Part shown: piece by piece, positions 1 through 64,000 of the stretch
Layout of the letters: every line of letters starts with the position of its first letter
Position numbering within the stretch: position 1 is the stretch's first letter
Source: Alphaproteobacteria bacterium
Lineage (GTDB): Bacteria > Pseudomonadota > Alphaproteobacteria > Rhizobiales > JAJFHC01
NCBI GenBank assembly: GCA_021775805.1
Contig: JAJFHD010000054.1
Coordinates: 113,277 to 177,276 of the forward strand
Direction: 5' to 3'
Length of the DNA: 64,000 nt
Translations under genes and position numbers: made by a program
Notes under the pieces: model-generated
Seen by the model: only the letters and a program-made list of their open reading frames with translations
The model's database searches: none
Told to the model about the DNA's origin: nothing

Positions 1-1
1 T

Positions 2-682
2 TCCGGAGAACCACAATTCTCCCAGATTCGCCGCCGCGATCTGGAACGCGCGATAACCGTGTCCGTCAAGCATGCATCCATGACGGCAAGCGAGTTCTAC
101 GCCATCCTCAAACCCGCCGTTGACAAGATCGCGTTGCCACCGGACTACCGGATCGAACCGGCCGGTGAAATCAAGGACAGCGGCGAAGCCCAGTCGGCTT
201 TGTTTGCAAATATGCCGCTTGCGCTCGCCCTGATCCTGTTCATTCTGGTGCTGCAATTCAAGGGTTTCCGCAAACCGGTCATCATCCTGTCGGTCATCCC
301 CCTGACCCTGATTGGGGTATCCATCAGTCTGCTGATCGCACCGGGCGCCGTCTTCGGATTCATGGCGACGATGGGGCTGCTGTCGCTCGCCGGCATCATT
401 ATCAACAACGCCATCGTACTCATCGACCGCATCGACACTGAACTCGAGCGCGGCGCATCACCCGCCGAGGCCATTGTCGAAGCATCGGTCAAACGTCTGC
501 GGCCGATATTGATGACCACCCTGACCACAATCCTCGGTTTGGCGCCGATAATTCTTTCCGGCGACGTTCTGTTCTACGATCTCGCCATCGTTGTGGCCGG
601 CGGCCTCGCAGCCGGCACCCTGCTGACACTGGGTGTTGTGCCGGTATTGTTCAGCTTGTTCTACCGGGTCGAGCACGCCTGA
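2..682 (+). CDS. RND-family efflux transporter, C-terminal part (5' truncated by window edge)
   Basis: The frame is open from base 2, so the N-terminus lies outside the window; about 226 residues remain of a family usually near 1,000-1,050. Visible are several hydrophobic helices (for example around MPLALALILFILVLQF and FMATMGLLSLAGIIINNAIV) and the conserved RND stretch R-LRPILMTTLTTILG-AP, followed by a last helix and a short basic tail. This is the second transmembrane half of an inner-membrane proton antiporter that works with a periplasmic adaptor and an outer-membrane channel. Substrate cannot be told from this part. An unrelated polysaccharide-type cluster follows on the same strand after 130 bp. 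Confidence 0.9.
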   Translation, partial: SGEPQFSQIRRRDLERAITVSVKHASMTASEFYAILKPAVDKIALPPDYRIEPAGEIKDSGEAQSALFANMPLALALILFILVLQFKGFRKPVIILSVIPLTLIGVSISLLIAPGAVFGFMATMGLLSLAGIIINNAIVLIDRIDTELERGASPAEAIVEASVKRLRPILMTTLTTILGLAPIILSGDVLFYDLAIVVAGGLAAGTLLTLGVVPVLFSLFYRVEHA

Positions 683-710
683 TGCCAACACGGCACCCCC
701 GGCATCAAAA
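680..710 (+). terminator. Weak stem-loop at the end of the RND gene
   Basis: TGATGCC (680-686, including the stop codon) pairs perfectly with GGCATCA (701-707) around a C-rich loop. It is followed by A rather than T residues, so it is not a classical intrinsic terminator on the plus strand; an mRNA 3'-end hairpin is the likeliest reading. Confidence 0.3.
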
Positions 711-812
711 GCCGGTCAAACTGAGGTCGCACCCAAGGTGCGGATTCGCGAACACAAGGCACACAGGAAAATGAACCTCGCCATGTATCATCTCTATGCA
801 GACGCCGGCTAG

Positions 813-1796
813 ATGCCAGGCGACAACGACATCATCGATAAGCATCTGGTCAGTGTGGAATCGGAGCTCCGCGACCTGTTTGCCGCGAACCAGACCGATC
901 CCGCCCGTTTTCTGAGGTCGGCAGCTCATCAGTTTGGCAATGGCACCCCCTATTGCGACCTTTCGAAGGCGCACATGCACGATCCCGATTTCGTTATCTT
1001 CCAACATTTCAGATCGACGCTTGATCTGATTGTCGACGTCGGGGCGAACAACGGTATGTCGGCCATATCCATATGGGTCTCGGGGTCGCCGGCACGGGTA
1101 ACCAGTTTTGAAGCCCTTGGGGTCCACGAAACATCGCTACAGGCCGTCAAGGCGGCTTTCGGTGACAGGTTCGAGTACACGATCATCGGGATTGGTAAAT
1201 CGGACAGTGTTTGCGAATTCATAATACCGGTAGTCAATGGACATGGGTTGAGTGCCATGGCCACTGCGTCAGCGGATATTCACTGGCGGTCTCTCGCTGA
1301 GAATACCATCAGGTTCGGCGCCCTGGAAGATTTGCAGGCCGGCCAAGACGTCGAACTGGATCTAGCGTTCGAAGAAGCCCCGGTTACGACACTGGACAAC
1401 GCACTGGCAGTTTATGCCGATCTAAGTGACGATGAACGCATCGTAGCGATCAAAATCGACGTGGAAGGCCTTGAGCCCGACGTCATCGCTGGAGCCACGG
1501 ACGTTCTGTCCACACAACGTCCGTTGTTGCTCATCGAAAGTGGCTGCTACCACACTGAAATGATTGGAAAGCTTGCATCCATGGGCTACAGGATTGCACG
1601 CAGACAAGGCAATCAGCTGTACCCTTGCGAACGGGCGGAAGAGGCGTTGAACACGTTTTTTTACCACAAGGACCGTATGTCGGACTATCAGGATATCGGA
1701 TTGATGCCGCACCCCGGATTTGGCGCGGGCCTCTCCATCTTGCGACGCGTGCGCAGGTATTTTCAGAATCCCGGGCACAAGAAGGCTACAAACTGA
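813..1796 (+). CDS. FkbM-family methyltransferase
   Basis: A 327-aa SAM-dependent methyltransferase. The SAM loop is the DVGANNG motif near residues 75-81, after a helical N-terminal region of about 70 residues. The second FkbM signature, KIDVEGLEPDVIAGA, is near 213-227, and LLLIESG follows as the strand after it. FkbM enzymes O-methylate sugars or other hydroxyl-rich metabolites. Two glycosyltransferase genes follow on the same strand, so methylation of a surface glycan sugar is the best inference. No strong ribosome binding site precedes the ATG, so the start is only moderately certain. No signal peptide or membrane segment is seen. Confidence 0.85.
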   Translation: MPGDNDIIDKHLVSVESELRDLFAANQTDPARFLRSAAHQFGNGTPYCDLSKAHMHDPDFVIFQHFRSTLDLIVDVGANNGMSAISIWVSGSPARVTSFEALGVHETSLQAVKAAFGDRFEYTIIGIGKSDSVCEFIIPVVNGHGLSAMATASADIHWRSLAENTIRFGALEDLQAGQDVELDLAFEEAPVTTLDNALAVYADLSDDERIVAIKIDVEGLEPDVIAGATDVLSTQRPLLLIESGCYHTEMIGKLASMGYRIARRQGNQLYPCERAEEALNTFFYHKDRMSDYQDIGLMPHPGFGAGLSILRRVRRYFQNPGHKKATN

Positions 1797-1886
1797 TCTC
1801 ATTGCGGACAAACAAGGATTCCGGCAACCTCGCCACCTTCATCCTGTAACAACAGGTAACGGGATGGCGCTCATAGGAAATGCATT

Positions 1887-2858
1887 TTGAAAATTACGAT
1901 TGGCGTAACCACACACAACAGATCTCACTCTTTGAGAAGGCTGATGCAGTCCTTTGCGCAGCTCGATCTTGCAAATGTTGAAGCGGTTGAGTTTGTGGTT
2001 GTCGCCAACGCCTGCACGGACGACAGCGTTAAGGTGCTCCAGGAATTTGAGAAGGTATTGCCGCTAAAGATTGTCGTTGAGAACAGGTTGGGTGTGGCGC
2101 ACGGGCGCAATGCCGTTGTCGACAACTCAACCGGGGATGCAATCCTGTGGACTGACGATGACATTACAGTGGGGCCTGAGTGGGCGAGCACATATGTCAG
2201 GCTCTTCGAGGAACATCGGGACGTCGATTTTTTTGGCGGACCGATCGAACCCCGCTTTGAAGGCAATCGAGTGCCGTCATGGATCGATACCGCATTGCGG
2301 CACGTGCCATCCTCCTATGCAAAGCTAAATCTGGACCCAAAGTCCCGCCCATTTGTCGCCGACAGCCAGGAAGAACCATACGGCGCCAACATGGCGATTC
2401 GCTCCAGAGTGCTCGGCCGGACCCCGTTTGATCCAAGTCTTGGTCGTGTAGGGCACAACCAGCTGTCCGGTGGCGAGGAAACCCGGCTGATCCGCAACCT
2501 TGTGTCGGCCGGACACGTGGGCTGGTGGGTCAACAGCCCCTGCGTTAGCCATTGGATTGACGAATCCCGGCAAACTGTTGAATACCTTAAGAACTACTGG
2601 TTTCACGTGGGCTGCGATGAATTTGGAATCTTTTCGCCGGATCAACGCGCCGAACGGTTAGCAATACCCTTGTGGGTCAGGCGCTGGCGGAAACTGAAAT
2701 TTTGGGCGAAATTCCAGATGGCGTTTCTGAAGGATCATCCTGATGAATGGGTACCAGCCTTGCGCGAGCACCAATTGGAGCGGGGACGCCTGCATTTTGT
2801 GTCGTCGATCGGTGTTGCAGATCAATCACCAGAAACATCCGGACAATGGATCAAATGA
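1887..2858 (+). CDS. Glycosyltransferase family 2 protein
   Basis: A 323-aa GT-A fold enzyme. The N-terminus KITIGVTTHNRSHSLRRL is the nucleotide-sugar-binding strand, so the TTG at 1887 is the natural start although it is a rare codon. The metal-binding WTDDDI motif lies near residues 88-93, an acceptor-side PYGANMAIR near 163-171, and a GGEETRLIRNL segment near 194-204 supplies the likely catalytic acid. It transfers a sugar from an NDP-sugar to a glycan or lipid acceptor in the cytoplasm. Its TGA overlaps the ATG of the next glycosyltransferase by 4 bases, so the two are translationally coupled. The exact sugar is unknown. Confidence 0.88.
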   Translation: MKITIGVTTHNRSHSLRRLMQSFAQLDLANVEAVEFVVVANACTDDSVKVLQEFEKVLPLKIVVENRLGVAHGRNAVVDNSTGDAILWTDDDITVGPEWASTYVRLFEEHRDVDFFGGPIEPRFEGNRVPSWIDTALRHVPSSYAKLNLDPKSRPFVADSQEEPYGANMAIRSRVLGRTPFDPSLGRVGHNQLSGGEETRLIRNLVSAGHVGWWVNSPCVSHWIDESRQTVEYLKNYWFHVGCDEFGIFSPDQRAERLAIPLWVRRWRKLKFWAKFQMAFLKDHPDEWVPALREHQLERGRLHFVSSIGVADQSPETSGQWIK

Positions 2859-4192
2859 CGCCGTCCAGCGACAAAAAGGCAATCGATCTTGCATCTGAGG
2901 ATCCCGTCGGCGGTCCGGTTCCGGTGGCGCTGATTGTGGGAATGCCGTGGTTCCGCTCAGGGACTGCAAACGTCATGCAGTCCCAGGTGAAGTATTTCAA
3001 GGATTTGGGCCTGCGCACAATATTCGCTTGCGTGCCGAGATTTACGGAGGATTTTTCGACGCCCAGTAGGATCACAAATCTCTACCGCCTCGCCGGTGAC
3101 CTTGAGGCAGACGAGGTACATTTTGCAGACTGCCTGCCACACAAGGTGTTCCCGGAGGTATCCTTGCGGCAGAAGTTGATGGACAGGTTATTCCGGAAGC
3201 GCGACAACGCCTTGGAAACAGCTTTCAAACTTGCCGCTCACAGTGAAATTCCTCCACAATTGAAGAGGAACTTGCGCAATGAGTCCTTCCACGTGATCAT
3301 CGTCAACCATGTCTACGCAATGCCGTTTGCGCTGCGGATTGTCAATTTTCTGCGAAAACAGGGCAAATCGGTGCCGGTTGTGTCGGTTACCCACGATGTG
3401 CAGACTCTGATCCTGCTGGACAACAATCTGATTCGTGGCGTGTCAAATGAGGAGACGCTTGAAGAACTTGACGAACTCGAAACCGAGCTCGAATTCCTGG
3501 GTCACTCCGATGCGCTGATTCATGTCGGAGATTTCGACCAGCAGTTTTTTGGCCGTAAACTGCCCGGTATTCCGCAAACCACAGTCTATCCGTTCGTCGC
3601 TCCAATCCCGCTGCCCCCGTTGGCGCACGAGAGGAATGGTGATGACGGCTTCATTTTTGTTGGCACCGCCCACATAGCAAACGTGAAAGCGATGGAATGG
3701 TTTTTTGTCAACGTCTGGCCGCTGCTTGACGGCACGCCTCCGAAGATAAGAATATTTGGAGGTGTATCGGCTGAATTCAATCGTCTGTTTCCGGATCTCT
3801 ACGCCAGGCACCGGTCGCTCTTTAACGGCAAGGTCGACGACCTCGCGACAATCTATGCCGGCGCAACCGCCGTACTGGCACCGATGGTGAGCGGTCGCGG
3901 CATTTCGGTAAAAACCATCGAAGCCGCGGCAACCGGCAAACCGATCGTAGGCATGCCCCACGCCTTTCGCGGAATTTCCCGTGATATTGTCGAAGATTGT
4001 GGCATCGAAATTGCGAACAATGCAGTTGAATTTGCGCAGCTCATGAAACGAGCGTTGGCTGACCCGCAGCCCATGGCTGTTGCCAGCCGGAAACTGCACG
4101 AACGTCTGTTTCAGCACGAAGCCTTCACGGATGCCATGGACGGCGCGATGGCAAGCGCTGGCGTGCTCGTGCACCGTGACCCTCAGAAGTAG
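2855..4192 (+). CDS. Glycosyltransferase family 4-like protein
   Basis: A GT-B type glycosyltransferase of about 445 aa. The frame stays open 108 bp further upstream, but the ATG at 2855 forms an ATGA overlap with the preceding gene and is preferred; ATG 2846 is the alternative. The C-terminal Rossmann domain has the strand FIFVGTAHIANVKAMEWF and the signature SGRGISVKTIEAAATGKPIVG (from about residue 346), where the donor nucleotide-sugar binds. N-terminal features include ALIVGMPWFRSG and VSVTHDVQ. It probably acts in sequence with the coupled GT2 enzyme and the FkbM methyltransferase on one surface saccharide. Confidence 0.85.
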   Translation: MTPSSDKKAIDLASEDPVGGPVPVALIVGMPWFRSGTANVMQSQVKYFKDLGLRTIFACVPRFTEDFSTPSRITNLYRLAGDLEADEVHFADCLPHKVFPEVSLRQKLMDRLFRKRDNALETAFKLAAHSEIPPQLKRNLRNESFHVIIVNHVYAMPFALRIVNFLRKQGKSVPVVSVTHDVQTLILLDNNLIRGVSNEETLEELDELETELEFLGHSDALIHVGDFDQQFFGRKLPGIPQTTVYPFVAPIPLPPLAHERNGDDGFIFVGTAHIANVKAMEWFFVNVWPLLDGTPPKIRIFGGVSAEFNRLFPDLYARHRSLFNGKVDDLATIYAGATAVLAPMVSGRGISVKTIEAAATGKPIVGMPHAFRGISRDIVEDCGIEIANNAVEFAQLMKRALADPQPMAVASRKLHERLFQHEAFTDAMDGAMASAGVLVHRDPQK

Positions 4193-4225
4193 CCGACGCC
4201 CGGCACCGGGCTCAAGCAACTCAAG

Positions 4226-5389
4226 CTACAACACGAACCCATCCGGACTCAGCCGTTTGGCGACCTCTTCCAGCATGACATCGGTGGCGCCGCCACCGAT
4301 CGCCTGCACCCGGGCATCGCGGACCATGCGTTCGATCGGAGTGCCAGCCATATAACCAAAACCACCGTGGAACTGCTGACAATCGTACATCACCTTATTG
4401 ACCAGCCCGCCGCACAGCGCCTTGAGCATCGACACTTCCCGCACCACCTCCTGGCCCTGAGCCGCCCGCCAGGCGGTCTCGTGGACAAAACTGCGGGCGG
4501 CGGCCACTTGCGAACTGAGCTGGGCGATCCGGTTCCGGATGACCGGCTGTTGCCACAACGACTTGCCGAAGGCCGGCCGGTTGAGGGTGTAGTCCATGGT
4601 CAGTTCGAGCGCCTTGGTCGCCTCCCCCACCGCCTGGGCCGCCAGAGACAAACGCTCGTTCTGGAAGTTGCGCATGACGGCATAGAAGCCGTTGTTGATT
4701 TCGCCCAGAACACGGGACTCCGGAACACGGCAATCCTCAAGCACTAGTTCCGCCGTATCCGACGAACGCCATCCCATCTTGTCCAGCGTTCGCGCGACCG
4801 AGAAACCAGGTGTCCCCTTCTCCACGATGAACATGGAAATACCACGTGAGCCCTTCGCCTGGGTGTCGGTGCGGGCGGCAATGAAATAGAGGTCGGCATG
4901 AACCCCGTTGGTGATATAGATCTTCGTGCCATTGAGGACCCAGTCGCTGCCGTCCTTGACCGCCCTGGTCTTCATGGCAGCCACATCGGAGCCGGCGTCG
5001 GGCTCGGTAATCCCGACGGCCGTAATCATTTCGCCGCCAATAACAGCAGGCAGGTACGCGGCGAGCTGTTCCGGATTGCCGGCATTGGCCAGGTGCGGTG
5101 AGGCCATATCGGTGTGGACCAGAACCGTAATCGCAAAGCCGCCATAGGTCGACCGTCCCAGCTCTTCCGAAAGAACCGCAGTGCCGCGATAGTCCATTTC
5201 AGACCCGCCGAACTTTTCCGGATACCGCAACCCGAAGAAGCCCAGCTCCCCCATCTTCTTCAGAACCGGTCTTGGCACGAAGCCCTGAGCCTCCCAAGCG
5301 TCGCCGTGCGACTCCACCTCTTCACGCACGAACCGGCGCACCTGATCCTGGAGCATGACGTGTTCTTCATCGAGGAATGGCGAATTCAT
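4226..5389 (-). CDS. Acyl-CoA dehydrogenase
   Basis: A 387-aa FAD flavoenzyme that makes the alpha,beta double bond in an acyl-CoA and passes electrons to ETF. The longer frame begins at 5470 but would overlap the upstream GST gene by 64 bp; ATG 5389 (MNSPFLDEEH) matches the family N-terminus. The FAD-binding region has TEPDAGSDVAAMKT and the C-terminal domain has the QFHGGFGYM motif. The usual C-terminal catalytic Glu position reads AIGGGATDV, without Glu, while NFQNERLSLA keeps a Glu where isovaleryl- and long-chain-type enzymes carry their base. Last of a 12-gene minus-strand run; substrate unknown. Confidence 0.87.
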   Translation of the reverse strand: MNSPFLDEEHVMLQDQVRRFVREEVESHGDAWEAQGFVPRPVLKKMGELGFFGLRYPEKFGGSEMDYRGTAVLSEELGRSTYGGFAITVLVHTDMASPHLANAGNPEQLAAYLPAVIGGEMITAVGITEPDAGSDVAAMKTRAVKDGSDWVLNGTKIYITNGVHADLYFIAARTDTQAKGSRGISMFIVEKGTPGFSVARTLDKMGWRSSDTAELVLEDCRVPESRVLGEINNGFYAVMRNFQNERLSLAAQAVGEATKALELTMDYTLNRPAFGKSLWQQPVIRNRIAQLSSQVAAARSFVHETAWRAAQGQEVVREVSMLKALCGGLVNKVMYDCQQFHGGFGYMAGTPIERMVRDARVQAIGGGATDVMLEEVAKRLSPDGFVL

Positions 5390-5406
5390 CTGTTCTGTAT
5401 CCTGGT

Positions 5407-6027
5407 TCAGGTCAACGGAATCATGACGTGCGTCTGGTAGGCCGGGCGCTGCTTCAGGCTTTGGAACCAACGCTCCAAATTGCCGAGAGCCGGGCGTTCG
5501 ATCTCGAGGTTCATGTACCGCCAGGTCGCCGCCCCGACGGGAATGTCGGCCATCGTAAAACCATCGCCAAGGACAAAAGCCTTGCCGTCAAGCTGGGCAT
5601 CAAGGATCTTGAATGTCTCCCCGAGATGTGCGGCAAGGGCCGCACGTTTCTCCAGATCCTGCTGGTCGGGATGACCGCGCACCAAGCCCCAGAAAAGCGG
5701 AGTCAGATCGGCAAGAATCGTTGTCACCTTCCACTCCATCCATTGATCCGCAATCGCGCGTTGAAAGGCGTCGTGCGGACAAAGCGAACCGGACGCGTGT
5801 TTCGTACAAAGGTAGCGCACTATGGTTTGAGACTCCCACAGCGTCCTGCCGTCTTCGTCCAGCACCGGGATCAGGCGGTTGGGATTCTTGGCACCATAGG
5901 CGTCAGAGTCGAGCCCGCCGAACTCCCCCCCGACATCCACCCGCACATGTGGCAGCTCCAGTTCCCCCAGAGTCCACATGACTTTTTGCACATTGATTGA
6001 ATTAGGGCGTCCCCAGATCTTGATCAT
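5407..6027 (-). CDS. Glutathione S-transferase family protein
   Basis: A 206-aa GST. The N-terminal thioredoxin-like domain (residues 1-80) starts IKIWGRPNSINVQKVMW, has the cis-Pro segment NRLIPVLDEDG and the gamma-glutamyl-binding ESQTIVRYL. The helical C-terminal domain contains FVLGDGFTMADIPVGAA with the family's N-capping Asp. Substrates could be an electrophile or a disulfide. It sits between the SDR (23 bp upstream) and the acyl-CoA dehydrogenase (17 bp downstream), so it is probably co-transcribed with them. Confidence 0.9.
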   Translation of the reverse strand: MIKIWGRPNSINVQKVMWTLGELELPHVRVDVGGEFGGLDSDAYGAKNPNRLIPVLDEDGRTLWESQTIVRYLCTKHASGSLCPHDAFQRAIADQWMEWKVTTILADLTPLFWGLVRGHPDQQDLEKRAALAAHLGETFKILDAQLDGKAFVLGDGFTMADIPVGAATWRYMNLEIERPALGNLERWFQSLKQRPAYQTHVMIPLT

Positions 6028-6050
6028 GTAATCTACGTTTCCTTGCCTAA

Positions 6051-6761
6051 TCAGAATTTTTCAACCCACGGGCGCAGTTCCATCTCCCAGGTCCAGGCGC
6101 TCCGGTGCTGGCGGAGAACATCCATGTAGCTCCGGGCTATGGCATCCGGGTCAAGCATCGAGTCCGGGTTGCCGGGTGCATCCACACGTTCGCTGCGCTG
6201 CGGGTTGCGGATGCCGCCATCAATCACGAAATGCGCCACATGGATGTTTTGCGGCTGTAGTTCCCGCGCCATGCTCTGGGCAAGTCCCCTGAGCGCGAAT
6301 TTGCCCATGGCAAAGGAGGAAGAATTCGCATAGCCCTTCACGCTGGCTGAGGCGCCTGTGAACAACACCGCACCGTGTCCAAGTTCAAGCATTCCCCGAA
6401 CTGCTTGCTGAGCCACCAGGAAGCCGCCGAATGCCGTCACCGCCAGCGCCTTCTCCACGTCTGCCGGATCCAGTTCGACCAGCGGGCCGCGGGCACGGGC
6501 GCTGGGGTTGTAGACCACCACATCGGGTATCCCGGCCTTCTCGGTCACATCGCGGAACAGACGTTCCACATCCTGGGTTGATGAGGCATCGCAGGCAAAA
6601 CTCTCGGCCTTCAGCTCTGCGCACAGACTATCGAGTTTGGCGGTGTCACGGGCCGCCAGCGAAACCGTCAGACCTTCCTCGTGCATGGCCCGTGCAAGCG
6701 ATCCGCTCAGTCCGCTTCCCGCACCGACGATTAGAGCTGACTTATAGTTCATGTCCGACAT
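6051..6761 (-). CDS. Short-chain dehydrogenase/reductase-like protein lacking the catalytic Tyr
   Basis: A 236-aa Rossmann-fold SDR. The cofactor motif is GAGSGLSGSLA near residues 13-23. VVYNPSA sits where the NNAG strand usually is, and TGASASVKG carries the expected Ser. At the YxxxK position the sequence reads SFAMGKFAL, so Tyr is replaced by Phe while Lys remains. From memory, related bacterial SDRs also have Phe here, so this may be a subfamily trait rather than a mutation. Dehydrogenase activity by the standard mechanism is doubtful. It lies 30 bp after the MoeA/MocA fusion gene and 23 bp before the GST gene in the same run. Confidence 0.85.
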   Translation of the reverse strand: MSDMNYKSALIVGAGSGLSGSLARAMHEEGLTVSLAARDTAKLDSLCAELKAESFACDASSTQDVERLFRDVTEKAGIPDVVVYNPSARARGPLVELDPADVEKALAVTAFGGFLVAQQAVRGMLELGHGAVLFTGASASVKGYANSSSFAMGKFALRGLAQSMARELQPQNIHVAHFVIDGGIRNPQRSERVDAPGNPDSMLDPDAIARSYMDVLRQHRSAWTWEMELRPWVEKF

Positions 6762-6791
6762 CAGATCCTCCTTGCAGGTGATTCTATCTGG

Positions 6792-8423
6792 TCACTTTTT
6801 TGCTTTCGCATTGCGATATTCATCCATCATTCCCGGTGTATCGACATCCGTCAGAACGCTGTCGTCGTCAAAATCTATTTCGCAGACCTTCTCTTCGTGA
6901 ACGCCGATCAGATGCCGTGCGCCCACATCGCCCATCACCTGTTTCATGTCATCGAAGAACCGCGCGCCCCACAAGACCGGGTTGCCGCGCTTGCCATCGG
7001 TCAGGGGGACGCAGATCTCGCGCCCCTCCTCGCTGTTGAACGCCGCAATCAGCCTGTCCAAATGGACCGATTGTATGGCCGGCATATCGCCCAGGCAGAA
7101 CAGTGCTCCGTCGATGTCGTCGCCGAGCACATCGAGACCCGACTTCATCGATGTGCTCATGCCGTCGGCAAAATCCGGATTGTGGGCAAACGTAATGTCA
7201 AGTCCCTCGAGCGCGCGTTCGACGGCTGGCGCCTCGTGACCGGTCACGACAACCACGCGCCCCGCCTGGCTGCCAAGGGCTGCCTCCACCACATGGCGGA
7301 CCATTGGTTTCCGGGCCACGTCCATGAGGAGCTTGTTGCTCCTGCCCATCCGTGTCGAACGCCCGGCCGCCAGGACGACCGCTGCAATTCTGGCCATGCT
7401 TTTCGCCGAGGCATTGCGAACACTGCCCTCGCGCGGCTGCGGCCGCGTGGGAATTTCCTTGAGCAGTCCCCCAACGCCCATACCGGCAATATTGTCCGCC
7501 CCGACAGGCACATCCGCCATGATCCGTTGCAGCACCCAGTCGAAACCATTGAGCTTGGGCGACCGTGCGCAACTCGGAACCCCGATCACGGGCGTACCGG
7601 CAAGGTCCCCCAGCATCAGCAGATTGCCGGGGTCGACCGGCATTCCGAGCCGGGAGACGACCCCGCCCGCCTTGGTCAGACCCAGCGGGATAACATCATT
7701 TCTGTCAGCGATCGCAGAAGCCCCGAGAACCAGGACCAGCGAACACCTGGCCGAAACCTGGTTTTCGATCGCTTTGCGGACGGCTTCGGGGTCATGGTCA
7801 ACGACTTCCCCGTGAGAGACCTCTCCGTCAAGCCCCTCAACCCTGTCGCTCAGGACTTTTCTGCTCTTGTCGAGAAGAGCCTCCTTCATGCCGTCCAGCC
7901 GGGTCAGAACGATCCCGACCTTCTTTGCAGCGAATGGACGCACCGATATCTTCCTGCCGGATTCGGCCAGTTCGCAGACCCGGGTCAGAATTTCGCCATC
8001 GACCGCATAGGGAATGATCTTGACGGTCGCCAGCATCTGACGGTGGTCAGCCTGCTCGAAGGGCGTCACTGTCGCAACCGTAATGCTTTCATGGATACGA
8101 TTGACCGCCGTGATCGCCGCGGCGTCGATTTCGGCCAGGCCACGCGCATTTGCATAAATGTTGGCCCGGCCAGTGAAGGGTTCCGAAACAACCACATTGT
8201 CACCGGCAAATGCTGCAGCAAGGGCCGCCGCCGCCCGGTCTTCATGAACATCGGTGTGCTCTATTCTGGCCGCAGTGACCGTCGCCAGACCGTCTGCGCG
8301 GAGCACAGCGATGTCGGCTTCACTCAACGTCCGCCCCTTCTTGAACACGCCTTCAGAATGGCGCACCGAATGCGCAAGAACAGCACCGGTCGCTTGATCG
8401 AGAGGAACCGGACCGAACTTCAT
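6792..8423 (-). CDS. MoeA-like/molybdopterin-binding plus MocA-like NTP-transferase fusion
   Basis: A 543-aa two-part protein. Residues 1 to about 335 resemble MoeA-type molybdopterin-binding proteins (N-terminal PLDQATGAVLAHSVR, then a MoCF-like domain). Residues from about 345 form a MobA/MocA-type nucleotidyltransferase: VVLAAGRSTRMG followed by K for the nucleotide loop, CLGDMPAI for metal binding, and RGNPVLW. MocA-type enzymes attach CMP to molybdopterin to give the MCD cofactor of CO-dehydrogenase and xanthine-oxidase relatives, which suits the upstream cox genes. Its ATG overlaps the upstream XdhC-like stop codon (ATGA, 8420-8423), showing translational coupling. Confidence 0.9.
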   Translation of the reverse strand: MKFGPVPLDQATGAVLAHSVRHSEGVFKKGRTLSEADIAVLRADGLATVTAARIEHTDVHEDRAAAALAAAFAGDNVVVSEPFTGRANIYANARGLAEIDAAAITAVNRIHESITVATVTPFEQADHRQMLATVKIIPYAVDGEILTRVCELAESGRKISVRPFAAKKVGIVLTRLDGMKEALLDKSRKVLSDRVEGLDGEVSHGEVVDHDPEAVRKAIENQVSARCSLVLVLGASAIADRNDVIPLGLTKAGGVVSRLGMPVDPGNLLMLGDLAGTPVIGVPSCARSPKLNGFDWVLQRIMADVPVGADNIAGMGVGGLLKEIPTRPQPREGSVRNASAKSMARIAAVVLAAGRSTRMGRSNKLLMDVARKPMVRHVVEAALGSQAGRVVVVTGHEAPAVERALEGLDITFAHNPDFADGMSTSMKSGLDVLGDDIDGALFCLGDMPAIQSVHLDRLIAAFNSEEGREICVPLTDGKRGNPVLWGARFFDDMKQVMGDVGARHLIGVHEEKVCEIDFDDDSVLTDVDTPGMMDEYRNAKAKK

Positions 8424-9115
8424 GCTGCCCGCATTTCCGGCTTGCGCAGTGCCATCGTGACCTCGGCAATAATGGAAATGGCAATCTCAACCGGCCCGCG
8501 CGCACCGATGTCCAGCCCGATCGGCGCATGTATGCGGCCGATCGCACTCTCTTCCAGTCCGGCTGTCTGCAGTCTTTCCCGCCGCGCGGCGTTGGTTTTC
8601 CGGCTGCCAAGCGCACCGATGTAGTAAGCCTCCGACCTGACCGCCCTGGACAATGCCGGATCGTCGATCTTGGGGTCATGGGTCAGTGCGACGATAGCAG
8701 TGCGCCGGTCGACAGACAGGTCGCCCCATATTTCATCGGGCCATTCAGCCCGTAGATCGATCCCTGGAAAGCGTTCAGGTGTCGCAAACGCGCCGCGTGG
8801 ATCTATGACCGTGATCGCGTATCCTGCCTGTTGCGCAACCGGGACAAGCGCCTGGGCAATATGCACGGCACCGATGATGATCATGCGCAGGGGCGGGTTC
8901 TGCACGTGCAGAAAGACCTCGCCCGCGTCGGTTTGCACCATCGCACTCTGATCGGATCCAAAAACCCTTCGCGCAGCGTCATGAACCGGGTCGTCGTCTT
9001 CCAGTGCATCGGGATACAGCAATGTCTGGCTGCCGGACTTCAGATTGGTGGCCAGAATGACGGGGCGCTTGTGCTCCCGGTCGTCGATCAGTTGGTCGAG
9101 GGTTGAATTGCGCAT
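8420..9115 (-). CDS. XdhC-family protein, C-terminal (Rossmann) domain type
   Basis: A 231-aa protein carrying the XdhC C-terminal Rossmann domain: MIIIGAVHIAQALVPVAQQAGYAITVIDPR is the dinucleotide-like fold start, and VALTHDPKIDDPAL, YIGALGSRKTNAARRERL and IHAPIGLDIGARGPVEIAISI are the conserved XdhC segments. XdhC-type proteins bind and protect the molybdenum cofactor and promote its sulfuration and insertion into molybdenum hydroxylases. In many genomes this domain is fused to the N-terminal domain, which here is a separate gene ending 3 bp upstream. It overlaps the MoeA/MocA fusion start by 4 bases. Confidence 0.88.
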   Translation of the reverse strand: MRNSTLDQLIDDREHKRPVILATNLKSGSQTLLYPDALEDDDPVHDAARRVFGSDQSAMVQTDAGEVFLHVQNPPLRMIIIGAVHIAQALVPVAQQAGYAITVIDPRGAFATPERFPGIDLRAEWPDEIWGDLSVDRRTAIVALTHDPKIDDPALSRAVRSEAYYIGALGSRKTNAARRERLQTAGLEESAIGRIHAPIGLDIGARGPVEIAISIIAEVTMALRKPEMRAA

Positions 9116-9118
9116 GGC

Positions 9119-9469
9119 CTAGCCGTCATCTCCAACCCGTTCCACATAAACCCGAATGGTGCCGCCGCAGGCAAGTCCTGCCTCCCAGGCGGTCTCGTCG
9201 GAAACACCGAATTCAAGCACCTTTGGATCGCCGTTTTCGATAACGCCGAGCGCCTCCGTGACAACTGCGCCTTCGACGCATCCGCCCGATACGGATCCCT
9301 CAAAGTTGCCGTTGCCGTCGATCACCAGTTGACTGCCGACCGGTTGCGGCGCCGAACCCCAAGTCTGAACCACTGTCGCCAAGGCAACACGACGGTTTTC
9401 CTTGGTCCAGCTTGATGCAGATTCCAGAATGCCGGTTCCCGATAGACCCATGATCAGTTCCTTCGACAA
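9119..9469 (-). CDS. XdhC/CoxI N-terminal domain protein
   Basis: A 116-aa protein matching the XdhC/CoxI N-terminal domain: RRVALATVVQTWGSAPQPVGSQLVI, then VSGGCVEGAVV and a final LACGGTIRVYVE. The two Cys-containing motifs (GGCVEG and CGGT) are the conserved features of this domain. With the next gene it makes a two-subunit version of an XdhC-type maturation factor for the cox-encoded molybdenum hydroxylase. The spacing to the next ATG is 3 bp and each gene has its own start and stop, so this is a natural split and not a frameshift. Confidence 0.88.
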   Translation of the reverse strand: MSKELIMGLSGTGILESASSWTKENRRVALATVVQTWGSAPQPVGSQLVIDGNGNFEGSVSGGCVEGAVVTEALGVIENGDPKVLEFGVSDETAWEAGLACGGTIRVYVERVGDDG

Positions 9470-9493
9470 AAGGTTTTGTTCTGTACAATTATC

Positions 9494-10717
9494 CTACGCG
9501 GCCGATCTCAACCAGTCGCGTGGGTCGGCGGTATATGACGTGCCTCCGGCCAGCGCCAGCGCCAAGGCATCAAGACTCTCCAGATTATGCACCGGCCTGA
9601 ATTCGTCAACATGCGGCAGCATAGCCCTTATCCCCAGCGCCCGCGCTTCAAATCCGTCAAACCGCAAAAGCGGGTTGAGCCAGACGAGTCTCTTGCAGGA
9701 TCGGTGCAGCCGATCCATCTGGGCCTCAAGATCACCATCCTCCTCGCGGTCAAGTCCGTCTGTGATCAAAAGCACATGCGCACCCTGCCCCAGAACCCGG
9801 CGCGACCAGTTCTTGTTGAAATCGCCCAGACAGGCACCGATCCGCGTGCCCCCCGACCAGTCAGAGACATCCTCGGTCACCCGGTCGAGCGCATCGTCCA
9901 CGTCCTTGGTCCGGAGATGGCGCGTTATGTTGGTCAGCCGTGTCCCGAACACGAAGGTGTGCACGACAGCGCCGTCGTTGGTAATCGCATGAAGAAAATG
10001 CATGAACAGCCGGCTGTAGCCACTCATGGAACCGGAAATGTCACACAGCACGACCAGGGGTGGAATTTTATGGATCCGCGACCTCTGCTTGATGCCGGTC
10101 AGGTTGCCGCCGGTGCGCAGGCTGGACCGGATGGTCGCCCTCATGTCGACGCGCTCACCATTCGGTGCCGCGCGGAACCGGCGCGTCGCGGCACGAGGTT
10201 TACGCAGACGCAGACGGGCGATGGCACGCCTCGCCTCTTCCTGTTCCCGGGACGTCATCTGCTCAAAATCCATCTGCCGCAGAACCTCGCGATCCGAGAA
10301 CGTCATCGTTGCATCGATTTCGACGTTGGGTTCGTCGGAGTCGGATTCCCGGGACGGCGCGTCCTGATCACCGAACATGGCCTCCGCGAGACGTGCGCGG
10401 CCCGGATCGGGCTTCCTGTCGACACCGGCAGCAATTTCTGGCATCAGCATGGACATCATCTGCTCCAGAAACTCAGGCTTCCTCCAGAAAACATGGAACG
10501 CCTGATCGAAAATATCGCGCTGATCCCTGCGGTGTACGAACACCGCGTGCAGCGTCCAGTAGAAGTCCGCACGCTCCCCGAAACCGGCGGCTTCCACGGC
10601 CCGCACCGCATCGGTGACCGCCCCCGGCCCAACCGGCAGCCCGGCCCGTCTGAGAACACGGGCGAAATGCATGATGTTTTCTGCCATTCGTCCGCCACTG
10701 TGATTTGCAAGTGACAT
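9494..10717 (-). CDS. coxE: CoxE-like VWA-domain protein
   Basis: A 407-aa VWA protein. The N-terminal helical domain (about 1-75) reads VLRRAGLPVGPGAVTDAV and ends in the VFVHRRDQRDIFDQAF helix. A charged middle region (about 110-210) follows. The VWA domain from about 225 has a metal-ion site CDISGSMSGYS (DxSxS) and ITDGLDREEDGDL. CoxE works with the MoxR-type ATPase CoxD in maturing the Cu/Mo active site in form I CO dehydrogenases (known in Oligotropha). Here it follows coxD by 11 bp and precedes the XdhC-like genes, in keeping with that chaperone role. Confidence 0.9.
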   Translation of the reverse strand: MSLANHSGGRMAENIMHFARVLRRAGLPVGPGAVTDAVRAVEAAGFGERADFYWTLHAVFVHRRDQRDIFDQAFHVFWRKPEFLEQMMSMLMPEIAAGVDRKPDPGRARLAEAMFGDQDAPSRESDSDEPNVEIDATMTFSDREVLRQMDFEQMTSREQEEARRAIARLRLRKPRAATRRFRAAPNGERVDMRATIRSSLRTGGNLTGIKQRSRIHKIPPLVVLCDISGSMSGYSRLFMHFLHAITNDGAVVHTFVFGTRLTNITRHLRTKDVDDALDRVTEDVSDWSGGTRIGACLGDFNKNWSRRVLGQGAHVLLITDGLDREEDGDLEAQMDRLHRSCKRLVWLNPLLRFDGFEARALGIRAMLPHVDEFRPVHNLESLDALALALAGGTSYTADPRDWLRSAA

Positions 10718-10728
10718 CAGTGCGACCG

Positions 10729-11664
10729 TTACAGGGCGGCAGCGGAGATTTCCGCGCGCACCTGATCAAGGAGCCGCTTGGCCTCGCTGCCTTCCAGTTG
10801 AGCAATATCATCCTGATATTTCAGGATGACACCCAGAGTATCGTTGATGACCGCCGGATCCAGGGTGAGTTTGTCCAGTGTCGACAGGGCCGTCGCCCAG
10901 TCAAGCGTTTCAGCAACGCCGGGACGTTTGAAGAGATCCTCCCCCCGCAACGCCTGGACAAAGCCGACAATCTCGGCCGACAGCCTCTCGCCGGCACCCG
11001 GGACCTTGGCATTTAGAATTCTTAACTCCCTTTCCGCGTCCGGGTAATCGACCCAGTGGTAAAGACACCGCCTTTTGAGGGCGTCATGAATCTCGCGGGT
11101 CCGGTTGGACGTGATCACAACGATCGGAGGGTTGGCCGCCTGCCGGGTTCCGATTTCCGGGATCGTCACCTGAAAATCCGACAGCACTTCCAGGAGGAAG
11201 GCCTCGAACGCCTCGTCCGTGCGGTCGAGTTCGTCGATCAACAGCACCGGCGCGCCGGACGCGTCTTCTTCCAACGCCTGGAGAAGCGGCCGCTTGATCA
11301 GGAACTCTTCGGAAAAAATGTTGTCGGACACGTCTGTGGCACTACCCTGTGCCTCTGCAATCCTGATGCGGATCATCTGAGCCGGGTAATTCCACTCATA
11401 GACGGCACTGGAAACATCAAGACCTTCATAGCACTGCAACCGGATCAGCCGCCTGCCAAGCGATTTTGCCAGGACCTTGGCGATTTCGGTCTTGCCGACA
11501 CCAGCCTCGCCCTCGAGAAACAGCGGCCTGCCCATCTTGAGACTCAGGAACAAAACGGTAGCCAGAGCCCGATCGGCGACGTAGTCAGCACCGGCAAGCA
11601 GGTCAACCGTCTGGTCAATTGAATCAGGCAGTGCCATTGGCATGGTTGTTGTATCCAGGTTCAA
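10729..11664 (-). CDS. coxD: MoxR-family AAA+ ATPase CoxD
   Basis: A 311-aa AAA+ protein of the MoxR group. Walker A is LEGEAGVGKTEIAK near residues 54-67, Walker B VLLIDELDRTDEAFEAF near 140-156, sensor 1 VVITSNRTREI and the arginine-finger region LKRRCLYHW. CoxD partners the VWA protein CoxE to remodel or load the molybdenum hydroxylase. The start MNLDTTTMPMALPDSIDQTV could also be one of the internal Met codons. An 89-bp gap to coxM upstream contains a strong hairpin (see separate entry). Confidence 0.92.
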   Translation of the reverse strand: MNLDTTTMPMALPDSIDQTVDLLAGADYVADRALATVLFLSLKMGRPLFLEGEAGVGKTEIAKVLAKSLGRRLIRLQCYEGLDVSSAVYEWNYPAQMIRIRIAEAQGSATDVSDNIFSEEFLIKRPLLQALEEDASGAPVLLIDELDRTDEAFEAFLLEVLSDFQVTIPEIGTRQAANPPIVVITSNRTREIHDALKRRCLYHWVDYPDAERELRILNAKVPGAGERLSAEIVGFVQALRGEDLFKRPGVAETLDWATALSTLDKLTLDPAVINDTLGVILKYQDDIAQLEGSEAKRLLDQVRAEISAAAL

Positions 11665-11679
11665 GGCTCTAAATCATAT

Positions 11680-11711
11680 CAGCCCGCGAACCGATCCGGG
11701 TCCGCGGGCTG
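11680..11711 (-). promoter_or_regulatory. Strong stem-loop between coxM and coxD
   Basis: CAGCCCGCG (11680-11688) pairs perfectly with CGCGGGCTG (11703-11711) over a 14-nt loop. On the minus strand, the sense strand of these genes, the sequence after the stem is ATATGATTTAG, with no U-tract, so complete termination is unlikely. On the plus strand it is followed by TGTTTCTTTC. It probably separates the structural genes coxSLM from the accessory genes by mRNA processing, stabilisation or partial attenuation. Confidence 0.55.
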
Positions 11712-11752
11712 TGTTTCTTTCAATCAAGACTGGCAGGATTTTTGCCGACCGT

Positions 11753-12547
11753 TCAGCCACATGCAGCAACAGCTCTCTTTGCCATCACGCCCACGAGGTG
11801 CGCACGGTACGCGGCTGACGCATGAATATCGCTGTTGAGGCCGTCCGCGGAAACGGAAATGCCACTCACCGCATCGGCGGAGAAACTGGACCCGAGCGCC
11901 TGTTCCATTTCAGCCACCCGGAACACACCTGGTCCGGCACCGGTCACGGCCACGCGGGCCCCACCGCCGGTGTCGGCCACCATCACGCCCACCAGGGCAT
12001 AACGCGACGCCGGGTTGTCGAACTTCTGGTACGCCGCTTTGCCGGGCACAGGAAAGCTCACCTTTGTTATGATCTCTCCCTCACCAAGCGCTGTCTCGAA
12101 CATGCCGGTGAAGAAGTCATCGGCGCCGTGCGCGCCCTTGTTGGTGTGGATCGTCGCCCCAAGGCCGAGGCATGCCGCAGGATAGTCGGCCGCCGGATCG
12201 TTATTGGCGACCGAACCTCCGATCGTGCCCCTGTGGCGCACATGTGGGTCGCCGATCATGCCTGCCAGATCGGCAAGGGCCGGAATGGCGTTTCTGACCT
12301 CGCTGGACGCGGCAACTTCCGCATGCGTCACTGCCGCACCAATCGTGACAGTAGAGCCATCCGACGAAATGCCGTGCAGCTCTCCGACGCCCGCGATGTC
12401 CACCAGATCCGAATGGCTGGCCAGCCGCTGCTTCATGGTCGGCAGCAGGGTCTGTCCGCCTGCCAGCAAGGTTGCGTCCTCGTCTGAACCCAGCAGAGAC
12501 GCGGCTTCCGCCACGCTGCCGGCTTTGTGATAGGTAAAATCATACAT
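11753..12547 (-). CDS. coxM: CO-dehydrogenase-family FAD-binding subunit (CoxM)
   Basis: A 264-aa medium subunit of a molybdenum hydroxylase. FAD contacts are [15 protein letters not shown] near residues 30-44 and [20 protein letters not shown] near 105-124, both family signatures. The C-terminal domain (about 170-264) is the CO_deh_flav_C type. It carries electrons from the CoxS iron-sulfur clusters to the acceptor. Gene order on the minus strand is S-L-M, and coxM starts 18 bp after the end of coxL. Confidence 0.93.
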
Positions 12548-12565
12548 ATCGGTTGTCCTTGCCAG

Positions 12566-14932
12566 TTATTCTGCCGCGTCTGCAGCAGCGTTGTTCTGAA
12601 TTGTCTGCCAGACGGTTTGCGGGCTTGCCGGCATCGGCAAATCAACCACGCCGAGCGCATCCGTGATGGCGTTCATGACGGCAGCGGGCGCTGCAATCGC
12701 TCCAGCCTCCCCGCAGCCCTTGATACCCAACGGATTGCTGGGACAAAGAGTGGTCGTCAATCCGACATCGAAGTTCAGCAGATCGTCGGCGCGCGGCATG
12801 CAGTAGTCCATGTAGGACCCTGTCACCAGCTGGCCGCTGTCGTCGTAGACGCAGCCTTCCAGCAAGGCCTGCCCAACACCCTGGGCGATACCGCCGTGCA
12901 CCTGCCCTTCGACGATCATCGGGTTGATCACCTGACCGAAATCGTCGACCGCCGTGAAGTTGACGATCGTCGTAACGCCCGTTTCCGGGTCGACCTCCAC
13001 TTCGCAGATGTGACAGCCGGCCGGGAAGGTGAAGTTGGTCGGGTCATAGAACGCACCCTCCTTCAGGCCCGGTTCGAGATCCGAACCGGCCAAACCGTGC
13101 GCGGTGTAGGCATTGAGCGCCAGGCCGGCAAACGGCATTTCCTTATCCGTTCCAGCCACCGAAAAAACGCCGTCCTTGAACTCGATGTCCTGTTCGGAGG
13201 CCTCCATCAGGTGGGCGGCAATCTTGCGGGCCTTGGCCTCCACCTTGTCCAGGGCGTGCGAGATCGCAGACATGCCCACGGCCCCTGACCGGGAACCATA
13301 CGTACCCATGCCAAACTGAACCTTGTCGGTGTCGCCGTGAACGATCTCCACCTGATCGATCGGAATCCCCAGACGCCCCGACACAAGCTGTGCAAAGGTC
13401 GTCTCATGACCCTGGCCGTGACTGTGCGATCCTGTCAGCACTTCCACATTGCCGGTCGGATTGACCCGGACTTCGGCGGACTCCCACAAGCCGACGCCGG
13501 CACCCAGCGACCCGACGGCCGCTGATGGTGCGATGCCGCAGGCTTCGATGTAGTTGGAAAAACCGATGCCCCGGAGCTTGCCCTGGCTTTGAGCCTGGGC
13601 CTTGCGCCCGGCAAAGCCCGAATAGTCGGCCATTTCCATGGCCTTGTTCATTGAGGCTTCGTAGTCGCCGGCGTCGTAACACATGATCACCGGTGTCTGA
13701 TGAGGAAACTCGCGGACGAAATTCCGCCGGCGCAATTCACCGGGCGCAATTCCCATTTCGCGGGCTGCTGTCTCCACAAGCCGCTCAACCACATAGGCGG
13801 CCTCCGGTCGTCCGGCACCGCGATAGGCATCGACCGGTGCGGTGTTGGTGTAGACCGCATCGACCTCGGCATAGATCGCCGGCAGGTTGTACTGACCCGA
13901 CAGGAGCGTCGCGTAGAGATAGGTCGGCACCGACGACGAGAACGTTGACAGGTAGGCACCCATGTTGGCCGTCGTCTTGACCCGCAGTCCGAGCATCTTG
14001 CCGTCGCCGTCGAGCGCCAGTTCCGCATGGGTAACATGATCCCGCCCATGGGCATCGCAGAGGAAGGATTCCGACCGCTCGCCGGTCCACTTCACCGGAC
14101 GGCCAATTTTCTTGGACACCCAGACGCAAACGGTTTCCTCGGCATAGATAAAGATCTTGGAGCCGAAGCCGCCACCGACATCCGGTGCGATGACCCGCAG
14201 CTTGTGCTCGGGCGCAATGCCGATAAACGCCGACAGAACCAGACGCGCCACATGGGGATTCTGGCTTGTCGTATAAAGGGTATAGCTGTCAGAGCCACGA
14301 TCGTGGCAACCGATCGCCGCCCGGGGCTCCATGGCATTGGGGATCAGACGGTTGTTGACCAGATCCAGCTTGGTGACGTGAGCGGCACCGGCAAACGCGG
14401 CTTCGGTGGCCTCTTCCTCGCCGATGCTCCAGTTGTAGACTGTATTCCTGGCAATTTCGTCGTGAACCAGCGGAGCACCGTCTGACTGGGCGGTGGCGAG
14501 GGCCACACAGGCGTCAAGCACGGTGTAGTCCACCTCAACCAATTCTGCGGCATTCTTCGCCTGAGCAGGTGTCTCCGCCACGACAACGGCAACGTGATCG
14601 CCGACATGGCGAACCTTGCCCTGGGCCAGGATCGGATGCGGCCCGGCATTCATCGGGCTGCCGTCCTTGGAATGGATCATCCAACCGCAGATCAGTCCGC
14701 CGATCCCGTCGGCTTCGACATCAGCACCGGTGAAAATGCCAAGCACACCATCGGCTGCCTCCGCAGCTGCTGTGCTGATACCGTTGATCCTGGCGTGAGC
14801 ATGGGGCGATCTGACAAACACCGCGTGGCTTTGGCCAGGCTGATTGATGTCGTCGGTGTAATTCCCCGCTCCTATCAGAAATCTGTAGTCTTCCTTACGA
14901 CGCACCGAGGCGCCAATTCCGGTCTCGCTCAT
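12566..14932 (-). CDS. coxL: Form II CO-dehydrogenase-like molybdenum hydroxylase large subunit (CoxL)
   Basis: A 788-aa molybdopterin-cytosine-dinucleotide subunit. The start ATG 14932 ([21 protein letters not shown]) has an AGGAAGGGA ribosome binding site; the frame stays open to 15073 but that part is not family-like. The active-site loop reads AYRGAGR (in [20 protein letters not shown]), the form II signature, instead of AYxCSFR of true CO oxidisers. The catalytic Glu lies in [14 protein letters not shown] near the C-terminus. Form II enzymes are molybdenum hydroxylases of unsettled substrate, and CO oxidation should not be assumed. CoxS is 31 bp upstream and CoxM 18 bp downstream. Confidence 0.93.
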
Positions 14933-14963
14933 GGCCAGTCCCTTCCTGTGTTGACGCCGCGCC

Positions 14964-15428
14964 TCAGCGCATTTCCTTGGCAGCTGCCGCGATTGCCTTG
15001 ACAATGTTGTGGTAGCCTGTGCACCGACAGATATTGCCTTCAAGCTCTTCGCGGATCGTCTGCTCGTCCACATTCGGGTGGCGGTTCACGATGTCCACAC
15101 CGGCCATGATCATGCCCGGAGTGCAGAAGCCGCATTGTAGCCCGTGGTTCTCGCGGAAAGCTTCCTGCATCGGATGGAGATCGCCGTTTGTCGCCAGCCC
15201 TTCGATCGTGGTGACGTCAGAACCGTCATTTTGCACAGCAAGCGTCGTACACGACTTGACCGCTTTACCGTCCACATGAACCACGCAGGCGCCGCACTGG
15301 CTGGTGTCACACCCGACATGGGTCCCGGTAAGTCTCAGGTTTTCCCGAAGAAATTCAACAAGAAGTGTCCGGGACTCGACATCCGCCGACACAGCTTTCC
15401 CGTTGACCGTCATACTAACGGTAGGCAT
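14964..15428 (-). CDS. coxS: CO-dehydrogenase-family [2Fe-2S] subunit (CoxS)
   Basis: A 154-aa iron-sulfur subunit. ATG 15428 ([13 protein letters not shown]) has a GAGGAG ribosome binding site just upstream and is preferred over the ATG at 15455. The plant-ferredoxin-type N-terminal cluster ligands are in [16 protein letters not shown] with a further Cys in VKSCTTLAV. The second, helical cluster domain has [10 protein letters not shown] and [10 protein letters not shown]. It relays electrons from the molybdenum site in CoxL to FAD in CoxM. First of the S-L-M genes. Confidence 0.94.
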
Positions 15429-15439
15429 GGGCTCCTCCT

Positions 15440-15470
15440 CTTTGCAAGGCCGCAAGGCTTGCTTTGCAAG
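15440..15470 (-). repeat. Short direct repeat in the coxS leader
   Basis: CTTTGCAAG occurs at 15440-15448 and again at 15462-15470, flanking GCCGCAAGG, immediately upstream of the coxS ribosome binding site. The arms GCAAG and CTTGC inside it can also form a small stem. It could be a regulator site or a leader structure; no known consensus is recognised. Confidence 0.35.
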
Positions 15471-15629
15471 ACGCTTTACGCAGGTTTTTCAGATTTCGAC
15501 AGGTTTGCGCGTTGACGCCGATCTTTTTGTTAGACGCTGATTTTTGCCTTTGACAACGCTGTGGTCAACCCCTCACGGGTCCATCCGATCATCTTTGACA
15601 TTGTTTTCCGTAATGCGGCCCGGCCGTCC

Positions 15630-16253
15630 CTATCTGGAAAGATAGAAAAGGGCTGCCGCAGCCAGTCCCAGCACCAGAATCCAGACCAACGGATTCATCG
15701 ACCTTCCGGTTGAGGTCTCCGGCGTTGGCATTTCGTCAGAGTCCTGTTGGTTTGCGGCTGTGGCATCAACCATCCCCTGATCGGCGACTTCTACCGCCTC
15801 ATCTTCGGTCGCCTCCCCGAAATGCGCTGAAAAATTGCTGAAAAACTCATCGGCCATCTTCTTTGCGGCACCGTCCACGAGCCGCTGGCCAATTTGCGCA
15901 AGCTTGCCGCCCACATTGGCATCGACATCGTAGGAAAGGAGGGTCTGGCCGCCCCCGGCTTCAACAAGCGACACCTTTGCGGCCCCCTTGGCAAAGCCCG
16001 CAGCGCCGCCTGAGCCTTCGCCGGAAATTGTATATCCGTTGGGCGCATCAATATCCGACAGTGTCACATTGCCCTTGAACTTGGCCTTGACCGGCCCGAC
16101 CTTGGCCTGCGCCACCGCCTCGAACGAAGTGTCAGAAGTCTTGTTGAGTTCCTGGCAACCGGGAATGCACTTCTTCAGGACATCGGCATCGTTAAGGGCG
16201 TCCCATACGGCCTCGCGCGGTGCATTCAACGTCTGTTCGCCTGCCATCTTCAT
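15630..16253 (-). CDS. coxG: CoxG-family SRPBCC protein with C-terminal membrane anchor
   Basis: A 207-aa protein. Residues 1 to about 145 are a CoxG/SRPBCC domain (MKMAGEQTLNAPREAVWDAL, LKKCIPGCQEL, SGEGSGGAAGFAKGAAKVSL), a ligand-binding helix-grip fold. A low-complexity acidic linker follows, and the C-terminus is a single membrane helix (PLVWILVLGLAAAALFYL). In carboxydotrophs CoxG recruits CO dehydrogenase to the membrane and can bind quinone. It is the first gene of the cox run, about 200 bp ahead of coxS. The long gap could hold an internal promoter, which I could not identify. Confidence 0.9.
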   Translation of the reverse strand: MKMAGEQTLNAPREAVWDALNDADVLKKCIPGCQELNKTSDTSFEAVAQAKVGPVKAKFKGNVTLSDIDAPNGYTISGEGSGGAAGFAKGAAKVSLVEAGGGQTLLSYDVDANVGGKLAQIGQRLVDGAAKKMADEFFSNFSAHFGEATEDEAVEVADQGMVDATAANQQDSDEMPTPETSTGRSMNPLVWILVLGLAAAALFYLSR

Positions 16254-16517
16254 TACGCATATTCTCCAAACTGAGATTACAAATCAAAGTGTTATCGGAC
16301 TTTTCTGAATCATCACCTGAGTCTCGAAACCGCCCCTAACGAGCCCATTTCAAACTAAGAGGATTCTTGCAATTGTCCACTATTGAAGGCCCAAGGGCCG
16401 GTTGTAAGTGGCACTGGCTCTGGTAAGGACACGAGATATCCTATCATTATGGACCGCCGGGCTCCCGCAAAGCCTAGTATGGGCTCTAAAGAACATGCAA
16501 ACGGAGAATTTGAAACC

Positions 16518-16970
16518 GTGATTTCCATCCTGCGGATCCCAGTCTGTCTGTTCTTTGGCGGCATGATGCTGGCCTCCTCGTCATCGGCACAAGAGACGCG
16601 TCCCGCGATCGTTGCTGCAACTTTGGCTTGCGACGTGGCAGCGGTGAAACGGGAGTTGGTGAACGGCGGCAACCCCGACGCGTTCGACCGTGCCCGAAAC
16701 ACCGCCCTGATATATGCCGCGCGTGACGGAAAAGTCCGTATCGTAGAAACGCTGGTTCACCATGGCGCCTCGGTCAACTGGATCGACGGCGAAGGCGTCA
16801 CGGCTCTTATTCTGGCGGCGTTCAAGGGGCACGAAGCCATCGCCAGACTCCTGTTGGCAAACGGTGCCGACAGAAATGTCAAGGACCAATGGAACCGGAC
16901 CGCCCTCGACTATGCCCTGCGGCGCGGCGAAGATGACACGATAGCACTGCTTTTGAAACAGAAACCCTGA
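16518..16970 (+). CDS. Exported ankyrin-repeat protein
   Basis: A protein of about 150 aa when started at GTG 16518, which has GGAG about 11 bases upstream and opens directly into a signal peptide (ISILRIPVCLFFGGMMLASSSSAQ, cleavage after A-Q likely). The frame continues upstream to 16383 but those residues are not signal-like. The mature part holds about three ankyrin repeats, seen as NTALIYAARDGKVRIVETLVHHGASVN, VTALILAAFKGHEAIARLLLANGAD and RTALDYALRRGEDDTIALLL. Ankyrin repeats bind other proteins; a periplasmic partner is expected but unknown. It is divergent from coxG and 33 bp before a GST gene. Confidence 0.82.
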   Translation: MISILRIPVCLFFGGMMLASSSSAQETRPAIVAATLACDVAAVKRELVNGGNPDAFDRARNTALIYAARDGKVRIVETLVHHGASVNWIDGEGVTALILAAFKGHEAIARLLLANGADRNVKDQWNRTALDYALRRGEDDTIALLLKQKP

Positions 16971-17003
16971 AACCAATACCGGAAAACGGAGATCCCCTGA
17001 AAC

Positions 17004-17630
17004 ATGTACACTCTCTACTGGTCGGAAGGTACCGGCGCCTTCGCCCCTCAGGTGCTGCTTGAAGAAATCGGTGTGGCTTACAAGAAGATCGAGTTTGAGT
17101 TTGCCTCCGGCTATCTCCAGAAACCGGAGTTCCTGGCCCTGAACCCCATGGCCGAGGTTCCTGTCCTGATATTTCCCGAGGGCACGGTAATGACTGAAAC
17201 GGCGGCAATTTCGATTGCATTGGCCGACAGACATCCCGATGCCGGACTGTCGCCCAACCCGACCAGTTCAGATCGCGCCAGAATGCTTCGTTGGCTGATG
17301 TTCATGGCGGTCAACATTTACCCGGCATGTCTGCGTCATCATTCGCCGGAAAGATACACAATCTCGGCAAGCCAGGCTGACGGCGTCCGCGCGCAAAGCA
17401 TTATCGAACTTGATCGCCTGTTCGGAATTCTCAATGCCCAGCTTGAACCGGGCCAGCACATTCTGGGCGATGCTTTCAGCATTGCAGATCCCTACGCCCT
17501 GATGCTGGTGCAATGGCATCCGCATCCCGAAAAACTGCTTTCAAAGCTGCCTGCCTTGTGCAAACTCTGTGAAACTGTCCGGGAACGCCCTGCAGTCGTC
17601 CGGATCTGGCACGAACACGGATTTTCCTGA
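17004..17630 (+). CDS. Glutathione S-transferase family protein
   Basis: A 208-aa GST. The thioredoxin-like domain starts MYTLYWSEGTGAFAPQVLLEEIGV, with the conserved NPMAEVPVLIFPEGTVMTETAAIS segment carrying cis-Pro and the Glu-Thr glutathione contacts. The C-terminal helical domain has HILGDAFSIADPYALML. The Ser in WSEGTGAF is at the usual catalytic position, although many such proteins have divergent activity. The MetE-like and amidohydrolase genes follow on the same strand (54 bp and 28 bp gaps), so the three may form an operon for a methylated or aromatic compound. Confidence 0.9.
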   Translation: MYTLYWSEGTGAFAPQVLLEEIGVAYKKIEFEFASGYLQKPEFLALNPMAEVPVLIFPEGTVMTETAAISIALADRHPDAGLSPNPTSSDRARMLRWLMFMAVNIYPACLRHHSPERYTISASQADGVRAQSIIELDRLFGILNAQLEPGQHILGDAFSIADPYALMLVQWHPHPEKLLSKLPALCKLCETVRERPAVVRIWHEHGFS

Positions 17631-17684
17631 TGACATAGGCCCGGTTCACACCGTGATGTTGTCAGCCAAAGAAAGCGGACCGCC

Positions 17685-18800
17685 ATGACCTTGCCCAAGC
17701 CCCCGTTTCGTGCCGATCACGTCGGCAGTCTGCTGCGGCCCGCAGCCGTCAAAGAAGCCCGCAAAAGACATTTCGAAGACGGCAGCGTTTCGGCAGACGC
17801 TCTGCGCCAGGCCGAAGACGATGCCATCAGGCAGGTCGTTGCCATGCAGGAATCCGTTGGCCTGAAGGTCGTGACGGACGGCGAGCTTCGGCGATCGTTC
17901 TGGCATTATGACTTTATGGGCGGCCTCACCGGTTTTGAACTCGAAGAACGCGACCAGGGCATCCAGTTTCAGGGCGCAAAGCTGCGGCCGATATTTCCAA
18001 CGATTACCGGCAGGCTTGATTTTCCCGACGACCATCCGATGCTCGATCACTTCCGTTATCTGGCAAAGACGACCAGTGTTCTTCCGAAGATTTCGATCCC
18101 CGGCCCTAGCTGCTGCCATTTCCGCACGGCCAAGGAAGATATTGCGCCCCCGGAATATGCCGACGAAGAGGTGCTGTTTGCCGATCTGACCCGGACCTAC
18201 GCCAAGGCCGTCCAGGCGTTCTATGACGCCGGCTGCCGATACCTGCAGATGGATGACATATTTTTTGCCTATCTTTGCGACGACAAGATCAGGGAACAGA
18301 AGAAGGCGCAGGGCCAGGATCCGGACTGGCTGATTGAAAAATATGCCGCCACGATGAACGACGCCATCAAGGACCGGCCGGATGACATGGTCATCGGCAT
18401 GCATATGTGCCGGGGCAATTTCAAGTCGACCTGGGTTGCCGAGGGCGCCTATGACCCCGCCGCCGACGCCATCTTCAACCAGATCGGTGTCGACATATAT
18501 TTCATGGAGTATGACAGCGAACGTGCCGGTGGCCTTGAGCCGCTGCGGCTTCTGCCCAAGGGCGGCAAACGGGTCATGCCCGGCTTCATCACGACCAAGA
18601 CCGCACCGCTAGAGCATCCCGACGACCTGAAACGGAAATTCGACGAGGCCTCAAAGTTCGCCGACCTTGATCAGTTGGGCATCGCCCCGCAATGCGGGTT
18701 TTCCTCCACCGAGGAGGGCAATCTTGTCACCGAAGACGATCAGATGAGAAAGCTTGAGCTTGTCGTCGCGACCGCACATGAGATCTGGGGGTCGGTTTGA
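17685..18800 (+). CDS. Short MetE-like (cobalamin-independent) methyltransferase
   Basis: A 371-aa TIM-barrel protein of the MetE C-terminal/UROD superfamily. The N-terminus FRADHVGSLLRPAAV, the HMCRGNF segment near residues 239-245 and the final PQCGFSSTEEGN fit the zinc-binding cobalamin-independent methionine synthase II pattern (His, Cys and a late Cys as candidate ligands). It has only half the length of full MetE, so it lacks the N-terminal barrel. Such short paralogues usually transfer methyl groups from small methylated substrates; true methionine synthesis is possible but not assured. An amidohydrolase gene follows after 28 bp. Confidence 0.85.
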   Translation: MTLPKPPFRADHVGSLLRPAAVKEARKRHFEDGSVSADALRQAEDDAIRQVVAMQESVGLKVVTDGELRRSFWHYDFMGGLTGFELEERDQGIQFQGAKLRPIFPTITGRLDFPDDHPMLDHFRYLAKTTSVLPKISIPGPSCCHFRTAKEDIAPPEYADEEVLFADLTRTYAKAVQAFYDAGCRYLQMDDIFFAYLCDDKIREQKKAQGQDPDWLIEKYAATMNDAIKDRPDDMVIGMHMCRGNFKSTWVAEGAYDPAADAIFNQIGVDIYFMEYDSERAGGLEPLRLLPKGGKRVMPGFITTKTAPLEHPDDLKRKFDEASKFADLDQLGIAPQCGFSSTEEGNLVTEDDQMRKLELVVATAHEIWGSV

Positions 18801-18828
18801 GACACTCTCCGCCGCGCCAGACCTGACC

Positions 18829-19707
18829 ATGACCGCAAGTGAAGCACCGCCCTGCGAGGGCCCGGACCCGCACCAGCGGCCGCCGTCCTTCGCGATCCCC
18901 TCAAATGCCTGCGACTGTCATGCCCACATCTTCGGCCCATCGGATCAGTTCGCCTATGCCACGCCGCGTTCCTACACACCACCGGACGCGTCGGTATCTC
19001 AGTATCGCCGTCTGCTCGGCACACTGGGTGTCAGGCGCGGCGTCGTCGTTCAACCCAGCGTCTACGGCACCGACAACCGGGCTACCGAAAACGCCATTGC
19101 GATGCTGGGACAGGATTTCCGGGGAATTGCCGTAGTTTCATCCGGCATATCGTCATCGGAACTGGCGCGACTCCATCAGGCCGGGTTTCGCGGCGTCCGG
19201 TTCAACTTGTTGTTCGAGGGCGGTCCCGACGAGGCCGAACTCGACGCTGTGGCGGACAAGATCGCAGTTTTTGGCTGGCACCTGCAGATTCTGACCGACG
19301 TGTCCCGGTTTCCACGCCTTGCAGAAAGAATATCGCGGCTTGCAGTCCCGGTTGTGTTCGACCACATGGGTCACATGCCAGCCGACAAGGGCATTGACGA
19401 TCCCGGATTTCAGGCGCTGCTGTCGCTGCTTGGCGATAAGGCCGTCTGGGTAAAACTGTCGGGTGCCTACCGGACTTCCCGTCAACGGCATCCGCCTTAT
19501 GGCGATGTCACGGAATTCGCCCGGTCCCTGGTCAGTGCCGTTCCCGACAATTGTGTCTGGGGCACGGACTGGCCTCATCCCGCTTTCGGCAAGCCGATGC
19601 CCAATGACGGGGATTTGTTAGACCTGTTGGTGCAGTGGGTGCCCGACGAAGACGTGCGGCACAAAATCCTGGTCGACAACCCGGCGCGGCTTTATGGATT
19701 TGGATAG
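18829..19707 (+). CDS. Amidohydrolase family protein (2-pyrone-4,6-dicarboxylate hydrolase-like)
   Basis: A protein of about 292 aa from ATG 18829. The frame continues to 18754, but that overlaps the MetE-like gene and is not family-like. The start of the barrel reads ACDCHAHIFGPSDQFAYA (HxH), followed by the Y-P-P/substrate strand SYTPPDASVSQYRR. VVQPSVYGTDN, FDHMGHMP and VWGTDWPHPAF, with the C-terminal Asp as likely catalytic base, resemble LigI-type lactonases. It probably hydrolyses a lactone or cyclic ester in the cytoplasm; the substrate is unknown. Confidence 0.84.
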   Translation: MTASEAPPCEGPDPHQRPPSFAIPSNACDCHAHIFGPSDQFAYATPRSYTPPDASVSQYRRLLGTLGVRRGVVVQPSVYGTDNRATENAIAMLGQDFRGIAVVSSGISSSELARLHQAGFRGVRFNLLFEGGPDEAELDAVADKIAVFGWHLQILTDVSRFPRLAERISRLAVPVVFDHMGHMPADKGIDDPGFQALLSLLGDKAVWVKLSGAYRTSRQRHPPYGDVTEFARSLVSAVPDNCVWGTDWPHPAFGKPMPNDGDLLDLLVQWVPDEDVRHKILVDNPARLYGFG

Positions 19708-19717
19708 AGGTCAGCAC

Positions 19718-20266
19718 ATGGACCCCGCCGCACTTCAACGCTCAACGGAAAGCCCTGAAATGCCACCACGAAGGTTCGTCGAGGTCAACGATACAATGCA
19801 ATCGGGATACCTCTACGAGTGCGTTGCACCCATCGGCAAGAGTTTTCCCGCCGAATTCAAACCGTTCTTCAGTCCCCGGAAAATGCTTGAAATGGGCGTC
19901 TTCGAGGGCAAATACTGCAACGATTGTGTCGACGAATTGCCCTCCGAATGGTTCCAGCATGCCAGGATCGCAGACAAACCTGATCCTGAACTCAACTACT
20001 TTGGACTCAAAAGCCGGCAGACGCTATCCGTGTGGCGGCAAAAGGGCTGGATCTTTGGACCCGACCCCAGAGGCTGGTTTCAATGGTATTGCCGGTACTA
20101 CCTGGGCCGACGCCTGCCCCGGATCGATGATGTTCAGATCAAACGCTGGCGCGCCTTCGCACGGCATGCCGGACAGGTTCGTGCCAACTGCGAACAAGGT
20201 GACATCTTTTGCCGCCCCCGCCAACGCCAGGCCCTGCTTCAGTGGGCTTACGACCCGCTGATATGA
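19718..20266 (+). CDS. Conserved protein of unknown function (DUF-like, aromatic-rich)
   Basis: A protein of about 182 aa; ATG 19718 is chosen because AGAGG stands 7-11 bases upstream and longer starts overlap the preceding gene. The segments FSPRKMLEMGVFEGKYCNDC, ELPSEWF and DPRGWFQWYCRYYLGRRLP look strongly constrained, with many Trp/Tyr and several Cys (including CNDC). I recall homologues in diverse bacteria and in some eukaryotes, but no function is established. It has no signal peptide or membrane segment. Its TGA overlaps the ATG of the following glycosyltransferase (ATGA). Confidence 0.78.
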   Translation: MDPAALQRSTESPEMPPRRFVEVNDTMQSGYLYECVAPIGKSFPAEFKPFFSPRKMLEMGVFEGKYCNDCVDELPSEWFQHARIADKPDPELNYFGLKSRQTLSVWRQKGWIFGPDPRGWFQWYCRYYLGRRLPRIDDVQIKRWRAFARHAGQVRANCEQGDIFCRPRQRQALLQWAYDPLI

Positions 20267-20970
20267 ACGTTTCCGACAGGACAAAGGCGACCGTTACCAC
20301 CCTCGATGTCGGTGTGGTGGTTCCGGTCCGCGACGGCATCGAACACCTTCCCGGAACACTCGAAAGCCTGCTGTCGCAGCGCCCGTTGCCAAAGGACATT
20401 GTCGTGGTGAACGGACGGACAGACGACCGTTGCCTGTCCATCGCCAAAGCCTTTCCCCGTGTCCGTGTTGTCGATCAGACGACGCCCGGCCTCGGCGCTG
20501 CCCGCAATCAGGGTGTGGCTGTGGTGGCCGGTGATGCAATTGCTTTTTGCGACGTGGACGACCGTTGGAGCGAAGGTTCTCTCGCCATCCGTCTGGCACA
20601 CCTGGAAGGCGCTTCGGACTGTCACGCTGTCATCGGTCACCTCACGACCTTCCCGCTCGAAGGCAGCGTTGTTCCCGATCTTCGTGGCGAACGGCTTGGT
20701 TCGCCGATGCCGGCTTACACCCCCGGCGGGCTGCTGATCCTGCGCTCCGCATTTCTGACGCTTGGGGCCTTCGACGAAGACCTGGCCATCGGCACCGATA
20801 CGGACTGGTTCGTTCGGCTTGCAACAAGCGGTCTCCAACTGCGCATACTCGACGACATTGTCCTGCATAAGGGTGTCCGGCTGCACAGTCTGTCGACCAA
20901 TGTTGAGGCTTATCGCCGTGACCTCCTGACGATCGTCCGGGCACATGTAAGCCGCACGCGCAAGGGGTGA
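20263..20970 (+). CDS. Glycosyltransferase family 2 protein
   Basis: A 235-aa GT-A protein. ATG 20263 overlaps the upstream stop codon by 4 bases and is preferred over the longer frame from 20209. VGVVVPVRDGIEHLPGTLESLL is the N-terminal nucleotide-sugar strand, TPGLGAARNQGV is the typical GAARN segment, and AFCDVDDRW is the metal-binding DxD region. AFDEDLAIGTDTDWFVRLA supplies the ED-type acceptor motif. It is coupled to an unknown conserved gene, so it may act on an unusual acceptor. The DUF1194 gene converges on it from the other strand. Confidence 0.86.
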   Translation: MNVSDRTKATVTTLDVGVVVPVRDGIEHLPGTLESLLSQRPLPKDIVVVNGRTDDRCLSIAKAFPRVRVVDQTTPGLGAARNQGVAVVAGDAIAFCDVDDRWSEGSLAIRLAHLEGASDCHAVIGHLTTFPLEGSVVPDLRGERLGSPMPAYTPGGLLILRSAFLTLGAFDEDLAIGTDTDWFVRLATSGLQLRILDDIVLHKGVRLHSLSTNVEAYRRDLLTIVRAHVSRTRKG

Positions 20971-21091
20971 GGTGGAGAGCTGTTGGGATACTGCAATGAA
21001 GATACCCCGCATCATTCCCTGCTTTAGCGGTGGCGAACCGGAACGGGGAACTGGGCTTCGGCCACGGTAAGGTCGGGCAGCCGGACAGACA

Positions 21092-21865
21092 TCACGACAC
21101 GATCGGCCCGGTAATCTCGCGGATCAGTTTTCGCCGGATGGCTTCGGCATAGGCCTCGTAATCGTTGGCAATGATGACGAATTTGCCGGGTCCCGCCACC
21201 ACATTGCGCTCAAAGTATTTGTCCAGGTTCTGGTCTTCGTTGAGTATCGCCAGGCCGTTCACGGTGATGCCCTGCTCTGCCAGGAGTTCCCGCATCGGCC
21301 GCGGGTTGCCGCCATTGTTGTTGCGGCCGTCGGCGGCTATGTCGATCACCAACCGGCGGCCGTTGAACTGATTGGTCAGCAGCATGTCGGCGCCATACCG
21401 CATGATTGCGGTAATCGAGGTGCCACCCTCGGGAACCGTCCGCCGGATTTCAAACAGTTGCGTTGCGAATGACTGAAGGTCCCGGCCCGATGCAATCGCG
21501 GTCCAGGGCATGACGATTCCCTGGCTGGTGGAATCCGACCATTGCACGACGGAAACGGCGATTTTGCCTGTCGGGCCTGCTCCAATCGCCTCCAGCACAT
21601 CGGGATGTTGAAAGGCCTGGGCCAGACCGCGCACCTGAAGGGCAAATTCACGGGCATCGACGCTATAGGAGCAGTCGATTGCCAGGACCAGTTCCAGATC
21701 GACGGTCCCACCGGTCTGGCCGGTAGCCGGTTCCCTGACGGGAACCAGACAGATCGCGGCCAGCATCAGCAGTGTTACAGCCGGTTTTTTCACCCTTATC
21801 CTCTTCCTTCCCACACCCGCAGCCGCACTTCCGGTCGGCGCGGTCCGGATCGCCTGGTTCTCCAC
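21092..21865 (-). CDS. DUF1194 VWA-like exported protein
   Basis: A 257-aa protein. After a basic stretch, PAVTLLMLAAICLVPVREPATGQ looks like a signal peptide, though the GTG at the VKKPAV codon could also be the start. The rest is a DUF1194 domain: LVLAIDCSYSVDAREFALQ gives a complete DxSxS metal site, AVSVVQWSDS and GTSITAIMRYGADMLL supply the Thr position, and VIDIAADGRNNNGG follows. It is probably periplasmic and binds a protein or a matrix ligand through a metal ion. It converges on the GT2 gene and is divergent from the formamidase-like gene. Role unknown. Confidence 0.85.
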   Translation of the reverse strand: MENQAIRTAPTGSAAAGVGRKRIRVKKPAVTLLMLAAICLVPVREPATGQTGGTVDLELVLAIDCSYSVDAREFALQVRGLAQAFQHPDVLEAIGAGPTGKIAVSVVQWSDSTSQGIVMPWTAIASGRDLQSFATQLFEIRRTVPEGGTSITAIMRYGADMLLTNQFNGRRLVIDIAADGRNNNGGNPRPMRELLAEQGITVNGLAILNEDQNLDKYFERNVVAGPGKFVIIANDYEAYAEAIRRKLIREITGPIVS

Positions 21866-21980
21866 AGTGCATCACAATTGCATTCGATTCGTCTTTAAGT
21901 TGTTTCACGTTCGTACCAACCGGACTAGTATCCACGGCTCGCAAGCCACCGTGGAAACGACCCCTTGCAAAGGACCCCAT

Positions 21981-22811
21981 ATGCCAGAAGAACTCCCTGC
22001 GAATGTCGATTGGGAAACCGAATACAACAATCGCAACCGTGTCCCGGAGCACCCGGAGATCATTGAGTCCTGGGCAATTCAGGCACAGGACTACAGGGCT
22101 CGGAACTCGGGGGAATGCGATCTGAGATACGGGCCCAGCGAACGCAATCGTCTCGATTTGTTCTATCCGACCGAGAAAAAGCGTATTCCCGCCGGCATTC
22201 ATCTGTTTATCCATGGCGGTTACTGGCAGGCGATGGACAAGTCCAACTTCAGTCATATCGCGCGCGGCCTCAACGAACGGGGCCATATCGTGGCCATCCC
22301 CTCCTACACCTTATGTCCGCAAACCTCGATTGCCAGCATTACCGACGAAGTCCGTCTGTGTGCCGCATACCTATGGCGCCGATTCGAACGCAACCTGACC
22401 GTTTCCGGGCATTCCGCTGGCGGCCATCTGGCAACAGAATTGCTGGCAACCGACTGGACCGCCTGGTCGCCGGACCTCCCCTCCAACGTGGTATCCAAAG
22501 CCGTTGCCGTCAGTGGATTGTTCGACCTTCGCCCCCTCGTCCACACAACCATCAACACCTCGCTCAAGCTCGACGAAGAGTCCGCTCTGGCCGCAAGCCC
22601 GGCGTTTCGCGCGCCACCGGACACTGCCGGACTGCAGACCGTTGTCGGTGAAAACGAGAGCAGCGAGTTCCACCGCCAGTGCCAGATTATCATCGAAAAC
22701 TGGGGCGCATCACACGTCGCCGGGCACGATGTTGTACCCGGCACAAACCACTTTACCGTTCTCGAACCCTACCAGGACGGCAACAGCTCACTCGTAGCTG
22801 CCTGCATCTGA
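21981..22811 (+). CDS. Alpha/beta hydrolase, kynurenine-formamidase-like
   Basis: A 276-aa hydrolase from ATG 21981, preceded by AAAGGA; the frame opens earlier at 21867 but without family-like sequence. The oxyanion strand reads LFIHGGYWQAMDKSN (HGGYW), and the nucleophile elbow is SGHSAGGHLATELL with Ser in GHSAG. The final His is probably in GTNHFTVLEPY. The HGGYW form is typical of arylformamidases that open N-formylkynurenine, but other esterase substrates are possible. No kynurenine genes lie nearby. It is divergent from the DUF1194 gene and 91 bp before fadE. Confidence 0.82.
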   Translation: MPEELPANVDWETEYNNRNRVPEHPEIIESWAIQAQDYRARNSGECDLRYGPSERNRLDLFYPTEKKRIPAGIHLFIHGGYWQAMDKSNFSHIARGLNERGHIVAIPSYTLCPQTSIASITDEVRLCAAYLWRRFERNLTVSGHSAGGHLATELLATDWTAWSPDLPSNVVSKAVAVSGLFDLRPLVHTTINTSLKLDEESALAASPAFRAPPDTAGLQTVVGENESSEFHRQCQIIIENWGASHVAGHDVVPGTNHFTVLEPYQDGNSSLVAACI

Positions 22812-22902
22812 AGCGAACATCGCCGTCCGTTTGCCGGAGAATTGATCAAAAACGGCTGTTTTATGCTAGAACTCGTGTGATCGTCACAGGAGAGGAAGCG
22901 GT

Positions 22903-25182
22903 ATGAGCGTTCAACACCTGACTCTGCGGCAACGGATACTGACGCGTCCGATGCTCGACCGCGTGCGAAAAATCCTGCCGCGAATGTCTGATACCGAACG
23001 CGAGGCCCTCGAAGCCGGTTCGATCTGGTGGGATGCAGAGCTCTTTTCCGGCAAACCCGACTGGAAGAAACTGTTGGATCTCCAGCCCAATCGACTGACG
23101 CCGCAGGAGAGATCCTTCCTTGACGGGCCAACCGAAGAGCTGTGCTCCATGCTCGACGACTGGCGGATCAATTTCGAAACCCGCGTCCTGCCTGAAGAGA
23201 TCTGGCAATACATGAAGACAAACGGGTTTCTGGGCATGATCATCCCGGAGGCGTACGGCGGGCTGGGTTTTTCCGCCTCCGCCCATTCACAGGTCGTCAT
23301 GAAAATCGCCAGCCGCAGCATCGCCGCGGCGGTAACCGTCATGGTGCCGAATTCCCTGGGTCCGGGCGAACTGCTGATGGAGTATGGCACCAGCGAACAG
23401 AAGTCGCACTATCTGCCCCGTCTTGCCAGGGGAGATGACATACCGTGCTTTGCTCTCACCAGCCTGGAAGCGGGATCCGACGCCGCTGCCATGACCGATA
23501 CCGGCATCGTCTGTTATCAGGAGCACAATGGCGAAAAGACCCTTGGAATGCGGGTTACCTGGAGCAAGCGCTACATCACCCTCGGACCGGTGGCCACTTT
23601 GCTGGGGTTGGCCTTCAAACTTCGCGATCCCGATCATCTTATCGGCGAAGACGATGACATAGGCATCACCGTTGCACTCGTGCCGACGGATCTGCCTGGC
23701 ATTGAAATCGGGCGGCGGCATCTGCCGGCCATGCAGGGCTTTCAGAACGGCCCCAATTCGGGAACCGACGTGTTTATACCGATGAGCCAGGTTATCGGCG
23801 GGCAGGACCGTATCGGCCAGGGCTGGAAAATGCTGGTCAGCGCATTGGCGGCGGGACGCGGTATCTCACTGCCGTCGCTCAGTGTGAGCGGTGCGAAGAT
23901 GGCCGCACGGACTACCGGGGCCTATTCCCGCATCAGAAAACAGTTCGGCATCCCGGTCGGCCAGTTCGAGGGCGTTCAGGAGGCCCTGGGCCATATCGCC
24001 GCCCAGACCTACGCCATGGAAGCGGCAAGGCGCACAACGACCCTGGCGCTCGACCTTGGCGAGAAGCCCGCGGTGTTGACCGCGATCATGAAAGCGCAGG
24101 CGACAGAACGTATGCGCAGCGTGATCAACGATGCCATGGACGTTCACGGCGGCAAAGCCATCTGTGACGGCCCGCGCAACTATCTCGGCAACATCTATCG
24201 TGCCATTCCGGTGGCTATAACTGTTGAGGGGGCAAATATCCTGACCCGGAGTCTCATGATATTCGGTCAGGGCGCGATCCGCTGCCATCCCCATATTCTC
24301 AAGGAGATGGAGGCCGCCCACGACCCGGATCACGACGCCGGTGTCAGAGCCTTCGACACCGAGGTGATCCGTCATCTCCGGTTCCAGGCAGGTACTTTCG
24401 CCCGCACTCTGTTTCATGCGGTGACCGGCGCGCGCATGGCCCGTTCCCCGGTTCGCGGTCCGACAGCCATCTATTTCCGCGATACCACCAGGGCCGCTGC
24501 CGCCTTTGCACTTGTTAGCGAATGCGCCCTGGTCACGTTGGGCGGAAGCCTGAAGAAACGCGAGATGCTGTCCGGCCGCCTGGCTGACGTCCTGGGTGAG
24601 CTTTATTTTCTCAGTTGTGTCTTGAAACGCTTCGAGGATGACGGCAGTCCGGCCGACGATCTGCCGCTGGTCCATTGGTGCTGTCAGTCGGGTCTGTACA
24701 CGATCCAGGAACGGATGGATCAGGTTCTGGACAATTTTCCGTCTAGACCATTGGCATGGGCAATGCGGGCAACCATATTCCCCTTTGGTTTTCACAGAGA
24801 ACTGCCTTCAGACGAACTAACCCGTGAATGTGCACAAATTTTGTTAACTCCCTCAACGGCGCGTGACAGACTCACAAATGGCATTTACAAAGGCGGCGAA
24901 AATGACCCCATAGCCATGCTTGACAAAGCGTTGGAAGACGTTCCCGGCATTGAGGCGACCTGGCGCAAGATCCGCGACGCAAATCAGGCTACCGTTGGCG
25001 ACGCCCGTGACGCGAATGTCATATCACCGGATGATGCCGCAAAACTGCTGCGCTATGAAGAACTGCTCAGGGACATTCTCATGGTCGACGATTTTGCTCC
25101 CGAAGAAATCGCCGACCGCAACGCCTATCCAGCGCGTAACACGGCAAGGTCCCGCGAAAGGGAGAAGGCCGACGCCCAGTAA
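22903..25182 (+). CDS. fadE: Large acyl-CoA dehydrogenase, FadE type
   Basis: A 759-aa FadE-type enzyme, about twice the size of ordinary acyl-CoA dehydrogenases. The N-terminal part includes PEAYGGLGFSASAHSQV and FALTSLEAGSDAAAM (FAD region). The central C-terminal domain has SVSGAKMAARTTGAYSRIRKQFG and DVHGGKAICDGPRNYLG. Residues from about 480 onward match the DUF1974 extension found in bacterial FadE. It catalyses the first step of fatty-acid beta-oxidation. fadI and fadJ follow on the same strand, so all three are expected to be co-transcribed. Confidence 0.93.
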   Translation: MSVQHLTLRQRILTRPMLDRVRKILPRMSDTEREALEAGSIWWDAELFSGKPDWKKLLDLQPNRLTPQERSFLDGPTEELCSMLDDWRINFETRVLPEEIWQYMKTNGFLGMIIPEAYGGLGFSASAHSQVVMKIASRSIAAAVTVMVPNSLGPGELLMEYGTSEQKSHYLPRLARGDDIPCFALTSLEAGSDAAAMTDTGIVCYQEHNGEKTLGMRVTWSKRYITLGPVATLLGLAFKLRDPDHLIGEDDDIGITVALVPTDLPGIEIGRRHLPAMQGFQNGPNSGTDVFIPMSQVIGGQDRIGQGWKMLVSALAAGRGISLPSLSVSGAKMAARTTGAYSRIRKQFGIPVGQFEGVQEALGHIAAQTYAMEAARRTTTLALDLGEKPAVLTAIMKAQATERMRSVINDAMDVHGGKAICDGPRNYLGNIYRAIPVAITVEGANILTRSLMIFGQGAIRCHPHILKEMEAAHDPDHDAGVRAFDTEVIRHLRFQAGTFARTLFHAVTGARMARSPVRGPTAIYFRDTTRAAAAFALVSECALVTLGGSLKKREMLSGRLADVLGELYFLSCVLKRFEDDGSPADDLPLVHWCCQSGLYTIQERMDQVLDNFPSRPLAWAMRATIFPFGFHRELPSDELTRECAQILLTPSTARDRLTNGIYKGGENDPIAMLDKALEDVPGIEATWRKIRDANQATVGDARDANVISPDDAAKLLRYEELLRDILMVDDFAPEEIADRNAYPARNTARSREREKADAQ

Positions 25183-25250
25183 GAACCGAGGATTTCGTTA
25201 TCGCCCGTCAAGAAAAAAACCAGACGCAAAACCGGCGCGGCGAACGCGAC

Positions 25251-26519
25251 GTGTTCATTGTCGATGGGTCGCGGACGCCTTTCCTCAAGGCGCAGGGCCG
25301 TCCCGGCCCCTTCACGCCTGTCGATCTGGCCGTCCAGGCGGGTCGCCCGCTATTGTCGCGCCAGCCGTTTGCCGCCGACGCGTTCGACGAAGTCATTCTC
25401 GGCTGCGTCAACCCGCATCCCGATGAAGTCAACCCCGGTCGGGTTGCCGCCCTGAGATTGGGATGCGGCCCTGAGACACCGGGCTGGACGGTTCAGCGCA
25501 ACTGTGCTTCGGGCATGCAGTCGATCGACACGGCATTCCACAACATTTCGTCGGGCCGTGCCGAACTCGTTCTGGCGGGAGGCACCGAAGCCTTAAGCCA
25601 TGCGCCTCTGCTGTATACCGACGAGGCCGTCAACTGGTTTGCCGATCTCTTCGCGGCAAAGACCACGAAGGCAAAATTGGAAGTGTTTCTCCGGTTGAGG
25701 CCTTCTTTGTTCAAGCCCAGTATAGGACTGCTGCGCGGGCTGACGGACCCGGTGGTCCGGCTGAACATGGGACAGACCGCCGAGCTGTTGGCACATATCT
25801 TTCGTATTTCGCGTGAGCAGTCCGACACATACGCGGTCGAAAGCCATCACCGGTTGTCACGTGCGCACGACTCCGGCTGGCTCGACGAGCGGGAACCGAT
25901 GATCGGCCCTGACGGCACCGTCTATGATCACGATACCGGCCTGCGGCCCGAGAATTCCGTTCAAGCCGTCGGTAAGCTGAAACCCGCGTTTGAAAGACCC
26001 GACGGGAAAGTTACCGCCGGCAACAGTTCGCAGATTTCGGACGGCGCGAGCTGGGTCATCCTGGCATCGCCGGCTGCCGTCGAACAGCACGCCCTGGAAC
26101 CGTTGGCCCGCATCGTCGACAGCGAGTGGGCAGCTCTGGACCCGGCGGTGATGGGTCTGGGTCCGGTGTTGGCATCGACCCCCCTGGTCTCCCGCAACGG
26201 TCTTGTTCTGGACGATATCGGCGCCTGGGAGATCAACGAGGCTTTTGCCGCCCAGGTCCTCGCCTGCATAGAAGCCTGGAGCCAGCCCGAGTTTTGCCGC
26301 GACATCCTGGATCTTCAACTGCCGTTCGGCCGGATCGATTCCGAACGCCTGAACGTGGACGGTGGCGCCATCAGTCTCGGTCATCCGGTCGGGACAAGCG
26401 GCAACCGGATAGTCATCCATCTGGCACACGTCATGAAGAGGCTCAAAACCAGATTTGGCGTCGCCACGGAATGCATAGGTGGTGGACAAGGTGGAGCCAT
26501 GCTCCTGGAAAGAGTCTAG
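25251..26519 (+). CDS. fadI: Acetyl-CoA C-acyltransferase, FadI type
   Basis: A thiolase of about 422 aa. The nucleophile Cys sits in QRNCASGMQSIDTAFHN, the second active-site region is DGGAISLGHPVGTSGNR, and the C-terminus is GGGQGGAMLLERV. It cleaves 3-ketoacyl-CoA to acetyl-CoA and a shortened acyl-CoA as the FadI half of the trifunctional complex. The first conventional start is GTG 25251 (VFIVDGSRTPF), but in-frame basic codons upstream look coding, and an ATC at 25200 is preceded by GAGG at normal spacing; the true start may be that non-standard codon. It ends 3 bp before fadJ. Confidence 0.9.
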   Translation: MFIVDGSRTPFLKAQGRPGPFTPVDLAVQAGRPLLSRQPFAADAFDEVILGCVNPHPDEVNPGRVAALRLGCGPETPGWTVQRNCASGMQSIDTAFHNISSGRAELVLAGGTEALSHAPLLYTDEAVNWFADLFAAKTTKAKLEVFLRLRPSLFKPSIGLLRGLTDPVVRLNMGQTAELLAHIFRISREQSDTYAVESHHRLSRAHDSGWLDEREPMIGPDGTVYDHDTGLRPENSVQAVGKLKPAFERPDGKVTAGNSSQISDGASWVILASPAAVEQHALEPLARIVDSEWAALDPAVMGLGPVLASTPLVSRNGLVLDDIGAWEINEAFAAQVLACIEAWSQPEFCRDILDLQLPFGRIDSERLNVDGGAISLGHPVGTSGNRIVIHLAHVMKRLKTRFGVATECIGGGQGGAMLLERV

Positions 26520-26522
26520 CGC

Positions 26523-28652
26523 ATGAACGAAAAACCCAACAAGCGGGCGGCCGCGCTGGCCGGACTCACAGAGGAGCCCATTGAGTTGGGCGATACCGAA
26601 AACGCAAGTTATCCGGAAGAAACCCATTTCCGGCACTGGCGGTGGCATTTTGACGACAGCGAAATCTGCTGGTTGCTGCTGGACAAGCAGGACTCGAGTA
26701 CCAACACACTGTCCGAAGAGGTCATGGTCGAACTGCGGGATGTACTGACAGAAATTGAAGAATACGCACCCCAGGCCCTGATACTGAGATCCTCCAAAAA
26801 GAATGGCTTTATCGCCGGCGCCGATATCGACGATTTTGATGGCGTTGACAGTTCAACCGAGATTGTCGAGAGCATAGAAGCCGGACTGAGTGTCTTTGAC
26901 AGTCTTGAGAATTTTTCAGTCCCGACAGTATCAATGATTCATGGCTTCTGTCTTGGTGGCGGGCTGGAACTGGCGCTTTCCTGTCACTACAGGGTCGCCC
27001 GTGATGACGCTGCTTTCGGTTATCCGGAGGTATTGCTTGGACTCCATCCCGGCCTTGGCGGTACCTGGCGCACCCTGCGCCACATGCCTGCAGCCGAAGC
27101 CATGACGATGATGCTGACCGGGCGGACGATGTCTGCAAAGAAGGCTCGTCGGGCAGGTCTCGTGGACGCTGTTGTGCCTGAACGGCACATGCGGGCCGCT
27201 GCTCTTCGGCTGATATCGGTCAAACCCGACAACAAGAATCCCGGAAAACTTGCCAAATTCCAGACCCTGGGCCCGGTCAGGTCGGTCCTCGCCGGCCAGA
27301 TGAAAAAGAAAACCGCGCAGAAAGTGCGGCCTGAACATTATCCCGCCCCCTTCGCACTGATCGATCTGTGGAAGAAACACGGCAACGACCACGAGGCGAT
27401 GAGACTGGAAGAATCCAAATCGTTCGGCCGCCTGATTGCAGGGGAGACAGCGCAAAACCTTGTGCGCGTGTTCCATCTCAGAGAGCGGCTCAAGGAACGG
27501 GCCAAGGAAACTCAACACAACGTCAGCCATGTTCATGTTGTTGGCGCCGGTACCATGGGAGGAGACATCGCCGCGTGGTGCGCCGCCAACGGGTTCCTGG
27601 TTACGCTCGAGGACCGCAGCAGCAAGCTGATCGGACCGGCAATCGGCCGGGCGACGGAATTGTTCAAGAGAAAGCTCAAGGATGAGTCAAAGATACGTTC
27701 AGCCCATGACCGGCTGATCCCGGATACGGAGGGTTACGGCCTTTCCAAGGCCGACCTGATCATCGAGGCGGTTCCGGAAGATCTGGATATCAAGCGGTCG
27801 GTCTACGAGCACGTGGAGTCCAGGATAAAGGACGGCGCCATGCTCGCGACCAACACGTCAAGCATTCAACTGGAGCGCCTTAGCGCGCTGTTGAAGGCTC
27901 CGGAACGCTTTGTCGGCCTGCATTTTTTCAATCCGGTTGCCCGCATGCCACTCGTCGAGGTAGTCACTCACGGGGCCTTGGATCCAAATGAGCGCAATCG
28001 GGCAATGGCCTTCGCACTGGCCATCGACAAGCTTCCGCTGCCGGTCAGAAGCGCACCGGGTTTTCTGGTGAACCGCGCCCTGACGCCCTACCTGCTTGAA
28101 GCATTAGCCTGCTATGACGAGGGCATAGCCCCTGAAGTAATCGACGCTGCCGCCCAGGCATTCGGCATGCCCATGGGCCCGATCGAACTGGCTGATCAGA
28201 TCGGCCTCGACGTCTGCCTTCACGTGGCCCGTGTCCTTTCGATGGAAAGCGATCTCGCGTTTCCCGACGTCCCCGCCTGGTTTACAGAAAAGGTCGCCCA
28301 GGGCGAAATCGGCAAAAAGGCCGGACGCGGGCTTTACGAATACAAGGACGGCAAGCCGCAGAAGAAAAAAGCCAAGACCGGCGACATCCCCGCCGATCTG
28401 GCCGACCGGCTGATTCTGCCTCTTCTCAACAGCACTATTGCCTGTTTGCGCGAAAATGTCGTGGAAGACCCTGACACTGCAGATGCCGGCATTATATTTG
28501 GAACCGGTTTTGCCCCGTTTCACGGCGGACCGCTGCATTATTGCCGGACTCGGGGCGTAGACAATGTAATTCAGTCTCTCCGGCGGCTCAGGGGTAAACA
28601 CGGGCCTCGGTTCACCCCTGACAAGGGATGGCCTCTAATGTCGACATTTTGA
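26523..28652 (+). CDS. fadJ: Enoyl-CoA hydratase/3-hydroxyacyl-CoA dehydrogenase fusion (FadJ type)
   Basis: A 709-aa multifunctional enzyme. The crotonase domain (about 30-300) has KKNGFIAGADIDDF and HGFCLGGGLELALSCHY, forming the oxyanion hole, with GYPEVLLGLHPGLGG carrying the hydratase Glu. The NAD-binding domain starts near residue 335 with HVVGAGTMGGDIAAWCA; FVGLHFFNPVARMPLVEVV and the APGFLVNR junction lead into the C-terminal dehydrogenase domain (from about 515). It hydrates and then oxidises enoyl-CoA in beta-oxidation. The gene starts 3 bp after fadI. Its last residues form the right end of the fad operon. Confidence 0.93.
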   Translation: MNEKPNKRAAALAGLTEEPIELGDTENASYPEETHFRHWRWHFDDSEICWLLLDKQDSSTNTLSEEVMVELRDVLTEIEEYAPQALILRSSKKNGFIAGADIDDFDGVDSSTEIVESIEAGLSVFDSLENFSVPTVSMIHGFCLGGGLELALSCHYRVARDDAAFGYPEVLLGLHPGLGGTWRTLRHMPAAEAMTMMLTGRTMSAKKARRAGLVDAVVPERHMRAAALRLISVKPDNKNPGKLAKFQTLGPVRSVLAGQMKKKTAQKVRPEHYPAPFALIDLWKKHGNDHEAMRLEESKSFGRLIAGETAQNLVRVFHLRERLKERAKETQHNVSHVHVVGAGTMGGDIAAWCAANGFLVTLEDRSSKLIGPAIGRATELFKRKLKDESKIRSAHDRLIPDTEGYGLSKADLIIEAVPEDLDIKRSVYEHVESRIKDGAMLATNTSSIQLERLSALLKAPERFVGLHFFNPVARMPLVEVVTHGALDPNERNRAMAFALAIDKLPLPVRSAPGFLVNRALTPYLLEALACYDEGIAPEVIDAAAQAFGMPMGPIELADQIGLDVCLHVARVLSMESDLAFPDVPAWFTEKVAQGEIGKKAGRGLYEYKDGKPQKKKAKTGDIPADLADRLILPLLNSTIACLRENVVEDPDTADAGIIFGTGFAPFHGGPLHYCRTRGVDNVIQSLRRLRGKHGPRFTPDKGWPLMSTF

Positions 28653-28730
28653 CGAACTCCCGGTCTATAAGAAGAAATCCAACTGACGAGGCTTGGTTAA
28701 ATGCGGCAACAGTCAGGCAATTCGGTTCAT

Positions 28731-28766
28731 GGCCGGTTCATATAGATTACCCTTTTCTAACCGGCC
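28731..28766 (+). promoter_or_regulatory. Perfect 8-bp inverted repeat upstream of the first HK-repeat gene
   Basis: GGCCGGTT (28731-28738) and AACCGGCC (28759-28766) are perfect complements with a 20-nt AT-rich loop. It lies 62 bp before the ATG at 28828 and 79 bp after fadJ. There is no following T-tract, so it fits an operator or 5'-leader hairpin better than a terminator. The second HK-repeat gene also has a hairpin upstream, of different sequence. Confidence 0.4.
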
Positions 28767-28827
28767 CATCATCAGAGTGTGTATGTGAACCGCTCGAGAC
28801 GACGATAAATCGGAATGGTAGTGTGAC

Positions 28828-31329
28828 ATGACTGTTCAGAAGAGAAATGGATACCTCGGCCTTGCTGCTATTGGCAGTGCTTTGTTTTGGACGCTTACGA
28901 TCGCAAGTTCCAATGCGGCTCCCCAATCCGACACGTCCAGCAGCGGTGCGCGCGCCGCAACCAACGGTCCGGTACTTCTCGCTCAGTTTCTGCCTCCTCC
29001 GTTCGGCTACGAATACGATGACGATGAAGACTTTATCGAAGAGCCCTACGAAGACGATGAATTCTTTGAAGAGGTAGAGCCCCGGCCGCGCCGACGCGCC
29101 AGGACCCGGTTCAGGACAACCGCATCCCAGGCTGCGGCCTTCGATCTTTCGGTCACGGCCCGGCTTCTGAACGAGGGGTGCGATGCCGGTGAGTCCTGCA
29201 CGTTCTCGACCAAAATCAGCAATGACGGCCCGCGCGCATTCAGGGGGCAATTGTGGATCCGCGGCCAGATCACGCCGGCGGTGCGCACACGGATCAGCCG
29301 GATCGGGCCCAAAGGGTGGTCGTGCAGCCAGATCGGCACAACAAACTACTGTTCGAGGCGGGTCAAGAATTTGCGGCCGGGCCAGTCGGTCATTCTCGAA
29401 CAGGTCCATGTGTTACCTGCCAACCGCACCCCTGAGACCATGTCTTCCTGTTTCGCCATTCAGTGGCGAAACGCAACCGGCGGACAGGCGTCGGTGAAGC
29501 AGATCCAGAGGGCCCTGGCCGCCCAGGCATTCAATCCCGGACCCATCGACGGTGCTTTCGGCAGGCGCACCCGCAGCGCAATCTCAAAATTCCAAAGACA
29601 GAATGGCCTGCGGGTTACCGGGACGCCGACGCCGGGCTTTGTGTCAGTTCTTTTCCAGCGGGAAATGAACTATTCCCGTGATCAGAACACCCGCAACGAT
29701 CGCGCCTGCGCCCGCGCAACCATCGCCGGAACTGGCCGGCAGAGCGGAACGGATGGCGAGATACGCGACGATTCACAGGAGAACTTCAGCCCTGACGACG
29801 ATGCGCAGGATACCTCGTTTCACACCAAACCGATCTCGCGTTTCCACCGCAAGTTCAAATCGATCCGGCATGACAAAGCCACCAGCCGGCGTTTTGGTGA
29901 GCCAGCGCCGCCCGGCGGTCACCGGAAATCCCGGTCGAACACCCACCGCAAATCAGTGTCGAGATTTCACCTCAAGGCCGGCTCGGAGCAACACGAGAAA
30001 CGCACGTCGGCGGAAATCGTGACGGATTCCGGACCGGAGATTCCTCCCAGTCACCGCAAGCGGACGTCCGAATTTCACAAGAAGTTTCAATCCGACCGGC
30101 ACGACAAATCAACATCGAGCCAGGCTGATCGACACGCCAAGTGGCAGTCGCAGTTCCACAAGAAATACCAGTCGAACCGGCACGACAAGAACACCTCCGA
30201 TCCCACCCGGGTCCACGAGAAATGGAAATCTGCATTCCATCTGAAGTACGAGTCGTCGCGTCATGACAAGGCCACCTCAGAACCGATAACCCTTCATGAA
30301 AAGGCCTTGTCCACGTTCCACAAGAAAGGGCTGTCCAGCAAACACGACAAGACGACATCTAACGTCCTGAAAATTCATGAAAAGTGGCGTTCCAGTTTCC
30401 ATGCAAAATACCAGTCATCCCGTCACCTGAAGGCGACATCGAAGCCAAGGCCGGTTCACCAGAAGGACATCTCGTCCTTCCACGAGAAACGTGACTCGTC
30501 TGAGCATGCGAAAGCCACGTCGAAAATCCGCAAAGTCCACGAAAAGTGGCGATCGACTTTCCACGCGAAGTACAGGTCCGAACGGCACGTGAAATCGACG
30601 TCGAGGCCGAGACCGGTTCACAACAAAAACGTCTCCGCATTCCACGAGAAACGCACCTCGTCCGAGCACGTGAAAACCACGTCGAAGGCACTCAAGGTTC
30701 ACGAAAAGTGGCAGTCGACCTTCCATGCCAAATACGAGTCCTCGCGGCATGTGAAGACCTCGTCGAAGCCGCGCCCGGTTCACAAGAAGGACATTTCGGC
30801 ATTCCACGAGAAACGCACGTCATCCGAGCATGTAAAAGGCACCTCGAAGGCCCTCAAGGTCCACGAGAAGTGGCAGTCGACATTCCATGCCAAATACGAA
30901 TCCTCGCGGCATGTGAAGACCACGTCGAAGCCGCGCCCGGTCCACCAGAAAGCCCTGTCCACGTTCCATGAGAAGAGCAATTCTTCCCAACACGACAAGG
31001 CGACGACGAAGGTACGTGTCAGCCATCGCAAGAGCGTTTCCAAGTTCCACGAAAAGAACGTTTCGGATCAGCACAACAAGGTCAATTCGAAGCGCTTGCC
31101 GGCACATGTCAAATGGCAGTCGACCTTCCACAAGAAGTTCACGACCGAAATGCACGTCAAGGCGACGTCCCTGCCCAGGAAAGTACATGACAAGGACGTG
31201 TCCACATTTCATCAGAAATACAAGTCGCTCCAACATGACAAGGACACGTCAAAACTCCAGAAGTATCACAACAAGGCCGTATCCGGCGCCGTTCATAGCA
31301 AGGCCCGGTCGGCGGTGACAGATCCATAG
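28828..31329 (+). CDS. Exported peptidoglycan-binding-domain protein with long His/Lys/Ser repeat tail (HK1)
   Basis: An 833-aa protein not matched to any named family overall. Residues 1-31 form a signal peptide (GLAAIGSALFWTLTIASSNA). A very acidic stretch (about 62-83, DDDEDF, EEPYEDDEFFEE) precedes a basic RRRAR. Residues 104-213 look like a beta-sandwich with five Cys (118, 124, 166, 175, 208), reminiscent of DUF11-like domains. Residues 223-278 are a peptidoglycan-binding-like domain (IQRALAAQAFNPGPIDGAFGRRTRSAISKFQRQNGL). Residues 331-828 are about 18 copies of a 27-residue H-x-K-x-x-S repeat. The export signal and the peptidoglycan module suggest a cell-envelope location. Function unknown; polyanion, metal or self-association binding by the tail is inference. 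Confidence 0.88.
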   Translation: MTVQKRNGYLGLAAIGSALFWTLTIASSNAAPQSDTSSSGARAATNGPVLLAQFLPPPFGYEYDDDEDFIEEPYEDDEFFEEVEPRPRRRARTRFRTTASQAAAFDLSVTARLLNEGCDAGESCTFSTKISNDGPRAFRGQLWIRGQITPAVRTRISRIGPKGWSCSQIGTTNYCSRRVKNLRPGQSVILEQVHVLPANRTPETMSSCFAIQWRNATGGQASVKQIQRALAAQAFNPGPIDGAFGRRTRSAISKFQRQNGLRVTGTPTPGFVSVLFQREMNYSRDQNTRNDRACARATIAGTGRQSGTDGEIRDDSQENFSPDDDAQDTSFHTKPISRFHRKFKSIRHDKATSRRFGEPAPPGGHRKSRSNTHRKSVSRFHLKAGSEQHEKRTSAEIVTDSGPEIPPSHRKRTSEFHKKFQSDRHDKSTSSQADRHAKWQSQFHKKYQSNRHDKNTSDPTRVHEKWKSAFHLKYESSRHDKATSEPITLHEKALSTFHKKGLSSKHDKTTSNVLKIHEKWRSSFHAKYQSSRHLKATSKPRPVHQKDISSFHEKRDSSEHAKATSKIRKVHEKWRSTFHAKYRSERHVKSTSRPRPVHNKNVSAFHEKRTSSEHVKTTSKALKVHEKWQSTFHAKYESSRHVKTSSKPRPVHKKDISAFHEKRTSSEHVKGTSKALKVHEKWQSTFHAKYESSRHVKTTSKPRPVHQKALSTFHEKSNSSQHDKATTKVRVSHRKSVSKFHEKNVSDQHNKVNSKRLPAHVKWQSTFHKKFTTEMHVKATSLPRKVHDKDVSTFHQKYKSLQHDKDTSKLQKYHNKAVSGAVHSKARSAVTDP
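29818..31311 (+). repeat. 27-residue (81-bp) His/Lys/Ser coding repeats of HK1
   Basis: About 18 imperfect units with the pattern x-H-x-K-x-x-S-x-F-H-x-K-x-x-S-x-x-H-x-K-x-T-S plus four linker residues. Within a unit, His is at 2, 10, 18, Lys at 4, 12, 20 and Ser at 7, 15, 23, an exact period of 8. Central units alternate between two types (VHEKWxSTFHAKY and VHxKxxSxFHEKR), giving a 54-residue higher-order period. Two near-duplicates lie around 30690-30935. The first units, before about 30030, are degenerate. Confidence 0.9.
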
Positions 31330-31383
31330 TTTGAGACTGAAGACGCAACAACAAGTTGAGCAGATCCAGCCCCGTAGCCAGAT

Positions 31384-32535
31384 TTGGAAGCGATGACAAA
31401 AACAAGAACGCGAAATTTGCGACCGGCAGCAATCCGATTGAGATTCAATTGGCGGCAGCTGTGGACGATACAACGGCGATACGCTCGCCCGTTGACAAAG
31501 CGTTGTCTCGTCGTAACCCTGTTCATGGCGACCGGCTTACTGGTTGGGCCGTCTTCGGCTTCGGCCCAATCGACACAAGACGACACGGCCTTAACGCAGC
31601 AGCCCCGCCTTTCGCTCAACGAAACGTATGTCAAGGATGTCCAACGAGACGCCTCCACCGTTGACCTTGACAATCTCATGTCCGTGTTCGGATTCGTTTT
31701 CGCAAGTCTGGATGATACCGTGACGGTATATCCGACGGAGAACTACTTCTATTTCCGTTTCTTCCTGAAGGGTGTCGAATGGGCTGGAAACATACGTCTC
31801 GACATCATCGACCGCGACAGGGGCGCGGTCCATTTTGCCTATTTTGAGAGCACTACCGAATGGGCCGGCGACGGCGTCAGCAATCACCGGACTCTGGGTC
31901 CCGACGATGGCGTCATTCTGAAGAAGGCTGGCGGCCTGACCTACGATCTCACGTTCAAAGAACGAACCGTGCGATTCAAATTGAATGATTTATCCGATTA
32001 CCCGGTCCCGGAGCATTTCCTGCGCGACAACGAGATCTACCTCGGGCCGGTATTCGATGAATCCGGCATCGAGTTTTATCTGGTTCACGACAAGGAACTG
32101 AAAAACTTCCTCTATGTGTTGAACGAGTCAAAACCGGTTCCGGACAAACTTGAGCCCCTGCCCGAGGCACAGGACATCTTCATCGGCAGGCGCACCGGAT
32201 TTGCCTATTTCCGGGACGCCCGCAAAGGCCGAAAGATCCTGATCGGCGTTCATCAGTCGAACGTCAGCCAGAACACGTATTTCGACGGACCGTTCGACCA
32301 GTTGCCGGACAATTTCCTTGACCGCGACGTGTTTCGAAAGGCCCTCAAGCGCAGCTTCCCCGGAATTCCCGATTCAATTGACGATTTTGGTAATTTCGAA
32401 GGCGGCGAAGGCCGGGTCCTGATCAACCCGTACAAGACCTATGGCGTGTCTGCCGACCTCGTTGGCATTTCCGATTGCGCGGCGGCCGCAAAGGAAGACG
32501 GACCTTACTACAGCTGTTTCCAATCGGAAGAATAG
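31384..32535 (+). CDS. Exported protein of unknown function next to the HK-repeat genes
   Basis: A 383-aa protein (ATG 31393 is an alternative start). A basic N-terminus leads into a signal peptide, CLVVTLFMATGLLVGPSSASA, with cleavage after ASA near residue 61. The mature part of about 320 residues is acidic and Tyr/Phe-rich (YPTENYFYFRFFLKG, NRxLGPDDGVILKKAGG) with two Cys near the C-terminus (SDCAAAAK, YYSCFQ), suggesting a beta-rich periplasmic domain stabilised by one disulfide. I do not recognise the family. It follows the HK1 gene by 54 bp on the same strand, so the two are probably co-expressed. Confidence 0.75.
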   Translation: MEAMTKTRTRNLRPAAIRLRFNWRQLWTIQRRYARPLTKRCLVVTLFMATGLLVGPSSASAQSTQDDTALTQQPRLSLNETYVKDVQRDASTVDLDNLMSVFGFVFASLDDTVTVYPTENYFYFRFFLKGVEWAGNIRLDIIDRDRGAVHFAYFESTTEWAGDGVSNHRTLGPDDGVILKKAGGLTYDLTFKERTVRFKLNDLSDYPVPEHFLRDNEIYLGPVFDESGIEFYLVHDKELKNFLYVLNESKPVPDKLEPLPEAQDIFIGRRTGFAYFRDARKGRKILIGVHQSNVSQNTYFDGPFDQLPDNFLDRDVFRKALKRSFPGIPDSIDDFGNFEGGEGRVLINPYKTYGVSADLVGISDCAAAAKEDGPYYSCFQSEE

Positions 32536-32639
32536 CGGCTCGGCATCACATTCCAACAAACCGAAATCCCGCCTTGAAATGATGGCCGCCCGGACGGCAT
32601 TATCCCCAGGTGACACATCCCGCCTCGGAGCGCCCAATA

Positions 32640-33257
32640 ATGAATACAACCGGCATTTTTGACGAGAAACATTCCGAAAGCGATCCCTTCGCTCTGTTCA
32701 ATGGCTGGTTTGAAATGGCGGAGAAGACCGAACCCCAGGACCCAAACGCCATGGCGTTGGCAACAAGCGATTCCGACGGATTGCCCAATGTCAGAATGGT
32801 CCTTCTCAAGGCGGTCGACGAGGCCGGGTTTGTGTTCTACACGAACCTGGAAAGCGCCAAGGGAACCGAACTGGTTGAAAACCCGAAAGCCGCCTTGTGC
32901 ATCCACTGGAAGAGCCTGGACCGGCAGATTCGCGCGCGCGGCGAGATCGAGGCGGTGACCGACGCCGAGGCCGATGCCTATTACGCCAGCCGGCATCGGT
33001 CGAGCCGGATTGGCGCATGGGCCTCCAAGCAATCGCGCCCTCTGGAAAGCCGGTTTGCCCTGGAAAAGGAGGTCGCCCGCTTTACCGCCAAATATGCCGT
33101 CGGAGAGATCCCGCGCCCGCCTTTCTGGTCGGGCTTCCGGCTCAAACCCAGTTCCATCGAGTTTTGGCGCTCGGGCACTTTCAGGCTTCACGACAGATTG
33201 ATTTTCAAGCGCGACAGTGCCGACGCTCCCTGGGCCACTAACCGGTATTATCCCTGA
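32640..33257 (+). CDS. pdxH: Pyridoxamine 5'-phosphate oxidase
   Basis: A 205-aa FMN enzyme that oxidises pyridoxamine or pyridoxine phosphate to pyridoxal phosphate, the last step of vitamin B6 synthesis. ATG 32640 follows GGAG at suitable spacing. Typical segments are [58 protein letters not shown] and the C-terminal [18 protein letters not shown], then RLHDR and the final NRYYP, which together bind FMN and substrate. Length is normal. Its place between two HK-repeat genes looks accidental. Confidence 0.96.
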
Positions 33258-33409
33258 CGGCCGGACAGTTGGGCCGGACGTGTGCCGCAGCAGGGCCGCA
33301 AACCGCCGGGCAAAAATATCAATGAATTCAGTACGGAAGACAACAATTCCGTAACCATGTTGGATTTTGCGGTTCATTCTCGCGAGATCGTACCTATATA
33401 CGAATTCAA

Positions 33410-33441
33410 CTTTTCGTTACGGGCCAGTAATGAACGAAAAG
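33410..33441 (+). promoter_or_regulatory. Inverted repeat upstream of the second HK-repeat gene
   Basis: CTTTTCGTT (33410-33418) pairs perfectly with AACGAAAAG (33433-33441) over a 14-nt loop, 51 bp before the ATG at 33492. The half-site AACGAAAA occurs a third time at 33464-33471, nearer the GGAGG ribosome binding site. Regular half-sites in a 235-bp intergenic region suggest a transcription-factor operator or leader hairpin. No known consensus is matched. Confidence 0.45.
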
Positions 33442-33491
33442 GGTGGGCGGACAATGATGGGCTAACGAAAACAATTCCATAGGAGGAACCG

Positions 33492-35912
33492 ATGACGCCC
33501 CAACCGACCAGCCCCCCATCCCCTGTTGAACAGAACAAACCACACACAGGCTCACAACGATCAATCCGGCGAAAAATTTGCAGCGTCAGCGGATTGGCCT
33601 TATCGGCTTGGATCGGTCTCGCTGCAGTTCCTTCACATGCACAAGCACCCACTTTCGGCCCGGGCGATACTGTAATCACGCGTTTTTCGGGCGTCACTGA
33701 CGGTGCTGGGCCTTCTCCGGTTCTGGATCCCGACGGCATTGTTGCCACCGTGATCCCTCTCGCACAACCGGGCTTTGTTCCGGACGGCCGACACTGGCAG
33801 GATTTAGCCCAAAAGTTACAGGTTTCAGCCGCCGAGGTCGGTCAGGTTTTCGGGATCGCCATCGATGATGCACAACCCGCCAACATCTATCTGACCGCGA
33901 CATCGGCGTTCGGTTTGCACAGAACCCCGGAAGGCAATGCCTGGGCACCTGGAATGTGGGGCGAAGGCGGTGGTCCCGGTACCATCTACAAGCTGAACGC
34001 TGCCAACGGTTATCAGCCGGAAATTTTTGCCAACATTACACTCGAAGGACGCGAGAACACGGGCGCCGGCTTGGGCAACATTGCCTATGACGCCACCCAC
34101 AAGCAACTGCTGGTAACCGATCTCGAAACCGGCATGATCAATCGGGTCAGCACAGATGATGGCCGTGAGCTTGGCCGTTTCGATCATGGCGTGCAAGCCC
34201 GCACCGGATTTTACGACGCACCCAACGAAACCTGGCAGTCGCTCGATGAAAGTGCCTTCAACCCCGACACCGAAGCGTCCCTGGGGGCGTGTGACCAGAC
34301 GGCAGCAAGCACGAGTGGCGCGAATGAACCGGCCTGCTGGAATGTTGCCGACTTTCGCAGACGGCTCTGGGGCATCGGTGTGCATACGGATGCCGATACC
34401 GGTGAGTCCCGTGTCTATTATTCGGTTTGGGGGGCGAGCGCGTTTGGCAACCCCGAGTGGGCTGATGCCGGTGAAGATCAAAAAAATGCTGTTTGGTCGA
34501 TCGCCATTTCCACGGACGGATCCTTCGATTCGGAGACTATCCGCCGGGAACTGTTCGTACCGGCGTTTTTCTCCAGTGATGCCCCCAACTCAAAACAGGG
34601 CGTGAGCAGCCCGGTAGCCGACATCGCTTTCTCGACAGACGGACGGATGCTGCTTGCCGAGCGCGGCGGATTGCGCAATCTCGGGTTGGAGCAAGACGAT
34701 GCTTTTACCGCACCACAGCAGTCCCGCGTCCTGCTCTACAAGAAAGCCAACAGCGGCGACCTGACGACATGGGCGCCGGAAGGCCGTTACGATGTGGGCT
34801 TTGACGACAAACGCCAAGTTGGCCCGCCGTTTCTGCGCGCAAACGCCGGCGGCGGTGCAGATTTTGGTTACGGATATGACGAACTGGGTCGTCTCGACCC
34901 CAATGCGCCGGATGCAAGCGTGATTGTGTCGGGCGACCGCCTGTGCACGCCGGAAGGGCCATGCACCGATCCGCAAACTCAGAGCAGGACGGATCCAAGC
35001 CGTGTTGATGGCGTCCAGGTGAGCCCGGCCATTCAGGTCTCCGAAATCGCGCCTGACGCGGCCTTTCAACCTTATCCGGACTCTGGCGACGCGACGGCTC
35101 CTGACGGGCTTCTTCAATCTCTAATGATCAATCCGGTAACCGGAGACAGCCAGTCCTCGCATACCGGCGACGTGGAATCCTATCGTGGCGACGGTGAAGC
35201 CGGCGTCGTGGCCGAAGGAGAACCGGATTTCGAAGGAGAACCGGAGTATGAACCGGAGTTTGAACCGGAACTGCCGGATGACGGCGGCGGATTTGTGCCG
35301 CCGCCCCCGCCGTTGCACAAGAAGTGGAAATCGAATTTCCATAACAAGTGGGCATCCGTCCAGCACAACAAATTCACATCGAAGCCCTTCCCGGTTCATA
35401 TCAAGTGGGTTTCGAAGTTCCACAAAAAGTGGAAGTCGGCCCAGCACAATAAGATAACGTCGAAACCGTTCCCGCTGCATCTGAAGTGGAAGTCCAAGTT
35501 CCACAAGAAGTGGAAGTCGGTCCAGCACAACAAGGCGACCTCGAAACCGTTCCCGCTGCACCTGAAATGGAAGTCCAAGTTCCACAAGAAGTGGAAGTCC
35601 GTCCAGCACAACAAGGCGACCTCGAAGCCGTTCCCACTGAAACCCACACACATCAAGTGGAAGTCCAAGTTCCACAAGAAATGGAAGTCAGTTCAGCACA
35701 ACAAGGCGACCTCGAAGCCGTTCCCACTGAAACCCACACACATCAAGTGGAAGTCCAAGTTCCACAAGAAGTGGAAGTCGGTCCAGCACAACAAGGCGAC
35801 CTCGAAACCGTTCCCGCTGCACCTGAAATGGAAGTCCAAGTTCCATAAGAAGTGGAAGTCGATTCAGCACAACAAGGCGACGACCAAACCATTCACATTC
35901 AACAGGAACTGA
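33492..35912 (+). CDS. Exported beta-propeller-like protein with His/Lys/Ser repeat tail (HK2)
   Basis: An 806-aa protein with a GGAGG ribosome binding site. After about 28 polar residues comes a signal peptide (ICSVSGLALSAWIGLAAVPSHAQ, end near residue 51). Residues 52 to about 560 resemble an exported beta-propeller: FGIAIDDAQPANIYLTATS, GLGNIAYDATHKQLLVTDL, RLWGIGVHTDADTGESRVYYSVWG and SPVADIAFSTDGRMLLAERGG look like blades. An acidic segment (EGEPDFEGEPEYEPEFEPEL, about 575-595) and a Pro stretch lead to seven HK repeats from residue 608 to the end. The tail matches HK1 though the rest does not, so the two share a module. Function unknown. Confidence 0.87.
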   Translation: MTPQPTSPPSPVEQNKPHTGSQRSIRRKICSVSGLALSAWIGLAAVPSHAQAPTFGPGDTVITRFSGVTDGAGPSPVLDPDGIVATVIPLAQPGFVPDGRHWQDLAQKLQVSAAEVGQVFGIAIDDAQPANIYLTATSAFGLHRTPEGNAWAPGMWGEGGGPGTIYKLNAANGYQPEIFANITLEGRENTGAGLGNIAYDATHKQLLVTDLETGMINRVSTDDGRELGRFDHGVQARTGFYDAPNETWQSLDESAFNPDTEASLGACDQTAASTSGANEPACWNVADFRRRLWGIGVHTDADTGESRVYYSVWGASAFGNPEWADAGEDQKNAVWSIAISTDGSFDSETIRRELFVPAFFSSDAPNSKQGVSSPVADIAFSTDGRMLLAERGGLRNLGLEQDDAFTAPQQSRVLLYKKANSGDLTTWAPEGRYDVGFDDKRQVGPPFLRANAGGGADFGYGYDELGRLDPNAPDASVIVSGDRLCTPEGPCTDPQTQSRTDPSRVDGVQVSPAIQVSEIAPDAAFQPYPDSGDATAPDGLLQSLMINPVTGDSQSSHTGDVESYRGDGEAGVVAEGEPDFEGEPEYEPEFEPELPDDGGGFVPPPPPLHKKWKSNFHNKWASVQHNKFTSKPFPVHIKWVSKFHKKWKSAQHNKITSKPFPLHLKWKSKFHKKWKSVQHNKATSKPFPLHLKWKSKFHKKWKSVQHNKATSKPFPLKPTHIKWKSKFHKKWKSVQHNKATSKPFPLKPTHIKWKSKFHKKWKSVQHNKATSKPFPLHLKWKSKFHKKWKSIQHNKATTKPFTFNRN
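35313..35909 (+). repeat. Seven tandem 81/90-bp HK repeats in HK2
   Basis: Units start at 35313, 35394, 35475, 35556, 35637, 35727 and 35817. Spacings are 81, 81, 81, 81, 90 and 90 bp; the two 90-bp units carry an extra KPT. Each encodes xHxKWKSKFHKKWKSxQHNK followed by xTSKPFP. Units are nearly identical at the DNA level, more alike than expected from protein constraint alone, which points to recent duplication or gene conversion. Unit length changes in multiples of 3, keeping the frame. Confidence 0.95.
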
Positions 35913-35954
35913 TCTCCTTTCGGTCAGACACCGGACCGAAATTACCAGCGACCG

Positions 35955-35984
35955 GAGTGCGGCATTCTCAAAGATGCCGCACTC
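35955..35984. terminator. Terminator-like hairpin between convergent genes
   Basis: GAGTGCGGCA (35955-35964) pairs perfectly with TGCCGCACTC (35975-35984) around a 10-nt loop, followed on the plus strand by TTCAGTT. It sits between the stop of HK2 and the stop of the convergent dehydrogenase gene, a natural place for a bidirectional terminator. Confidence 0.65.
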
Positions 35985-35985
35985 T

Positions 35986-37077
35986 TCAGTTCGCGACGGC
36001 AGAATCGGTCGACATCGGCCGAGGCATTATTTCTGACCGATTGATGGCTTCGCGGGCCATTTCGTCTGCAATGCGTGCTGTCGGGCGGTCGGCTTTGTCT
36101 GCCTTGGCAAAGATCTCCGTCAACCGGTCTGCGATCAGCGCGACATTTCTGTCGACGTCCTCGTCGCTGGCATTGCCCTGGTACTCCGCGGCAACGGAAA
36201 CAATGCCACCCGAATTGATCACATAGTCAGGCGCATACAAGATGCGGTTCTGCCGGAGAAGATCACCAACCGTAGCATCCGCCAACTGATTGTTGGCGGC
36301 ACCTGCGATCACCTTCGCCTGCAGCCTCCCAACGAGATCCGCAGTAATCACACCACCCAGAGCACAAGGTGCCACCACGTCGACGTCGGCGGCAAGTATG
36401 TTATCGGTCGATTCGATGGTGGCCCCGAATTCGTCGGCGGCCCGGATCGTTGAGTCCCGGTTAATGTCGGCGACCGTCAATCGTGCCCCCGCATCGGCCA
36501 GAAAACTGCAAAGGTAATAGCCGACATTGCCGATGCCCTGGACACCGACACGCAAGCCCTCAAGATCATTACGTCCGAAGGCCCTGGCTACCGCCGCACC
36601 GATCCCGTGGAATACACCCATGGCGGTCTTGGGCGATGGATCGCCTCCTGCGACCCCGCCCTTGCTGGCAAGACCGCTGACGTGGCGCGTCGTTCGGGCG
36701 ACCGCCTCCATGTCCTGAACGCTGACACCGACGTCTTCCGCTGTAATGTAGTCGCCGCAGAGCCGGTCGACAGCCCGGCCGAACGCCTCGAACAGGGCCG
36801 GCGACTTCGGGGTATTCCGGTCGGCCATGATAACCGCCTTACCACCGCCGAAGGGGATACCGGCAAGGGCATTCTTGTAGCTCATTCCCTGGGAGAGCCG
36901 AAGGGCGTCTTCGACAGCCTCGCTCTCCGATCCGTAGCGCCAGTACCGGCAGCCACCGAAACCCGGGCCAAGATAGCTGGAGTGAATGGCTATAACGCCG
37001 CGAAGTCCGGTCTCGCGGTCGCAGAACATCTGGACTGCTTCATGATCGTCAAACGCTTGGTTGGAAAACACCGTCAT
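35986..37077 (-). CDS. Glu/Leu/Phe/Val dehydrogenase family protein (leucine-dehydrogenase type)
   Basis: A 363-aa NAD-dependent amino-acid dehydrogenase, the length usual for leucine/valine dehydrogenases. ATG 37077 (MTVFSNQAF) has GGAGG five bases upstream; ATG 37089 is less likely. The substrate loop is GIPFGGGKAVIMADR with the catalytic Lys, TAEDVGVSVQDMEAVART contains the second catalytic Asp region, and the Rossmann motif is RVGVQGIGNVGYYLCSFL. LADATVGDLLRQNRILYAPDYVINSGG is the conserved closing segment. It deaminates a branched-chain or related amino acid to the 2-oxo acid and ammonia. Monocistronic in appearance. Confidence 0.92.
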   Translation of the reverse strand: MTVFSNQAFDDHEAVQMFCDRETGLRGVIAIHSSYLGPGFGGCRYWRYGSESEAVEDALRLSQGMSYKNALAGIPFGGGKAVIMADRNTPKSPALFEAFGRAVDRLCGDYITAEDVGVSVQDMEAVARTTRHVSGLASKGGVAGGDPSPKTAMGVFHGIGAAVARAFGRNDLEGLRVGVQGIGNVGYYLCSFLADAGARLTVADINRDSTIRAADEFGATIESTDNILAADVDVVAPCALGGVITADLVGRLQAKVIAGAANNQLADATVGDLLRQNRILYAPDYVINSGGIVSVAAEYQGNASDEDVDRNVALIADRLTEIFAKADKADRPTARIADEMAREAINRSEIMPRPMSTDSAVAN

Positions 37078-37340
37078 TGCACCCTCCATGCCTTGTCGGT
37101 CGTCGCCGGACTCCCCGCTGAATTGGATTTCGGGATCACCGGCACGATATCGCGGAAACTAACCGAATTTGTGCGACACGGGCTTTCGAAGTTCCAACCT
37201 GAGGCGATGCAATCGGGAACATTTGACGGGCAATTTGCAATTAGTGAAACGATTGGCTCACAACACCTTGAAAGCGCGGAACCGCTCTCGCGGCCCACCG
37301 CAAACGAGCGGAAACTCCACCGCACTCGAGGGTGTCCGGT

Positions 37341-38120
37341 TCAACGCTTGAGAAAATCACTCAGGATGGCGGAAACATAGTCCGCATTTTCCACCGGCAT
37401 CATGTGCCGTCCGCCTTCCAGAATCTCCACCCGGGCATCATCGAGCCGCTTGGCAAGCCGGCGTGCCATGGCAGGTGTCGAACCCGCATCGAGCGTTCCG
37501 GTCATGACCAGAACCTCAGACTTGATTTCACCTATGCGTTCGGCGATCTGATCGTCGATATGCGCGAATATGCCATAAGCCGGCAGGAAGCCTTCGGGAT
37601 GGTTGGTTTCAAGGCGCTTGCGGACCGCCGCGATCACATCCGGCCGCGTCTTCCGGAAGGCTGGTGAAAACCACCGCTCCACTGCTGCATCGATAATCGC
37701 GCCAGGCCCTTCCGTCCTGGCCGTCTCAAGGCGCTGACGGACCCCCGCCCCCTCTTCGGGGCTCCGGTCGAACACACCGTTGAGCACCCCCAGCCTGCCG
37801 ACACGGTCGGGATGGGCAAGACAGAATGTCTCGGCGATCAGCGATCCTATGGAGAAGCCGACAATATCCGCGCGATCGAGCTCGAAATGATCGAGCACAC
37901 CGAGCAACTGACCGGAAAACACGTCGAGCGTCACCGGCTCGCGCGACAAGGCGCTGCCGCCATGCCCGTAAATGTCATACGTGATGACCTTGTGGTCGTT
38001 CGAAAGCACATCGCGCTGGGCTGACCAGATCGTCTGGTCGAGACCGACACCGTGAATCAGAACGACAGGGTTGCCCTGCCCGGTAGCCAGGACGGCGGTT
38101 CCATCTCTTGTCTTTGTCAT
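37341..38120 (-). CDS. Alpha/beta hydrolase
   Basis: A hydrolase of about 259 aa from ATG 38120 (MTKTRDGTAVLATG); the frame is open to 38243, but that stretch is basic and unlike the family. VVLIHGVGLDQTIWSAQ is the oxyanion region, VGFSIGSLIAETFCLAHP is the nucleophile elbow (Ser in GFSIG), and GGRHMMPVENADYV carries the catalytic His. It resembles 3-oxoadipate enol-lactone hydrolases and general esterases, but no catechol genes are nearby, so the substrate is unassigned. It is divergent from the GNAT gene. Confidence 0.85.
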   Translation of the reverse strand: MTKTRDGTAVLATGQGNPVVLIHGVGLDQTIWSAQRDVLSNDHKVITYDIYGHGGSALSREPVTLDVFSGQLLGVLDHFELDRADIVGFSIGSLIAETFCLAHPDRVGRLGVLNGVFDRSPEEGAGVRQRLETARTEGPGAIIDAAVERWFSPAFRKTRPDVIAAVRKRLETNHPEGFLPAYGIFAHIDDQIAERIGEIKSEVLVMTGTLDAGSTPAMARRLAKRLDDARVEILEGGRHMMPVENADYVSAILSDFLKR

Positions 38121-38282
38121 GTTAGTAGAGCCTGTCCAGAATTCATTCCGGTAGTCCGTCCACACAATTGTGCGGACTTCACGCCGGAATGACGTCAACC
38201 ATGCATTTCGATTGCTGCGTTTGACCCGTTTGGTCAAGAGCAAACTTGTTCTTGCCGAAAGTTAAGACCCAAGGAGTTCACA

Positions 38283-38780
38283 GTGCCCTCCCCTTCAACC
38301 GTAAACATAAGACCGGCCACAGCTGACGATGCCGCAGTCATGATATCCCTCCTGAAGGAGCTTGCCGCTCATGACGGACATGAATCTCAGTGCCGCATGA
38401 CGGAAGAAGACATCATCACGTTTGGCTTTGGCGAGCGCGCGCATTTCGAAGCAGCCATTGCCGAGGTCGATGGAGTGCCGGCGGGAATGGCTCTTTACTT
38501 CTTCACTTTCACAACCTGGGGGGCCGCTCCGGTGCTGTTCATGAACGACCTCGTGGTTGGTGCCGGATTCAGGGGACGCGGTGTCGGCAAACGCCTGATC
38601 GCGCATCTGGCGAGAATCGCTACCGAACGAAACTGTGCCTGGATGGACTGGAATGTTCTGGACCACGCCGAGGCGGTTAATTTCTATCGTGCCTCGGGCG
38701 CGCGCGAAGTCGACGCATTCCGCGTTTACCGTCTCGAAGGGGAGCAACTCACCACCATAGCCGGCCACCAGACGGCATGA
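38283..38780 (+). CDS. GNAT-family N-acetyltransferase
   Basis: A 165-aa acetyltransferase. The N-terminus NIRPATADDAAVMISLLKELAAHDG is typical, and the acetyl-CoA binding loop is LVVGAGFRGRGVGKRLIAHLARIA (R-x-x-G-x-G). DWNVLDHAEAVNFYRASGA is the conserved C-terminal part. It looks like a diamine (spermidine/spermine)-type or general GNAT enzyme acting in the cytoplasm; substrate not known. It converges closely (19 bp) on the Lrp gene. Confidence 0.88.
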   Translation: MPSPSTVNIRPATADDAAVMISLLKELAAHDGHESQCRMTEEDIITFGFGERAHFEAAIAEVDGVPAGMALYFFTFTTWGAAPVLFMNDLVVGAGFRGRGVGKRLIAHLARIATERNCAWMDWNVLDHAEAVNFYRASGAREVDAFRVYRLEGEQLTTIAGHQTA

Positions 38781-38799
38781 TCGGCTCGCAACGATAACG

Positions 38800-39279
38800 T
38801 CAGTCGACGGCGGGCAAAGGGAGGGTATTTGTGTACTTGATCTGCTTCAGGGCAAAACTCGACTGAATGCTGGCAACACCGTCGATGCGTGTCAGCTTTT
38901 CCTTGAGGAAGCGCTCGTAGGCAGACAGATCCGACGTGACCACCCGCAGAAGGTAGTCCCGTGTGCCTGTCATGAGATAACATTCCAGCACCTCGGGATG
39001 CCGGCTGACTTCCCGGTCGAACTTGTCGAGTTCCTCTTCACGCTGGCGTTCAAGTTGAATCGATACGAAGACGCTGACAGGCAGTCCGACCTTCTCCTGA
39101 TCCACCAGGGCCACATAACGATTGATGACGCCCGCCTTTTCGAGATTGCGCAATCGGCGCAGGCAGGGCGACGGACTCAAGCCAACCCGGTCCGCCAGTT
39201 CCGAATTGGTCAGCCGCGCGTCGGCCTGGAGTTCGCTCAGGATTTTCCTGTCGATCTCATCAAGGTTGTGTTTTGGCAT
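38800..39279 (-). CDS. Lrp/AsnC-family transcriptional regulator
   Basis: A 159-aa regulator from ATG 39279 (MPKHNLDEIDRKILSEL). The winged helix-turn-helix (about 5-60) has ADARLTNSELADRVGLSPSPCLRRLRNLEKAGVI, and the C-terminal ligand-binding domain contains FDREVSRHPEVLECYLMTGTRDYLLRVV. It is divergent from the thiamine-diphosphate E1 gene with a 137-bp shared promoter region, so it most likely controls that gene in response to an amino acid. In Pseudomonas putida, MdeR of this family controls methionine breakdown from the same position relative to mdeB. Confidence 0.92.
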   Translation of the reverse strand: MPKHNLDEIDRKILSELQADARLTNSELADRVGLSPSPCLRRLRNLEKAGVINRYVALVDQEKVGLPVSVFVSIQLERQREEELDKFDREVSRHPEVLECYLMTGTRDYLLRVVTSDLSAYERFLKEKLTRIDGVASIQSSFALKQIKYTNTLPLPAVD

Positions 39280-39416
39280 ATTCAGGAGGCCCTCTGCCCA
39301 AAATTGCTGCACATGTGCCAATCAAGACGGTAAACTTAGCAAGATTGGCAGGAACTGCCACAGGGTATTTTGTATAGTGCGTCAAATCCTTGCGCTCGAT
39401 ATGGAGACCGAAAGTC

Positions 39417-41801
39417 ATGAAAACCGATGCGGAACTGAGCATTCTCGAAGACCTTGAGCGCAAGCTTCTGTGGCTGTCGTCGTGGACCATCCACAACGCC
39501 AATCATGTCCGGGCAAACGAAGACGGCCTGAAGGTCGGTGGTCATCAGGCCTCGAGTGCATCTTTGTCGACCATCCTGTCGGCGCTTTATTTCGCTGTTT
39601 TGAAACCGCAGGACCGGGTTGCAGTCAAGCCGCACGCCAGTCCGATTTTTCATGCCATTCAATACCTGCTCGGCAACCAGACCCGGGAGAAGCTCGAGAA
39701 CTTCCGCGGCCTGGGCGGCGCCCAGTCCTATCCTTCCCGCACCAAGGATGGCGACGACGTCGACTTCTCCACTGGCTCGGTCGGTCTGGGCGTCGCCATG
39801 ACCGCATTCGCCAGCATGGTCCAGGACTACATACAAGCCAAGCAAAAGCGGCCGGACTGGCCGGAGGGCCGGATGATCGCCGTCCTCGGCGATGCCGAAC
39901 TGGATGAGGGCAATATCTATGAAGCCCTGCTTGAGGGCTGGAAACACGACCTGCAGAATTGCTGGTGGATCGTCGACTACAACCGCCAGAGTCTCGATGC
40001 CGTCATCAGCGACCGCCTGTTTTCCAAAATGGAGAACGTCTTCCTCAACATGGGTTGGGATGTTGTTGCGATTAAGTACGGCAAACAGCAGGAACAGGCG
40101 TTCAGGCAACTGGGCGGAGAGCATCTGCGCACCTGGATCGACAATTGTCCCAACACACTCTATTCCGCGCTGACCTTCCAGGGCGGCGGTGCCTGGCGCA
40201 TCCAGCTTGAGACCGATCTGGCGTCACACGCCGATACGCTTGCGCTGCTGAAGGCCCTGGACGACGACGCCCTCTACGGCCTGATGACAGACCTCGGCGG
40301 CCATTGCATGGCGACCGTCCTGGAAGCCTTCCGCTCGGTCGATCACAACCGTCCGGTCTGTTTCATCGCCTACACCATCAAGGGTCACGGGCTTCCGCTT
40401 GCCGGACACAAGGACAATCACGCCGGCCTGATGTCGCCCGACCAGATCGCTCAACTGAAAGCCGCCATGGGGATATCCGACGGTCAGGAGTGGGACCGGT
40501 TTGCCGGATTGCTTCATCCGGCTGGAACAGTCGAACAATTCCTCGACAAGGTCCCGTTCAACCGGAAAGGCGCACGGCGTCTGTCCGCACCGACAGTCCC
40601 TGTCGGCACGTTGCCGCTGCCGCCAATCCGCGGCGCGATGTCGACCCAGGAGGGGTTTGGCAAGATACTCGCCGAGATTGCCCGCGAAGAAACCGAACTT
40701 GCCCGCCACATCGTCACCACCTCGCCGGACGTCACGGTTTCAACCAACCTCGGCGGCTGGGTCAACCGGCGTGGTGTGTTCTCCAAGACCCCTGAAGAAG
40801 ATGTTTTCCAGACCCGCAAGCTGATGTCGGCCCAGCGCTGGCATTCGGGTCCGGAGGGACAGCATCTCGAACTGGGCATTGCCGAAAACAACCTCTTCAT
40901 CCTGCTGGCAGCGCTGGGGCTGTCGCACACCTTGTTCGGGGAGCGCATCCTGCCCATCGGCACGCTCTACGATCCGTTTATCCAGCGTGGCCTCGACGCC
41001 TTGAACTATGCCTGCTACCAGGATGCCCGATTCATCGTGGTCGCCACGCCGTCGGGCATCACTCTTGCCCCGGAAGGCGGTGCCCACCAGTCGATTTCGA
41101 CGCCGCTCATCGGCATGGCCCAGGACGGTCTGGCGACCTTTGAACCGGCTTTCGTCGACGAACTCGCGGTCATCATGGAGTGGGCGCTGGACTACATTCA
41201 GCGCGAGCCCGTCGACGGCTCCGGCGACGACTGGTTGCGCGACCGCGACGGCGGTTCGGTCTACCTGCGGCTTTCAACCAAGGCCCTGGATCAGCTTGCC
41301 CGGCCCATGGATCCCGATCTCAAGGAAAACATCATCGACGGCGGCTACTGGCTTCGCCCGCCTGCAGAAGGCGCCCAACTCGCCATCGTCTATTCCGGCG
41401 TCGTTGCCGAGGAAGCCGCCTCCGCGCTGGGAGAGATCCTGACGATCGCGCCCGGCGCGGGTCTGATGGCCGTGACCTCCGCCGACCGGCTGAACGCCGG
41501 CTGGACCGCCGCCCAGACCGCCCGCCAGCACGGTAACGGACAAGCCCTGTCTCATGTGGAACGCCTGCTCGGGCCGCTTGACCGCAACGCCCAGATCGTC
41601 ACGGTTCAGGACGGCCACCCTGCCGCCCTGTCGTGGATCGGCGGTGTCCGTGGGCACAAGGTCCAATCCCTGGGTATCGAGCATTTTGGCCAGACCGGCA
41701 CCATAGATGACCTCTACGCCCACTACCGGATCGACAAGCAGGCGATCATCGAGGCTTGCCGAGCGGCATTGCCGGCCAGGCGGGTAAGCGGGGGAAGTTG
41801 A
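39417..41801 (+). CDS. Homodimeric-type 2-oxoacid dehydrogenase E1 component (AceE/MdeB-like)
   Basis: A 794-aa thiamine-diphosphate enzyme from ATG 39417. The N-terminus SSWTIHNANHVRANEDGLKVGGHQASSAS and the cofactor motif GDAELDEGNIYEALLEGWKHDLQNCWWIVDYNRQ (from about residue 160) are AceE/transketolase-like; FIAYTIKGHGLPLAGHKDNHAGLMS and EGQHLELGIAENNLFILLAALGL follow. It is shorter than AceE (near 890) and no E2/E3 genes are adjacent. The closest known arrangement is P. putida mdeB, a 2-oxobutyrate-type E1, next to the Lrp regulator mdeR. Decarboxylation of a 2-oxo acid from amino-acid breakdown is inferred. Confidence 0.87.
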   Translation: MKTDAELSILEDLERKLLWLSSWTIHNANHVRANEDGLKVGGHQASSASLSTILSALYFAVLKPQDRVAVKPHASPIFHAIQYLLGNQTREKLENFRGLGGAQSYPSRTKDGDDVDFSTGSVGLGVAMTAFASMVQDYIQAKQKRPDWPEGRMIAVLGDAELDEGNIYEALLEGWKHDLQNCWWIVDYNRQSLDAVISDRLFSKMENVFLNMGWDVVAIKYGKQQEQAFRQLGGEHLRTWIDNCPNTLYSALTFQGGGAWRIQLETDLASHADTLALLKALDDDALYGLMTDLGGHCMATVLEAFRSVDHNRPVCFIAYTIKGHGLPLAGHKDNHAGLMSPDQIAQLKAAMGISDGQEWDRFAGLLHPAGTVEQFLDKVPFNRKGARRLSAPTVPVGTLPLPPIRGAMSTQEGFGKILAEIAREETELARHIVTTSPDVTVSTNLGGWVNRRGVFSKTPEEDVFQTRKLMSAQRWHSGPEGQHLELGIAENNLFILLAALGLSHTLFGERILPIGTLYDPFIQRGLDALNYACYQDARFIVVATPSGITLAPEGGAHQSISTPLIGMAQDGLATFEPAFVDELAVIMEWALDYIQREPVDGSGDDWLRDRDGGSVYLRLSTKALDQLARPMDPDLKENIIDGGYWLRPPAEGAQLAIVYSGVVAEEAASALGEILTIAPGAGLMAVTSADRLNAGWTAAQTARQHGNGQALSHVERLLGPLDRNAQIVTVQDGHPAALSWIGGVRGHKVQSLGIEHFGQTGTIDDLYAHYRIDKQAIIEACRAALPARRVSGGS

Positions 41802-42091
41802 AAGGAGCCTTTGTGCGGCAAGCGACCCGGATTGGCGGCACTGACGACCCGGGACCTGATGGACGAACCTGCTGAAAGTTCACAAATAGTCGACATTGCC
41901 GCGTACTTGACACCCTTTGTCTCACACGGTTCATGAGATGAAGCTGCCTCTAGGGGCAAATTTGGAGGTGTGCAGAAACGCAAGTTCACTCTGCACCGAT
42001 ATGGAATTACCCTCTCACCCCCTTCACTGTAAATTCGTCTTATCGCATCGATTGTAGAAGTCGGGCATTTGGACAGATGGAGGTTTTAGGG

Positions 42092-42733
42092 ATGAGACTG
42101 GTCAGGACACTCGGGACATTCTGCGCCATTCTGGCGCTGGGCGTCACAAATGTTGCGGCCGATGAGCCCATGGGCTTTTTCGTGACCAGCGTCGGCATGG
42201 GCGACGGGGGCAACCTCGGCGGCCTTGAAGGTGCCGATTCCCATTGTACGAAGCTTGCCGAAGCGGCCGGCAGCAAAGGCCGGACGTGGCGGGCATATCT
42301 GTCGACACAGGCAGAAGGCAAGCGCGGGACTTCCGCGCGGAACAGAATCGGAAGTGGCCCCTGGTACAATGCGCGCGGCGAATTGATTGCCGTCGATCTC
42401 GATCAGCTGCACATCATGCCGAACATCTACCTGCGAACAGCCCTGGACGAGAACGGCAACCGGATCAAGGGCCGTTACGACGAACGCAACGAGCACGACA
42501 TACTAACCGGCACCCAAGCTGACGGAACGGCATATTTCCCGTGGCAGGAAGGCGACAAGACCTGCTCGAACTGGACGTCAAACGGCGAAGGTTCGGCAAC
42601 GGTCGGTCACCATGATCGTCACGGCGGCGGGAACACGTCCTGGAACGCCGCCCACAATTCGCGTGGCTGCAGTCAGGACAATTTGCGCGGAACTGGCGGC
42701 AACGGATACTTCTACTGTTTTGCCGCCGATTGA
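42092..42733 (+). CDS. Exported endostatin/lectin-like protein
   Basis: A 213-aa protein; ATG 42092 has GGAGG nine bases upstream. A signal peptide (LVRTLGTFCAILALGVTNVAA) ends near residue 22. The mature part starts PMGFFVTSVGMGDGGNLGGLEGADSHCTKL and has TWRAYLST, a Trp-rich NWTSNGEGSATVGHHDRHG region, and Cys pairs (C in DSHC, KTCSN, RGCSQ, YFYCF) fitting a C-type-lectin/endostatin-like fold found in several bacterial exported proteins. It is probably periplasmic or extracellular and may bind glycans; this is inference. It converges on the PBP-fusion gene with a bidirectional terminator between. Confidence 0.82.
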   Translation: MRLVRTLGTFCAILALGVTNVAADEPMGFFVTSVGMGDGGNLGGLEGADSHCTKLAEAAGSKGRTWRAYLSTQAEGKRGTSARNRIGSGPWYNARGELIAVDLDQLHIMPNIYLRTALDENGNRIKGRYDERNEHDILTGTQADGTAYFPWQEGDKTCSNWTSNGEGSATVGHHDRHGGGNTSWNAAHNSRGCSQDNLRGTGGNGYFYCFAAD

Positions 42734-42750
42734 ACGCCAAGAGGCGTGCC

Positions 42751-42797
42751 AAAAAAGAGTCCTCCGCAACGCAAATCGCGGAGGCTCTCGCATTTTG
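42751..42797. terminator. Bidirectional intrinsic terminator
   Basis: GAGTCCTCCGC (42757-42767) pairs with GCGGAGGCTC (42778-42787) with one bulged T. It is flanked by AAAAAA on the left (U-tract for minus-strand transcripts) and CGCATTTTG on the right. It lies between the convergent stops of the lectin-like gene and the 1457-aa gene. Confidence 0.78.
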
Positions 42798-42820
42798 TGT
42801 CAGCAAATACCGGAAACAGC

Positions 42821-45800
42821 TTACTTTAGCAGCTTCCTCGACCATTTGCCGTCAGGACCGACGACACTAAGGCTGAACAGACCGGTAACATCACCGTTCT
42901 TGTCGAAGTCGTGGACGCCGGCGGCACCCTGGTAGTTGATGTCCTTGCCTTCGGCGATCAGCTTCTTGGCTTTTGCCCATTCGCCGGGGCGGACCACTTC
43001 GCCGGTCGGACCGGCAACGGCACGAAGAGCCGCAGGGATCCTGGACCGGTCAGCAGAGCCCGCCTTCTCGATGGCAAGCGCCATCAGGAAGGTGACGTCG
43101 TAACCATGCGCCGCATAGGGTGCGTCGGGATCCCCTCCAGCCGCCTTGTAGGCGTCGGCAAAGGCCTTGTAGGATGCATCGTCCGGATCGGAAGCCGCTT
43201 GCGTGATCCAGAGCCTGTCGCGCAGGTTGTCGGCACCGATCTGTTCGATCACGGATACATCGAACATGCCGTCAGCAGCATAGAACTTGTTGAACAGGCC
43301 GTTCTCCAGACTGTTCCTGATGATCGCGATGCCGCTTGAGCCATAGTAAGCGAACAGCACCAACGCTTCCGGACCGCCCTGTGAAAGGGTCGACGTTTCA
43401 GAGCGATACGACGCCTTGTTGGGCTCGTGGGCCTGATTGGCCGTAACCGTGCCGCCGAGCTTCATGTATTCGGCTTCGAAGACTTTTGCGATCCCGGCAT
43501 TGTAGTCGTCGTTCGAATAGGTCATGGCGACCTTCTTCAAACCGGCAGCCATGACCAGACGGGCAATTTCGGCGCCCTGTCGATCGTCAGATGCCGACGC
43601 TCGAAACACCGTGTCGTTGTCTTTCAAATTAGCAAGTGACGGAGCAGTGGGGGAATCTGCAAGAACAGCCACTCCTGCCGGTATTGTTACCGAGGTCACC
43701 ATGCCATTGGTAGCGCCGGAACAGTTCGGCCCGATGATGGCCACCACCTTTTCAACGTTTACCAGTGTGTTGCCAGCATCGACGGCAGCCCTGGGATCGC
43801 AGGCGGAATCACCGACAACCAGCTTCATCAAACCGCCATTGAAAAGCCCGCCATTGGCGTTTACATGGTCAGCGGCCACTTGCCGGGCCTTTAATATCTC
43901 AACAGCCAATTCCGCGATGGGACCGGTAATACCGCCGACCGAGCCGACCTTGACGTCAAAATCTGCGACAATGTCTTCATTCTTAGCCGGGTTCCAGAGC
44001 GCAACATCTGTTGGCTCGGTAATACTGGAGATATCCCACAACTGAATCGTGCTGTCGTTTCCCGCCGTCAGCAAACGTTGATTGTCTGCAGAAAGTGCCA
44101 TCGCCGTAACTGCAGCGGAATGACCGCGCAACACCGCAACCTCATCAGCAACAGCCGGGTTCCAAATACGCACGGTCTCGTCGTCGGAACTCGACAGGAC
44201 AAACCGTGAGGCACGGTCCAAAAGTACGGACCGCACGTTTCCAGCATGACCACGCAGGGCTCTCATCACTTTTGTCTTCGACCCGTAAATTGCACCTTCC
44301 GTGACTCTCGCCAACCCCCCAACCGATCCGTGCGAGACCACGTGACGTGCTGATTCACTGAAAGTCACGGGATACCTGCCATGCCACAGACTGGGTGCGG
44401 TCAGCGGTTGCGGCGCGTGATCACCCGGCGGATTTACAATTTGCATACTGGGAGCACTCAGGTTCAGAGCTACTAGTGTGCCGTCGCCGTAGCGAGCGAG
44501 AACGCTCGACTTGTTGATATGCCAGAACCCGGCCAGTTCCGAACTTTCGAAGCCCGCCAGGAATGTTGGGTCGATCGTAAGGGTATTGCGGGTGCCACGT
44601 TTCAAGTCGAATGTTGTCAGGGCGGTCCGCATCATTACGGAGAGGACTTCGGCCTCATCATCGATTGCCATTCCGAGAACACCGTCTGGAATGCCCGAAA
44701 GGACAACTTCCCGACTGACACCGGAGACAATGTTCGCGACGATAATTTTCCCCTTTGCAAACAGGGCGACATGCGTGCGTTTTCCATTCACCGCATAGAA
44801 TTCGGCGCTTGGCAGCGGCACCAAGCTGTCCTGTCCCTGAGTATTGACACCGTTGAACAGGGCGTTGTCCCCGTTTCTCAGTTTGACGAACAACCGATTG
44901 CCGTCGGCCAGGAACGTCGCGGACCGGACAGATCGCTGCACAGCGGATGTCATTTCAATACGATCACCGTCTGTCGCTCCGAAAAACAGATCGCCATTTT
45001 CGGCAACTGCTACAAACAGGTTCCCTGTCGGGCTGAAGTCTATGGATGCAATCGGCGCGTCGGCCGCCGCGCCCGACACCGGCTTGACGACAAGGACATC
45101 CCGCAAAGGACCTTCGACCAGAGTCAGTCCGATCCAGGCAACAGCCGCGACCGCGGCACTTGTTGTCCCGGCAACCGCAGCGCCTGCATTGAATGCGTCC
45201 CAACCCTTCCAGGGCAGTAGTTTGTTCAGTATTCTGGGCAGGTCGAGATCGAGCGGTCCTACCCTGCCCCCGAGAACGAACTTGATGAAAATGTGATCGT
45301 GCAGTCCACCAGCATGGTTCGGCTTGTCGAAATTGAAGAAGTCGGACAGAATCCGCTTCAGCCCTCTTCTCGGACTTCGGGCAACCTCAATTTCCACGGC
45401 TTCGGCAGGCGCGAATATTGCGCTGTACAAAAGATCCCTCAATGCCGTCCGCACAAGTCTTGAATGGGATTTGGATGTGCCGTGCAGCAAATGCAACCGG
45501 ATGTCGTCCGGCATCTTTCCGGTACGAAACCATGGCAGACGTGAGAGTGCCATGAGTCTCGTTTCCCGCTCACCAGGTCCCTCTTCCAGGTGAAGGCTCT
45601 GATCCAGGTGAAGTGTGATGTTCCACAAAGGTCTGGGAAACACGGCACAGGCAGAGAGCAGATCGTAGCCGCGTGGCCCAAGATACGATTTGAGCTGTCC
45701 GGAAAGTTCATTCAGCAGGCGCTCGCCCCGCGGTGTTCTGTCGAGCCACATGTCTTCGTCGTGCCGGAGCAATGCTGGAAACACGCTGTCCAGTGGCACG

Positions 45801-47194
45801 GTTGGTCTCAGATAGGGCGCATCGAAACTACCTGCGACCGCACCTGACTCTTCAAGCGCTTCGGCCAACGAAATCAGGCCACGTTCATCCAGAGGTATGA
45901 CACCAAAGCCGGCCTGATACAGGGTTGTCTGGTTGTGGCCCCAAAGATCTCCAGGCTGAGATACAAGAAACGCCCGCTCCTGCCAGGCACTGAAGGCACT
46001 GGTCCAGTTCCTGAGCGTCCCCTTGAACGGATCGACCAACGCGGAACCGTCGGAAGCAATCAGAAGACGCTGCGCGCCGTGCTTGGCGGCCAGATCTTCC
46101 AGCCGGATTGTGTCGAGTCTGCCCTTCTCCGAGAAGCAGATCTGGGGATCGCCATCGAAGAAGTAGATTTCCACATGCAGGTCTTCATCTCTCGCTCTGC
46201 GCACAAACTCATCGACCAGCGCTGCCTGATGATCATCGAGGGCGCTACGATCGGCGAGTAACAGATATTCAGGGCTGGTCTGCCGAGCCTTGTAGACCGG
46301 AGAAAACAGTCCCGCGCGGCGTGTAGTGGACCTCAGCGTTGCTTTTACATCCAGATTGCGCGTCGGCTGCCGGTGATGACGCCGGAGCATCTGCAAGGCG
46401 TGGACATAGTCACGCGTGCTGAAAAGAATGTTCTTCGGCCTTCGAATTCTGAGATTTGAAAGTTCCGGAGGATCGCGCTCCGAACGTCGTTGCATCCAGG
46501 CCTGACGCCTGGACCAGCGCCACAGCAGCCAAACCAGAAATACAACTATTGGCGTTGCCGCAACCGCATTGCGGATGGCCAGATAGTAAGTCGAGTAACT
46601 GTCCCACCAACCTGGCGGATCAGCGGCGGTAGTTTCCAGCACCTCTGGTTTCGGCATAGCGCGTCCGGCCTGCGGCGTCGGTGCGGTTTGTGGTGCCGGT
46701 TCCGCGTCCTTCGATTGCTGGTCTGACGGGGGCTTTTTTGCCGGCAAATCAACTGGCGCTTCGGACTTGCCAGGAGTGTCGGAATTGTCGCCGACGAAGG
46801 ACTCGTAGACTATTGTCCCGACAAATACGGCGGTGACAAAAAACAGCGCCAACAAGATATACGGAAAGACCCGCGTGCTTTTTTTTACGGCTTCATCGCT
46901 TGCATCGAGTTCATCGTCCGCAGTAGCGGTTTCAGCACCGCGGGGATCGAAATTGCGCCGCCAATCATCATAAATGCTGTAGAAGGCCACCTGTTCCGCG
47001 GACGACTTGCAAAAGATCGCTCCCAGCGCAGTCTTGAGATTCTCGGGCTCGAATGTGCCGCTGGACCCGGAGTGGAGCAGGACGGTCGAAGCGGCAATTG
47101 TCTGGTCAGGGCCAATGAAGATTCCCTGCCGCGTTGTCTCACGGATCAGACTGTGCAGATCTGAAAATGTCAGCGTTGTGGCGGGTTCGGTCAT
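42821..47194 (-). CDS. Membrane fusion protein: CoxE-N-like/VWA-like/WD40/periplasmic binding protein
   Basis: A 1457-aa protein. 1-85: helical domain similar to the CoxE N-terminus (QGIFIGPDQTI, AIFCKSSAEQVAFYSIYDDW). Membrane helices at about 110-132, 207-226 and 670-694; basic residues after helix 2 and before helices 1 and 3 predict the N-terminus and 228-668 inside, 695-1457 outside. 308-440: VWA-like domain with degenerate metal site (LLADRSALDDHQ). 710-1056: beta-propeller, with two clear WD units at 984-1012 and 1023-1055. 1078-1450: complete LivK-type binding protein (VGSVGGITGPIA, VVAIIGPNCSGA). Third gene of an operon after MoxR and TIR genes. Likely ligand sensor and VWA partner of the MoxR ATPase; function inferred. 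Confidence 0.9.
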   Translation of the reverse strand: MTEPATTLTFSDLHSLIRETTRQGIFIGPDQTIAASTVLLHSGSSGTFEPENLKTALGAIFCKSSAEQVAFYSIYDDWRRNFDPRGAETATADDELDASDEAVKKSTRVFPYILLALFFVTAVFVGTIVYESFVGDNSDTPGKSEAPVDLPAKKPPSDQQSKDAEPAPQTAPTPQAGRAMPKPEVLETTAADPPGWWDSYSTYYLAIRNAVAATPIVVFLVWLLWRWSRRQAWMQRRSERDPPELSNLRIRRPKNILFSTRDYVHALQMLRRHHRQPTRNLDVKATLRSTTRRAGLFSPVYKARQTSPEYLLLADRSALDDHQAALVDEFVRRARDEDLHVEIYFFDGDPQICFSEKGRLDTIRLEDLAAKHGAQRLLIASDGSALVDPFKGTLRNWTSAFSAWQERAFLVSQPGDLWGHNQTTLYQAGFGVIPLDERGLISLAEALEESGAVAGSFDAPYLRPTVPLDSVFPALLRHDEDMWLDRTPRGERLLNELSGQLKSYLGPRGYDLLSACAVFPRPLWNITLHLDQSLHLEEGPGERETRLMALSRLPWFRTGKMPDDIRLHLLHGTSKSHSRLVRTALRDLLYSAIFAPAEAVEIEVARSPRRGLKRILSDFFNFDKPNHAGGLHDHIFIKFVLGGRVGPLDLDLPRILNKLLPWKGWDAFNAGAAVAGTTSAAVAAVAWIGLTLVEGPLRDVLVVKPVSGAAADAPIASIDFSPTGNLFVAVAENGDLFFGATDGDRIEMTSAVQRSVRSATFLADGNRLFVKLRNGDNALFNGVNTQGQDSLVPLPSAEFYAVNGKRTHVALFAKGKIIVANIVSGVSREVVLSGIPDGVLGMAIDDEAEVLSVMMRTALTTFDLKRGTRNTLTIDPTFLAGFESSELAGFWHINKSSVLARYGDGTLVALNLSAPSMQIVNPPGDHAPQPLTAPSLWHGRYPVTFSESARHVVSHGSVGGLARVTEGAIYGSKTKVMRALRGHAGNVRSVLLDRASRFVLSSSDDETVRIWNPAVADEVAVLRGHSAAVTAMALSADNQRLLTAGNDSTIQLWDISSITEPTDVALWNPAKNEDIVADFDVKVGSVGGITGPIAELAVEILKARQVAADHVNANGGLFNGGLMKLVVGDSACDPRAAVDAGNTLVNVEKVVAIIGPNCSGATNGMVTSVTIPAGVAVLADSPTAPSLANLKDNDTVFRASASDDRQGAEIARLVMAAGLKKVAMTYSNDDYNAGIAKVFEAEYMKLGGTVTANQAHEPNKASYRSETSTLSQGGPEALVLFAYYGSSGIAIIRNSLENGLFNKFYAADGMFDVSVIEQIGADNLRDRLWITQAASDPDDASYKAFADAYKAAGGDPDAPYAAHGYDVTFLMALAIEKAGSADRSRIPAALRAVAGPTGEVVRPGEWAKAKKLIAEGKDINYQGAAGVHDFDKNGDVTGLFSLSVVGPDGKWSRKLLK

Positions 47195-47219
47195 GGCCTG
47201 TCTAAGGAGATCCGATTTC

Positions 47220-48248
47220 CTAGCGCGGTGCAGAACGCCACTGCTCGATCAGAATCCTTGCCAGGTCTTGATCGGCTTTCGTTTTGAACAAAGTTACCGC
47301 GCTCGCCCCCACGAGAGCATCGTCATTCCTGATCGAACTGTTGGGGTCGCCGCCGCGGTCGACCATCGATTGAACCCAGTTCAAGAGCTCAGCGGTTGCT
47401 GGCGGTTTGCGCAGCGCATGCCGCGGCTCACGGATCATCCAGAAGAAACTTATGGCATCATCGAGTAATGGACTGTCCGGCTTCAGATCGTCGCGCAGTC
47501 GACTTGCCACAATTTGCCTGAGCCTTTCGTCACTGGGGAACGGCACGTCGTAGTAGATGCACCGCCTGAGAAAGGCATCGGGCAACGCCTTTTCGGAATT
47601 GCTCGTCATGATCACGATTGGCTGCATGTCGGCTGCCGCGCTGATCGGTGCATTGCCGAGTTCAGGGACCCGGAAGTACATCGACTCAATCTCGTTCAGA
47701 ACATCGTTGGGAACGTCCCTTGGGGCTTTGTCCATTTCGTCGATCAAGACAACTGAGCGATGGCGCCCGCCAGGATGAACGAATTCGGCAGGAAGGATGT
47801 CCTGTACATCGGCTCTATCATTGGCCAGCAGGATCGCCTGCCCTAACGCGTTGTACTGGATGAAATGCGCCGGCGATGCATCGTTTTCACGGGCATGAAA
47901 ACGGCCCAGATGATCATAGGCGTAAAACAGGTCCCGGGCTTCTGTAGATGATTTTGTCTCAAACTTCAGCGGCACACCAAATCCCAACTCGTCGGCAAGA
48001 TTGTAGGCAAACTGGGTTTTACCGGTGCCTGGCTCGCCTGTCAGAAGAAGTGGTTGCGACAAAAGCAGGGCGACATTTGCCGCCTGAACAAGACCCTCGT
48101 CAGGAATGTAACCTTGAGGATCTGTAAGCGTCTCACGGCTGATGGAGGGAATTGACGGCCTGTTTTCAACAGACTTGTTGCGAATGTCTCCCGTATAAAT
48201 CGGTATCGACTTGTCTGTGTGGGCTTCGTTGTCTGTGGATACGGCCAT
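47220..48248 (-). CDS. MoxR-family AAA+ ATPase
   Basis: A 342-aa AAA+ protein with a GGGGGA ribosome binding site. Walker A is LLLTGEPGTGKTQFAYNLA, Walker B SVVLIDEMDKAPRDVPND, sensor 1 VIMTSNSEKALPD, and LRRCIYYDVPFPSD holds the arginine finger. About 50 polar N-terminal residues precede the ATPase core. MoxR ATPases act as hexameric remodelling machines with VWA-domain partners; the partner here is the VWA-like part of the 1457-aa protein, 25 bp downstream. The TIR gene ends 15 bp upstream. The sequence differs clearly from CoxD in this window, so it is a separate MoxR subfamily. Confidence 0.93.
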   Translation of the reverse strand: MAVSTDNEAHTDKSIPIYTGDIRNKSVENRPSIPSISRETLTDPQGYIPDEGLVQAANVALLLSQPLLLTGEPGTGKTQFAYNLADELGFGVPLKFETKSSTEARDLFYAYDHLGRFHARENDASPAHFIQYNALGQAILLANDRADVQDILPAEFVHPGGRHRSVVLIDEMDKAPRDVPNDVLNEIESMYFRVPELGNAPISAAADMQPIVIMTSNSEKALPDAFLRRCIYYDVPFPSDERLRQIVASRLRDDLKPDSPLLDDAISFFWMIREPRHALRKPPATAELLNWVQSMVDRGGDPNSSIRNDDALVGASAVTLFKTKADQDLARILIEQWRSAPR

Positions 48249-48263
48249 ACTAATTCCCCCGAC

Positions 48264-49544
48264 TCATTTGTTAGCACCATGAAGCGCACCCCTGAGATCG
48301 CCAATGATCGACTCGTATGGTTTTTCCGAAGTGTCCTCGAATGGTCTTGTTGCTTCCTGCTTCAGTGCTTCCGTATTGATAGTTGCGTAGACGCTGGGCG
48401 CTGTAACGGTTGCCCAGCGTTCGACATCTACTTTGGTCACAGGTTGGAGCTCGGGCAGGCAGACCACGCCTAGGGAGGCCTTCCCTTCAACGCTCCCGTT
48501 TGACCGAAGTCCGGATATGAATGCGTCGAGGGTGGAAGGTTTTGATCGTGAAAACATTCTGAACAACCCGGCTTTGGGCTGGCGAAGTTTCACCTGAAAG
48601 AACAGGGTGACGAGACAGCCGGTTGGCACATCAATCCGTGCAAAACACTCAAGCAGCCCGGCAAAAACCCGATTTGCCTGTTCATCCCAATCTTCCGCCT
48701 GGATATTGACACAGATGGTCGGCGATTTCCTGTAGGCCATGAGGAATGGCTCGAACTGGTTCTTGAAATGCGCCTGAATGTCATCGATCTTGCCGGTGTA
48801 CATCAAACTGAATTCACACAGGATATCGCGTAGAATGCTGTCAAAACGGGTTGTTTCGTCAAGCGAGGTCGCGGGCCAGTTTACCGATTTTCGCGTGTCC
48901 GAAAAACTGTCGTCCGGGCGTTGAACATGTCTTGGCAGCGTGTAGTTCACGTACCGTTCTGCAATACTCTTATGCAGCTCGTTGTCCAGACCATACGTCA
49001 GATAGACGACGACGCGATCCTGGGTGCCGGATGCCGGGTCCGGAATAGTCTGACGGATCTGCACACGCTGGGCGTCACGGTTCACCATGTATGCGAGAAA
49101 CGATGGCGGGTGCGGATCGGAATCCATTGTCGAATCCGTGCTGTATCCGCGATAGCCGAGGCGGCTGACTGCTGCACTCACTTCCGCGGCCAGATTGCCT
49201 TCGGCCCGCAATATCGTTACGGCACGCAGGTACTGCGGGATATCCTCCATTGGTGTTGGGACCACCTCCACCGGAAGCACTTTGTTTTCCGGTGCTTCCC
49301 ATTTCTGACGAGCCATCCCAAGTTCACTTAGGGCGTAGCTGCGCGGTGAAACTGAATCAGGGCTTATCAGGAATACAAAAAGGTCCGCCTGCCTGATTGA
49401 AGCATGTATTCGCTGGTCGTAGCCTTGGCCCGGTTTGAGGCGTTCTCGATCAAAGAAGACGTCGTGCCGATAGCCCTGCAGCGACAGCACGATCGCTTCT
49501 GCTTCGTCGGACTGCCGATGGGAATAGGAAACGAAGATCTTCAT
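48264..49544 (-). CDS. TIR-domain protein with iSTAND-like C-terminal region
   Basis: A 426-aa protein from ATG 49544 (MKIFVSYSHRQSDEAEAIV); longer starts up to 49649 lack family character. Residues 1-125 are a bacterial TIR domain: FVSYSH strand, YRHDVFFDRERLKPG, FVFLISPDSVSPRSYALSELGMA. Glu74 stands in the usual TIR NADase catalytic position. From about 165, FLAYMVNRDAQRVQIRQTI and VVVYLTYGLDNELHKSIAERYV resemble the inactive STAND (iSTAND) domain reported in conflict systems. No membrane segment. First gene of the three-gene operon; most likely its effector or signal module, cleaving NAD or making a nucleotide signal. The iSTAND assignment is by eye. Confidence 0.87.
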   Translation of the reverse strand: MKIFVSYSHRQSDEAEAIVLSLQGYRHDVFFDRERLKPGQGYDQRIHASIRQADLFVFLISPDSVSPRSYALSELGMARQKWEAPENKVLPVEVVPTPMEDIPQYLRAVTILRAEGNLAAEVSAAVSRLGYRGYSTDSTMDSDPHPPSFLAYMVNRDAQRVQIRQTIPDPASGTQDRVVVYLTYGLDNELHKSIAERYVNYTLPRHVQRPDDSFSDTRKSVNWPATSLDETTRFDSILRDILCEFSLMYTGKIDDIQAHFKNQFEPFLMAYRKSPTICVNIQAEDWDEQANRVFAGLLECFARIDVPTGCLVTLFFQVKLRQPKAGLFRMFSRSKPSTLDAFISGLRSNGSVEGKASLGVVCLPELQPVTKVDVERWATVTAPSVYATINTEALKQEATRPFEDTSEKPYESIIGDLRGALHGANK

Positions 49545-49859
49545 GTGCGCTTGATATTGAGATGTCCGGTCACACCCATTGAAATGAAAGCTGGCCACGT
49601 CGAAACAAACAGCCCACTTAAACGAACTCGGGCGGCAACGTCCCATCATGGCTCGATTAAGTTAAGATGACAACTCCTTGAAAATCCAAACGACGACGGG
49701 CACGGGCAGCCACGACTGTTGAGGGCGTCATTGACATCAAGCTCTTGCTGACCAGCCACCAAGCGACTCCGTGGCATATCACGGCAAAGTGCACATATTT
49801 GCAGCTCACCGGTCTGATAGAGTTCCGGCTGGGTTCAAACCGGCATGGTGGAATTTACG
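49545..49859. other. Divergent intergenic region, no gene seen
   Basis: This 315-bp region lies between the TIR gene start and the dienelactone-hydrolase-like gene start. It must hold promoters for both. I see a short palindrome, CCGTG and CACGG around GCATAT near 49770-49785, but no convincing -35/-10 pair, small gene or RNA. Confidence 0.5.
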
Positions 49860-50747
49860 ATGACACGAATGAAGGCGAGCGATTTCGATCAGAGGCTTCT
49901 CGAAATCTACGATGGTTACGCGCATGGGCTGATAACCAAACGGGACTTTCTCGAACAAGCCTCGAAATACGCGATCGGCGGCGCGACAGCGGCAGGCTTG
50001 CTCAAGGCCCTGTCGCCGGACTACGCGCTGGCGGCACAAGTGTCGGAAAACGATCCCGCCATCCGGTCGGAGGCGCTGACATTTGCATCTCCAGATGGTC
50101 ACGGCAGCATTTCGGGCTTGCTTGTTCGCCCCGCTTCAGCGGGTACCGCAATGCCGGTGGTTCTTGTGATTCACGAAAACCGCGGCTTGAATCCCTATAT
50201 CGAAGATGTGGCGAGGCGTCTGGGAAAAGCCGGCTACATGGCGTTGGCGCCGGACGGTCTATCGCCGCTCGGCGGCTACCCCGGCACCGACGAGGAAGGC
50301 AAAAAAATGCAGCGATCCATGGACCCCACCAAACTGTTGCAGGACTTCTTCGCGGGCTTCGAGCATTTGCTCAAACGAAAAGATTCAACCGGCAAGGCCG
50401 GGGCGGTCGGCTTCTGTTATGGGGGTGGCGTGTGCAATGCCCTGGCTGTCGCCTACCCAGAGCTCGCAGCCTCCGTGCCGTTCTACGGCCGGCAGGCCGA
50501 TGCCGACGACGTGCCGCGCATCAAGGCACCCCTGCTTCTCCATTATGCCGGGCTCGACAACCGCATCAACCAGGGTTGGCCGGCATACGAGGACGCTCTC
50601 AAGAAACACGGCAAGGAATTCGCGGCTCACTTCTATCCCGGTGTAAATCATGGATTTCACAACGACACGACGCCCAGATACGATCAGGCTGCCGCGGAAC
50701 TTGCATGGCAAAGAACGCTCGCTTTTTTCAAAGCAAAACTCAGTTAG
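49860..50747 (+). CDS. Dienelactone hydrolase family protein
   Basis: A 295-aa protein from ATG 49860, with GGTGGA upstream. The N-terminal segment of about 65 residues (LITKRDFLEQASKYAIGGATAAGLLKAL) is helical and hydrophobic, resembling the leader-like helix of YghX-type relatives, without a clear twin-arginine pair. The hydrolase domain has MPVVLVIHENRGLNPYIEDVA, the Cys nucleophile elbow in GAVGFCYGGGVCNAL, and the late His in YPGVNHGFHNDT, the Cys-Asp-His dienelactone hydrolase set. Substrate unknown. It converges on the dehydrogenase gene with a 4-base overlap. Confidence 0.88.
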   Translation: MTRMKASDFDQRLLEIYDGYAHGLITKRDFLEQASKYAIGGATAAGLLKALSPDYALAAQVSENDPAIRSEALTFASPDGHGSISGLLVRPASAGTAMPVVLVIHENRGLNPYIEDVARRLGKAGYMALAPDGLSPLGGYPGTDEEGKKMQRSMDPTKLLQDFFAGFEHLLKRKDSTGKAGAVGFCYGGGVCNALAVAYPELAASVPFYGRQADADDVPRIKAPLLLHYAGLDNRINQGWPAYEDALKKHGKEFAAHFYPGVNHGFHNDTTPRYDQAAAELAWQRTLAFFKAKLS

Positions 50748-51808
50748 GCAGTGTCAACGCCATATTTGTCAGCGAGCGCCAGAATCTGTTCCCAGGTAGG
50801 CTTGGGCAGAGAGACACCGACAGCTGCTGCATTCAGGGCATGGCGGTCGCGCTCGCGCTCGCCGGGAACTTCCACCTTTTCGAATCCGGGCGCCGGCGGG
50901 CAGGTACGCAACTCCTCGAGAATTTCCTCCGCCCCCTCCTGAAACCGGTTGGCGTCGCCATACCTTGACGTGTCGATGCAAATCAGAAGCCAGTTCATCT
51001 CCGTCATCACCGGACCAAGCATCGCCTCGCCGATCAACTCGGCCATGACCCCAAGGCCATAGCCCTTGGCCCCGCCTGAGGGCAGGATAGCACCACCGTT
51101 GAAGTAGTCTTCTGGATGGCGTGTCGGATTTCCGCCAGCGTCGATCAGGGCCCCTTCCGGCACCAGTCCACCGGCACTCTTGGCGGCGTAAATCCAGCCG
51201 CCGGCAATCTTGGACGTGGCGAAATCGAGAACCACCGGTCCCCGCGCGCCGCCGGGTATGCCGAACGTATACGGGTTGGTCGGCAGCAGCGCTTTGCGCC
51301 CGCCATAGGGCGTCACCATGCGCCACTCTTTGCGGCCGCCACCGCCGATGCAGATGTTCAGGCAACCCTGGTTCGCGCCCACTTCGGCATAGGCCCCCAT
51401 CCGGCCGGTGTGTCCGCAATTGACGACTGCCGTCACCGACAGGCCCTGCGCCCTGGCAACGTCGCATCCGTGCTGCATCGCCAGCGTCATCGCCGGCATC
51501 CCGATACCCTCATTGCCGTCGACGATCCAGGCACCGGCTTCATTCTTTCTCAGTTCCGGCCGCCTGTCGGGCTTCATGTAGCCGCTCCGGAACTGTTCGG
51601 TGTACTGCATCAGACGCATCACACCGTGGGACTCGACGCCGCAGAGGTTCGCCTCCACAAGATGTTCCGCAATGGTCACGGCGACATCATGGTCGCACCC
51701 TGCCCTGCGGAATATTTCGGTCGCCAATGCCGTCATTTTCACGACAGGAACGACCTGTCTCTCTTCTGCTATGTCAAGTTTGTCGGTGGGTTTCGCTTGT
51801 CCGGTCAT
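50744..51808 (-). CDS. Ldh/malate/ureidoglycolate dehydrogenase family oxidoreductase
   Basis: A 354-aa NAD(P)-dependent enzyme of the Ldh_2 (YlbC/YiaK/malate dehydrogenase type 2) family. Features are LVEANLCGVESHGVMRLMQYTEQ near the N-terminus, VVNCGHTGRMGAYAEVGA, NPYTFGIPGGARGPVVLDFATSKIAGG, and GAILPSGGAKGYGLGVMAELI, which form the cofactor and substrate site (catalytic His in ESHGV). It reduces a 2-oxo acid or oxidises a 2-hydroxy acid. A small unknown gene ends 14 bp upstream and is probably co-transcribed. Confidence 0.9.
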   Translation of the reverse strand: MTGQAKPTDKLDIAEERQVVPVVKMTALATEIFRRAGCDHDVAVTIAEHLVEANLCGVESHGVMRLMQYTEQFRSGYMKPDRRPELRKNEAGAWIVDGNEGIGMPAMTLAMQHGCDVARAQGLSVTAVVNCGHTGRMGAYAEVGANQGCLNICIGGGGRKEWRMVTPYGGRKALLPTNPYTFGIPGGARGPVVLDFATSKIAGGWIYAAKSAGGLVPEGALIDAGGNPTRHPEDYFNGGAILPSGGAKGYGLGVMAELIGEAMLGPVMTEMNWLLICIDTSRYGDANRFQEGAEEILEELRTCPPAPGFEKVEVPGERERDRHALNAAAVGVSLPKPTWEQILALADKYGVDTA

Positions 51809-51822
51809 GCTGTTTCTCCTGA

Positions 51823-52188
51823 TCAGGACGCCACGACAAACCGTTTGGGATCAGGCATGTGCGGCAAAAGCGCCCGGGCAAAACCCCGCGCCTCACCGAA
51901 AACACAGTCGTCGCCTGGGACTGGCCAGCGGTTTTCGGAGGCAAGATAGCGGACCAGGGCGCCTGTCTGCGTAGAGTTCAGGCCGTTGATCTCCAGAAGC
52001 GGCAAAGGCTGGAACATCAACGTGCTCGTGTCATTCTGATTATCGAATTTCTGTTCTATTGCAATCGAACATGTTTTAGATCCAATCTGGCTGGCGGCCG
52101 AAATCCATCCGGTGGTATCAGCGCCGCCTCGCCGGGCGAAGTAGTGCAGCCGAACGGTCCCGGTATCCTTCAATTTCTGAGATTCCAT
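51823..52188 (-). CDS. Hypothetical small protein upstream of the dehydrogenase
   Basis: A 121-aa protein from ATG 52188 (MESQKLKDTGTVRLHYFARR); the frame opens at 52221. No recognised domain, signal peptide or membrane helix. The C-terminal half (LEINGLNSTQTGALVRYLASENRWPVPGDD) looks protein-like, and the stop lies 14 bp before the start of the Ldh_2 gene. There is no strong ribosome binding site, so it is possible but not certain that it is expressed. Confidence 0.45.
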   Translation of the reverse strand: MESQKLKDTGTVRLHYFARRGGADTTGWISAASQIGSKTCSIAIEQKFDNQNDTSTLMFQPLPLLEINGLNSTQTGALVRYLASENRWPVPGDDCVFGEARGFARALLPHMPDPKRFVVAS

Positions 52189-52277
52189 GAAACGACCGCT
52201 TTCTTTCCGCGCCAGGACCAAATTTGGAATCTACTCAAAGTAATGTCAGTTAAGCAGCCCCACAGGAGAGAAGAGCC

Positions 52278-53243
52278 TCATGTCCGATTGAAACGGGCTA
52301 TGGCGAGATCGGCGGCCTTGAGAAGTTGTCCCTCGCTCTGCCAGCCCACCAGGACATAGTCGAGCTTGCCATCCGACCAGCGAACAACACCCATGTCCAG
52401 TCGTTTTGAGTATGTCGGTGCACGTTTGTCGCCGTCCATGGAAATAATGCAAAGAGCCACGGGGCGCCCCTTGCCGTCAGGAAGGTAGGCCAACTGCACA
52501 AGCGGCCGTTTGTCGAACTGCAATATCTGTCCGCGCCGGAATTCCAGACCGACAGTGTCGAGATCGGGAACGACCAGTTTGGCCCCGAGGGCCGTGCCAA
52601 GACGCTCTTGCAGCATATCAACGCCGTGAGCATCCGGTTTCGGCGTCGGTTCGACCGTCGCACGGGTATAGAGGTTCTGGTACTCGACGACACTGGCGAC
52701 CCAGCCGCCCATGTTGGCGTCCATGTTGGCGTCCATGCCGGATCCGGGTTTGTCTGACGCCATCCCGGTGCCTGGCGCCGATTTTGCCATTCCTGATTTC
52801 CCCCCGGCCGCCGACGTCATACCGGAGCCGGATTCCGTCTCGGTCGACGCCAGTTGGGGGGCTGAAGCTGTCTGCCAGCGGTCAACGGCGATACCAACAC
52901 CAACACCGCCGGCAAAGAGGATCGCTGCAGCAGCAATCTGCCACCAGCGCACCGACGCGACATCGGCCTTGCCTGTCAACCGACCACTTTGCCTCGGTTC
53001 GGTCCGCTCCAGTCCGAAAGTGCGGATGAACTCCGCGTGCATGACAACCGCGTCGCGGTCCATGTCGTGTGACGTGCTATCAGCAAGGGCCTCGGCACTC
53101 AATCGCGCAAGTTTCAACCGCTTTTGAGCGTCCGAACTGTTTGTGATGCGTTCCTGGACCGTTGCCGAATCCTCGGCGCTCAGCGCGCCATCCGCGAACA
53201 GCATCAGGTCTTCATCACTCAGGTTTTCGTCGCTCAACTTCAT
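52278..53243 (-). CDS. Transmembrane anti-sigma factor (zinc motif absent)
   Basis: A 321-aa protein. The cytoplasmic N-terminal part (about 1-85) starts LSDEDLMLFADGALSAEDSATVQERI, like anti-sigma N-terminal domains, but no HxxxCxxC zinc site is seen. One membrane helix follows (WWQIAAAAILFAGGVGVGIAV, about 99-119). A Gly/Ser/Met-rich linker (about 128-185) leads to a periplasmic domain from about 190 with LGTALGAKLVVPDLDTVGLEFRRGQILQF and WSDGKLDYVLVGWQSEGQL. It lies 14 bp after the ECF sigma gene and should hold that sigma factor at the membrane until an envelope signal releases it. Confidence 0.87.
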   Translation of the reverse strand: MKLSDENLSDEDLMLFADGALSAEDSATVQERITNSSDAQKRLKLARLSAEALADSTSHDMDRDAVVMHAEFIRTFGLERTEPRQSGRLTGKADVASVRWWQIAAAAILFAGGVGVGIAVDRWQTASAPQLASTETESGSGMTSAAGGKSGMAKSAPGTGMASDKPGSGMDANMDANMGGWVASVVEYQNLYTRATVEPTPKPDAHGVDMLQERLGTALGAKLVVPDLDTVGLEFRRGQILQFDKRPLVQLAYLPDGKGRPVALCIISMDGDKRAPTYSKRLDMGVVRWSDGKLDYVLVGWQSEGQLLKAADLAIARFNRT

Positions 53244-53257
53244 TGGTCGTGCAGTCT

Positions 53258-53788
53258 CTACCGTCCAGTGTTACGCAAGGGTGTGACATTCGATGTCTTA
53301 TCGAGCTCTTTACCCAACGCCTGTCGCGCACGTGCAATACGGGACATTACCGTGCCGACCGGTACGTCCAGAATTTCCGCTGCCTGCGCGTACGACAACC
53401 CCTCGACATTGACCAGCATCAGCGCGGAAGACTGATGTTCGGGCAGTGCCTCTACCAGTGACAACACCTTGGACAGAAATATCTTCCCGATAACGTCACG
53501 TTCTCCATCAACAAATGTCACCGGGTCGGGCAGCTTTTCTTCAATCCCGCGCCGTGTGACCTCGCGGCGAATGTCATTTTTCCAGATCGAGTGAATGATG
53601 GCGAACATCCAGCTGTCCATGCGCGTGCCGCGTTCAAACTGCTGATGGCGGGTCAGAGCGCGTTCGCAGGCCGATTGCAGCAAATCGTCGGCTCTGTCGC
53701 CATTGCGGCAAAGCATCAGTGCAAATCGCCTGAGCCGTGGCAGAAGATCGATCAGATCTTCCCGGAATGTCTGATCAGGACTGTCCAT
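53258..53788 (-). CDS. ECF-family RNA polymerase sigma factor
   Basis: A 176-aa group 4 sigma factor from ATG 53788 (MDSPDQTFREDLIDLLPRLRRFALML). Region 2 has ADDLLQSACERALTRHQQFERGTRMDSWMFAIIHSIWKNDIR with the D-D-L core and tryptophan motif; region 4 has LPEHQSSALMLVNVEGLSYAQAAEILDVPVGTVMSRIARARQAL, the helix-turn-helix that reads the -35 element. It is paired with the membrane anti-sigma gene 14 bp downstream and is divergent from the DUF4399 gene, a likely member of its regulon. Confidence 0.93.
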   Translation of the reverse strand: MDSPDQTFREDLIDLLPRLRRFALMLCRNGDRADDLLQSACERALTRHQQFERGTRMDSWMFAIIHSIWKNDIRREVTRRGIEEKLPDPVTFVDGERDVIGKIFLSKVLSLVEALPEHQSSALMLVNVEGLSYAQAAEILDVPVGTVMSRIARARQALGKELDKTSNVTPLRNTGR

Positions 53789-53910
53789 AGTCTCTGTCTT
53801 GCACGTCAATTGTTGGACTGGCAAGCGGCGTTGCGGCCGCCGCAGTCACAATTAATCAAGCGTGTGTGAGCAAACTGTGACCTTCTATGCGGCAAATTCG
53901 TGAGCAAAGT

Positions 53911-53933
53911 GGAATATTTCCTCACGGCGGGTT
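53911..53933 (+). promoter_or_regulatory. Candidate ECF-type promoter for the DUF4399 gene
   Basis: GGAAT (53911-53915) and GTT (53931-53933) are spaced 15 bases apart, resembling ECF GGAAC/GTT promoters although the usual spacing is 16-17. It lies 45 bp before the ATG at 53978 and faces that gene, next to the divergent ECF sigma gene. The assignment is a weak pattern match. Confidence 0.3.
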
Positions 53934-53977
53934 GTTATCAACAGGCACACCAAATGAACACAGAGAGGACACAAACT

Positions 53978-54409
53978 ATGCGCTTTTGGAAGATCGCTTT
54001 GGCTTCGCTTGTCGCAACGACTGTCAGTCTGACAGGTGCGGCAAGTGCGCAATCCCCATCAATGGAAGGCGCTAAGGTCTATTTCGTCAACCTCAAGGAC
54101 GGCGACAAGGTCAAAAGCCCGTTCAAGATAATCTTCGGCCTCAGCGGCATGGGGGTCGCACCGGCCGGTATCGACAAGAAGGGCACGGGCCATCACCATC
54201 TGATCATCGATGAAAAGATTGACGGCGAAGAGCTTGAAGAAAACATCCCCAAGGACGAGCAGCACCGGCACTTCGGCGGCGGCCAGACCGAAGCGACCAT
54301 TGAACTGTCTGCCGGCAAGCATACCTTGCAGCTGGTCCTCGGCGACAAGGACCACATCCCCCATGTGGCACCGGTCAAATCCGACGTGATCACGGTCACC
54401 GTCGAATAG
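53978..54409 (+). CDS. Exported DUF4399 protein
   Basis: A 143-aa protein from ATG 53978, with AGAGGA upstream. A signal peptide (FWKIALASLVATTVSLTGAASAQ) ends near residue 25. The mature domain is DUF4399: VYFVNLKDGDKVKSPFKIIFGLSGMGVAPAG, then GHHHLIID, RHFGGGQTEATIELSAGKHTLQLVLGD and IPHVAPVKSD. The clustered His (GHHH, HRHFGG, HIPH) could bind a metal ion. It is periplasmic with unknown function. It is divergent from the ECF sigma gene, so regulation by that factor is plausible. Confidence 0.9.
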   Translation: MRFWKIALASLVATTVSLTGAASAQSPSMEGAKVYFVNLKDGDKVKSPFKIIFGLSGMGVAPAGIDKKGTGHHHLIIDEKIDGEELEENIPKDEQHRHFGGGQTEATIELSAGKHTLQLVLGDKDHIPHVAPVKSDVITVTVE

Positions 54410-54422
54410 CGTAAGACGGCTC

Positions 54423-54461
54423 GCGCCGGCGGAAACGAGGCAACTGTCGCGCCGCCGGCGC
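54423..54461 (+). terminator. GC-rich hairpin downstream of the DUF4399 gene
   Basis: GCGCCGGCGG (54423-54432) pairs perfectly with CCGCCGGCGC (54452-54461) across a 19-nt loop, 13 bp after the stop codon. It is very stable but has no T-tract, so it may stop transcription only partly or stabilise the mRNA end. Confidence 0.5.
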
Positions 54462-54582
54462 TCCCGCCCGGACGGTGTACCGTAATGTTTAAGCGGATTG
54501 GACCGGGCGGACTTTGTTGCTACATTCCCCGTCGCGTAACGGTGCGCCGCGCTGGCGCCGGCATGACGGGGAGATCGGCGAT

Positions 54583-54864
54583 ATGCTGTTCATGGTCATT
54601 GAGCATTTCCGCGACCGGGATGCTGCTGCGGTCTACGGCCGGGTCAGGCAACAGGGCCGCATGATGCCTGAAGGCCTGGTTTTCAGGGACAGCTGGGTGA
54701 CAGCGGATCTCGGGCGTTGTTTTCAGATCGTCGAATGCGAAGACACAGCCCTGTTTCAGCAATGGGTAGCCCAATGGACTGATCTCGTGGAATTCGAGAT
54801 CATTCCGATTGCTCAAGGGACACAAACCGCAATCGCGATTGCAGCCGTCTCCCCCATGGACTAA
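54583..54864 (+). CDS. DUF3303-family protein
   Basis: A 93-aa protein from ATG 54583 with GGGGAG upstream; the frame opens at 54514 but the first 23 codons are not family-like. LFMVIEHFRDRDAAAVYGRVRQQGRMMPEGLVFRDSW is the DUF3303 signature, and the protein has the small ferredoxin-like (dimeric alpha/beta) character of the family, with IVECEDTALFQQWVAQWTDLVEFEIIPI at its end. It is probably a small-ligand-binding or monooxygenase-like dimer; no activity is established. It begins a four-gene plus-strand group. Confidence 0.85.
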   Translation: MLFMVIEHFRDRDAAAVYGRVRQQGRMMPEGLVFRDSWVTADLGRCFQIVECEDTALFQQWVAQWTDLVEFEIIPIAQGTQTAIAIAAVSPMD

Positions 54865-54930
54865 AACAGGCGTCAAGGCGGATGATCGCATCGGCCGAGA
54901 CATCGGACCTCCAGTATCGGGAATTGCGCC

Positions 54931-55167
54931 GTGGTACCGTTTTTCGTTCAGATCAAGTGTGAATTGGGCAAAGCCTATAGCGTCGCCGACCAGATCGCCG
55001 ATGCGGAAATCGCGTCGGAAATTTATTCCACCGCCGGCGATTACGATCTGTTGGTGAAATTCTATGTCGATAAGGACACTGATATCGGCCACTTCGTCAA
55101 CGAGCGTGTGCACCCATTCAAGGGAATACGCGATACCTACACCATCATCACCCACCGGGTGTTCTGA
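54931..55167 (+). CDS. Free-standing Lrp/AsnC ligand-binding domain protein
   Basis: A 78-aa protein (GTG start) consisting of only the Lrp/AsnC C-terminal RAM domain: FVQIKCELGKAYSVADQIAD, YSTAGDYDLLVKFYVDKDTDIGHFVNERVHPFKGIRDTYTIITHRVF. The DNA-binding half is missing. Such proteins bind amino acids and form dimers or octamers. Its stop is one base before the racemase start, so it may sense the same amino acid. Its own action on DNA must be indirect if it regulates transcription. Confidence 0.88.
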   Translation: MVPFFVQIKCELGKAYSVADQIADAEIASEIYSTAGDYDLLVKFYVDKDTDIGHFVNERVHPFKGIRDTYTIITHRVF

Positions 55168-55168
55168 C

Positions 55169-55876
55169 ATGGCATTCGCATGGCCCGACAATGCCTCCGG
55201 CGTACATTTGGGCGTACTGATGTTAAACACCAGCTTTCCCCGTTTGGAAGGCGATATTGGCAACCCGTCAACATTTCCGTTCAAGGTCGACCATACCGTC
55301 ATCACCTCCGCCACCGCGGAAGCGGTCGTGAGAAGCGAAGGTCCCGCACCGTTCGTGAAAACCGAATTCATCGACGGCGCTTCTGATCTGATTGAGAACG
55401 GCGCAACGATGATCACCACCAGTTGCGGTTTCCTGTGCGTTTGCCAGGACGAGTTCGAGGCCGCCCTGCCGGTGCCGGTCGTAACCTCCTCCCTGACGAT
55501 GCTGCCCGCGCTCGCCGACAAGTACGGCCGCGACAGGCCGATCGGGATTTTGACGTTCGACGGGCATACCTTGTCGAAAATGACTCTGCCCGAAGGCACA
55601 GGCCCGGTGATTATCCAGGGACTGGAAGACGGCGAGGAACTCTTCCCCGTGATCAGCCGCGACGGCTTGGTGCTCGACCCCGCCCGCGCCGAACGCGATG
55701 CCATAAACGCGGCCCGGACACTCAGAGCACGCGCACCGGACATGGTTGCGGTTGTCATAGAATGCACCAATCTGCCCCCATACCGCGACGCCATCGAACG
55801 GGAAGTCGGTGTTCCCGTCTATGATTTTCGTGACGCCATAGCCAAGGCAATGTCATCGACATCCGCGCCATCGTAA
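55169..55876 (+). CDS. Aspartate/glutamate racemase family protein
   Basis: A 235-aa protein from ATG 55169. VHLGVLMLNTSFPRLEGDIGNPSTFPF is the first strand, TTSCGFLCVCQDEFEAA carries a Cys of the racemase pair (Cys in TSCGF), and VVIECTNLPPYRDAIEREVGVPVYDF carries the second (IECTN). The gap to the upstream gene is one base. It may racemise an acidic amino acid or act on a hydantoin-like or maleate-like compound. The permease after it may take up the substrate or export the product. Confidence 0.83.
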   Translation: MAFAWPDNASGVHLGVLMLNTSFPRLEGDIGNPSTFPFKVDHTVITSATAEAVVRSEGPAPFVKTEFIDGASDLIENGATMITTSCGFLCVCQDEFEAALPVPVVTSSLTMLPALADKYGRDRPIGILTFDGHTLSKMTLPEGTGPVIIQGLEDGEELFPVISRDGLVLDPARAERDAINAARTLRARAPDMVAVVIECTNLPPYRDAIEREVGVPVYDFRDAIAKAMSSTSAPS

Positions 55877-55897
55877 TGCAGCCCTAGAGTCCATTCG

Positions 55898-56839
55898 ATG
55901 ACCGGAATACTGGAATTGCTTGGACGCCATGGCGCAACTCTGCTGATCGCCAGCCTTGTTTTTGGATTGCTGCTGCCCGAAGTAGCCGATCTGTTCCGCC
56001 CGTTGCTGACCCCGTCAGTGTTTGCCATGCTGGCCTTCGCCATGACCCGGGTCGACCTGTCGGAAGCGAAATCCCATATCCGGAAACCGGGCATGCTCCT
56101 GGCCACCCTGTTCTGGATCAACATCGTTCTGCCGATCTGCCTGGGTCTGGCGGTCTGGACGATCGGTGAAGACACCCTCGGCCTCGGTCTCGCTCTCGCC
56201 ATCGTGCTGATCGGCGCGGCACCGCCGATCATATCCTCGCCGGCGCTGAGCTATCTGCTCGGCCTCAACGGTGCTCTGAGCCTGACGTTCCTGCTGTTGT
56301 CCACAACGCTGACACCGCTGATCACACCGGGCATGACCGGCCTTTGGATCGAAGGCGACATGCCGTTGTCTCCACTGGTTCTGGCGGAACGGCTGGCGAT
56401 ACTGATCGGTGGCTCGTTCATTGTCGCGTTTGCTCTGCGTCGCGTCATCGGACTCAAACGGATTCAAAAATCGCCGGGTGTGTTCGACGGACTCAACGTC
56501 GTCCTGATGATCATATTCGCAATCGCCCTGATGGATGGTATCGGCGCCATATTTCTGCAGGACCCCATGCGATTCCTGGGTTTCATTGCCCTGGCCTTCA
56601 CCCTCGCCTTTGGCATGTTTGCCATCACGACAGCAGTCTTCTGGCGCCACGACCGCACGTTTGCCACGACTGTTGGTTATTCTTGCGGTTTCAGGAACAT
56701 AGCCTTGGCAGTGGGTGCACTAGGCGTGGCCGTCCCCGACGACACCTGGACGATGTTCGCGGTCGTGCAGTTTCCGATCTACATTTGTCCGCTTCTGCTC
56801 AGGCCTGTTTGCCGGAAGCTGCTGGCCGGTCAGCCCTGA
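55898..56839 (+). CDS. Bile acid:sodium symporter-like (BASS-type) permease
   Basis: A 313-aa inner-membrane protein with about eight to ten hydrophobic helices and short loops: TLLIASLVFGLLLPEVADLF, SVFAMLAFAMTRVDLSE, ILIGAAPPIISSPALSYLLGLNGALSLTFLLLSTTLTPLITPGM, TVGYSCGFRNIALAVGALGVA. The second repeat carries AAPPIISSPALSYL and GFRNIALAVG, comparable to sodium-binding segments of BASS transporters. It follows the racemase gene by 21 bp, so it is a candidate amino-acid or organic-anion transporter. Its 3' end overlaps the convergent HlyU-like gene by 10 bp. Confidence 0.82.
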   Translation: MTGILELLGRHGATLLIASLVFGLLLPEVADLFRPLLTPSVFAMLAFAMTRVDLSEAKSHIRKPGMLLATLFWINIVLPICLGLAVWTIGEDTLGLGLALAIVLIGAAPPIISSPALSYLLGLNGALSLTFLLLSTTLTPLITPGMTGLWIEGDMPLSPLVLAERLAILIGGSFIVAFALRRVIGLKRIQKSPGVFDGLNVVLMIIFAIALMDGIGAIFLQDPMRFLGFIALAFTLAFGMFAITTAVFWRHDRTFATTVGYSCGFRNIALAVGALGVAVPDDTWTMFAVVQFPIYICPLLLRPVCRKLLAGQP

Positions 56840-57159
56840 TCGTCCGGCGCGGCCGCTCTTGCCAGGGCGCTGTCACCCTGTTCATCGACGATCTGCTTGC
56901 CTTTCCTGACGGTCCAGTCAATGGCATCGTCGCGCGAGGAAAACGTATCGGCCCGGATGAAGCGATGCTCGCCGGCAGCTTCATTGCCGTCCTTTGTGAT
57001 GACACCGGCCAGGCGCCATTGCGAGCCTTCCTTGATTGGAGCGGCGTGAATCAGAAAGCCATCATGCACGACGGGTTCTTCCATCGCCGCTTCGCCGGCA
57101 TCCTGTGCAGCGTTGTCGCCGCCGGTCAGGCCACGCATGATGTTCGAGAACAGTCCCAT
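56830..57159 (-). CDS. HlyU-family transcriptional-activator-like protein
   Basis: A 109-aa protein of the HlyU family. VVHDGFLIHAAPIKEGSQWRLAGVITKDG and HRFIRADTFSSRDDAIDWTVRKGKQIVDEQGD match its core domain; a short flexible head (GLFSNIMRGLTGGDNAAQD) and a short basic tail flank it. Alphaproteobacterial members of this family are often small proteins with no proven DNA-binding activity, so the regulator role is uncertain. It follows paaJ by 49 bp and may be read through from the paa genes. Confidence 0.87.
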   Translation of the reverse strand: MGLFSNIMRGLTGGDNAAQDAGEAAMEEPVVHDGFLIHAAPIKEGSQWRLAGVITKDGNEAAGEHRFIRADTFSSRDDAIDWTVRKGKQIVDEQGDSALARAAAPDDQG

Positions 57160-57208
57160 GACTAAAACCTACCATGAATCATGGCCAGGGACACGCGGAA
57201 AAGGCAAG

Positions 57209-58411
57209 TCAGACCCGTTCGATCAGCATGGCAATTCCCTGGCCGACTCCAATGCACATGGTGCACAACCCATAACGTGAGTTGGTTTCCTCCAGTTCCA
57301 GTGCCGCAGTCATGACCAGGCGCGCACCGCTCATACCGAGCGGATGGCCAAGTGCGATCGCGCCGCCGTTGCGGTTGACGCGGCTGTCGTCGTCGGCAAC
57401 GCCGAGCCCTCTCAAAACGGCAAGGCCCTGACTGGCAAACGCTTCGTTGAGTTCGATGACCGCGACGTCGTCGAGGCTGATGCCGGTCCGGTCCAGCAAC
57501 CGCCGCACGGCGGGAACCGGCCCGTAACCCATGATCCGCGGCTCGAGACCGGCGACCGCTGCGCCGACAATTCGCGCACACGGCGTCAGACCGTGTTTCG
57601 CTGCATCTTGTTCATTGGCGACAATAACGGCACACGCCCCATCGTTGACGCCCGAAGCGTTGCCCGCCGTCACTGTTCCGCCGTCCTTGAATGGGGTGGG
57701 CAGACTTGACAACTTGTCCAGCGTCGTCTGCCGGGGATGCTCGTCAGTATCGACGACGACAGGGTCACCCTTGCGCTGAGGGATGGTTACCGCGCCAATT
57801 TCCTTGGCCAACCTGCCACTGGCCTGAGCTGCCGCCGCCTTGTTCTGCGAACCGATGGCAAACCGGTCCTGATCCTCACGGCTGATCTGAAACTCCTCGG
57901 CGACGTTTTCGGCCGTTTCCGGCATGGAATCGATGCCATACTGTTTCTTCATGGCCGGGTTCACGAACCGCCATCCGATGGTCGTGTCGAACACATCGGC
58001 GCTTCTGGAAAACGCCGTGGTCGCCTTACCCATGACAAACGGCGCGCGCGACATGCTTTCTACACCCCCGGCCAGGGCCAGTCCCATTTCGTCCGATTTG
58101 ATGGCGCGCGCAGCATAGGCAATGGCATCCATGCCCGACCCGCACAGCCGGTTTATGGTGGAGCCTGGAACAGAGGTGGGCAACCCGGCAAGCAGGCCGG
58201 CCATGCGTGCCACATTCCGGTTGTCCTCGCCGGCCTGATTGGCACATCCATAGACAACGTCCTCGACAGCATCCCAATCGACGCCAGTGTTGCGTTCCAT
58301 CAACGCCTTGATCGGCTTGGCCGCCAGGTCATCGGTGCGGACCGAGGACAAAGCCCCACCGTACCGGCCGATCGGTGTGCGCACGCCGTCGCAGATAAAA
58401 GCTTCGCTCAT
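57209..58411 (-). CDS. paaJ: 3-oxoadipyl-CoA thiolase
   Basis: A 400-aa thiolase. NRLCGSGMDAIAYAARAIKSDE is the nucleophile-Cys region, RNGGAIALGHPLGMSGARLVMTAALEL the active-site His segment, and GLCTMCIGVGQGIAMLIERV the second Cys and C-terminus. It cleaves 3-oxoadipyl-CoA (and the dehydrosuberyl intermediate in phenylacetate breakdown) to succinyl-CoA and acetyl-CoA. It follows paaE by 23 bp in the paaABCDE run, so the paaJ assignment is favoured over a beta-oxidation thiolase or pcaF. Confidence 0.88.
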   Translation of the reverse strand: MSEAFICDGVRTPIGRYGGALSSVRTDDLAAKPIKALMERNTGVDWDAVEDVVYGCANQAGEDNRNVARMAGLLAGLPTSVPGSTINRLCGSGMDAIAYAARAIKSDEMGLALAGGVESMSRAPFVMGKATTAFSRSADVFDTTIGWRFVNPAMKKQYGIDSMPETAENVAEEFQISREDQDRFAIGSQNKAAAAQASGRLAKEIGAVTIPQRKGDPVVVDTDEHPRQTTLDKLSSLPTPFKDGGTVTAGNASGVNDGACAVIVANEQDAAKHGLTPCARIVGAAVAGLEPRIMGYGPVPAVRRLLDRTGISLDDVAVIELNEAFASQGLAVLRGLGVADDDSRVNRNGGAIALGHPLGMSGARLVMTAALELEETNSRYGLCTMCIGVGQGIAMLIERV

Positions 58412-58434
58412 GTCATCTCCCGCACGTCTTGGTG

Positions 58435-59511
58435 CTAACCGTCAAAATCAATTACGAGCTTGTCGCTCAGAGGCCGCGACTGGCACGTCAGAATGTAACC
58501 GGCCTCGACTTCATCCTTCTCAAGGCCGTAATTAACATCCATTGCCACCTCCCCTTCAAGCAGTTTCGCCTTACAGGTGCAGCAGACACCGCCCTTGCAG
58601 GCAAACGGCAGGTCGACATTGTTGGCGAGCGCGGTATCGAGAACCGGTTCGCCATTGAAGGGAAGTTTGAATTCGGTCTTGGTCCCGTGCAGGAAGACCG
58701 TGACATCGGCGACCCGGCCGTCATCCGGCATCGCAGCCCGGACAGCCCTGGGACCGGCCTGCGGCGGCGGTGCGTTTCCGAACAGTTCGAGCTTGACCCG
58801 GTCATCGCCGACACCCAGACCACGCAAGGCAAGCCGCGCGCCCTTGATCATCGGACCGGGACCGCACAGCATGAAATAGTCGACGCTGTCCTTGTCGATC
58901 AGTTTTTCAACCAATGCCGTGACTTTCTCCTCGCTCATCAGTCCACCGAACAGCGGCACTTCCGGCGTCTCGTCGCTGAGCACATGAAACAGCCTGAGGC
59001 GGCCGAGGTAGCGGTCCTTGAGGTCCTCAAGCTCCTCCTTGAAGATAATCGAGCTGACCGTGCGGTTGCCGTAGAAAAGAGTGAACCGGCTCTTGGGTTC
59101 GCGCTTGAGCACAGACTTGATGATCGCCATGAACGGCGTGATACCGCTGCCGCCCGAAAACCCTACATAGTGGCGTTTATTGTCGGCATCCAGATCGACA
59201 CAGAACCGGCCTGTCGGTGGCATGACCTCAATGACATCGCCTTCGCGAATGCGCTCGTTGGCAAAATGCGAAAACCGTCCGTCCGGAATCTTCTTCACCG
59301 CGACCCGGACTTCGCCGTCGTCAAGACCGGAGCAGATCGAATAAGGCCGTCGCAGCTCCTCATCGCCCACCCGAGCCTTCAGTGTCAGATACTGACCCGG
59401 TATATAGGCAAAGGTTTCGCACAGAGCATCGGGCACGGCAAAAGCGATCGATGTGGCCTCATCGGTTTCCCGGCGCACATCAGACACCTTCAATGCATGA
59501 AAATCACTCAT
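58435..59511 (-). CDS. paaE: 1,2-phenylacetyl-CoA epoxidase, reductase subunit PaaE
   Basis: A 358-aa iron-sulfur flavoprotein. The FAD-binding region has RRPYSICSGLDDGEV, the NAD(P) region YVGFSGGSGITPFMAIIKSV and FMLCGPGPMIKGA. The C-terminal ferredoxin domain has CKGGVCCTCKAKLLEGEVAM and a later ILTCQSRPLSDKLV, giving the four [2Fe-2S] Cys. It passes electrons from NADPH to the di-iron subunit PaaA. Length and domain order match PaaE. It is encoded 29 bp after paaD. Confidence 0.95.
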   Translation of the reverse strand: MSDFHALKVSDVRRETDEATSIAFAVPDALCETFAYIPGQYLTLKARVGDEELRRPYSICSGLDDGEVRVAVKKIPDGRFSHFANERIREGDVIEVMPPTGRFCVDLDADNKRHYVGFSGGSGITPFMAIIKSVLKREPKSRFTLFYGNRTVSSIIFKEELEDLKDRYLGRLRLFHVLSDETPEVPLFGGLMSEEKVTALVEKLIDKDSVDYFMLCGPGPMIKGARLALRGLGVGDDRVKLELFGNAPPPQAGPRAVRAAMPDDGRVADVTVFLHGTKTEFKLPFNGEPVLDTALANNVDLPFACKGGVCCTCKAKLLEGEVAMDVNYGLEKDEVEAGYILTCQSRPLSDKLVIDFDG

Positions 59512-59540
59512 GGTTCAAAGTCCCGGCAACTGGATTGATG

Positions 59541-60047
59541 TCATATGCATTTGAAATAGTCGAACGGTTCCAGGCAGTCCTGGCATTTGTAGTGTGCCTT
59601 GCACGCGGTCGACCCGAATTCGCTCACCATCGTGGTTTTGGCGGAGCCACACCGGGGACAGGCAACCTGCGGTCGTTCGGCAAACAGAGCACGCTTGTCG
59701 GCGGTTTCGGCTTCAGGCGGGGCTATGCCATAGTGGCGCAGTTTTTCCCTGGCCTCCGGACCGATCCAGTCGGTCGTCCAGGGTGGAGACAGCACCGTCG
59801 TGATCGTGGCGGACGCAAAACCTGCTTCATCCAGCGCAATACGGACTTGCCTTTCGATCATCTGTGTTGCCGGACATCCCGAATAGGTCGGGGTGATGGT
59901 TATGTCGAGCTGTCCATCGCGCATTGTCACGTCACGCACTATACCCAGGTCGACGACGCTCACCACCGGGATTTCCGGGTCCATGACATGGGCCAGCGTC
60001 CGCCACACGCCATCGATCCGCACATCCGCCGCGGTGTCCTGCGTCAT
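59541..60047 (-). CDS. paaD: Phenylacetyl-CoA epoxidase maturation protein PaaD
   Basis: A 168-aa protein. ATG 60047 overlaps the paaC stop by one base (TAATG) and is preferred; ATG 60053 is possible. The MIP18/SufT-like domain has MDPEIPVVSVVDLGIVRDV and TPTYSGCPATQMIERQVR. A zinc-ribbon-like tail has CPRCGSAKTTMVSEFGSTACKAHYKC and CQDCLEPFDYFKC. PaaD is required for assembly of the epoxidase, most likely for its iron or iron-sulfur centres. Confidence 0.92.
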   Translation of the reverse strand: MTQDTAADVRIDGVWRTLAHVMDPEIPVVSVVDLGIVRDVTMRDGQLDITITPTYSGCPATQMIERQVRIALDEAGFASATITTVLSPPWTTDWIGPEAREKLRHYGIAPPEAETADKRALFAERPQVACPRCGSAKTTMVSEFGSTACKAHYKCQDCLEPFDYFKCI

Positions 60048-60844
60048 TACCATTTTGCACCGGGATAGGCTCGCTGCATGAACTGCATGTCCGCCAGCAT
60101 GTACCCGAGATGTTCCGAGTGCCGCCCTTCCCGCCCGCCGGTCTGCATCCATCCGTCCACCGGGCGCACAAGGGTTGCGCGCTCCAGAATTTCATCAACC
60201 GTCTTGTCCCAGGCTGGCTTTAACGCGGTCGGATCGGGCCCGATTCCGGCCGCCTGCATGTTTGTGTCGTCCGGCCTGCACTCGAATAGTTCGCCGGTGT
60301 ACGCCCACAGGTTATCAAGGGCCTTCTGGGCCCGTTCATGGCTTTCATCCGTTCCGTCGCCAAGTCTGACGAGCCATTCGCCGGCATGCCTCAGATGATA
60401 GGACAACTCCTTCACCGCCTTGGCGCCAATTGCGGCAAGGCGGTCGTCAGCGGACTCTGCGAGGCGGTCATACTGCTCGACCGCAAATGCCGTATACAGA
60501 ACGTGACGCACAATCGTGTCGGCAAAGTCGCCATTGGGCTGTTCGACCAGAAGAACGTTACGGTAGTCGGACACGTCACGCAGAAAGGCAAGAGCGTCTT
60601 CGTCACGGCCCCCGCCTTCGACTTCGGCGGCATACGAATAGTGCATACTGGCTTGTCCGAAGAGGTCGAGCGCATGATTGGACAGCGCAATATCGATTTC
60701 GAGGTTGGGCGCCTTGCTCGACCATTCCGCGAGTCGCTGCCCGAGAATCAGCGCATTGTCCCCAAGCCCCAGGCAATAGGCGAACAAATCGCCGGATGAG
60801 GCGTTCCCGACCGACGGTTCGGCATTTGCTGCAGTCGCACTCAT
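60047..60844 (-). CDS. paaC: Phenylacetyl-CoA epoxidase structural subunit PaaC
   Basis: A 265-aa ferritin-like helical protein, related to PaaA but without a di-iron site. DLFAYCLGLGDNALILGQRLAEWSSKAPNLEIDIALSNHALDLFGQA is the first helical part, with VRHVLYTAFAVEQYDRLAESADDRLAAIGAKAVKELSYHLRHAGEW later. It forms the stable PaaA-PaaC core. The gene starts 9 bp after paaB and its stop overlaps the paaD start. Confidence 0.95.
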   Translation of the reverse strand: MSATAANAEPSVGNASSGDLFAYCLGLGDNALILGQRLAEWSSKAPNLEIDIALSNHALDLFGQASMHYSYAAEVEGGGRDEDALAFLRDVSDYRNVLLVEQPNGDFADTIVRHVLYTAFAVEQYDRLAESADDRLAAIGAKAVKELSYHLRHAGEWLVRLGDGTDESHERAQKALDNLWAYTGELFECRPDDTNMQAAGIGPDPTALKPAWDKTVDEILERATLVRPVDGWMQTGGREGRHSEHLGYMLADMQFMQRAYPGAKW

Positions 60845-60853
60845 GGCCGGCTC

Positions 60854-61144
60854 CTACATGTGCTCGATTTCATCGGGAATGTCATAGAACGTCGGATGAC
60901 GGTAGACCTTGTCGTCGGACGGCGCGAACAGTGCTTCCTTCTCATCTGGCGACGACGCTGTGATTTCCGACGACGGCACCACCCAGATACTGACCCCCTC
61001 ATTGCGGCGGGTATAGACATCGCGGGCATTGTCCACCGCCATGGCCGCGTCCGCTGCATGCAGGCTACCCACGTGCCTGTGCGACAGCCCCTGCTTGCTG
61101 CGCACGAAAACCTCGAAAAGAGGCCACTCTTTTTCAACCGACAT
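60854..61144 (-). CDS. paaB: Phenylacetyl-CoA epoxidase subunit PaaB
   Basis: A 96-aa subunit from ATG 61144 (MSVEKEWPLFEVFVRSKQGLSHRHVG), the family N-terminus; the frame stays open upstream into paaA but not with family sequence. AADAAMAVDNARDVYTRRNEGVSIWVVPSSEI and the final DKVYRHPTFYDIPDE complete the signature. PaaB bridges PaaAC units in the hetero-oligomer. It begins 16 bp after paaA. Confidence 0.95.
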   Translation of the reverse strand: MSVEKEWPLFEVFVRSKQGLSHRHVGSLHAADAAMAVDNARDVYTRRNEGVSIWVVPSSEITASSPDEKEALFAPSDDKVYRHPTFYDIPDEIEHM

Positions 61145-61160
61145 CACGTCTCTCCGAAAT

Positions 61161-62123
61161 TCAGGCTGCGGCCCGGCTGTCCGATTTTCTGTTTTTTTCC
61201 GCAAAGGCCAAGGCGGCTTCCCGCACCCATGCACCGTCGTCATGGGCCTTGCGGTAGTTGTCCATGCGCTGGCGGTTGCAGGGTCCCTGCCCGCCGATGA
61301 CGCGTTTAAACTCTGCCCAGTCGATCTCGCCAAAATCATAGTGCCCGCGCGCCTCGTTCCACTTGAGATCGGGGTCGGGCACGGTCAGGCCGAGGAATTC
61401 CATCTGCGGAATGGTCTGGTCGACGAATTTCTGGCGCAGGTCGTCATTGGAATGACGCTTGATCCGCCATGCCATCGATTGGGCCGAATGCGGCGACGCA
61501 TCGTCATTGGGGCCGAACATCATCAACACCGGCCACCACCAGCGGTTGACCGATTCCTGCACCATGGCCTGTTGCTCCGGCGTGCCTCTGGCCAATGCCA
61601 TGCTCAGCTCGAAACCCTGGCGTTGATGAAAACTCTCTTCCTTGCAGATCCTGACCATGGCCCGGGCATAGGGGCCGTAGGAACACCGTGCCAGGGGCAC
61701 TTGATTGATGATTGCGGCACTGTCCACCAGCCAACCGATGATTCCGATGTCGGCCCATGTCGGCGTCGGGTAGTTGAAAATGCTGGAGTACTTGGCCTTG
61801 CCGGCACGCAGATCGGCTTCCGTCTGGTCGCGCGACACACCAAGTGTCTCGGCAGCGGAATACAGATAGAGCCCATGACCCGCTTCGTCCTGCACTTTTG
61901 CAATCAGGATCATTTTCCGGCGCAGGGACGGCGCCCGGGTAATCCAGTTGCCTTCCGGCTGCATACCGATGATTTCGGAGTGGGCATGTTGCGAGATCTG
62001 ACGCACCAGCGTGCGCCGGTAAGCCTCCGGCATCCAGTCCTTGGGCTCGACCTTCTGTTCAGACTGCACATGGGCTTCGAAGGCGCCTTCGCGCCCGTCA
62101 ATTTCAATAGCGTCTGCAGACAT
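61161..62123 (-). CDS. paaA: 1,2-phenylacetyl-CoA epoxidase catalytic subunit PaaA
   Basis: A 320-aa di-iron oxygenase from ATG 62123, with GGGAG upstream; the frame stays open to 62258 but without family-like sequence. The iron ligands lie in [19 protein letters not shown] and [16 protein letters not shown] (E-x-x-H pairs), typical of ferritin-like multicomponent oxygenases. It epoxidises the aromatic ring of phenylacetyl-CoA with O2 and electrons from PaaE. It is the first gene of the minus-strand paa run, divergent from paaI. Confidence 0.96.
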
Positions 62124-62181
62124 TCCATACTCCCGAAAGTTTTGCGATTCAGGGAACCGCCTCCCCAATCTCAATATGACA

Positions 62182-62230
62182 CACAAAAACATATTTTCAA
62201 TTATTTTTTGTATCAAAATGATGTTTTGTG
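62182..62230. promoter_or_regulatory. Inverted repeat in the paaA-paaI divergent promoter region
   Basis: CACAAAAACAT (62182-62192) and ATGTTTTGTG (62221-62230) are complementary apart from one extra A, with an AT-rich centre. The arrangement, in the 248-bp region between divergent paa genes, suits an operator for a paa repressor, but it does not match a consensus I can confirm. Confidence 0.4.
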
Positions 62231-62371
62231 GTGGTTTATGACGATAATTTGCGTTCATTCAAGGGCTTAAATGATACTTTCTGTTGTCAGAAACGCCCCA
62301 TTTCTGTATCACGAAATAGGCGGCTCTTGCGGGCTACGACAATCAACGGACGCGATTTGGGGATTCTGGCC

Positions 62372-62830
62372 ATGGAATATAGCGACGAAGCGCAGGCGCT
62401 GGCAGAGCGCGCGGCGGCAGCCATGTTGGACAAGGACAGCGCATCCCGTTCACTGGGAATGAAGCTTGTTTCCGTGGCGCCCGGACAAGCAACGATGACA
62501 ATGACGGTCCGCGACGACATGCTCAACGGACACGGCATCTGCCACGGCGGTTTGATGTTCCTGCTGGCCGATTCTACTTTCGCCTTCGCCTGCAACAGCC
62601 ACAACCGCAATACGGTTGCAGCCCATGCCGACATTTCATTTCTCAGGGCGGCCGCTTTAAATGATGTGCTGACGGCGTGCGGCCGCGAGACTTTTCAGGA
62701 GGGCCGCAACGGTATCTACGATATCGTCGTGTCCAACCAGGACGGCGTAACCGTTGCACATTTCAGGGGCAAGTCCCGTACCATCTCCGGTACGGTTGTT
62801 CCCGAGGAACCCCACTCTCAGGAGGATTGA
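62372..62830 (+). CDS. paaI: Hydroxyphenylacetyl-CoA thioesterase PaaI
   Basis: A 152-aa hotdog-fold thioesterase from ATG 62372. MLNGHGICHGGLMFLLADSTFAFACNSHN is the PaaI signature, with the Asp of the LAD segment in the catalytic place; VAAHADISFLRAAALNDVLTACGRE follows. PaaI removes CoA from dead-end intermediates of phenylacetate breakdown. It begins 248 bp from paaA on the other strand and ends 3 bp before paaK. Confidence 0.93.
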   Translation: MEYSDEAQALAERAAAAMLDKDSASRSLGMKLVSVAPGQATMTMTVRDDMLNGHGICHGGLMFLLADSTFAFACNSHNRNTVAAHADISFLRAAALNDVLTACGRETFQEGRNGIYDIVVSNQDGVTVAHFRGKSRTISGTVVPEEPHSQED

Positions 62831-62833
62831 ACA

Positions 62834-64000
62834 TTGGCACTGAACCCGGCGTCGGACTATGCCGCTCCGAAGGAACTACTCGACCCGATTGAAATCGCCA
62901 GTCTCGACGAGATCCAGGCGCTGCAGCTGGAGCGGCTTAGGAAGACCCTGGCCCATACCTACCAAAACGTCGAACACTACCGACAGAAGTTCGACAGCCA
63001 TGGGGTCCACCCGGACGATGTGACATCGCTCGAGGATATCGCGAAGCTGCCGTTCACCACGAAGGAAGATCTGCGTCAGACCTATCCGTTCGGCATGTTC
63101 GCCGTGCCGCGCGAACAAGTGGCCCGCATCCATGCCTCGAGCGGCACCACCGGCAAACCGACCGTTGTGGGTTACACACTGAACGATATCGACATTTGGG
63201 CAAGCGTGGTTGCCCGCTCAATGCGGGCTGCAGGCACCCGGCCCGGCGACATGGTCCACGTGGCCTACGGTTACGGCTTGTTCACCGGGGGCCTCGGCGC
63301 TCACTATGGTGCTGAAAAGCTTGGCTGTACCGTGATCCCGATGTCGGGAGGCCAGACCGCACGGCAAATTCAGCTGATTCAGGATTTCCGCCCAAGGGTC
63401 ATCATGGTGACACCGTCATACATGCTGAATCTGCTCGATGAGATGAACCGGCAGAATATCAACCCGCAGGATACCAGCATCGAGATCGGCATCTATGGCG
63501 CCGAACCCTGGACCCACGATATCCGGGAGGCAATCGAGGCCCGCGCTCACATGCACGCGGTCGACATTTATGGACTGTCCGAAGTCATGGGGCCCGGTGT
63601 CGCCAACGAGTGCATTGAAACCAAGGACGGCCTGCACGTCTGGGAAGATCATTTTTACCCGGAAATCATCGATCCGGAAACCGGCGAGGTCCTGCCCGAT
63701 GGCGAGTTCGGCGAACTGGTCTTTACATCCCTGACCAAGGAGGCCTTGCCGATCATCCGCTACCGCACGCGCGACCTGACACGCCTCCTGCCAGGCACGG
63801 CCCGCTCCATGCGCCGGATGGAAAAGATAACCGGACGCTCCGACGACATGATGATCATTCGCGGCGTCAACGTCTTTCCGACCCAGATCGAGGAAATTGT
63901 CGTGAAGAGCGGCGGGCTCTCGCCACACTACCAGATCGAACTGTACAAGAGCGGCAACCTCGACGCCATGCGGGCGCATGTGGAATTGGACGCCGACGCA
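62834..64000 (+). CDS. paaK: Phenylacetate-CoA ligase PaaK (3' truncated by window edge)
   Basis: A partial gene with 389 codons before the window edge, of a family near 430-440. TTG 62834 is the start: it follows GGAGG nine bases upstream and the paaI stop by 3 bp. ALNPASDYAAPKELLDPIE is the family N-terminus. The adenylate-forming signature is HASSGTTGKPTVVGYT, followed by DIYGLSEVMGPGVANEC and YRTRDLTR. It makes phenylacetyl-CoA from phenylacetate, CoA and ATP, feeding the epoxidase encoded divergently. Confidence 0.95.
   Translation, partial: MALNPASDYAAPKELLDPIEIASLDEIQALQLERLRKTLAHTYQNVEHYRQKFDSHGVHPDDVTSLEDIAKLPFTTKEDLRQTYPFGMFAVPREQVARIHASSGTTGKPTVVGYTLNDIDIWASVVARSMRAAGTRPGDMVHVAYGYGLFTGGLGAHYGAEKLGCTVIPMSGGQTARQIQLIQDFRPRVIMVTPSYMLNLLDEMNRQNINPQDTSIEIGIYGAEPWTHDIREAIEARAHMHAVDIYGLSEVMGPGVANECIETKDGLHVWEDHFYPEIIDPETGEVLPDGEFGELVFTSLTKEALPIIRYRTRDLTRLLPGTARSMRRMEKITGRSDDMMIIRGVNVFPTQIEEIVVKSGGLSPHYQIELYKSGNLDAMRAHVELDADA

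Follow-up and report, generated by a model that had tools for sequence, protein, structure and literature searches.

The locus described here raises the question of what a bacterial TIR enzyme responds to when it is encoded together with a MoxR-like ATPase and a large membrane protein that ends in a transporter-type binding domain. The sensing part of MoxR-vWA ternary systems is disputed by two groups, of which one places it in the third component and the other in the slot at the C-terminus of the vWA protein. We analysed a DNA stretch of 64,000 nt (the window) in which ORF calling found the three genes as a minus-strand operon, at the positions given by the original prediction.

Layout and class of the operon

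48264..49544, minus strand: TIR-iSTAND protein, third component of the ternary system; 426 aa from the ATG at 49544, TIR_2 and iSTAND Pfam matches
49221..49538, minus strand: TIR domain, conserved Glu74 kept; Pfam TIR_2 at aa 3-108, 60.3 bits, E74 from the alignment column
48669..49091, minus strand: iSTAND (inactive STAND) domain; PF19995 at aa 152-292, 27.2 bits, cut-off 24
47220..48248, minus strand: MoxR-like AAA+ ATPase; 342 aa, P-loop GEPGTGKT, AAA_5 match
42821..47194, minus strand: vWA-like / TM / WD40 / PBP protein; 1457 aa, single open frame
42761..42784, minus strand: terminator-like hairpin with T-tract, 3' of the last stop of the operon; 10 pairs

The frame of the TIR protein also holds a longer ORF that starts at 49649, upstream of the ATG, and its iSTAND domain had been overlooked originally. 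MoxR and vWA genes are separated by the expected 25 bp (47195-47219), whereas the gap between TIR and MoxR genes, put at 19 bp, measures 15 bp (48249-48263). The region has 14 terminator-like sites such as the one behind the operon, where shuffled sequences have 7.0 on average. The closest flanking genes match DUF1554 and dienelactone hydrolase (Pfam), and no empty insertion site could be named because no neighbours are shared across the operon by ten relatives that carry this hydrolase gene.

With an iSTAND domain in its TIR protein, the operon matches the iSTAND class among the MoxR-vWA ternary conflict systems that were predicted in 2020 (PMC7159879). As described there, these systems likewise consist of a TIR-iSTAND protein, a MoxR and a vWA protein with TM segments and a variable C-terminus. 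Their vWA protein also begins with a 4-helical domain similar to that of CoxE-type proteins, to which the four helices modelled at aa 10-82 in the window may correspond. The class is further described as enriched in multicellular organisms; the source of the window probably belongs to the order Hyphomicrobiales. The window differs from them in that the C-terminal slot holds a WD40 region followed by a LivK-type binding domain, and in the loss of the MIDAS serines. A 2021 paper predicted iSTAND itself as the invader-sensing component, and a literature search at listing level returned no phage or NAD experiments on this class. In the MoxR-like protein, which is 80% identical to that of locus L039 and 71% to that of L040, AAA_5 scores 36.3 bits, above the Pfam cut-off. 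Its first 60 residues contain no Trp, so that the N-terminal motifs WxhapG and PsWRxa of VMAP-type MoxR proteins (PMC7159879) are absent.

The predicted association of MoxR, vWA protein and effector in an operon of the conflict-system type was borne out by relatives, in which the parts stay together. The genes do not lie mostly apart: MoxR was found upstream of the vWA gene on the same strand at 31 of the 37 loci scanned, and the distance is under 100 bp at 20 of these and up to 2.9 kb at the others. Where MoxR is absent, less than 1.2 kb of contig precedes the vWA gene (L051, L052, L054, L056, L063) or 8.4 kb does (L061). The genes before MoxR also numbered 31 (those of the window, L039, L040 and 28 loci) and gave matches to iSTAND in 19 cases (E<=0.01), TIR_2 in nine, caspase in three and cyclase in one; the 12 genes without an iSTAND match may in part be misassigned ORFs or too diverged. 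At L049, L064 and L068 MoxR is present with no long ORF before it, and at L048 a 362-aa ORF was taken as the third component over a nearer one of 194 aa.

Several other known systems were considered and rejected. A VMAP system does not agree with the complete Pfam list of the third component (E<=1, six families), which holds no VMAP model. For a beta-propeller MoxR-vWA system, PF20030 reaches 13.9 bits with a cut-off of 27, and the third component is TIR-iSTAND. As to Thoeris, ThsB matches occur in the TIR region only and none of the three proteins matches ThsA. A phage-borne origin was set aside as well, the vWA core having no relatives in viral contigs in a single-protein query that covers close relatives.

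The vWA protein and its exchangeable C-terminus

46949..47167, minus strand: N-terminal four-helix domain, aa 10-82; AlphaFold2 model with block means of 86-94, aa 41-50 excepted (72)
46805..46861, minus strand: TM helix 1, aa 112-130; hydropathy, helix in model
46526..46582, minus strand: TM helix 2, aa 205-223; hydropathy, helix in model
45845..46465, minus strand: vWA-like alpha/beta core, aa 244-450; MIDAS position D315 retained, SxS absent
45125..45181, minus strand: TM helix 3, aa 672-690, predicted N-in/C-out; hydropathy, equal position in L039 and L040
44009..45037, minus strand: WD40-type region, aa 720-1062; WD40 69.3 bits, repeats clear only near aa 972-1062
42872..43954, minus strand: LivK-type periplasmic binding domain, aa 1081-1441; Peripla_BP_6 138.4 bits, LivK structure 2lbp E 2.4e-22

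The fusion of VWA-like, WD40 and periplasmic-binding parts was recovered as predicted, WD40 and the binding domain by Pfam, where they exceed their cut-offs as TIR_2 does, and the vWA part by profile comparison. Judged from these comparisons, the core of the 1457-aa protein is a vWA domain with its MIDAS partly kept. Pfam VWA_CoxE stays below its cut-off (13.1 against 26.4 bits), while hhalign against CoxE-type vWA proteins gives a probability of 96.5% and an E of 8e-10. The top Foldseek match of this part is 9qhe_G, a chain of the NorQD complex (probability 1.00, E 2.7e-3), in a search where no match reaches E 0.001 and unrelated alpha/beta folds score alike; the MDN1-MIDAS fold is also supportive by structure comparison, and VIA-align of the N-terminal half gave Z values of middling size (7.1 at best) against numerous unrelated alpha/beta folds, which is not decisive. 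An AAA+ protein paired with a CoxE-type vWA core is likewise seen in NorQ/NorD and CoxD/CoxE, which serve as housekeeping chaperones of metal enzymes and have no TIR, TM helices or extracellular domains.

Hydropathy placed three membrane helices, in agreement with the prediction, and puts residues 1-110 and the vWA core on the predicted cytoplasmic side and the WD40 region and binding domain, by the same prediction, outside the inner membrane. Among 37 relatives, hydropathy gave at least one helix before the vWA core in 35 and two there in 27, and a helix follows the core in 27. In protein P0002, a PEGA/WD40 block lies between predicted helices 128-146 and 1007-1025, on the side predicted to be periplasmic. 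Modelling of the 1457-aa protein, as had been proposed, resolved the N-terminal helices and gave a poor WD40-binding half (mean pLDDT 51.5 from seven rows), a confidence too low for the WD40 blades to be counted.

The core and WD40 part align to L039 and L040, the WD40 region being 46% and 28% identical to theirs and 24% to that of L141, and the end of the protein aligns to free-standing binding proteins. This C-terminal slot is exchangeable among relatives. In 35 of the 37 loci (L044, with WD40, and L057, with a split frame, were left out), 13 vWA proteins end in an FGE-sulfatase and one in CHASE2, which is a sensor-like module. In L072, WD40 is followed by an FGE-sulfatase at the place where the window has WD40 and then the binding domain. 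Of four close systems from the same taxonomic order, three have a binding domain in the slot and the fourth is truncated by a contig end. The systems of genomes G078 and G113 carry a binding domain in the slot, followed by caspase-like domains. These two binding domains share 40% identity over 348 aa and resemble that of the window weakly (E 0.50 and 0.014); given this weak likeness and the caspase-like domains behind them, solute sensing may not be the role of the slot there.

Published work names a variety of domains for this slot: section 20 of PMC7159879 gives FGS, superstructure-forming, caspase, TIR, AIG GTPase, PEGA, OmpA, PASTA and Sel1 domains, and no binding protein is among those named in that section of the main text. 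The original prediction knew of no described system with a LivK-type sensor in this role. The class was already known, however, and for the predicted EACC1 system (System 4, PMC7159879) instances are reported in which TM helices lead into an extracellular PBP domain at the variable position, so that the sensor idea has a precedent; what stood is the LivK-type C-terminus behind TM helix 3. EACC1 differs in having two genes, a MoxR-independent vWA at most and another constant component; the likeness is confined to the TM-PBP arrangement. The VMAP ternary systems (Dore et al. 2024, PMC10907252) resemble the window in a vWA protein whose C-terminus is a ligand-binding module, a MoxR and a third component with an N-terminal enzyme, but have CLec instead of a LivK fold, VMAP instead of iSTAND, and retroelement diversification where gene recombination is apparent here. 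For these systems the authors suggest an order of sensor, MoxR and effector, with the DGR-diversified CLec modules on vWA proteins as antigen sensors (PMC10907252).

The binding domain and its mosaic structure

43560..43595, minus strand: approximate mosaic breakpoint in the binding domain, near aa 1206, base 43577; scan of identity to P0015

The binding domain is 86% identical, over 97% of the query, to P0015, a free-standing ABC-transporter protein. The match begins at the mature N-terminus of P0015, and the window copy differs from the LivK-type proteins of this family in lacking the signal peptide and in being fused behind WD40 and TM helix 3. No livGFHM-like genes lie beside the 1457-aa gene, and the native livK loci of seven genomes had no convincing flanking genes in common with the window (one 29% match, L160). 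Positions equivalent to LivK S79, T102, Y150, Y202 and Y276, which we take to be the ligand contacts, are all kept. Conversely, four near-pocket residues conserved to at least 95% are altered in the window copy (S1157N, S1179A, A1182P and Y1205R; 119 of 120 binding proteins compared, one of 357 aa being excluded by the length filter), and binding could therefore be altered or lost.

A sequencing error in the 1457-aa gene had been named as what could undo the prediction. The frame proved intact, whereas the binding domain is a mosaic: identity to P0015 is 71% for aa 1081-1206 and 93% for aa 1207-1457, and GC3 steps from 0.579 to 0.725 at the join. Because P0094, one of the 119 free-standing family members, shows a still larger step in identity at about the equivalent place, such steps are not peculiar to the fusion, and recombination or assembly error is possible there too.

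Proposed mechanism and its alternatives

Ligand sensing by the binding domain is the best-supported reading of these sequence features. On balance we lean towards an iSTAND-type MoxR-vWA system that would serve, with its transporter-type binding domain, as an alarm in the membrane: this domain would catch something in the periplasm, and the TIR enzyme would then probably be switched on via the vWA protein and MoxR. By closing on a solute, the binding domain would bring about a change in the vWA protein that crosses TM helix 3; MoxR would spend ATP on remodelling the complex of vWA and TIR-iSTAND proteins; and the TIR domain, restrained until then, would act on NAD+, with either a signal or NAD loss and arrested growth as the result. 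The mosaic suggests that recombination with a livK-type gene may have renewed the sensor in its C-terminal part, the older pocket loops being changed. Should the domain prove to be the input, the TIR-based alarm would be connected to the cell exterior, and new immune-type sensors would have a source in transporter genes. The 86% identity of the slot domain to a well-studied family of binding proteins also means that its ligand can be looked for in routine binding assays, and the domain is open to deletion or exchange. We offer only tentatively, and with more doubt than belief, the wider idea of an NLR-like bacterial alarm that reads an outside chemical, in which a swappable port takes up binding proteins of transporters and renews them by livK recombination, and firing of the TIR enzyme hinges on a periplasmic molecule of nutrient or signal type, not on a viral part inside the cell.

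By analogy to plant NLR decoys, the binding domain could instead be an integrated bait, a transporter look-alike that is touched by an invader (phage or contact toxin) in the periplasm and so sets off the TIR alarm. This would suit a domain so close to a normal transporter component and apparently renewed recently, and decoy-like copies of host proteins have been suggested for such systems (PMC7159879, section 35). We consider it unlikely, since the pocket contacts are mostly kept and the genome search found neither a free-standing copy of the domain (E<=1e-60) nor a livM relative above 36%, so that there would be nothing here for a bait to guard.

The model of the authors of the class themselves has iSTAND or another part sensing the invader in the cytoplasm; Kaur et al. 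(PMC7159879) regard the slot as an effector, and PEGA and OmpA modules behind TM helices are described there as peptidoglycan-associating, which would make the slot an effector or a membrane or cell-wall anchor and not the input, whereas the other group put it forward as the sensor (PMC10907252). The caspase domains behind the binding domain in G078 and G113 agree with an effector role. For the window we hold this to be quite improbable, as we know of no effector activity of the LivK fold, and the CHASE2 and FGE/CLec-type modules of the slot are sensor-like.

There is only a slim chance that the last 250 residues are an assembly artefact, in which part of a livK gene from elsewhere in the genome or from another organism was attached to an older fusion, although the sharp steps in identity and GC3 within the domain, the similar step of P0094 (as expected of a conserved stretch prone to false joins) and an assembly contamination of 7.86% speak for it: the tetranucleotide distances of the flanks (0.096 right; 0.106 and 0.095 left) fall within the genome's range of 0.080-0.114, while 14 stretches from other genomes of the order lie at 0.165 or more, which disfavours a chimera between organisms, and the genome holds no closely matching other half (remaining binding proteins 22-30% identical, livM relatives at most 36%). 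The fusion itself is independent of the breakpoint, which falls inside the binding domain, and two other genomes carry a binding domain at the equivalent place.

Operon architecture and gene order in relatives

The operon consists of three minus-strand genes, all found where the original prediction had placed them:

48264-49544, minus strand, TIR protein gene
47220-48248, minus strand, MoxR gene
42821-47194, minus strand, 1457-aa protein gene

Each of the three encoded proteins contains at least one domain above the Pfam cut-off, and the gene of the 1457-aa protein, for which a split by sequencing error had been considered, forms a single open frame. Gaps of 19 and 25 bp had been claimed; the 25 bp gap was borne out, while the other measures 15 bp. 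In the TIR domain Glu74, usually the catalytic glutamate, is retained. Behind this domain the same protein carries an iSTAND domain (27.2 bits against a Pfam cut-off of 24), which had been overlooked. With a TIR-iSTAND protein, a MoxR ATPase and a vWA protein that has TM segments and whose C-terminus varies, the operon matches the iSTAND ternary systems outlined by Kaur et al. 2020 (PMC7159879). A follow-up (PMC8195603) predicts a sensor role for iSTAND and adds two classes, iSTAND2 and TERNS3.

To follow these genes in relatives, 37 loci were collected by scanning a collection of species genomes with four aligned family members as the query, a pattern-based and not exhaustive approach. As to whether homologues stay together, a same-strand MoxR gene precedes the vWA gene in 31 of the 37 loci, within 100 bp in 20 cases and at up to 2.9 kb in the others. 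The genes preceding MoxR were compared for 31 systems: the window, its two nearest relatives (loci L039 and L040) and 28 from the set of 37. An iSTAND match (E<=0.01) was present in 19 of these genes; further matches were to TIR_2 (9), EAD11 (7), caspase (3), bDLD3 (2), CHAT (1) and cyclase (1). MoxR is 80% identical to that of the window in L039 and 71% in L040. Because L039 encodes a nucleotidyl-cyclase domain in place of TIR before iSTAND (1101-2549), yet shares this MoxR and a 63% identical vWA core, enzymes appear to be swapped between close relatives.

Candidatus Uabimicrobium amorphum harbors two vWA relatives in one genome (L059 and L061), the latter with no MoxR in the 8.4 kb preceding the vWA gene. 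Adjoining the operon end in the window lies a convergent gene for a DUF1554 protein (42077-42733) with a hydrophobic N-terminus. Moreover, three further long frames of the window's genome (1082, 1311 and 1160 aa; contigs C136, C141 and C8) each have a TIR match and WD40 matches, so that TIR-WD40 proteins seem to exist in this genome apart from the operon.

The exchangeable C-terminus of the vWA protein

Among the C-termini of 35 of the 37 relatives, matches within the best 25 of 55 families were to FGE-sulfatase (13), caspase (2), TIR (2), WD40 (2) and CHASE2 (1). In L072 (Ideonella) FGE-sulfatase follows WD40 as the LivK-type binding domain does in the window. Terminal domains of vWA family proteins also include a bacterial sugar transferase domain (L045:11867-12523) and CHASE2 (L052:2319-5849).

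A binding-domain profile built from the window, L081, L141 and proteins P0009-P0014 matched neither proteins P0002-P0008 nor any vWA protein from the 37 loci; beyond its own source proteins it found L040 alone, which is the L081 gene itself. In the source order, four systems (genomes G000, which holds the window, G143, G078 and G113) carry either the window's vWA core itself or one at least 51% identical to it, and three of these (G000, G078 and G113) possess a binding domain; in G143 (L039) a low-complexity tail and the contig end come directly after WD40. The Peripla_BP_6 matches in G078 and G113 (72.9 and 57.3 bits) come from Pfam, independently of our profile, and caspase-like domains follow the binding domain in both. 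These two domains are 40% identical to each other and can barely be aligned with that of the window (E 0.50 and 0.014); the slot position is therefore common, the domain itself different. Two in-frame stop codons near the start of the G113 vWA gene (L141:1-480) could mean a defective copy or a misreading. P0009 (1223 aa) consists of three LivK-type domains in tandem, P0010 (819 aa) of two.

Origin and mosaic structure of the binding domain

The window's binding domain is 86% identical to P0015, a free-standing LivK-type ABC-transporter binding protein of 402 aa, over 97% of the query. Matches at E<=1e-60 occur in 86 of 397 genomes of the order, G000 included, where the fusion is the sole match at this threshold and other binding-protein matches are 22-30% identical. 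In G036, G112 and G024, livK-type genes (79, 77 and 76% identical) are preceded by ORFs that by eye resemble livGFHM-type ABC ATPases and permeases; the best G000 matches to a livGFHM-type permease are 32-36% identical. The alignment starts where the free-standing proteins have their mature N-terminus, and the signal peptide is absent, as one would expect were the domain now exported by means of TM3.

Identity to P0015 is 71% over aa 1081-1206 (126 aa), of which a different protein, P0020, is the best relative (77%), and 93% over aa 1207-1457 (251 aa). Scanning all breakpoints placed the step at residue 1206 (z -5.96), a value equalled in 0 of 500 site shuffles. When 119 family members were each compared with their nearest other member, the step was smaller in 118. 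The window deviates at 9 of 69 family sites conserved at >=95% before the breakpoint and at 0 of 107 after it (Fisher p 1.6e-4, the sites being non-independent); nine changes are high, not unique (family median 1, top five members 7 to 10). GC3 is 0.579 before and 0.725 after the breakpoint (p 0.005), the first part being close to the remainder of the gene (0.608, p 0.56), and no such step was found in seven native livK genes (p 0.24-1.0). We read these sequence patterns as the trace of two events: an earlier fusion of the binding domain, then a recent recombination with a livK-type gene that exchanged the domain's C-terminal part.

That an assembly join produced the mosaic is improbable: the tetranucleotide profiles of both operon flanks lie inside the range of G000 itself, with 14 stretches of other genomes outside it, and in G000 we saw no close match to the other half of either gene that such a join would combine. 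The larger step in the one remaining control, P0094 (a free-standing livK-type protein, at residue 1223 relative to its nearest member P0075), is a warning on the other side, as the conserved residues around 1206-1223 could favor recombination or false joins. Fast change of the N-lobe alone would leave the GC3 difference unexplained.

The tetranucleotide distance of the operon is 0.142, for a stretch shorter than the controls and so not length-matched to them. In codon usage (mean log frequency) 13 other genes of the window range from -0.98 to -1.16 and the binding domain scores -1.12; the TIR, MoxR, vWA and WD40 segments are less host-like than these genes (-1.19 to -1.27).

Proposed signal order and ligand pocket

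The signal would pass from the binding domain, as sensor, via TM3 to vWA, MoxR and finally TIR. The LivK fold is not known to act as an effector, and other modules in the C-terminal slot are sensor-like. Kaur et al. (PMC7159879) propose that the third component does the sensing, and an order of sensor, MoxR and third component is put forward for CLec-bearing VMAP systems in PMC10907252. A literature search, outside supplementary tables and most subscription papers, found no LivK-type domain in a MoxR-vWA system.

The altered conserved sites beside the pocket include S1157N, S1179A, A1182P and Y1205R, and LivK W18 and E226 are replaced by L and D family-wide; because of these changes the ligand probably differs from that of E. 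coli LivK. The equivalents of S79, T102, Y150, Y202 and Y276, LivK residues that like W18 and E226 presumably contact the ligand, are retained in the window domain.
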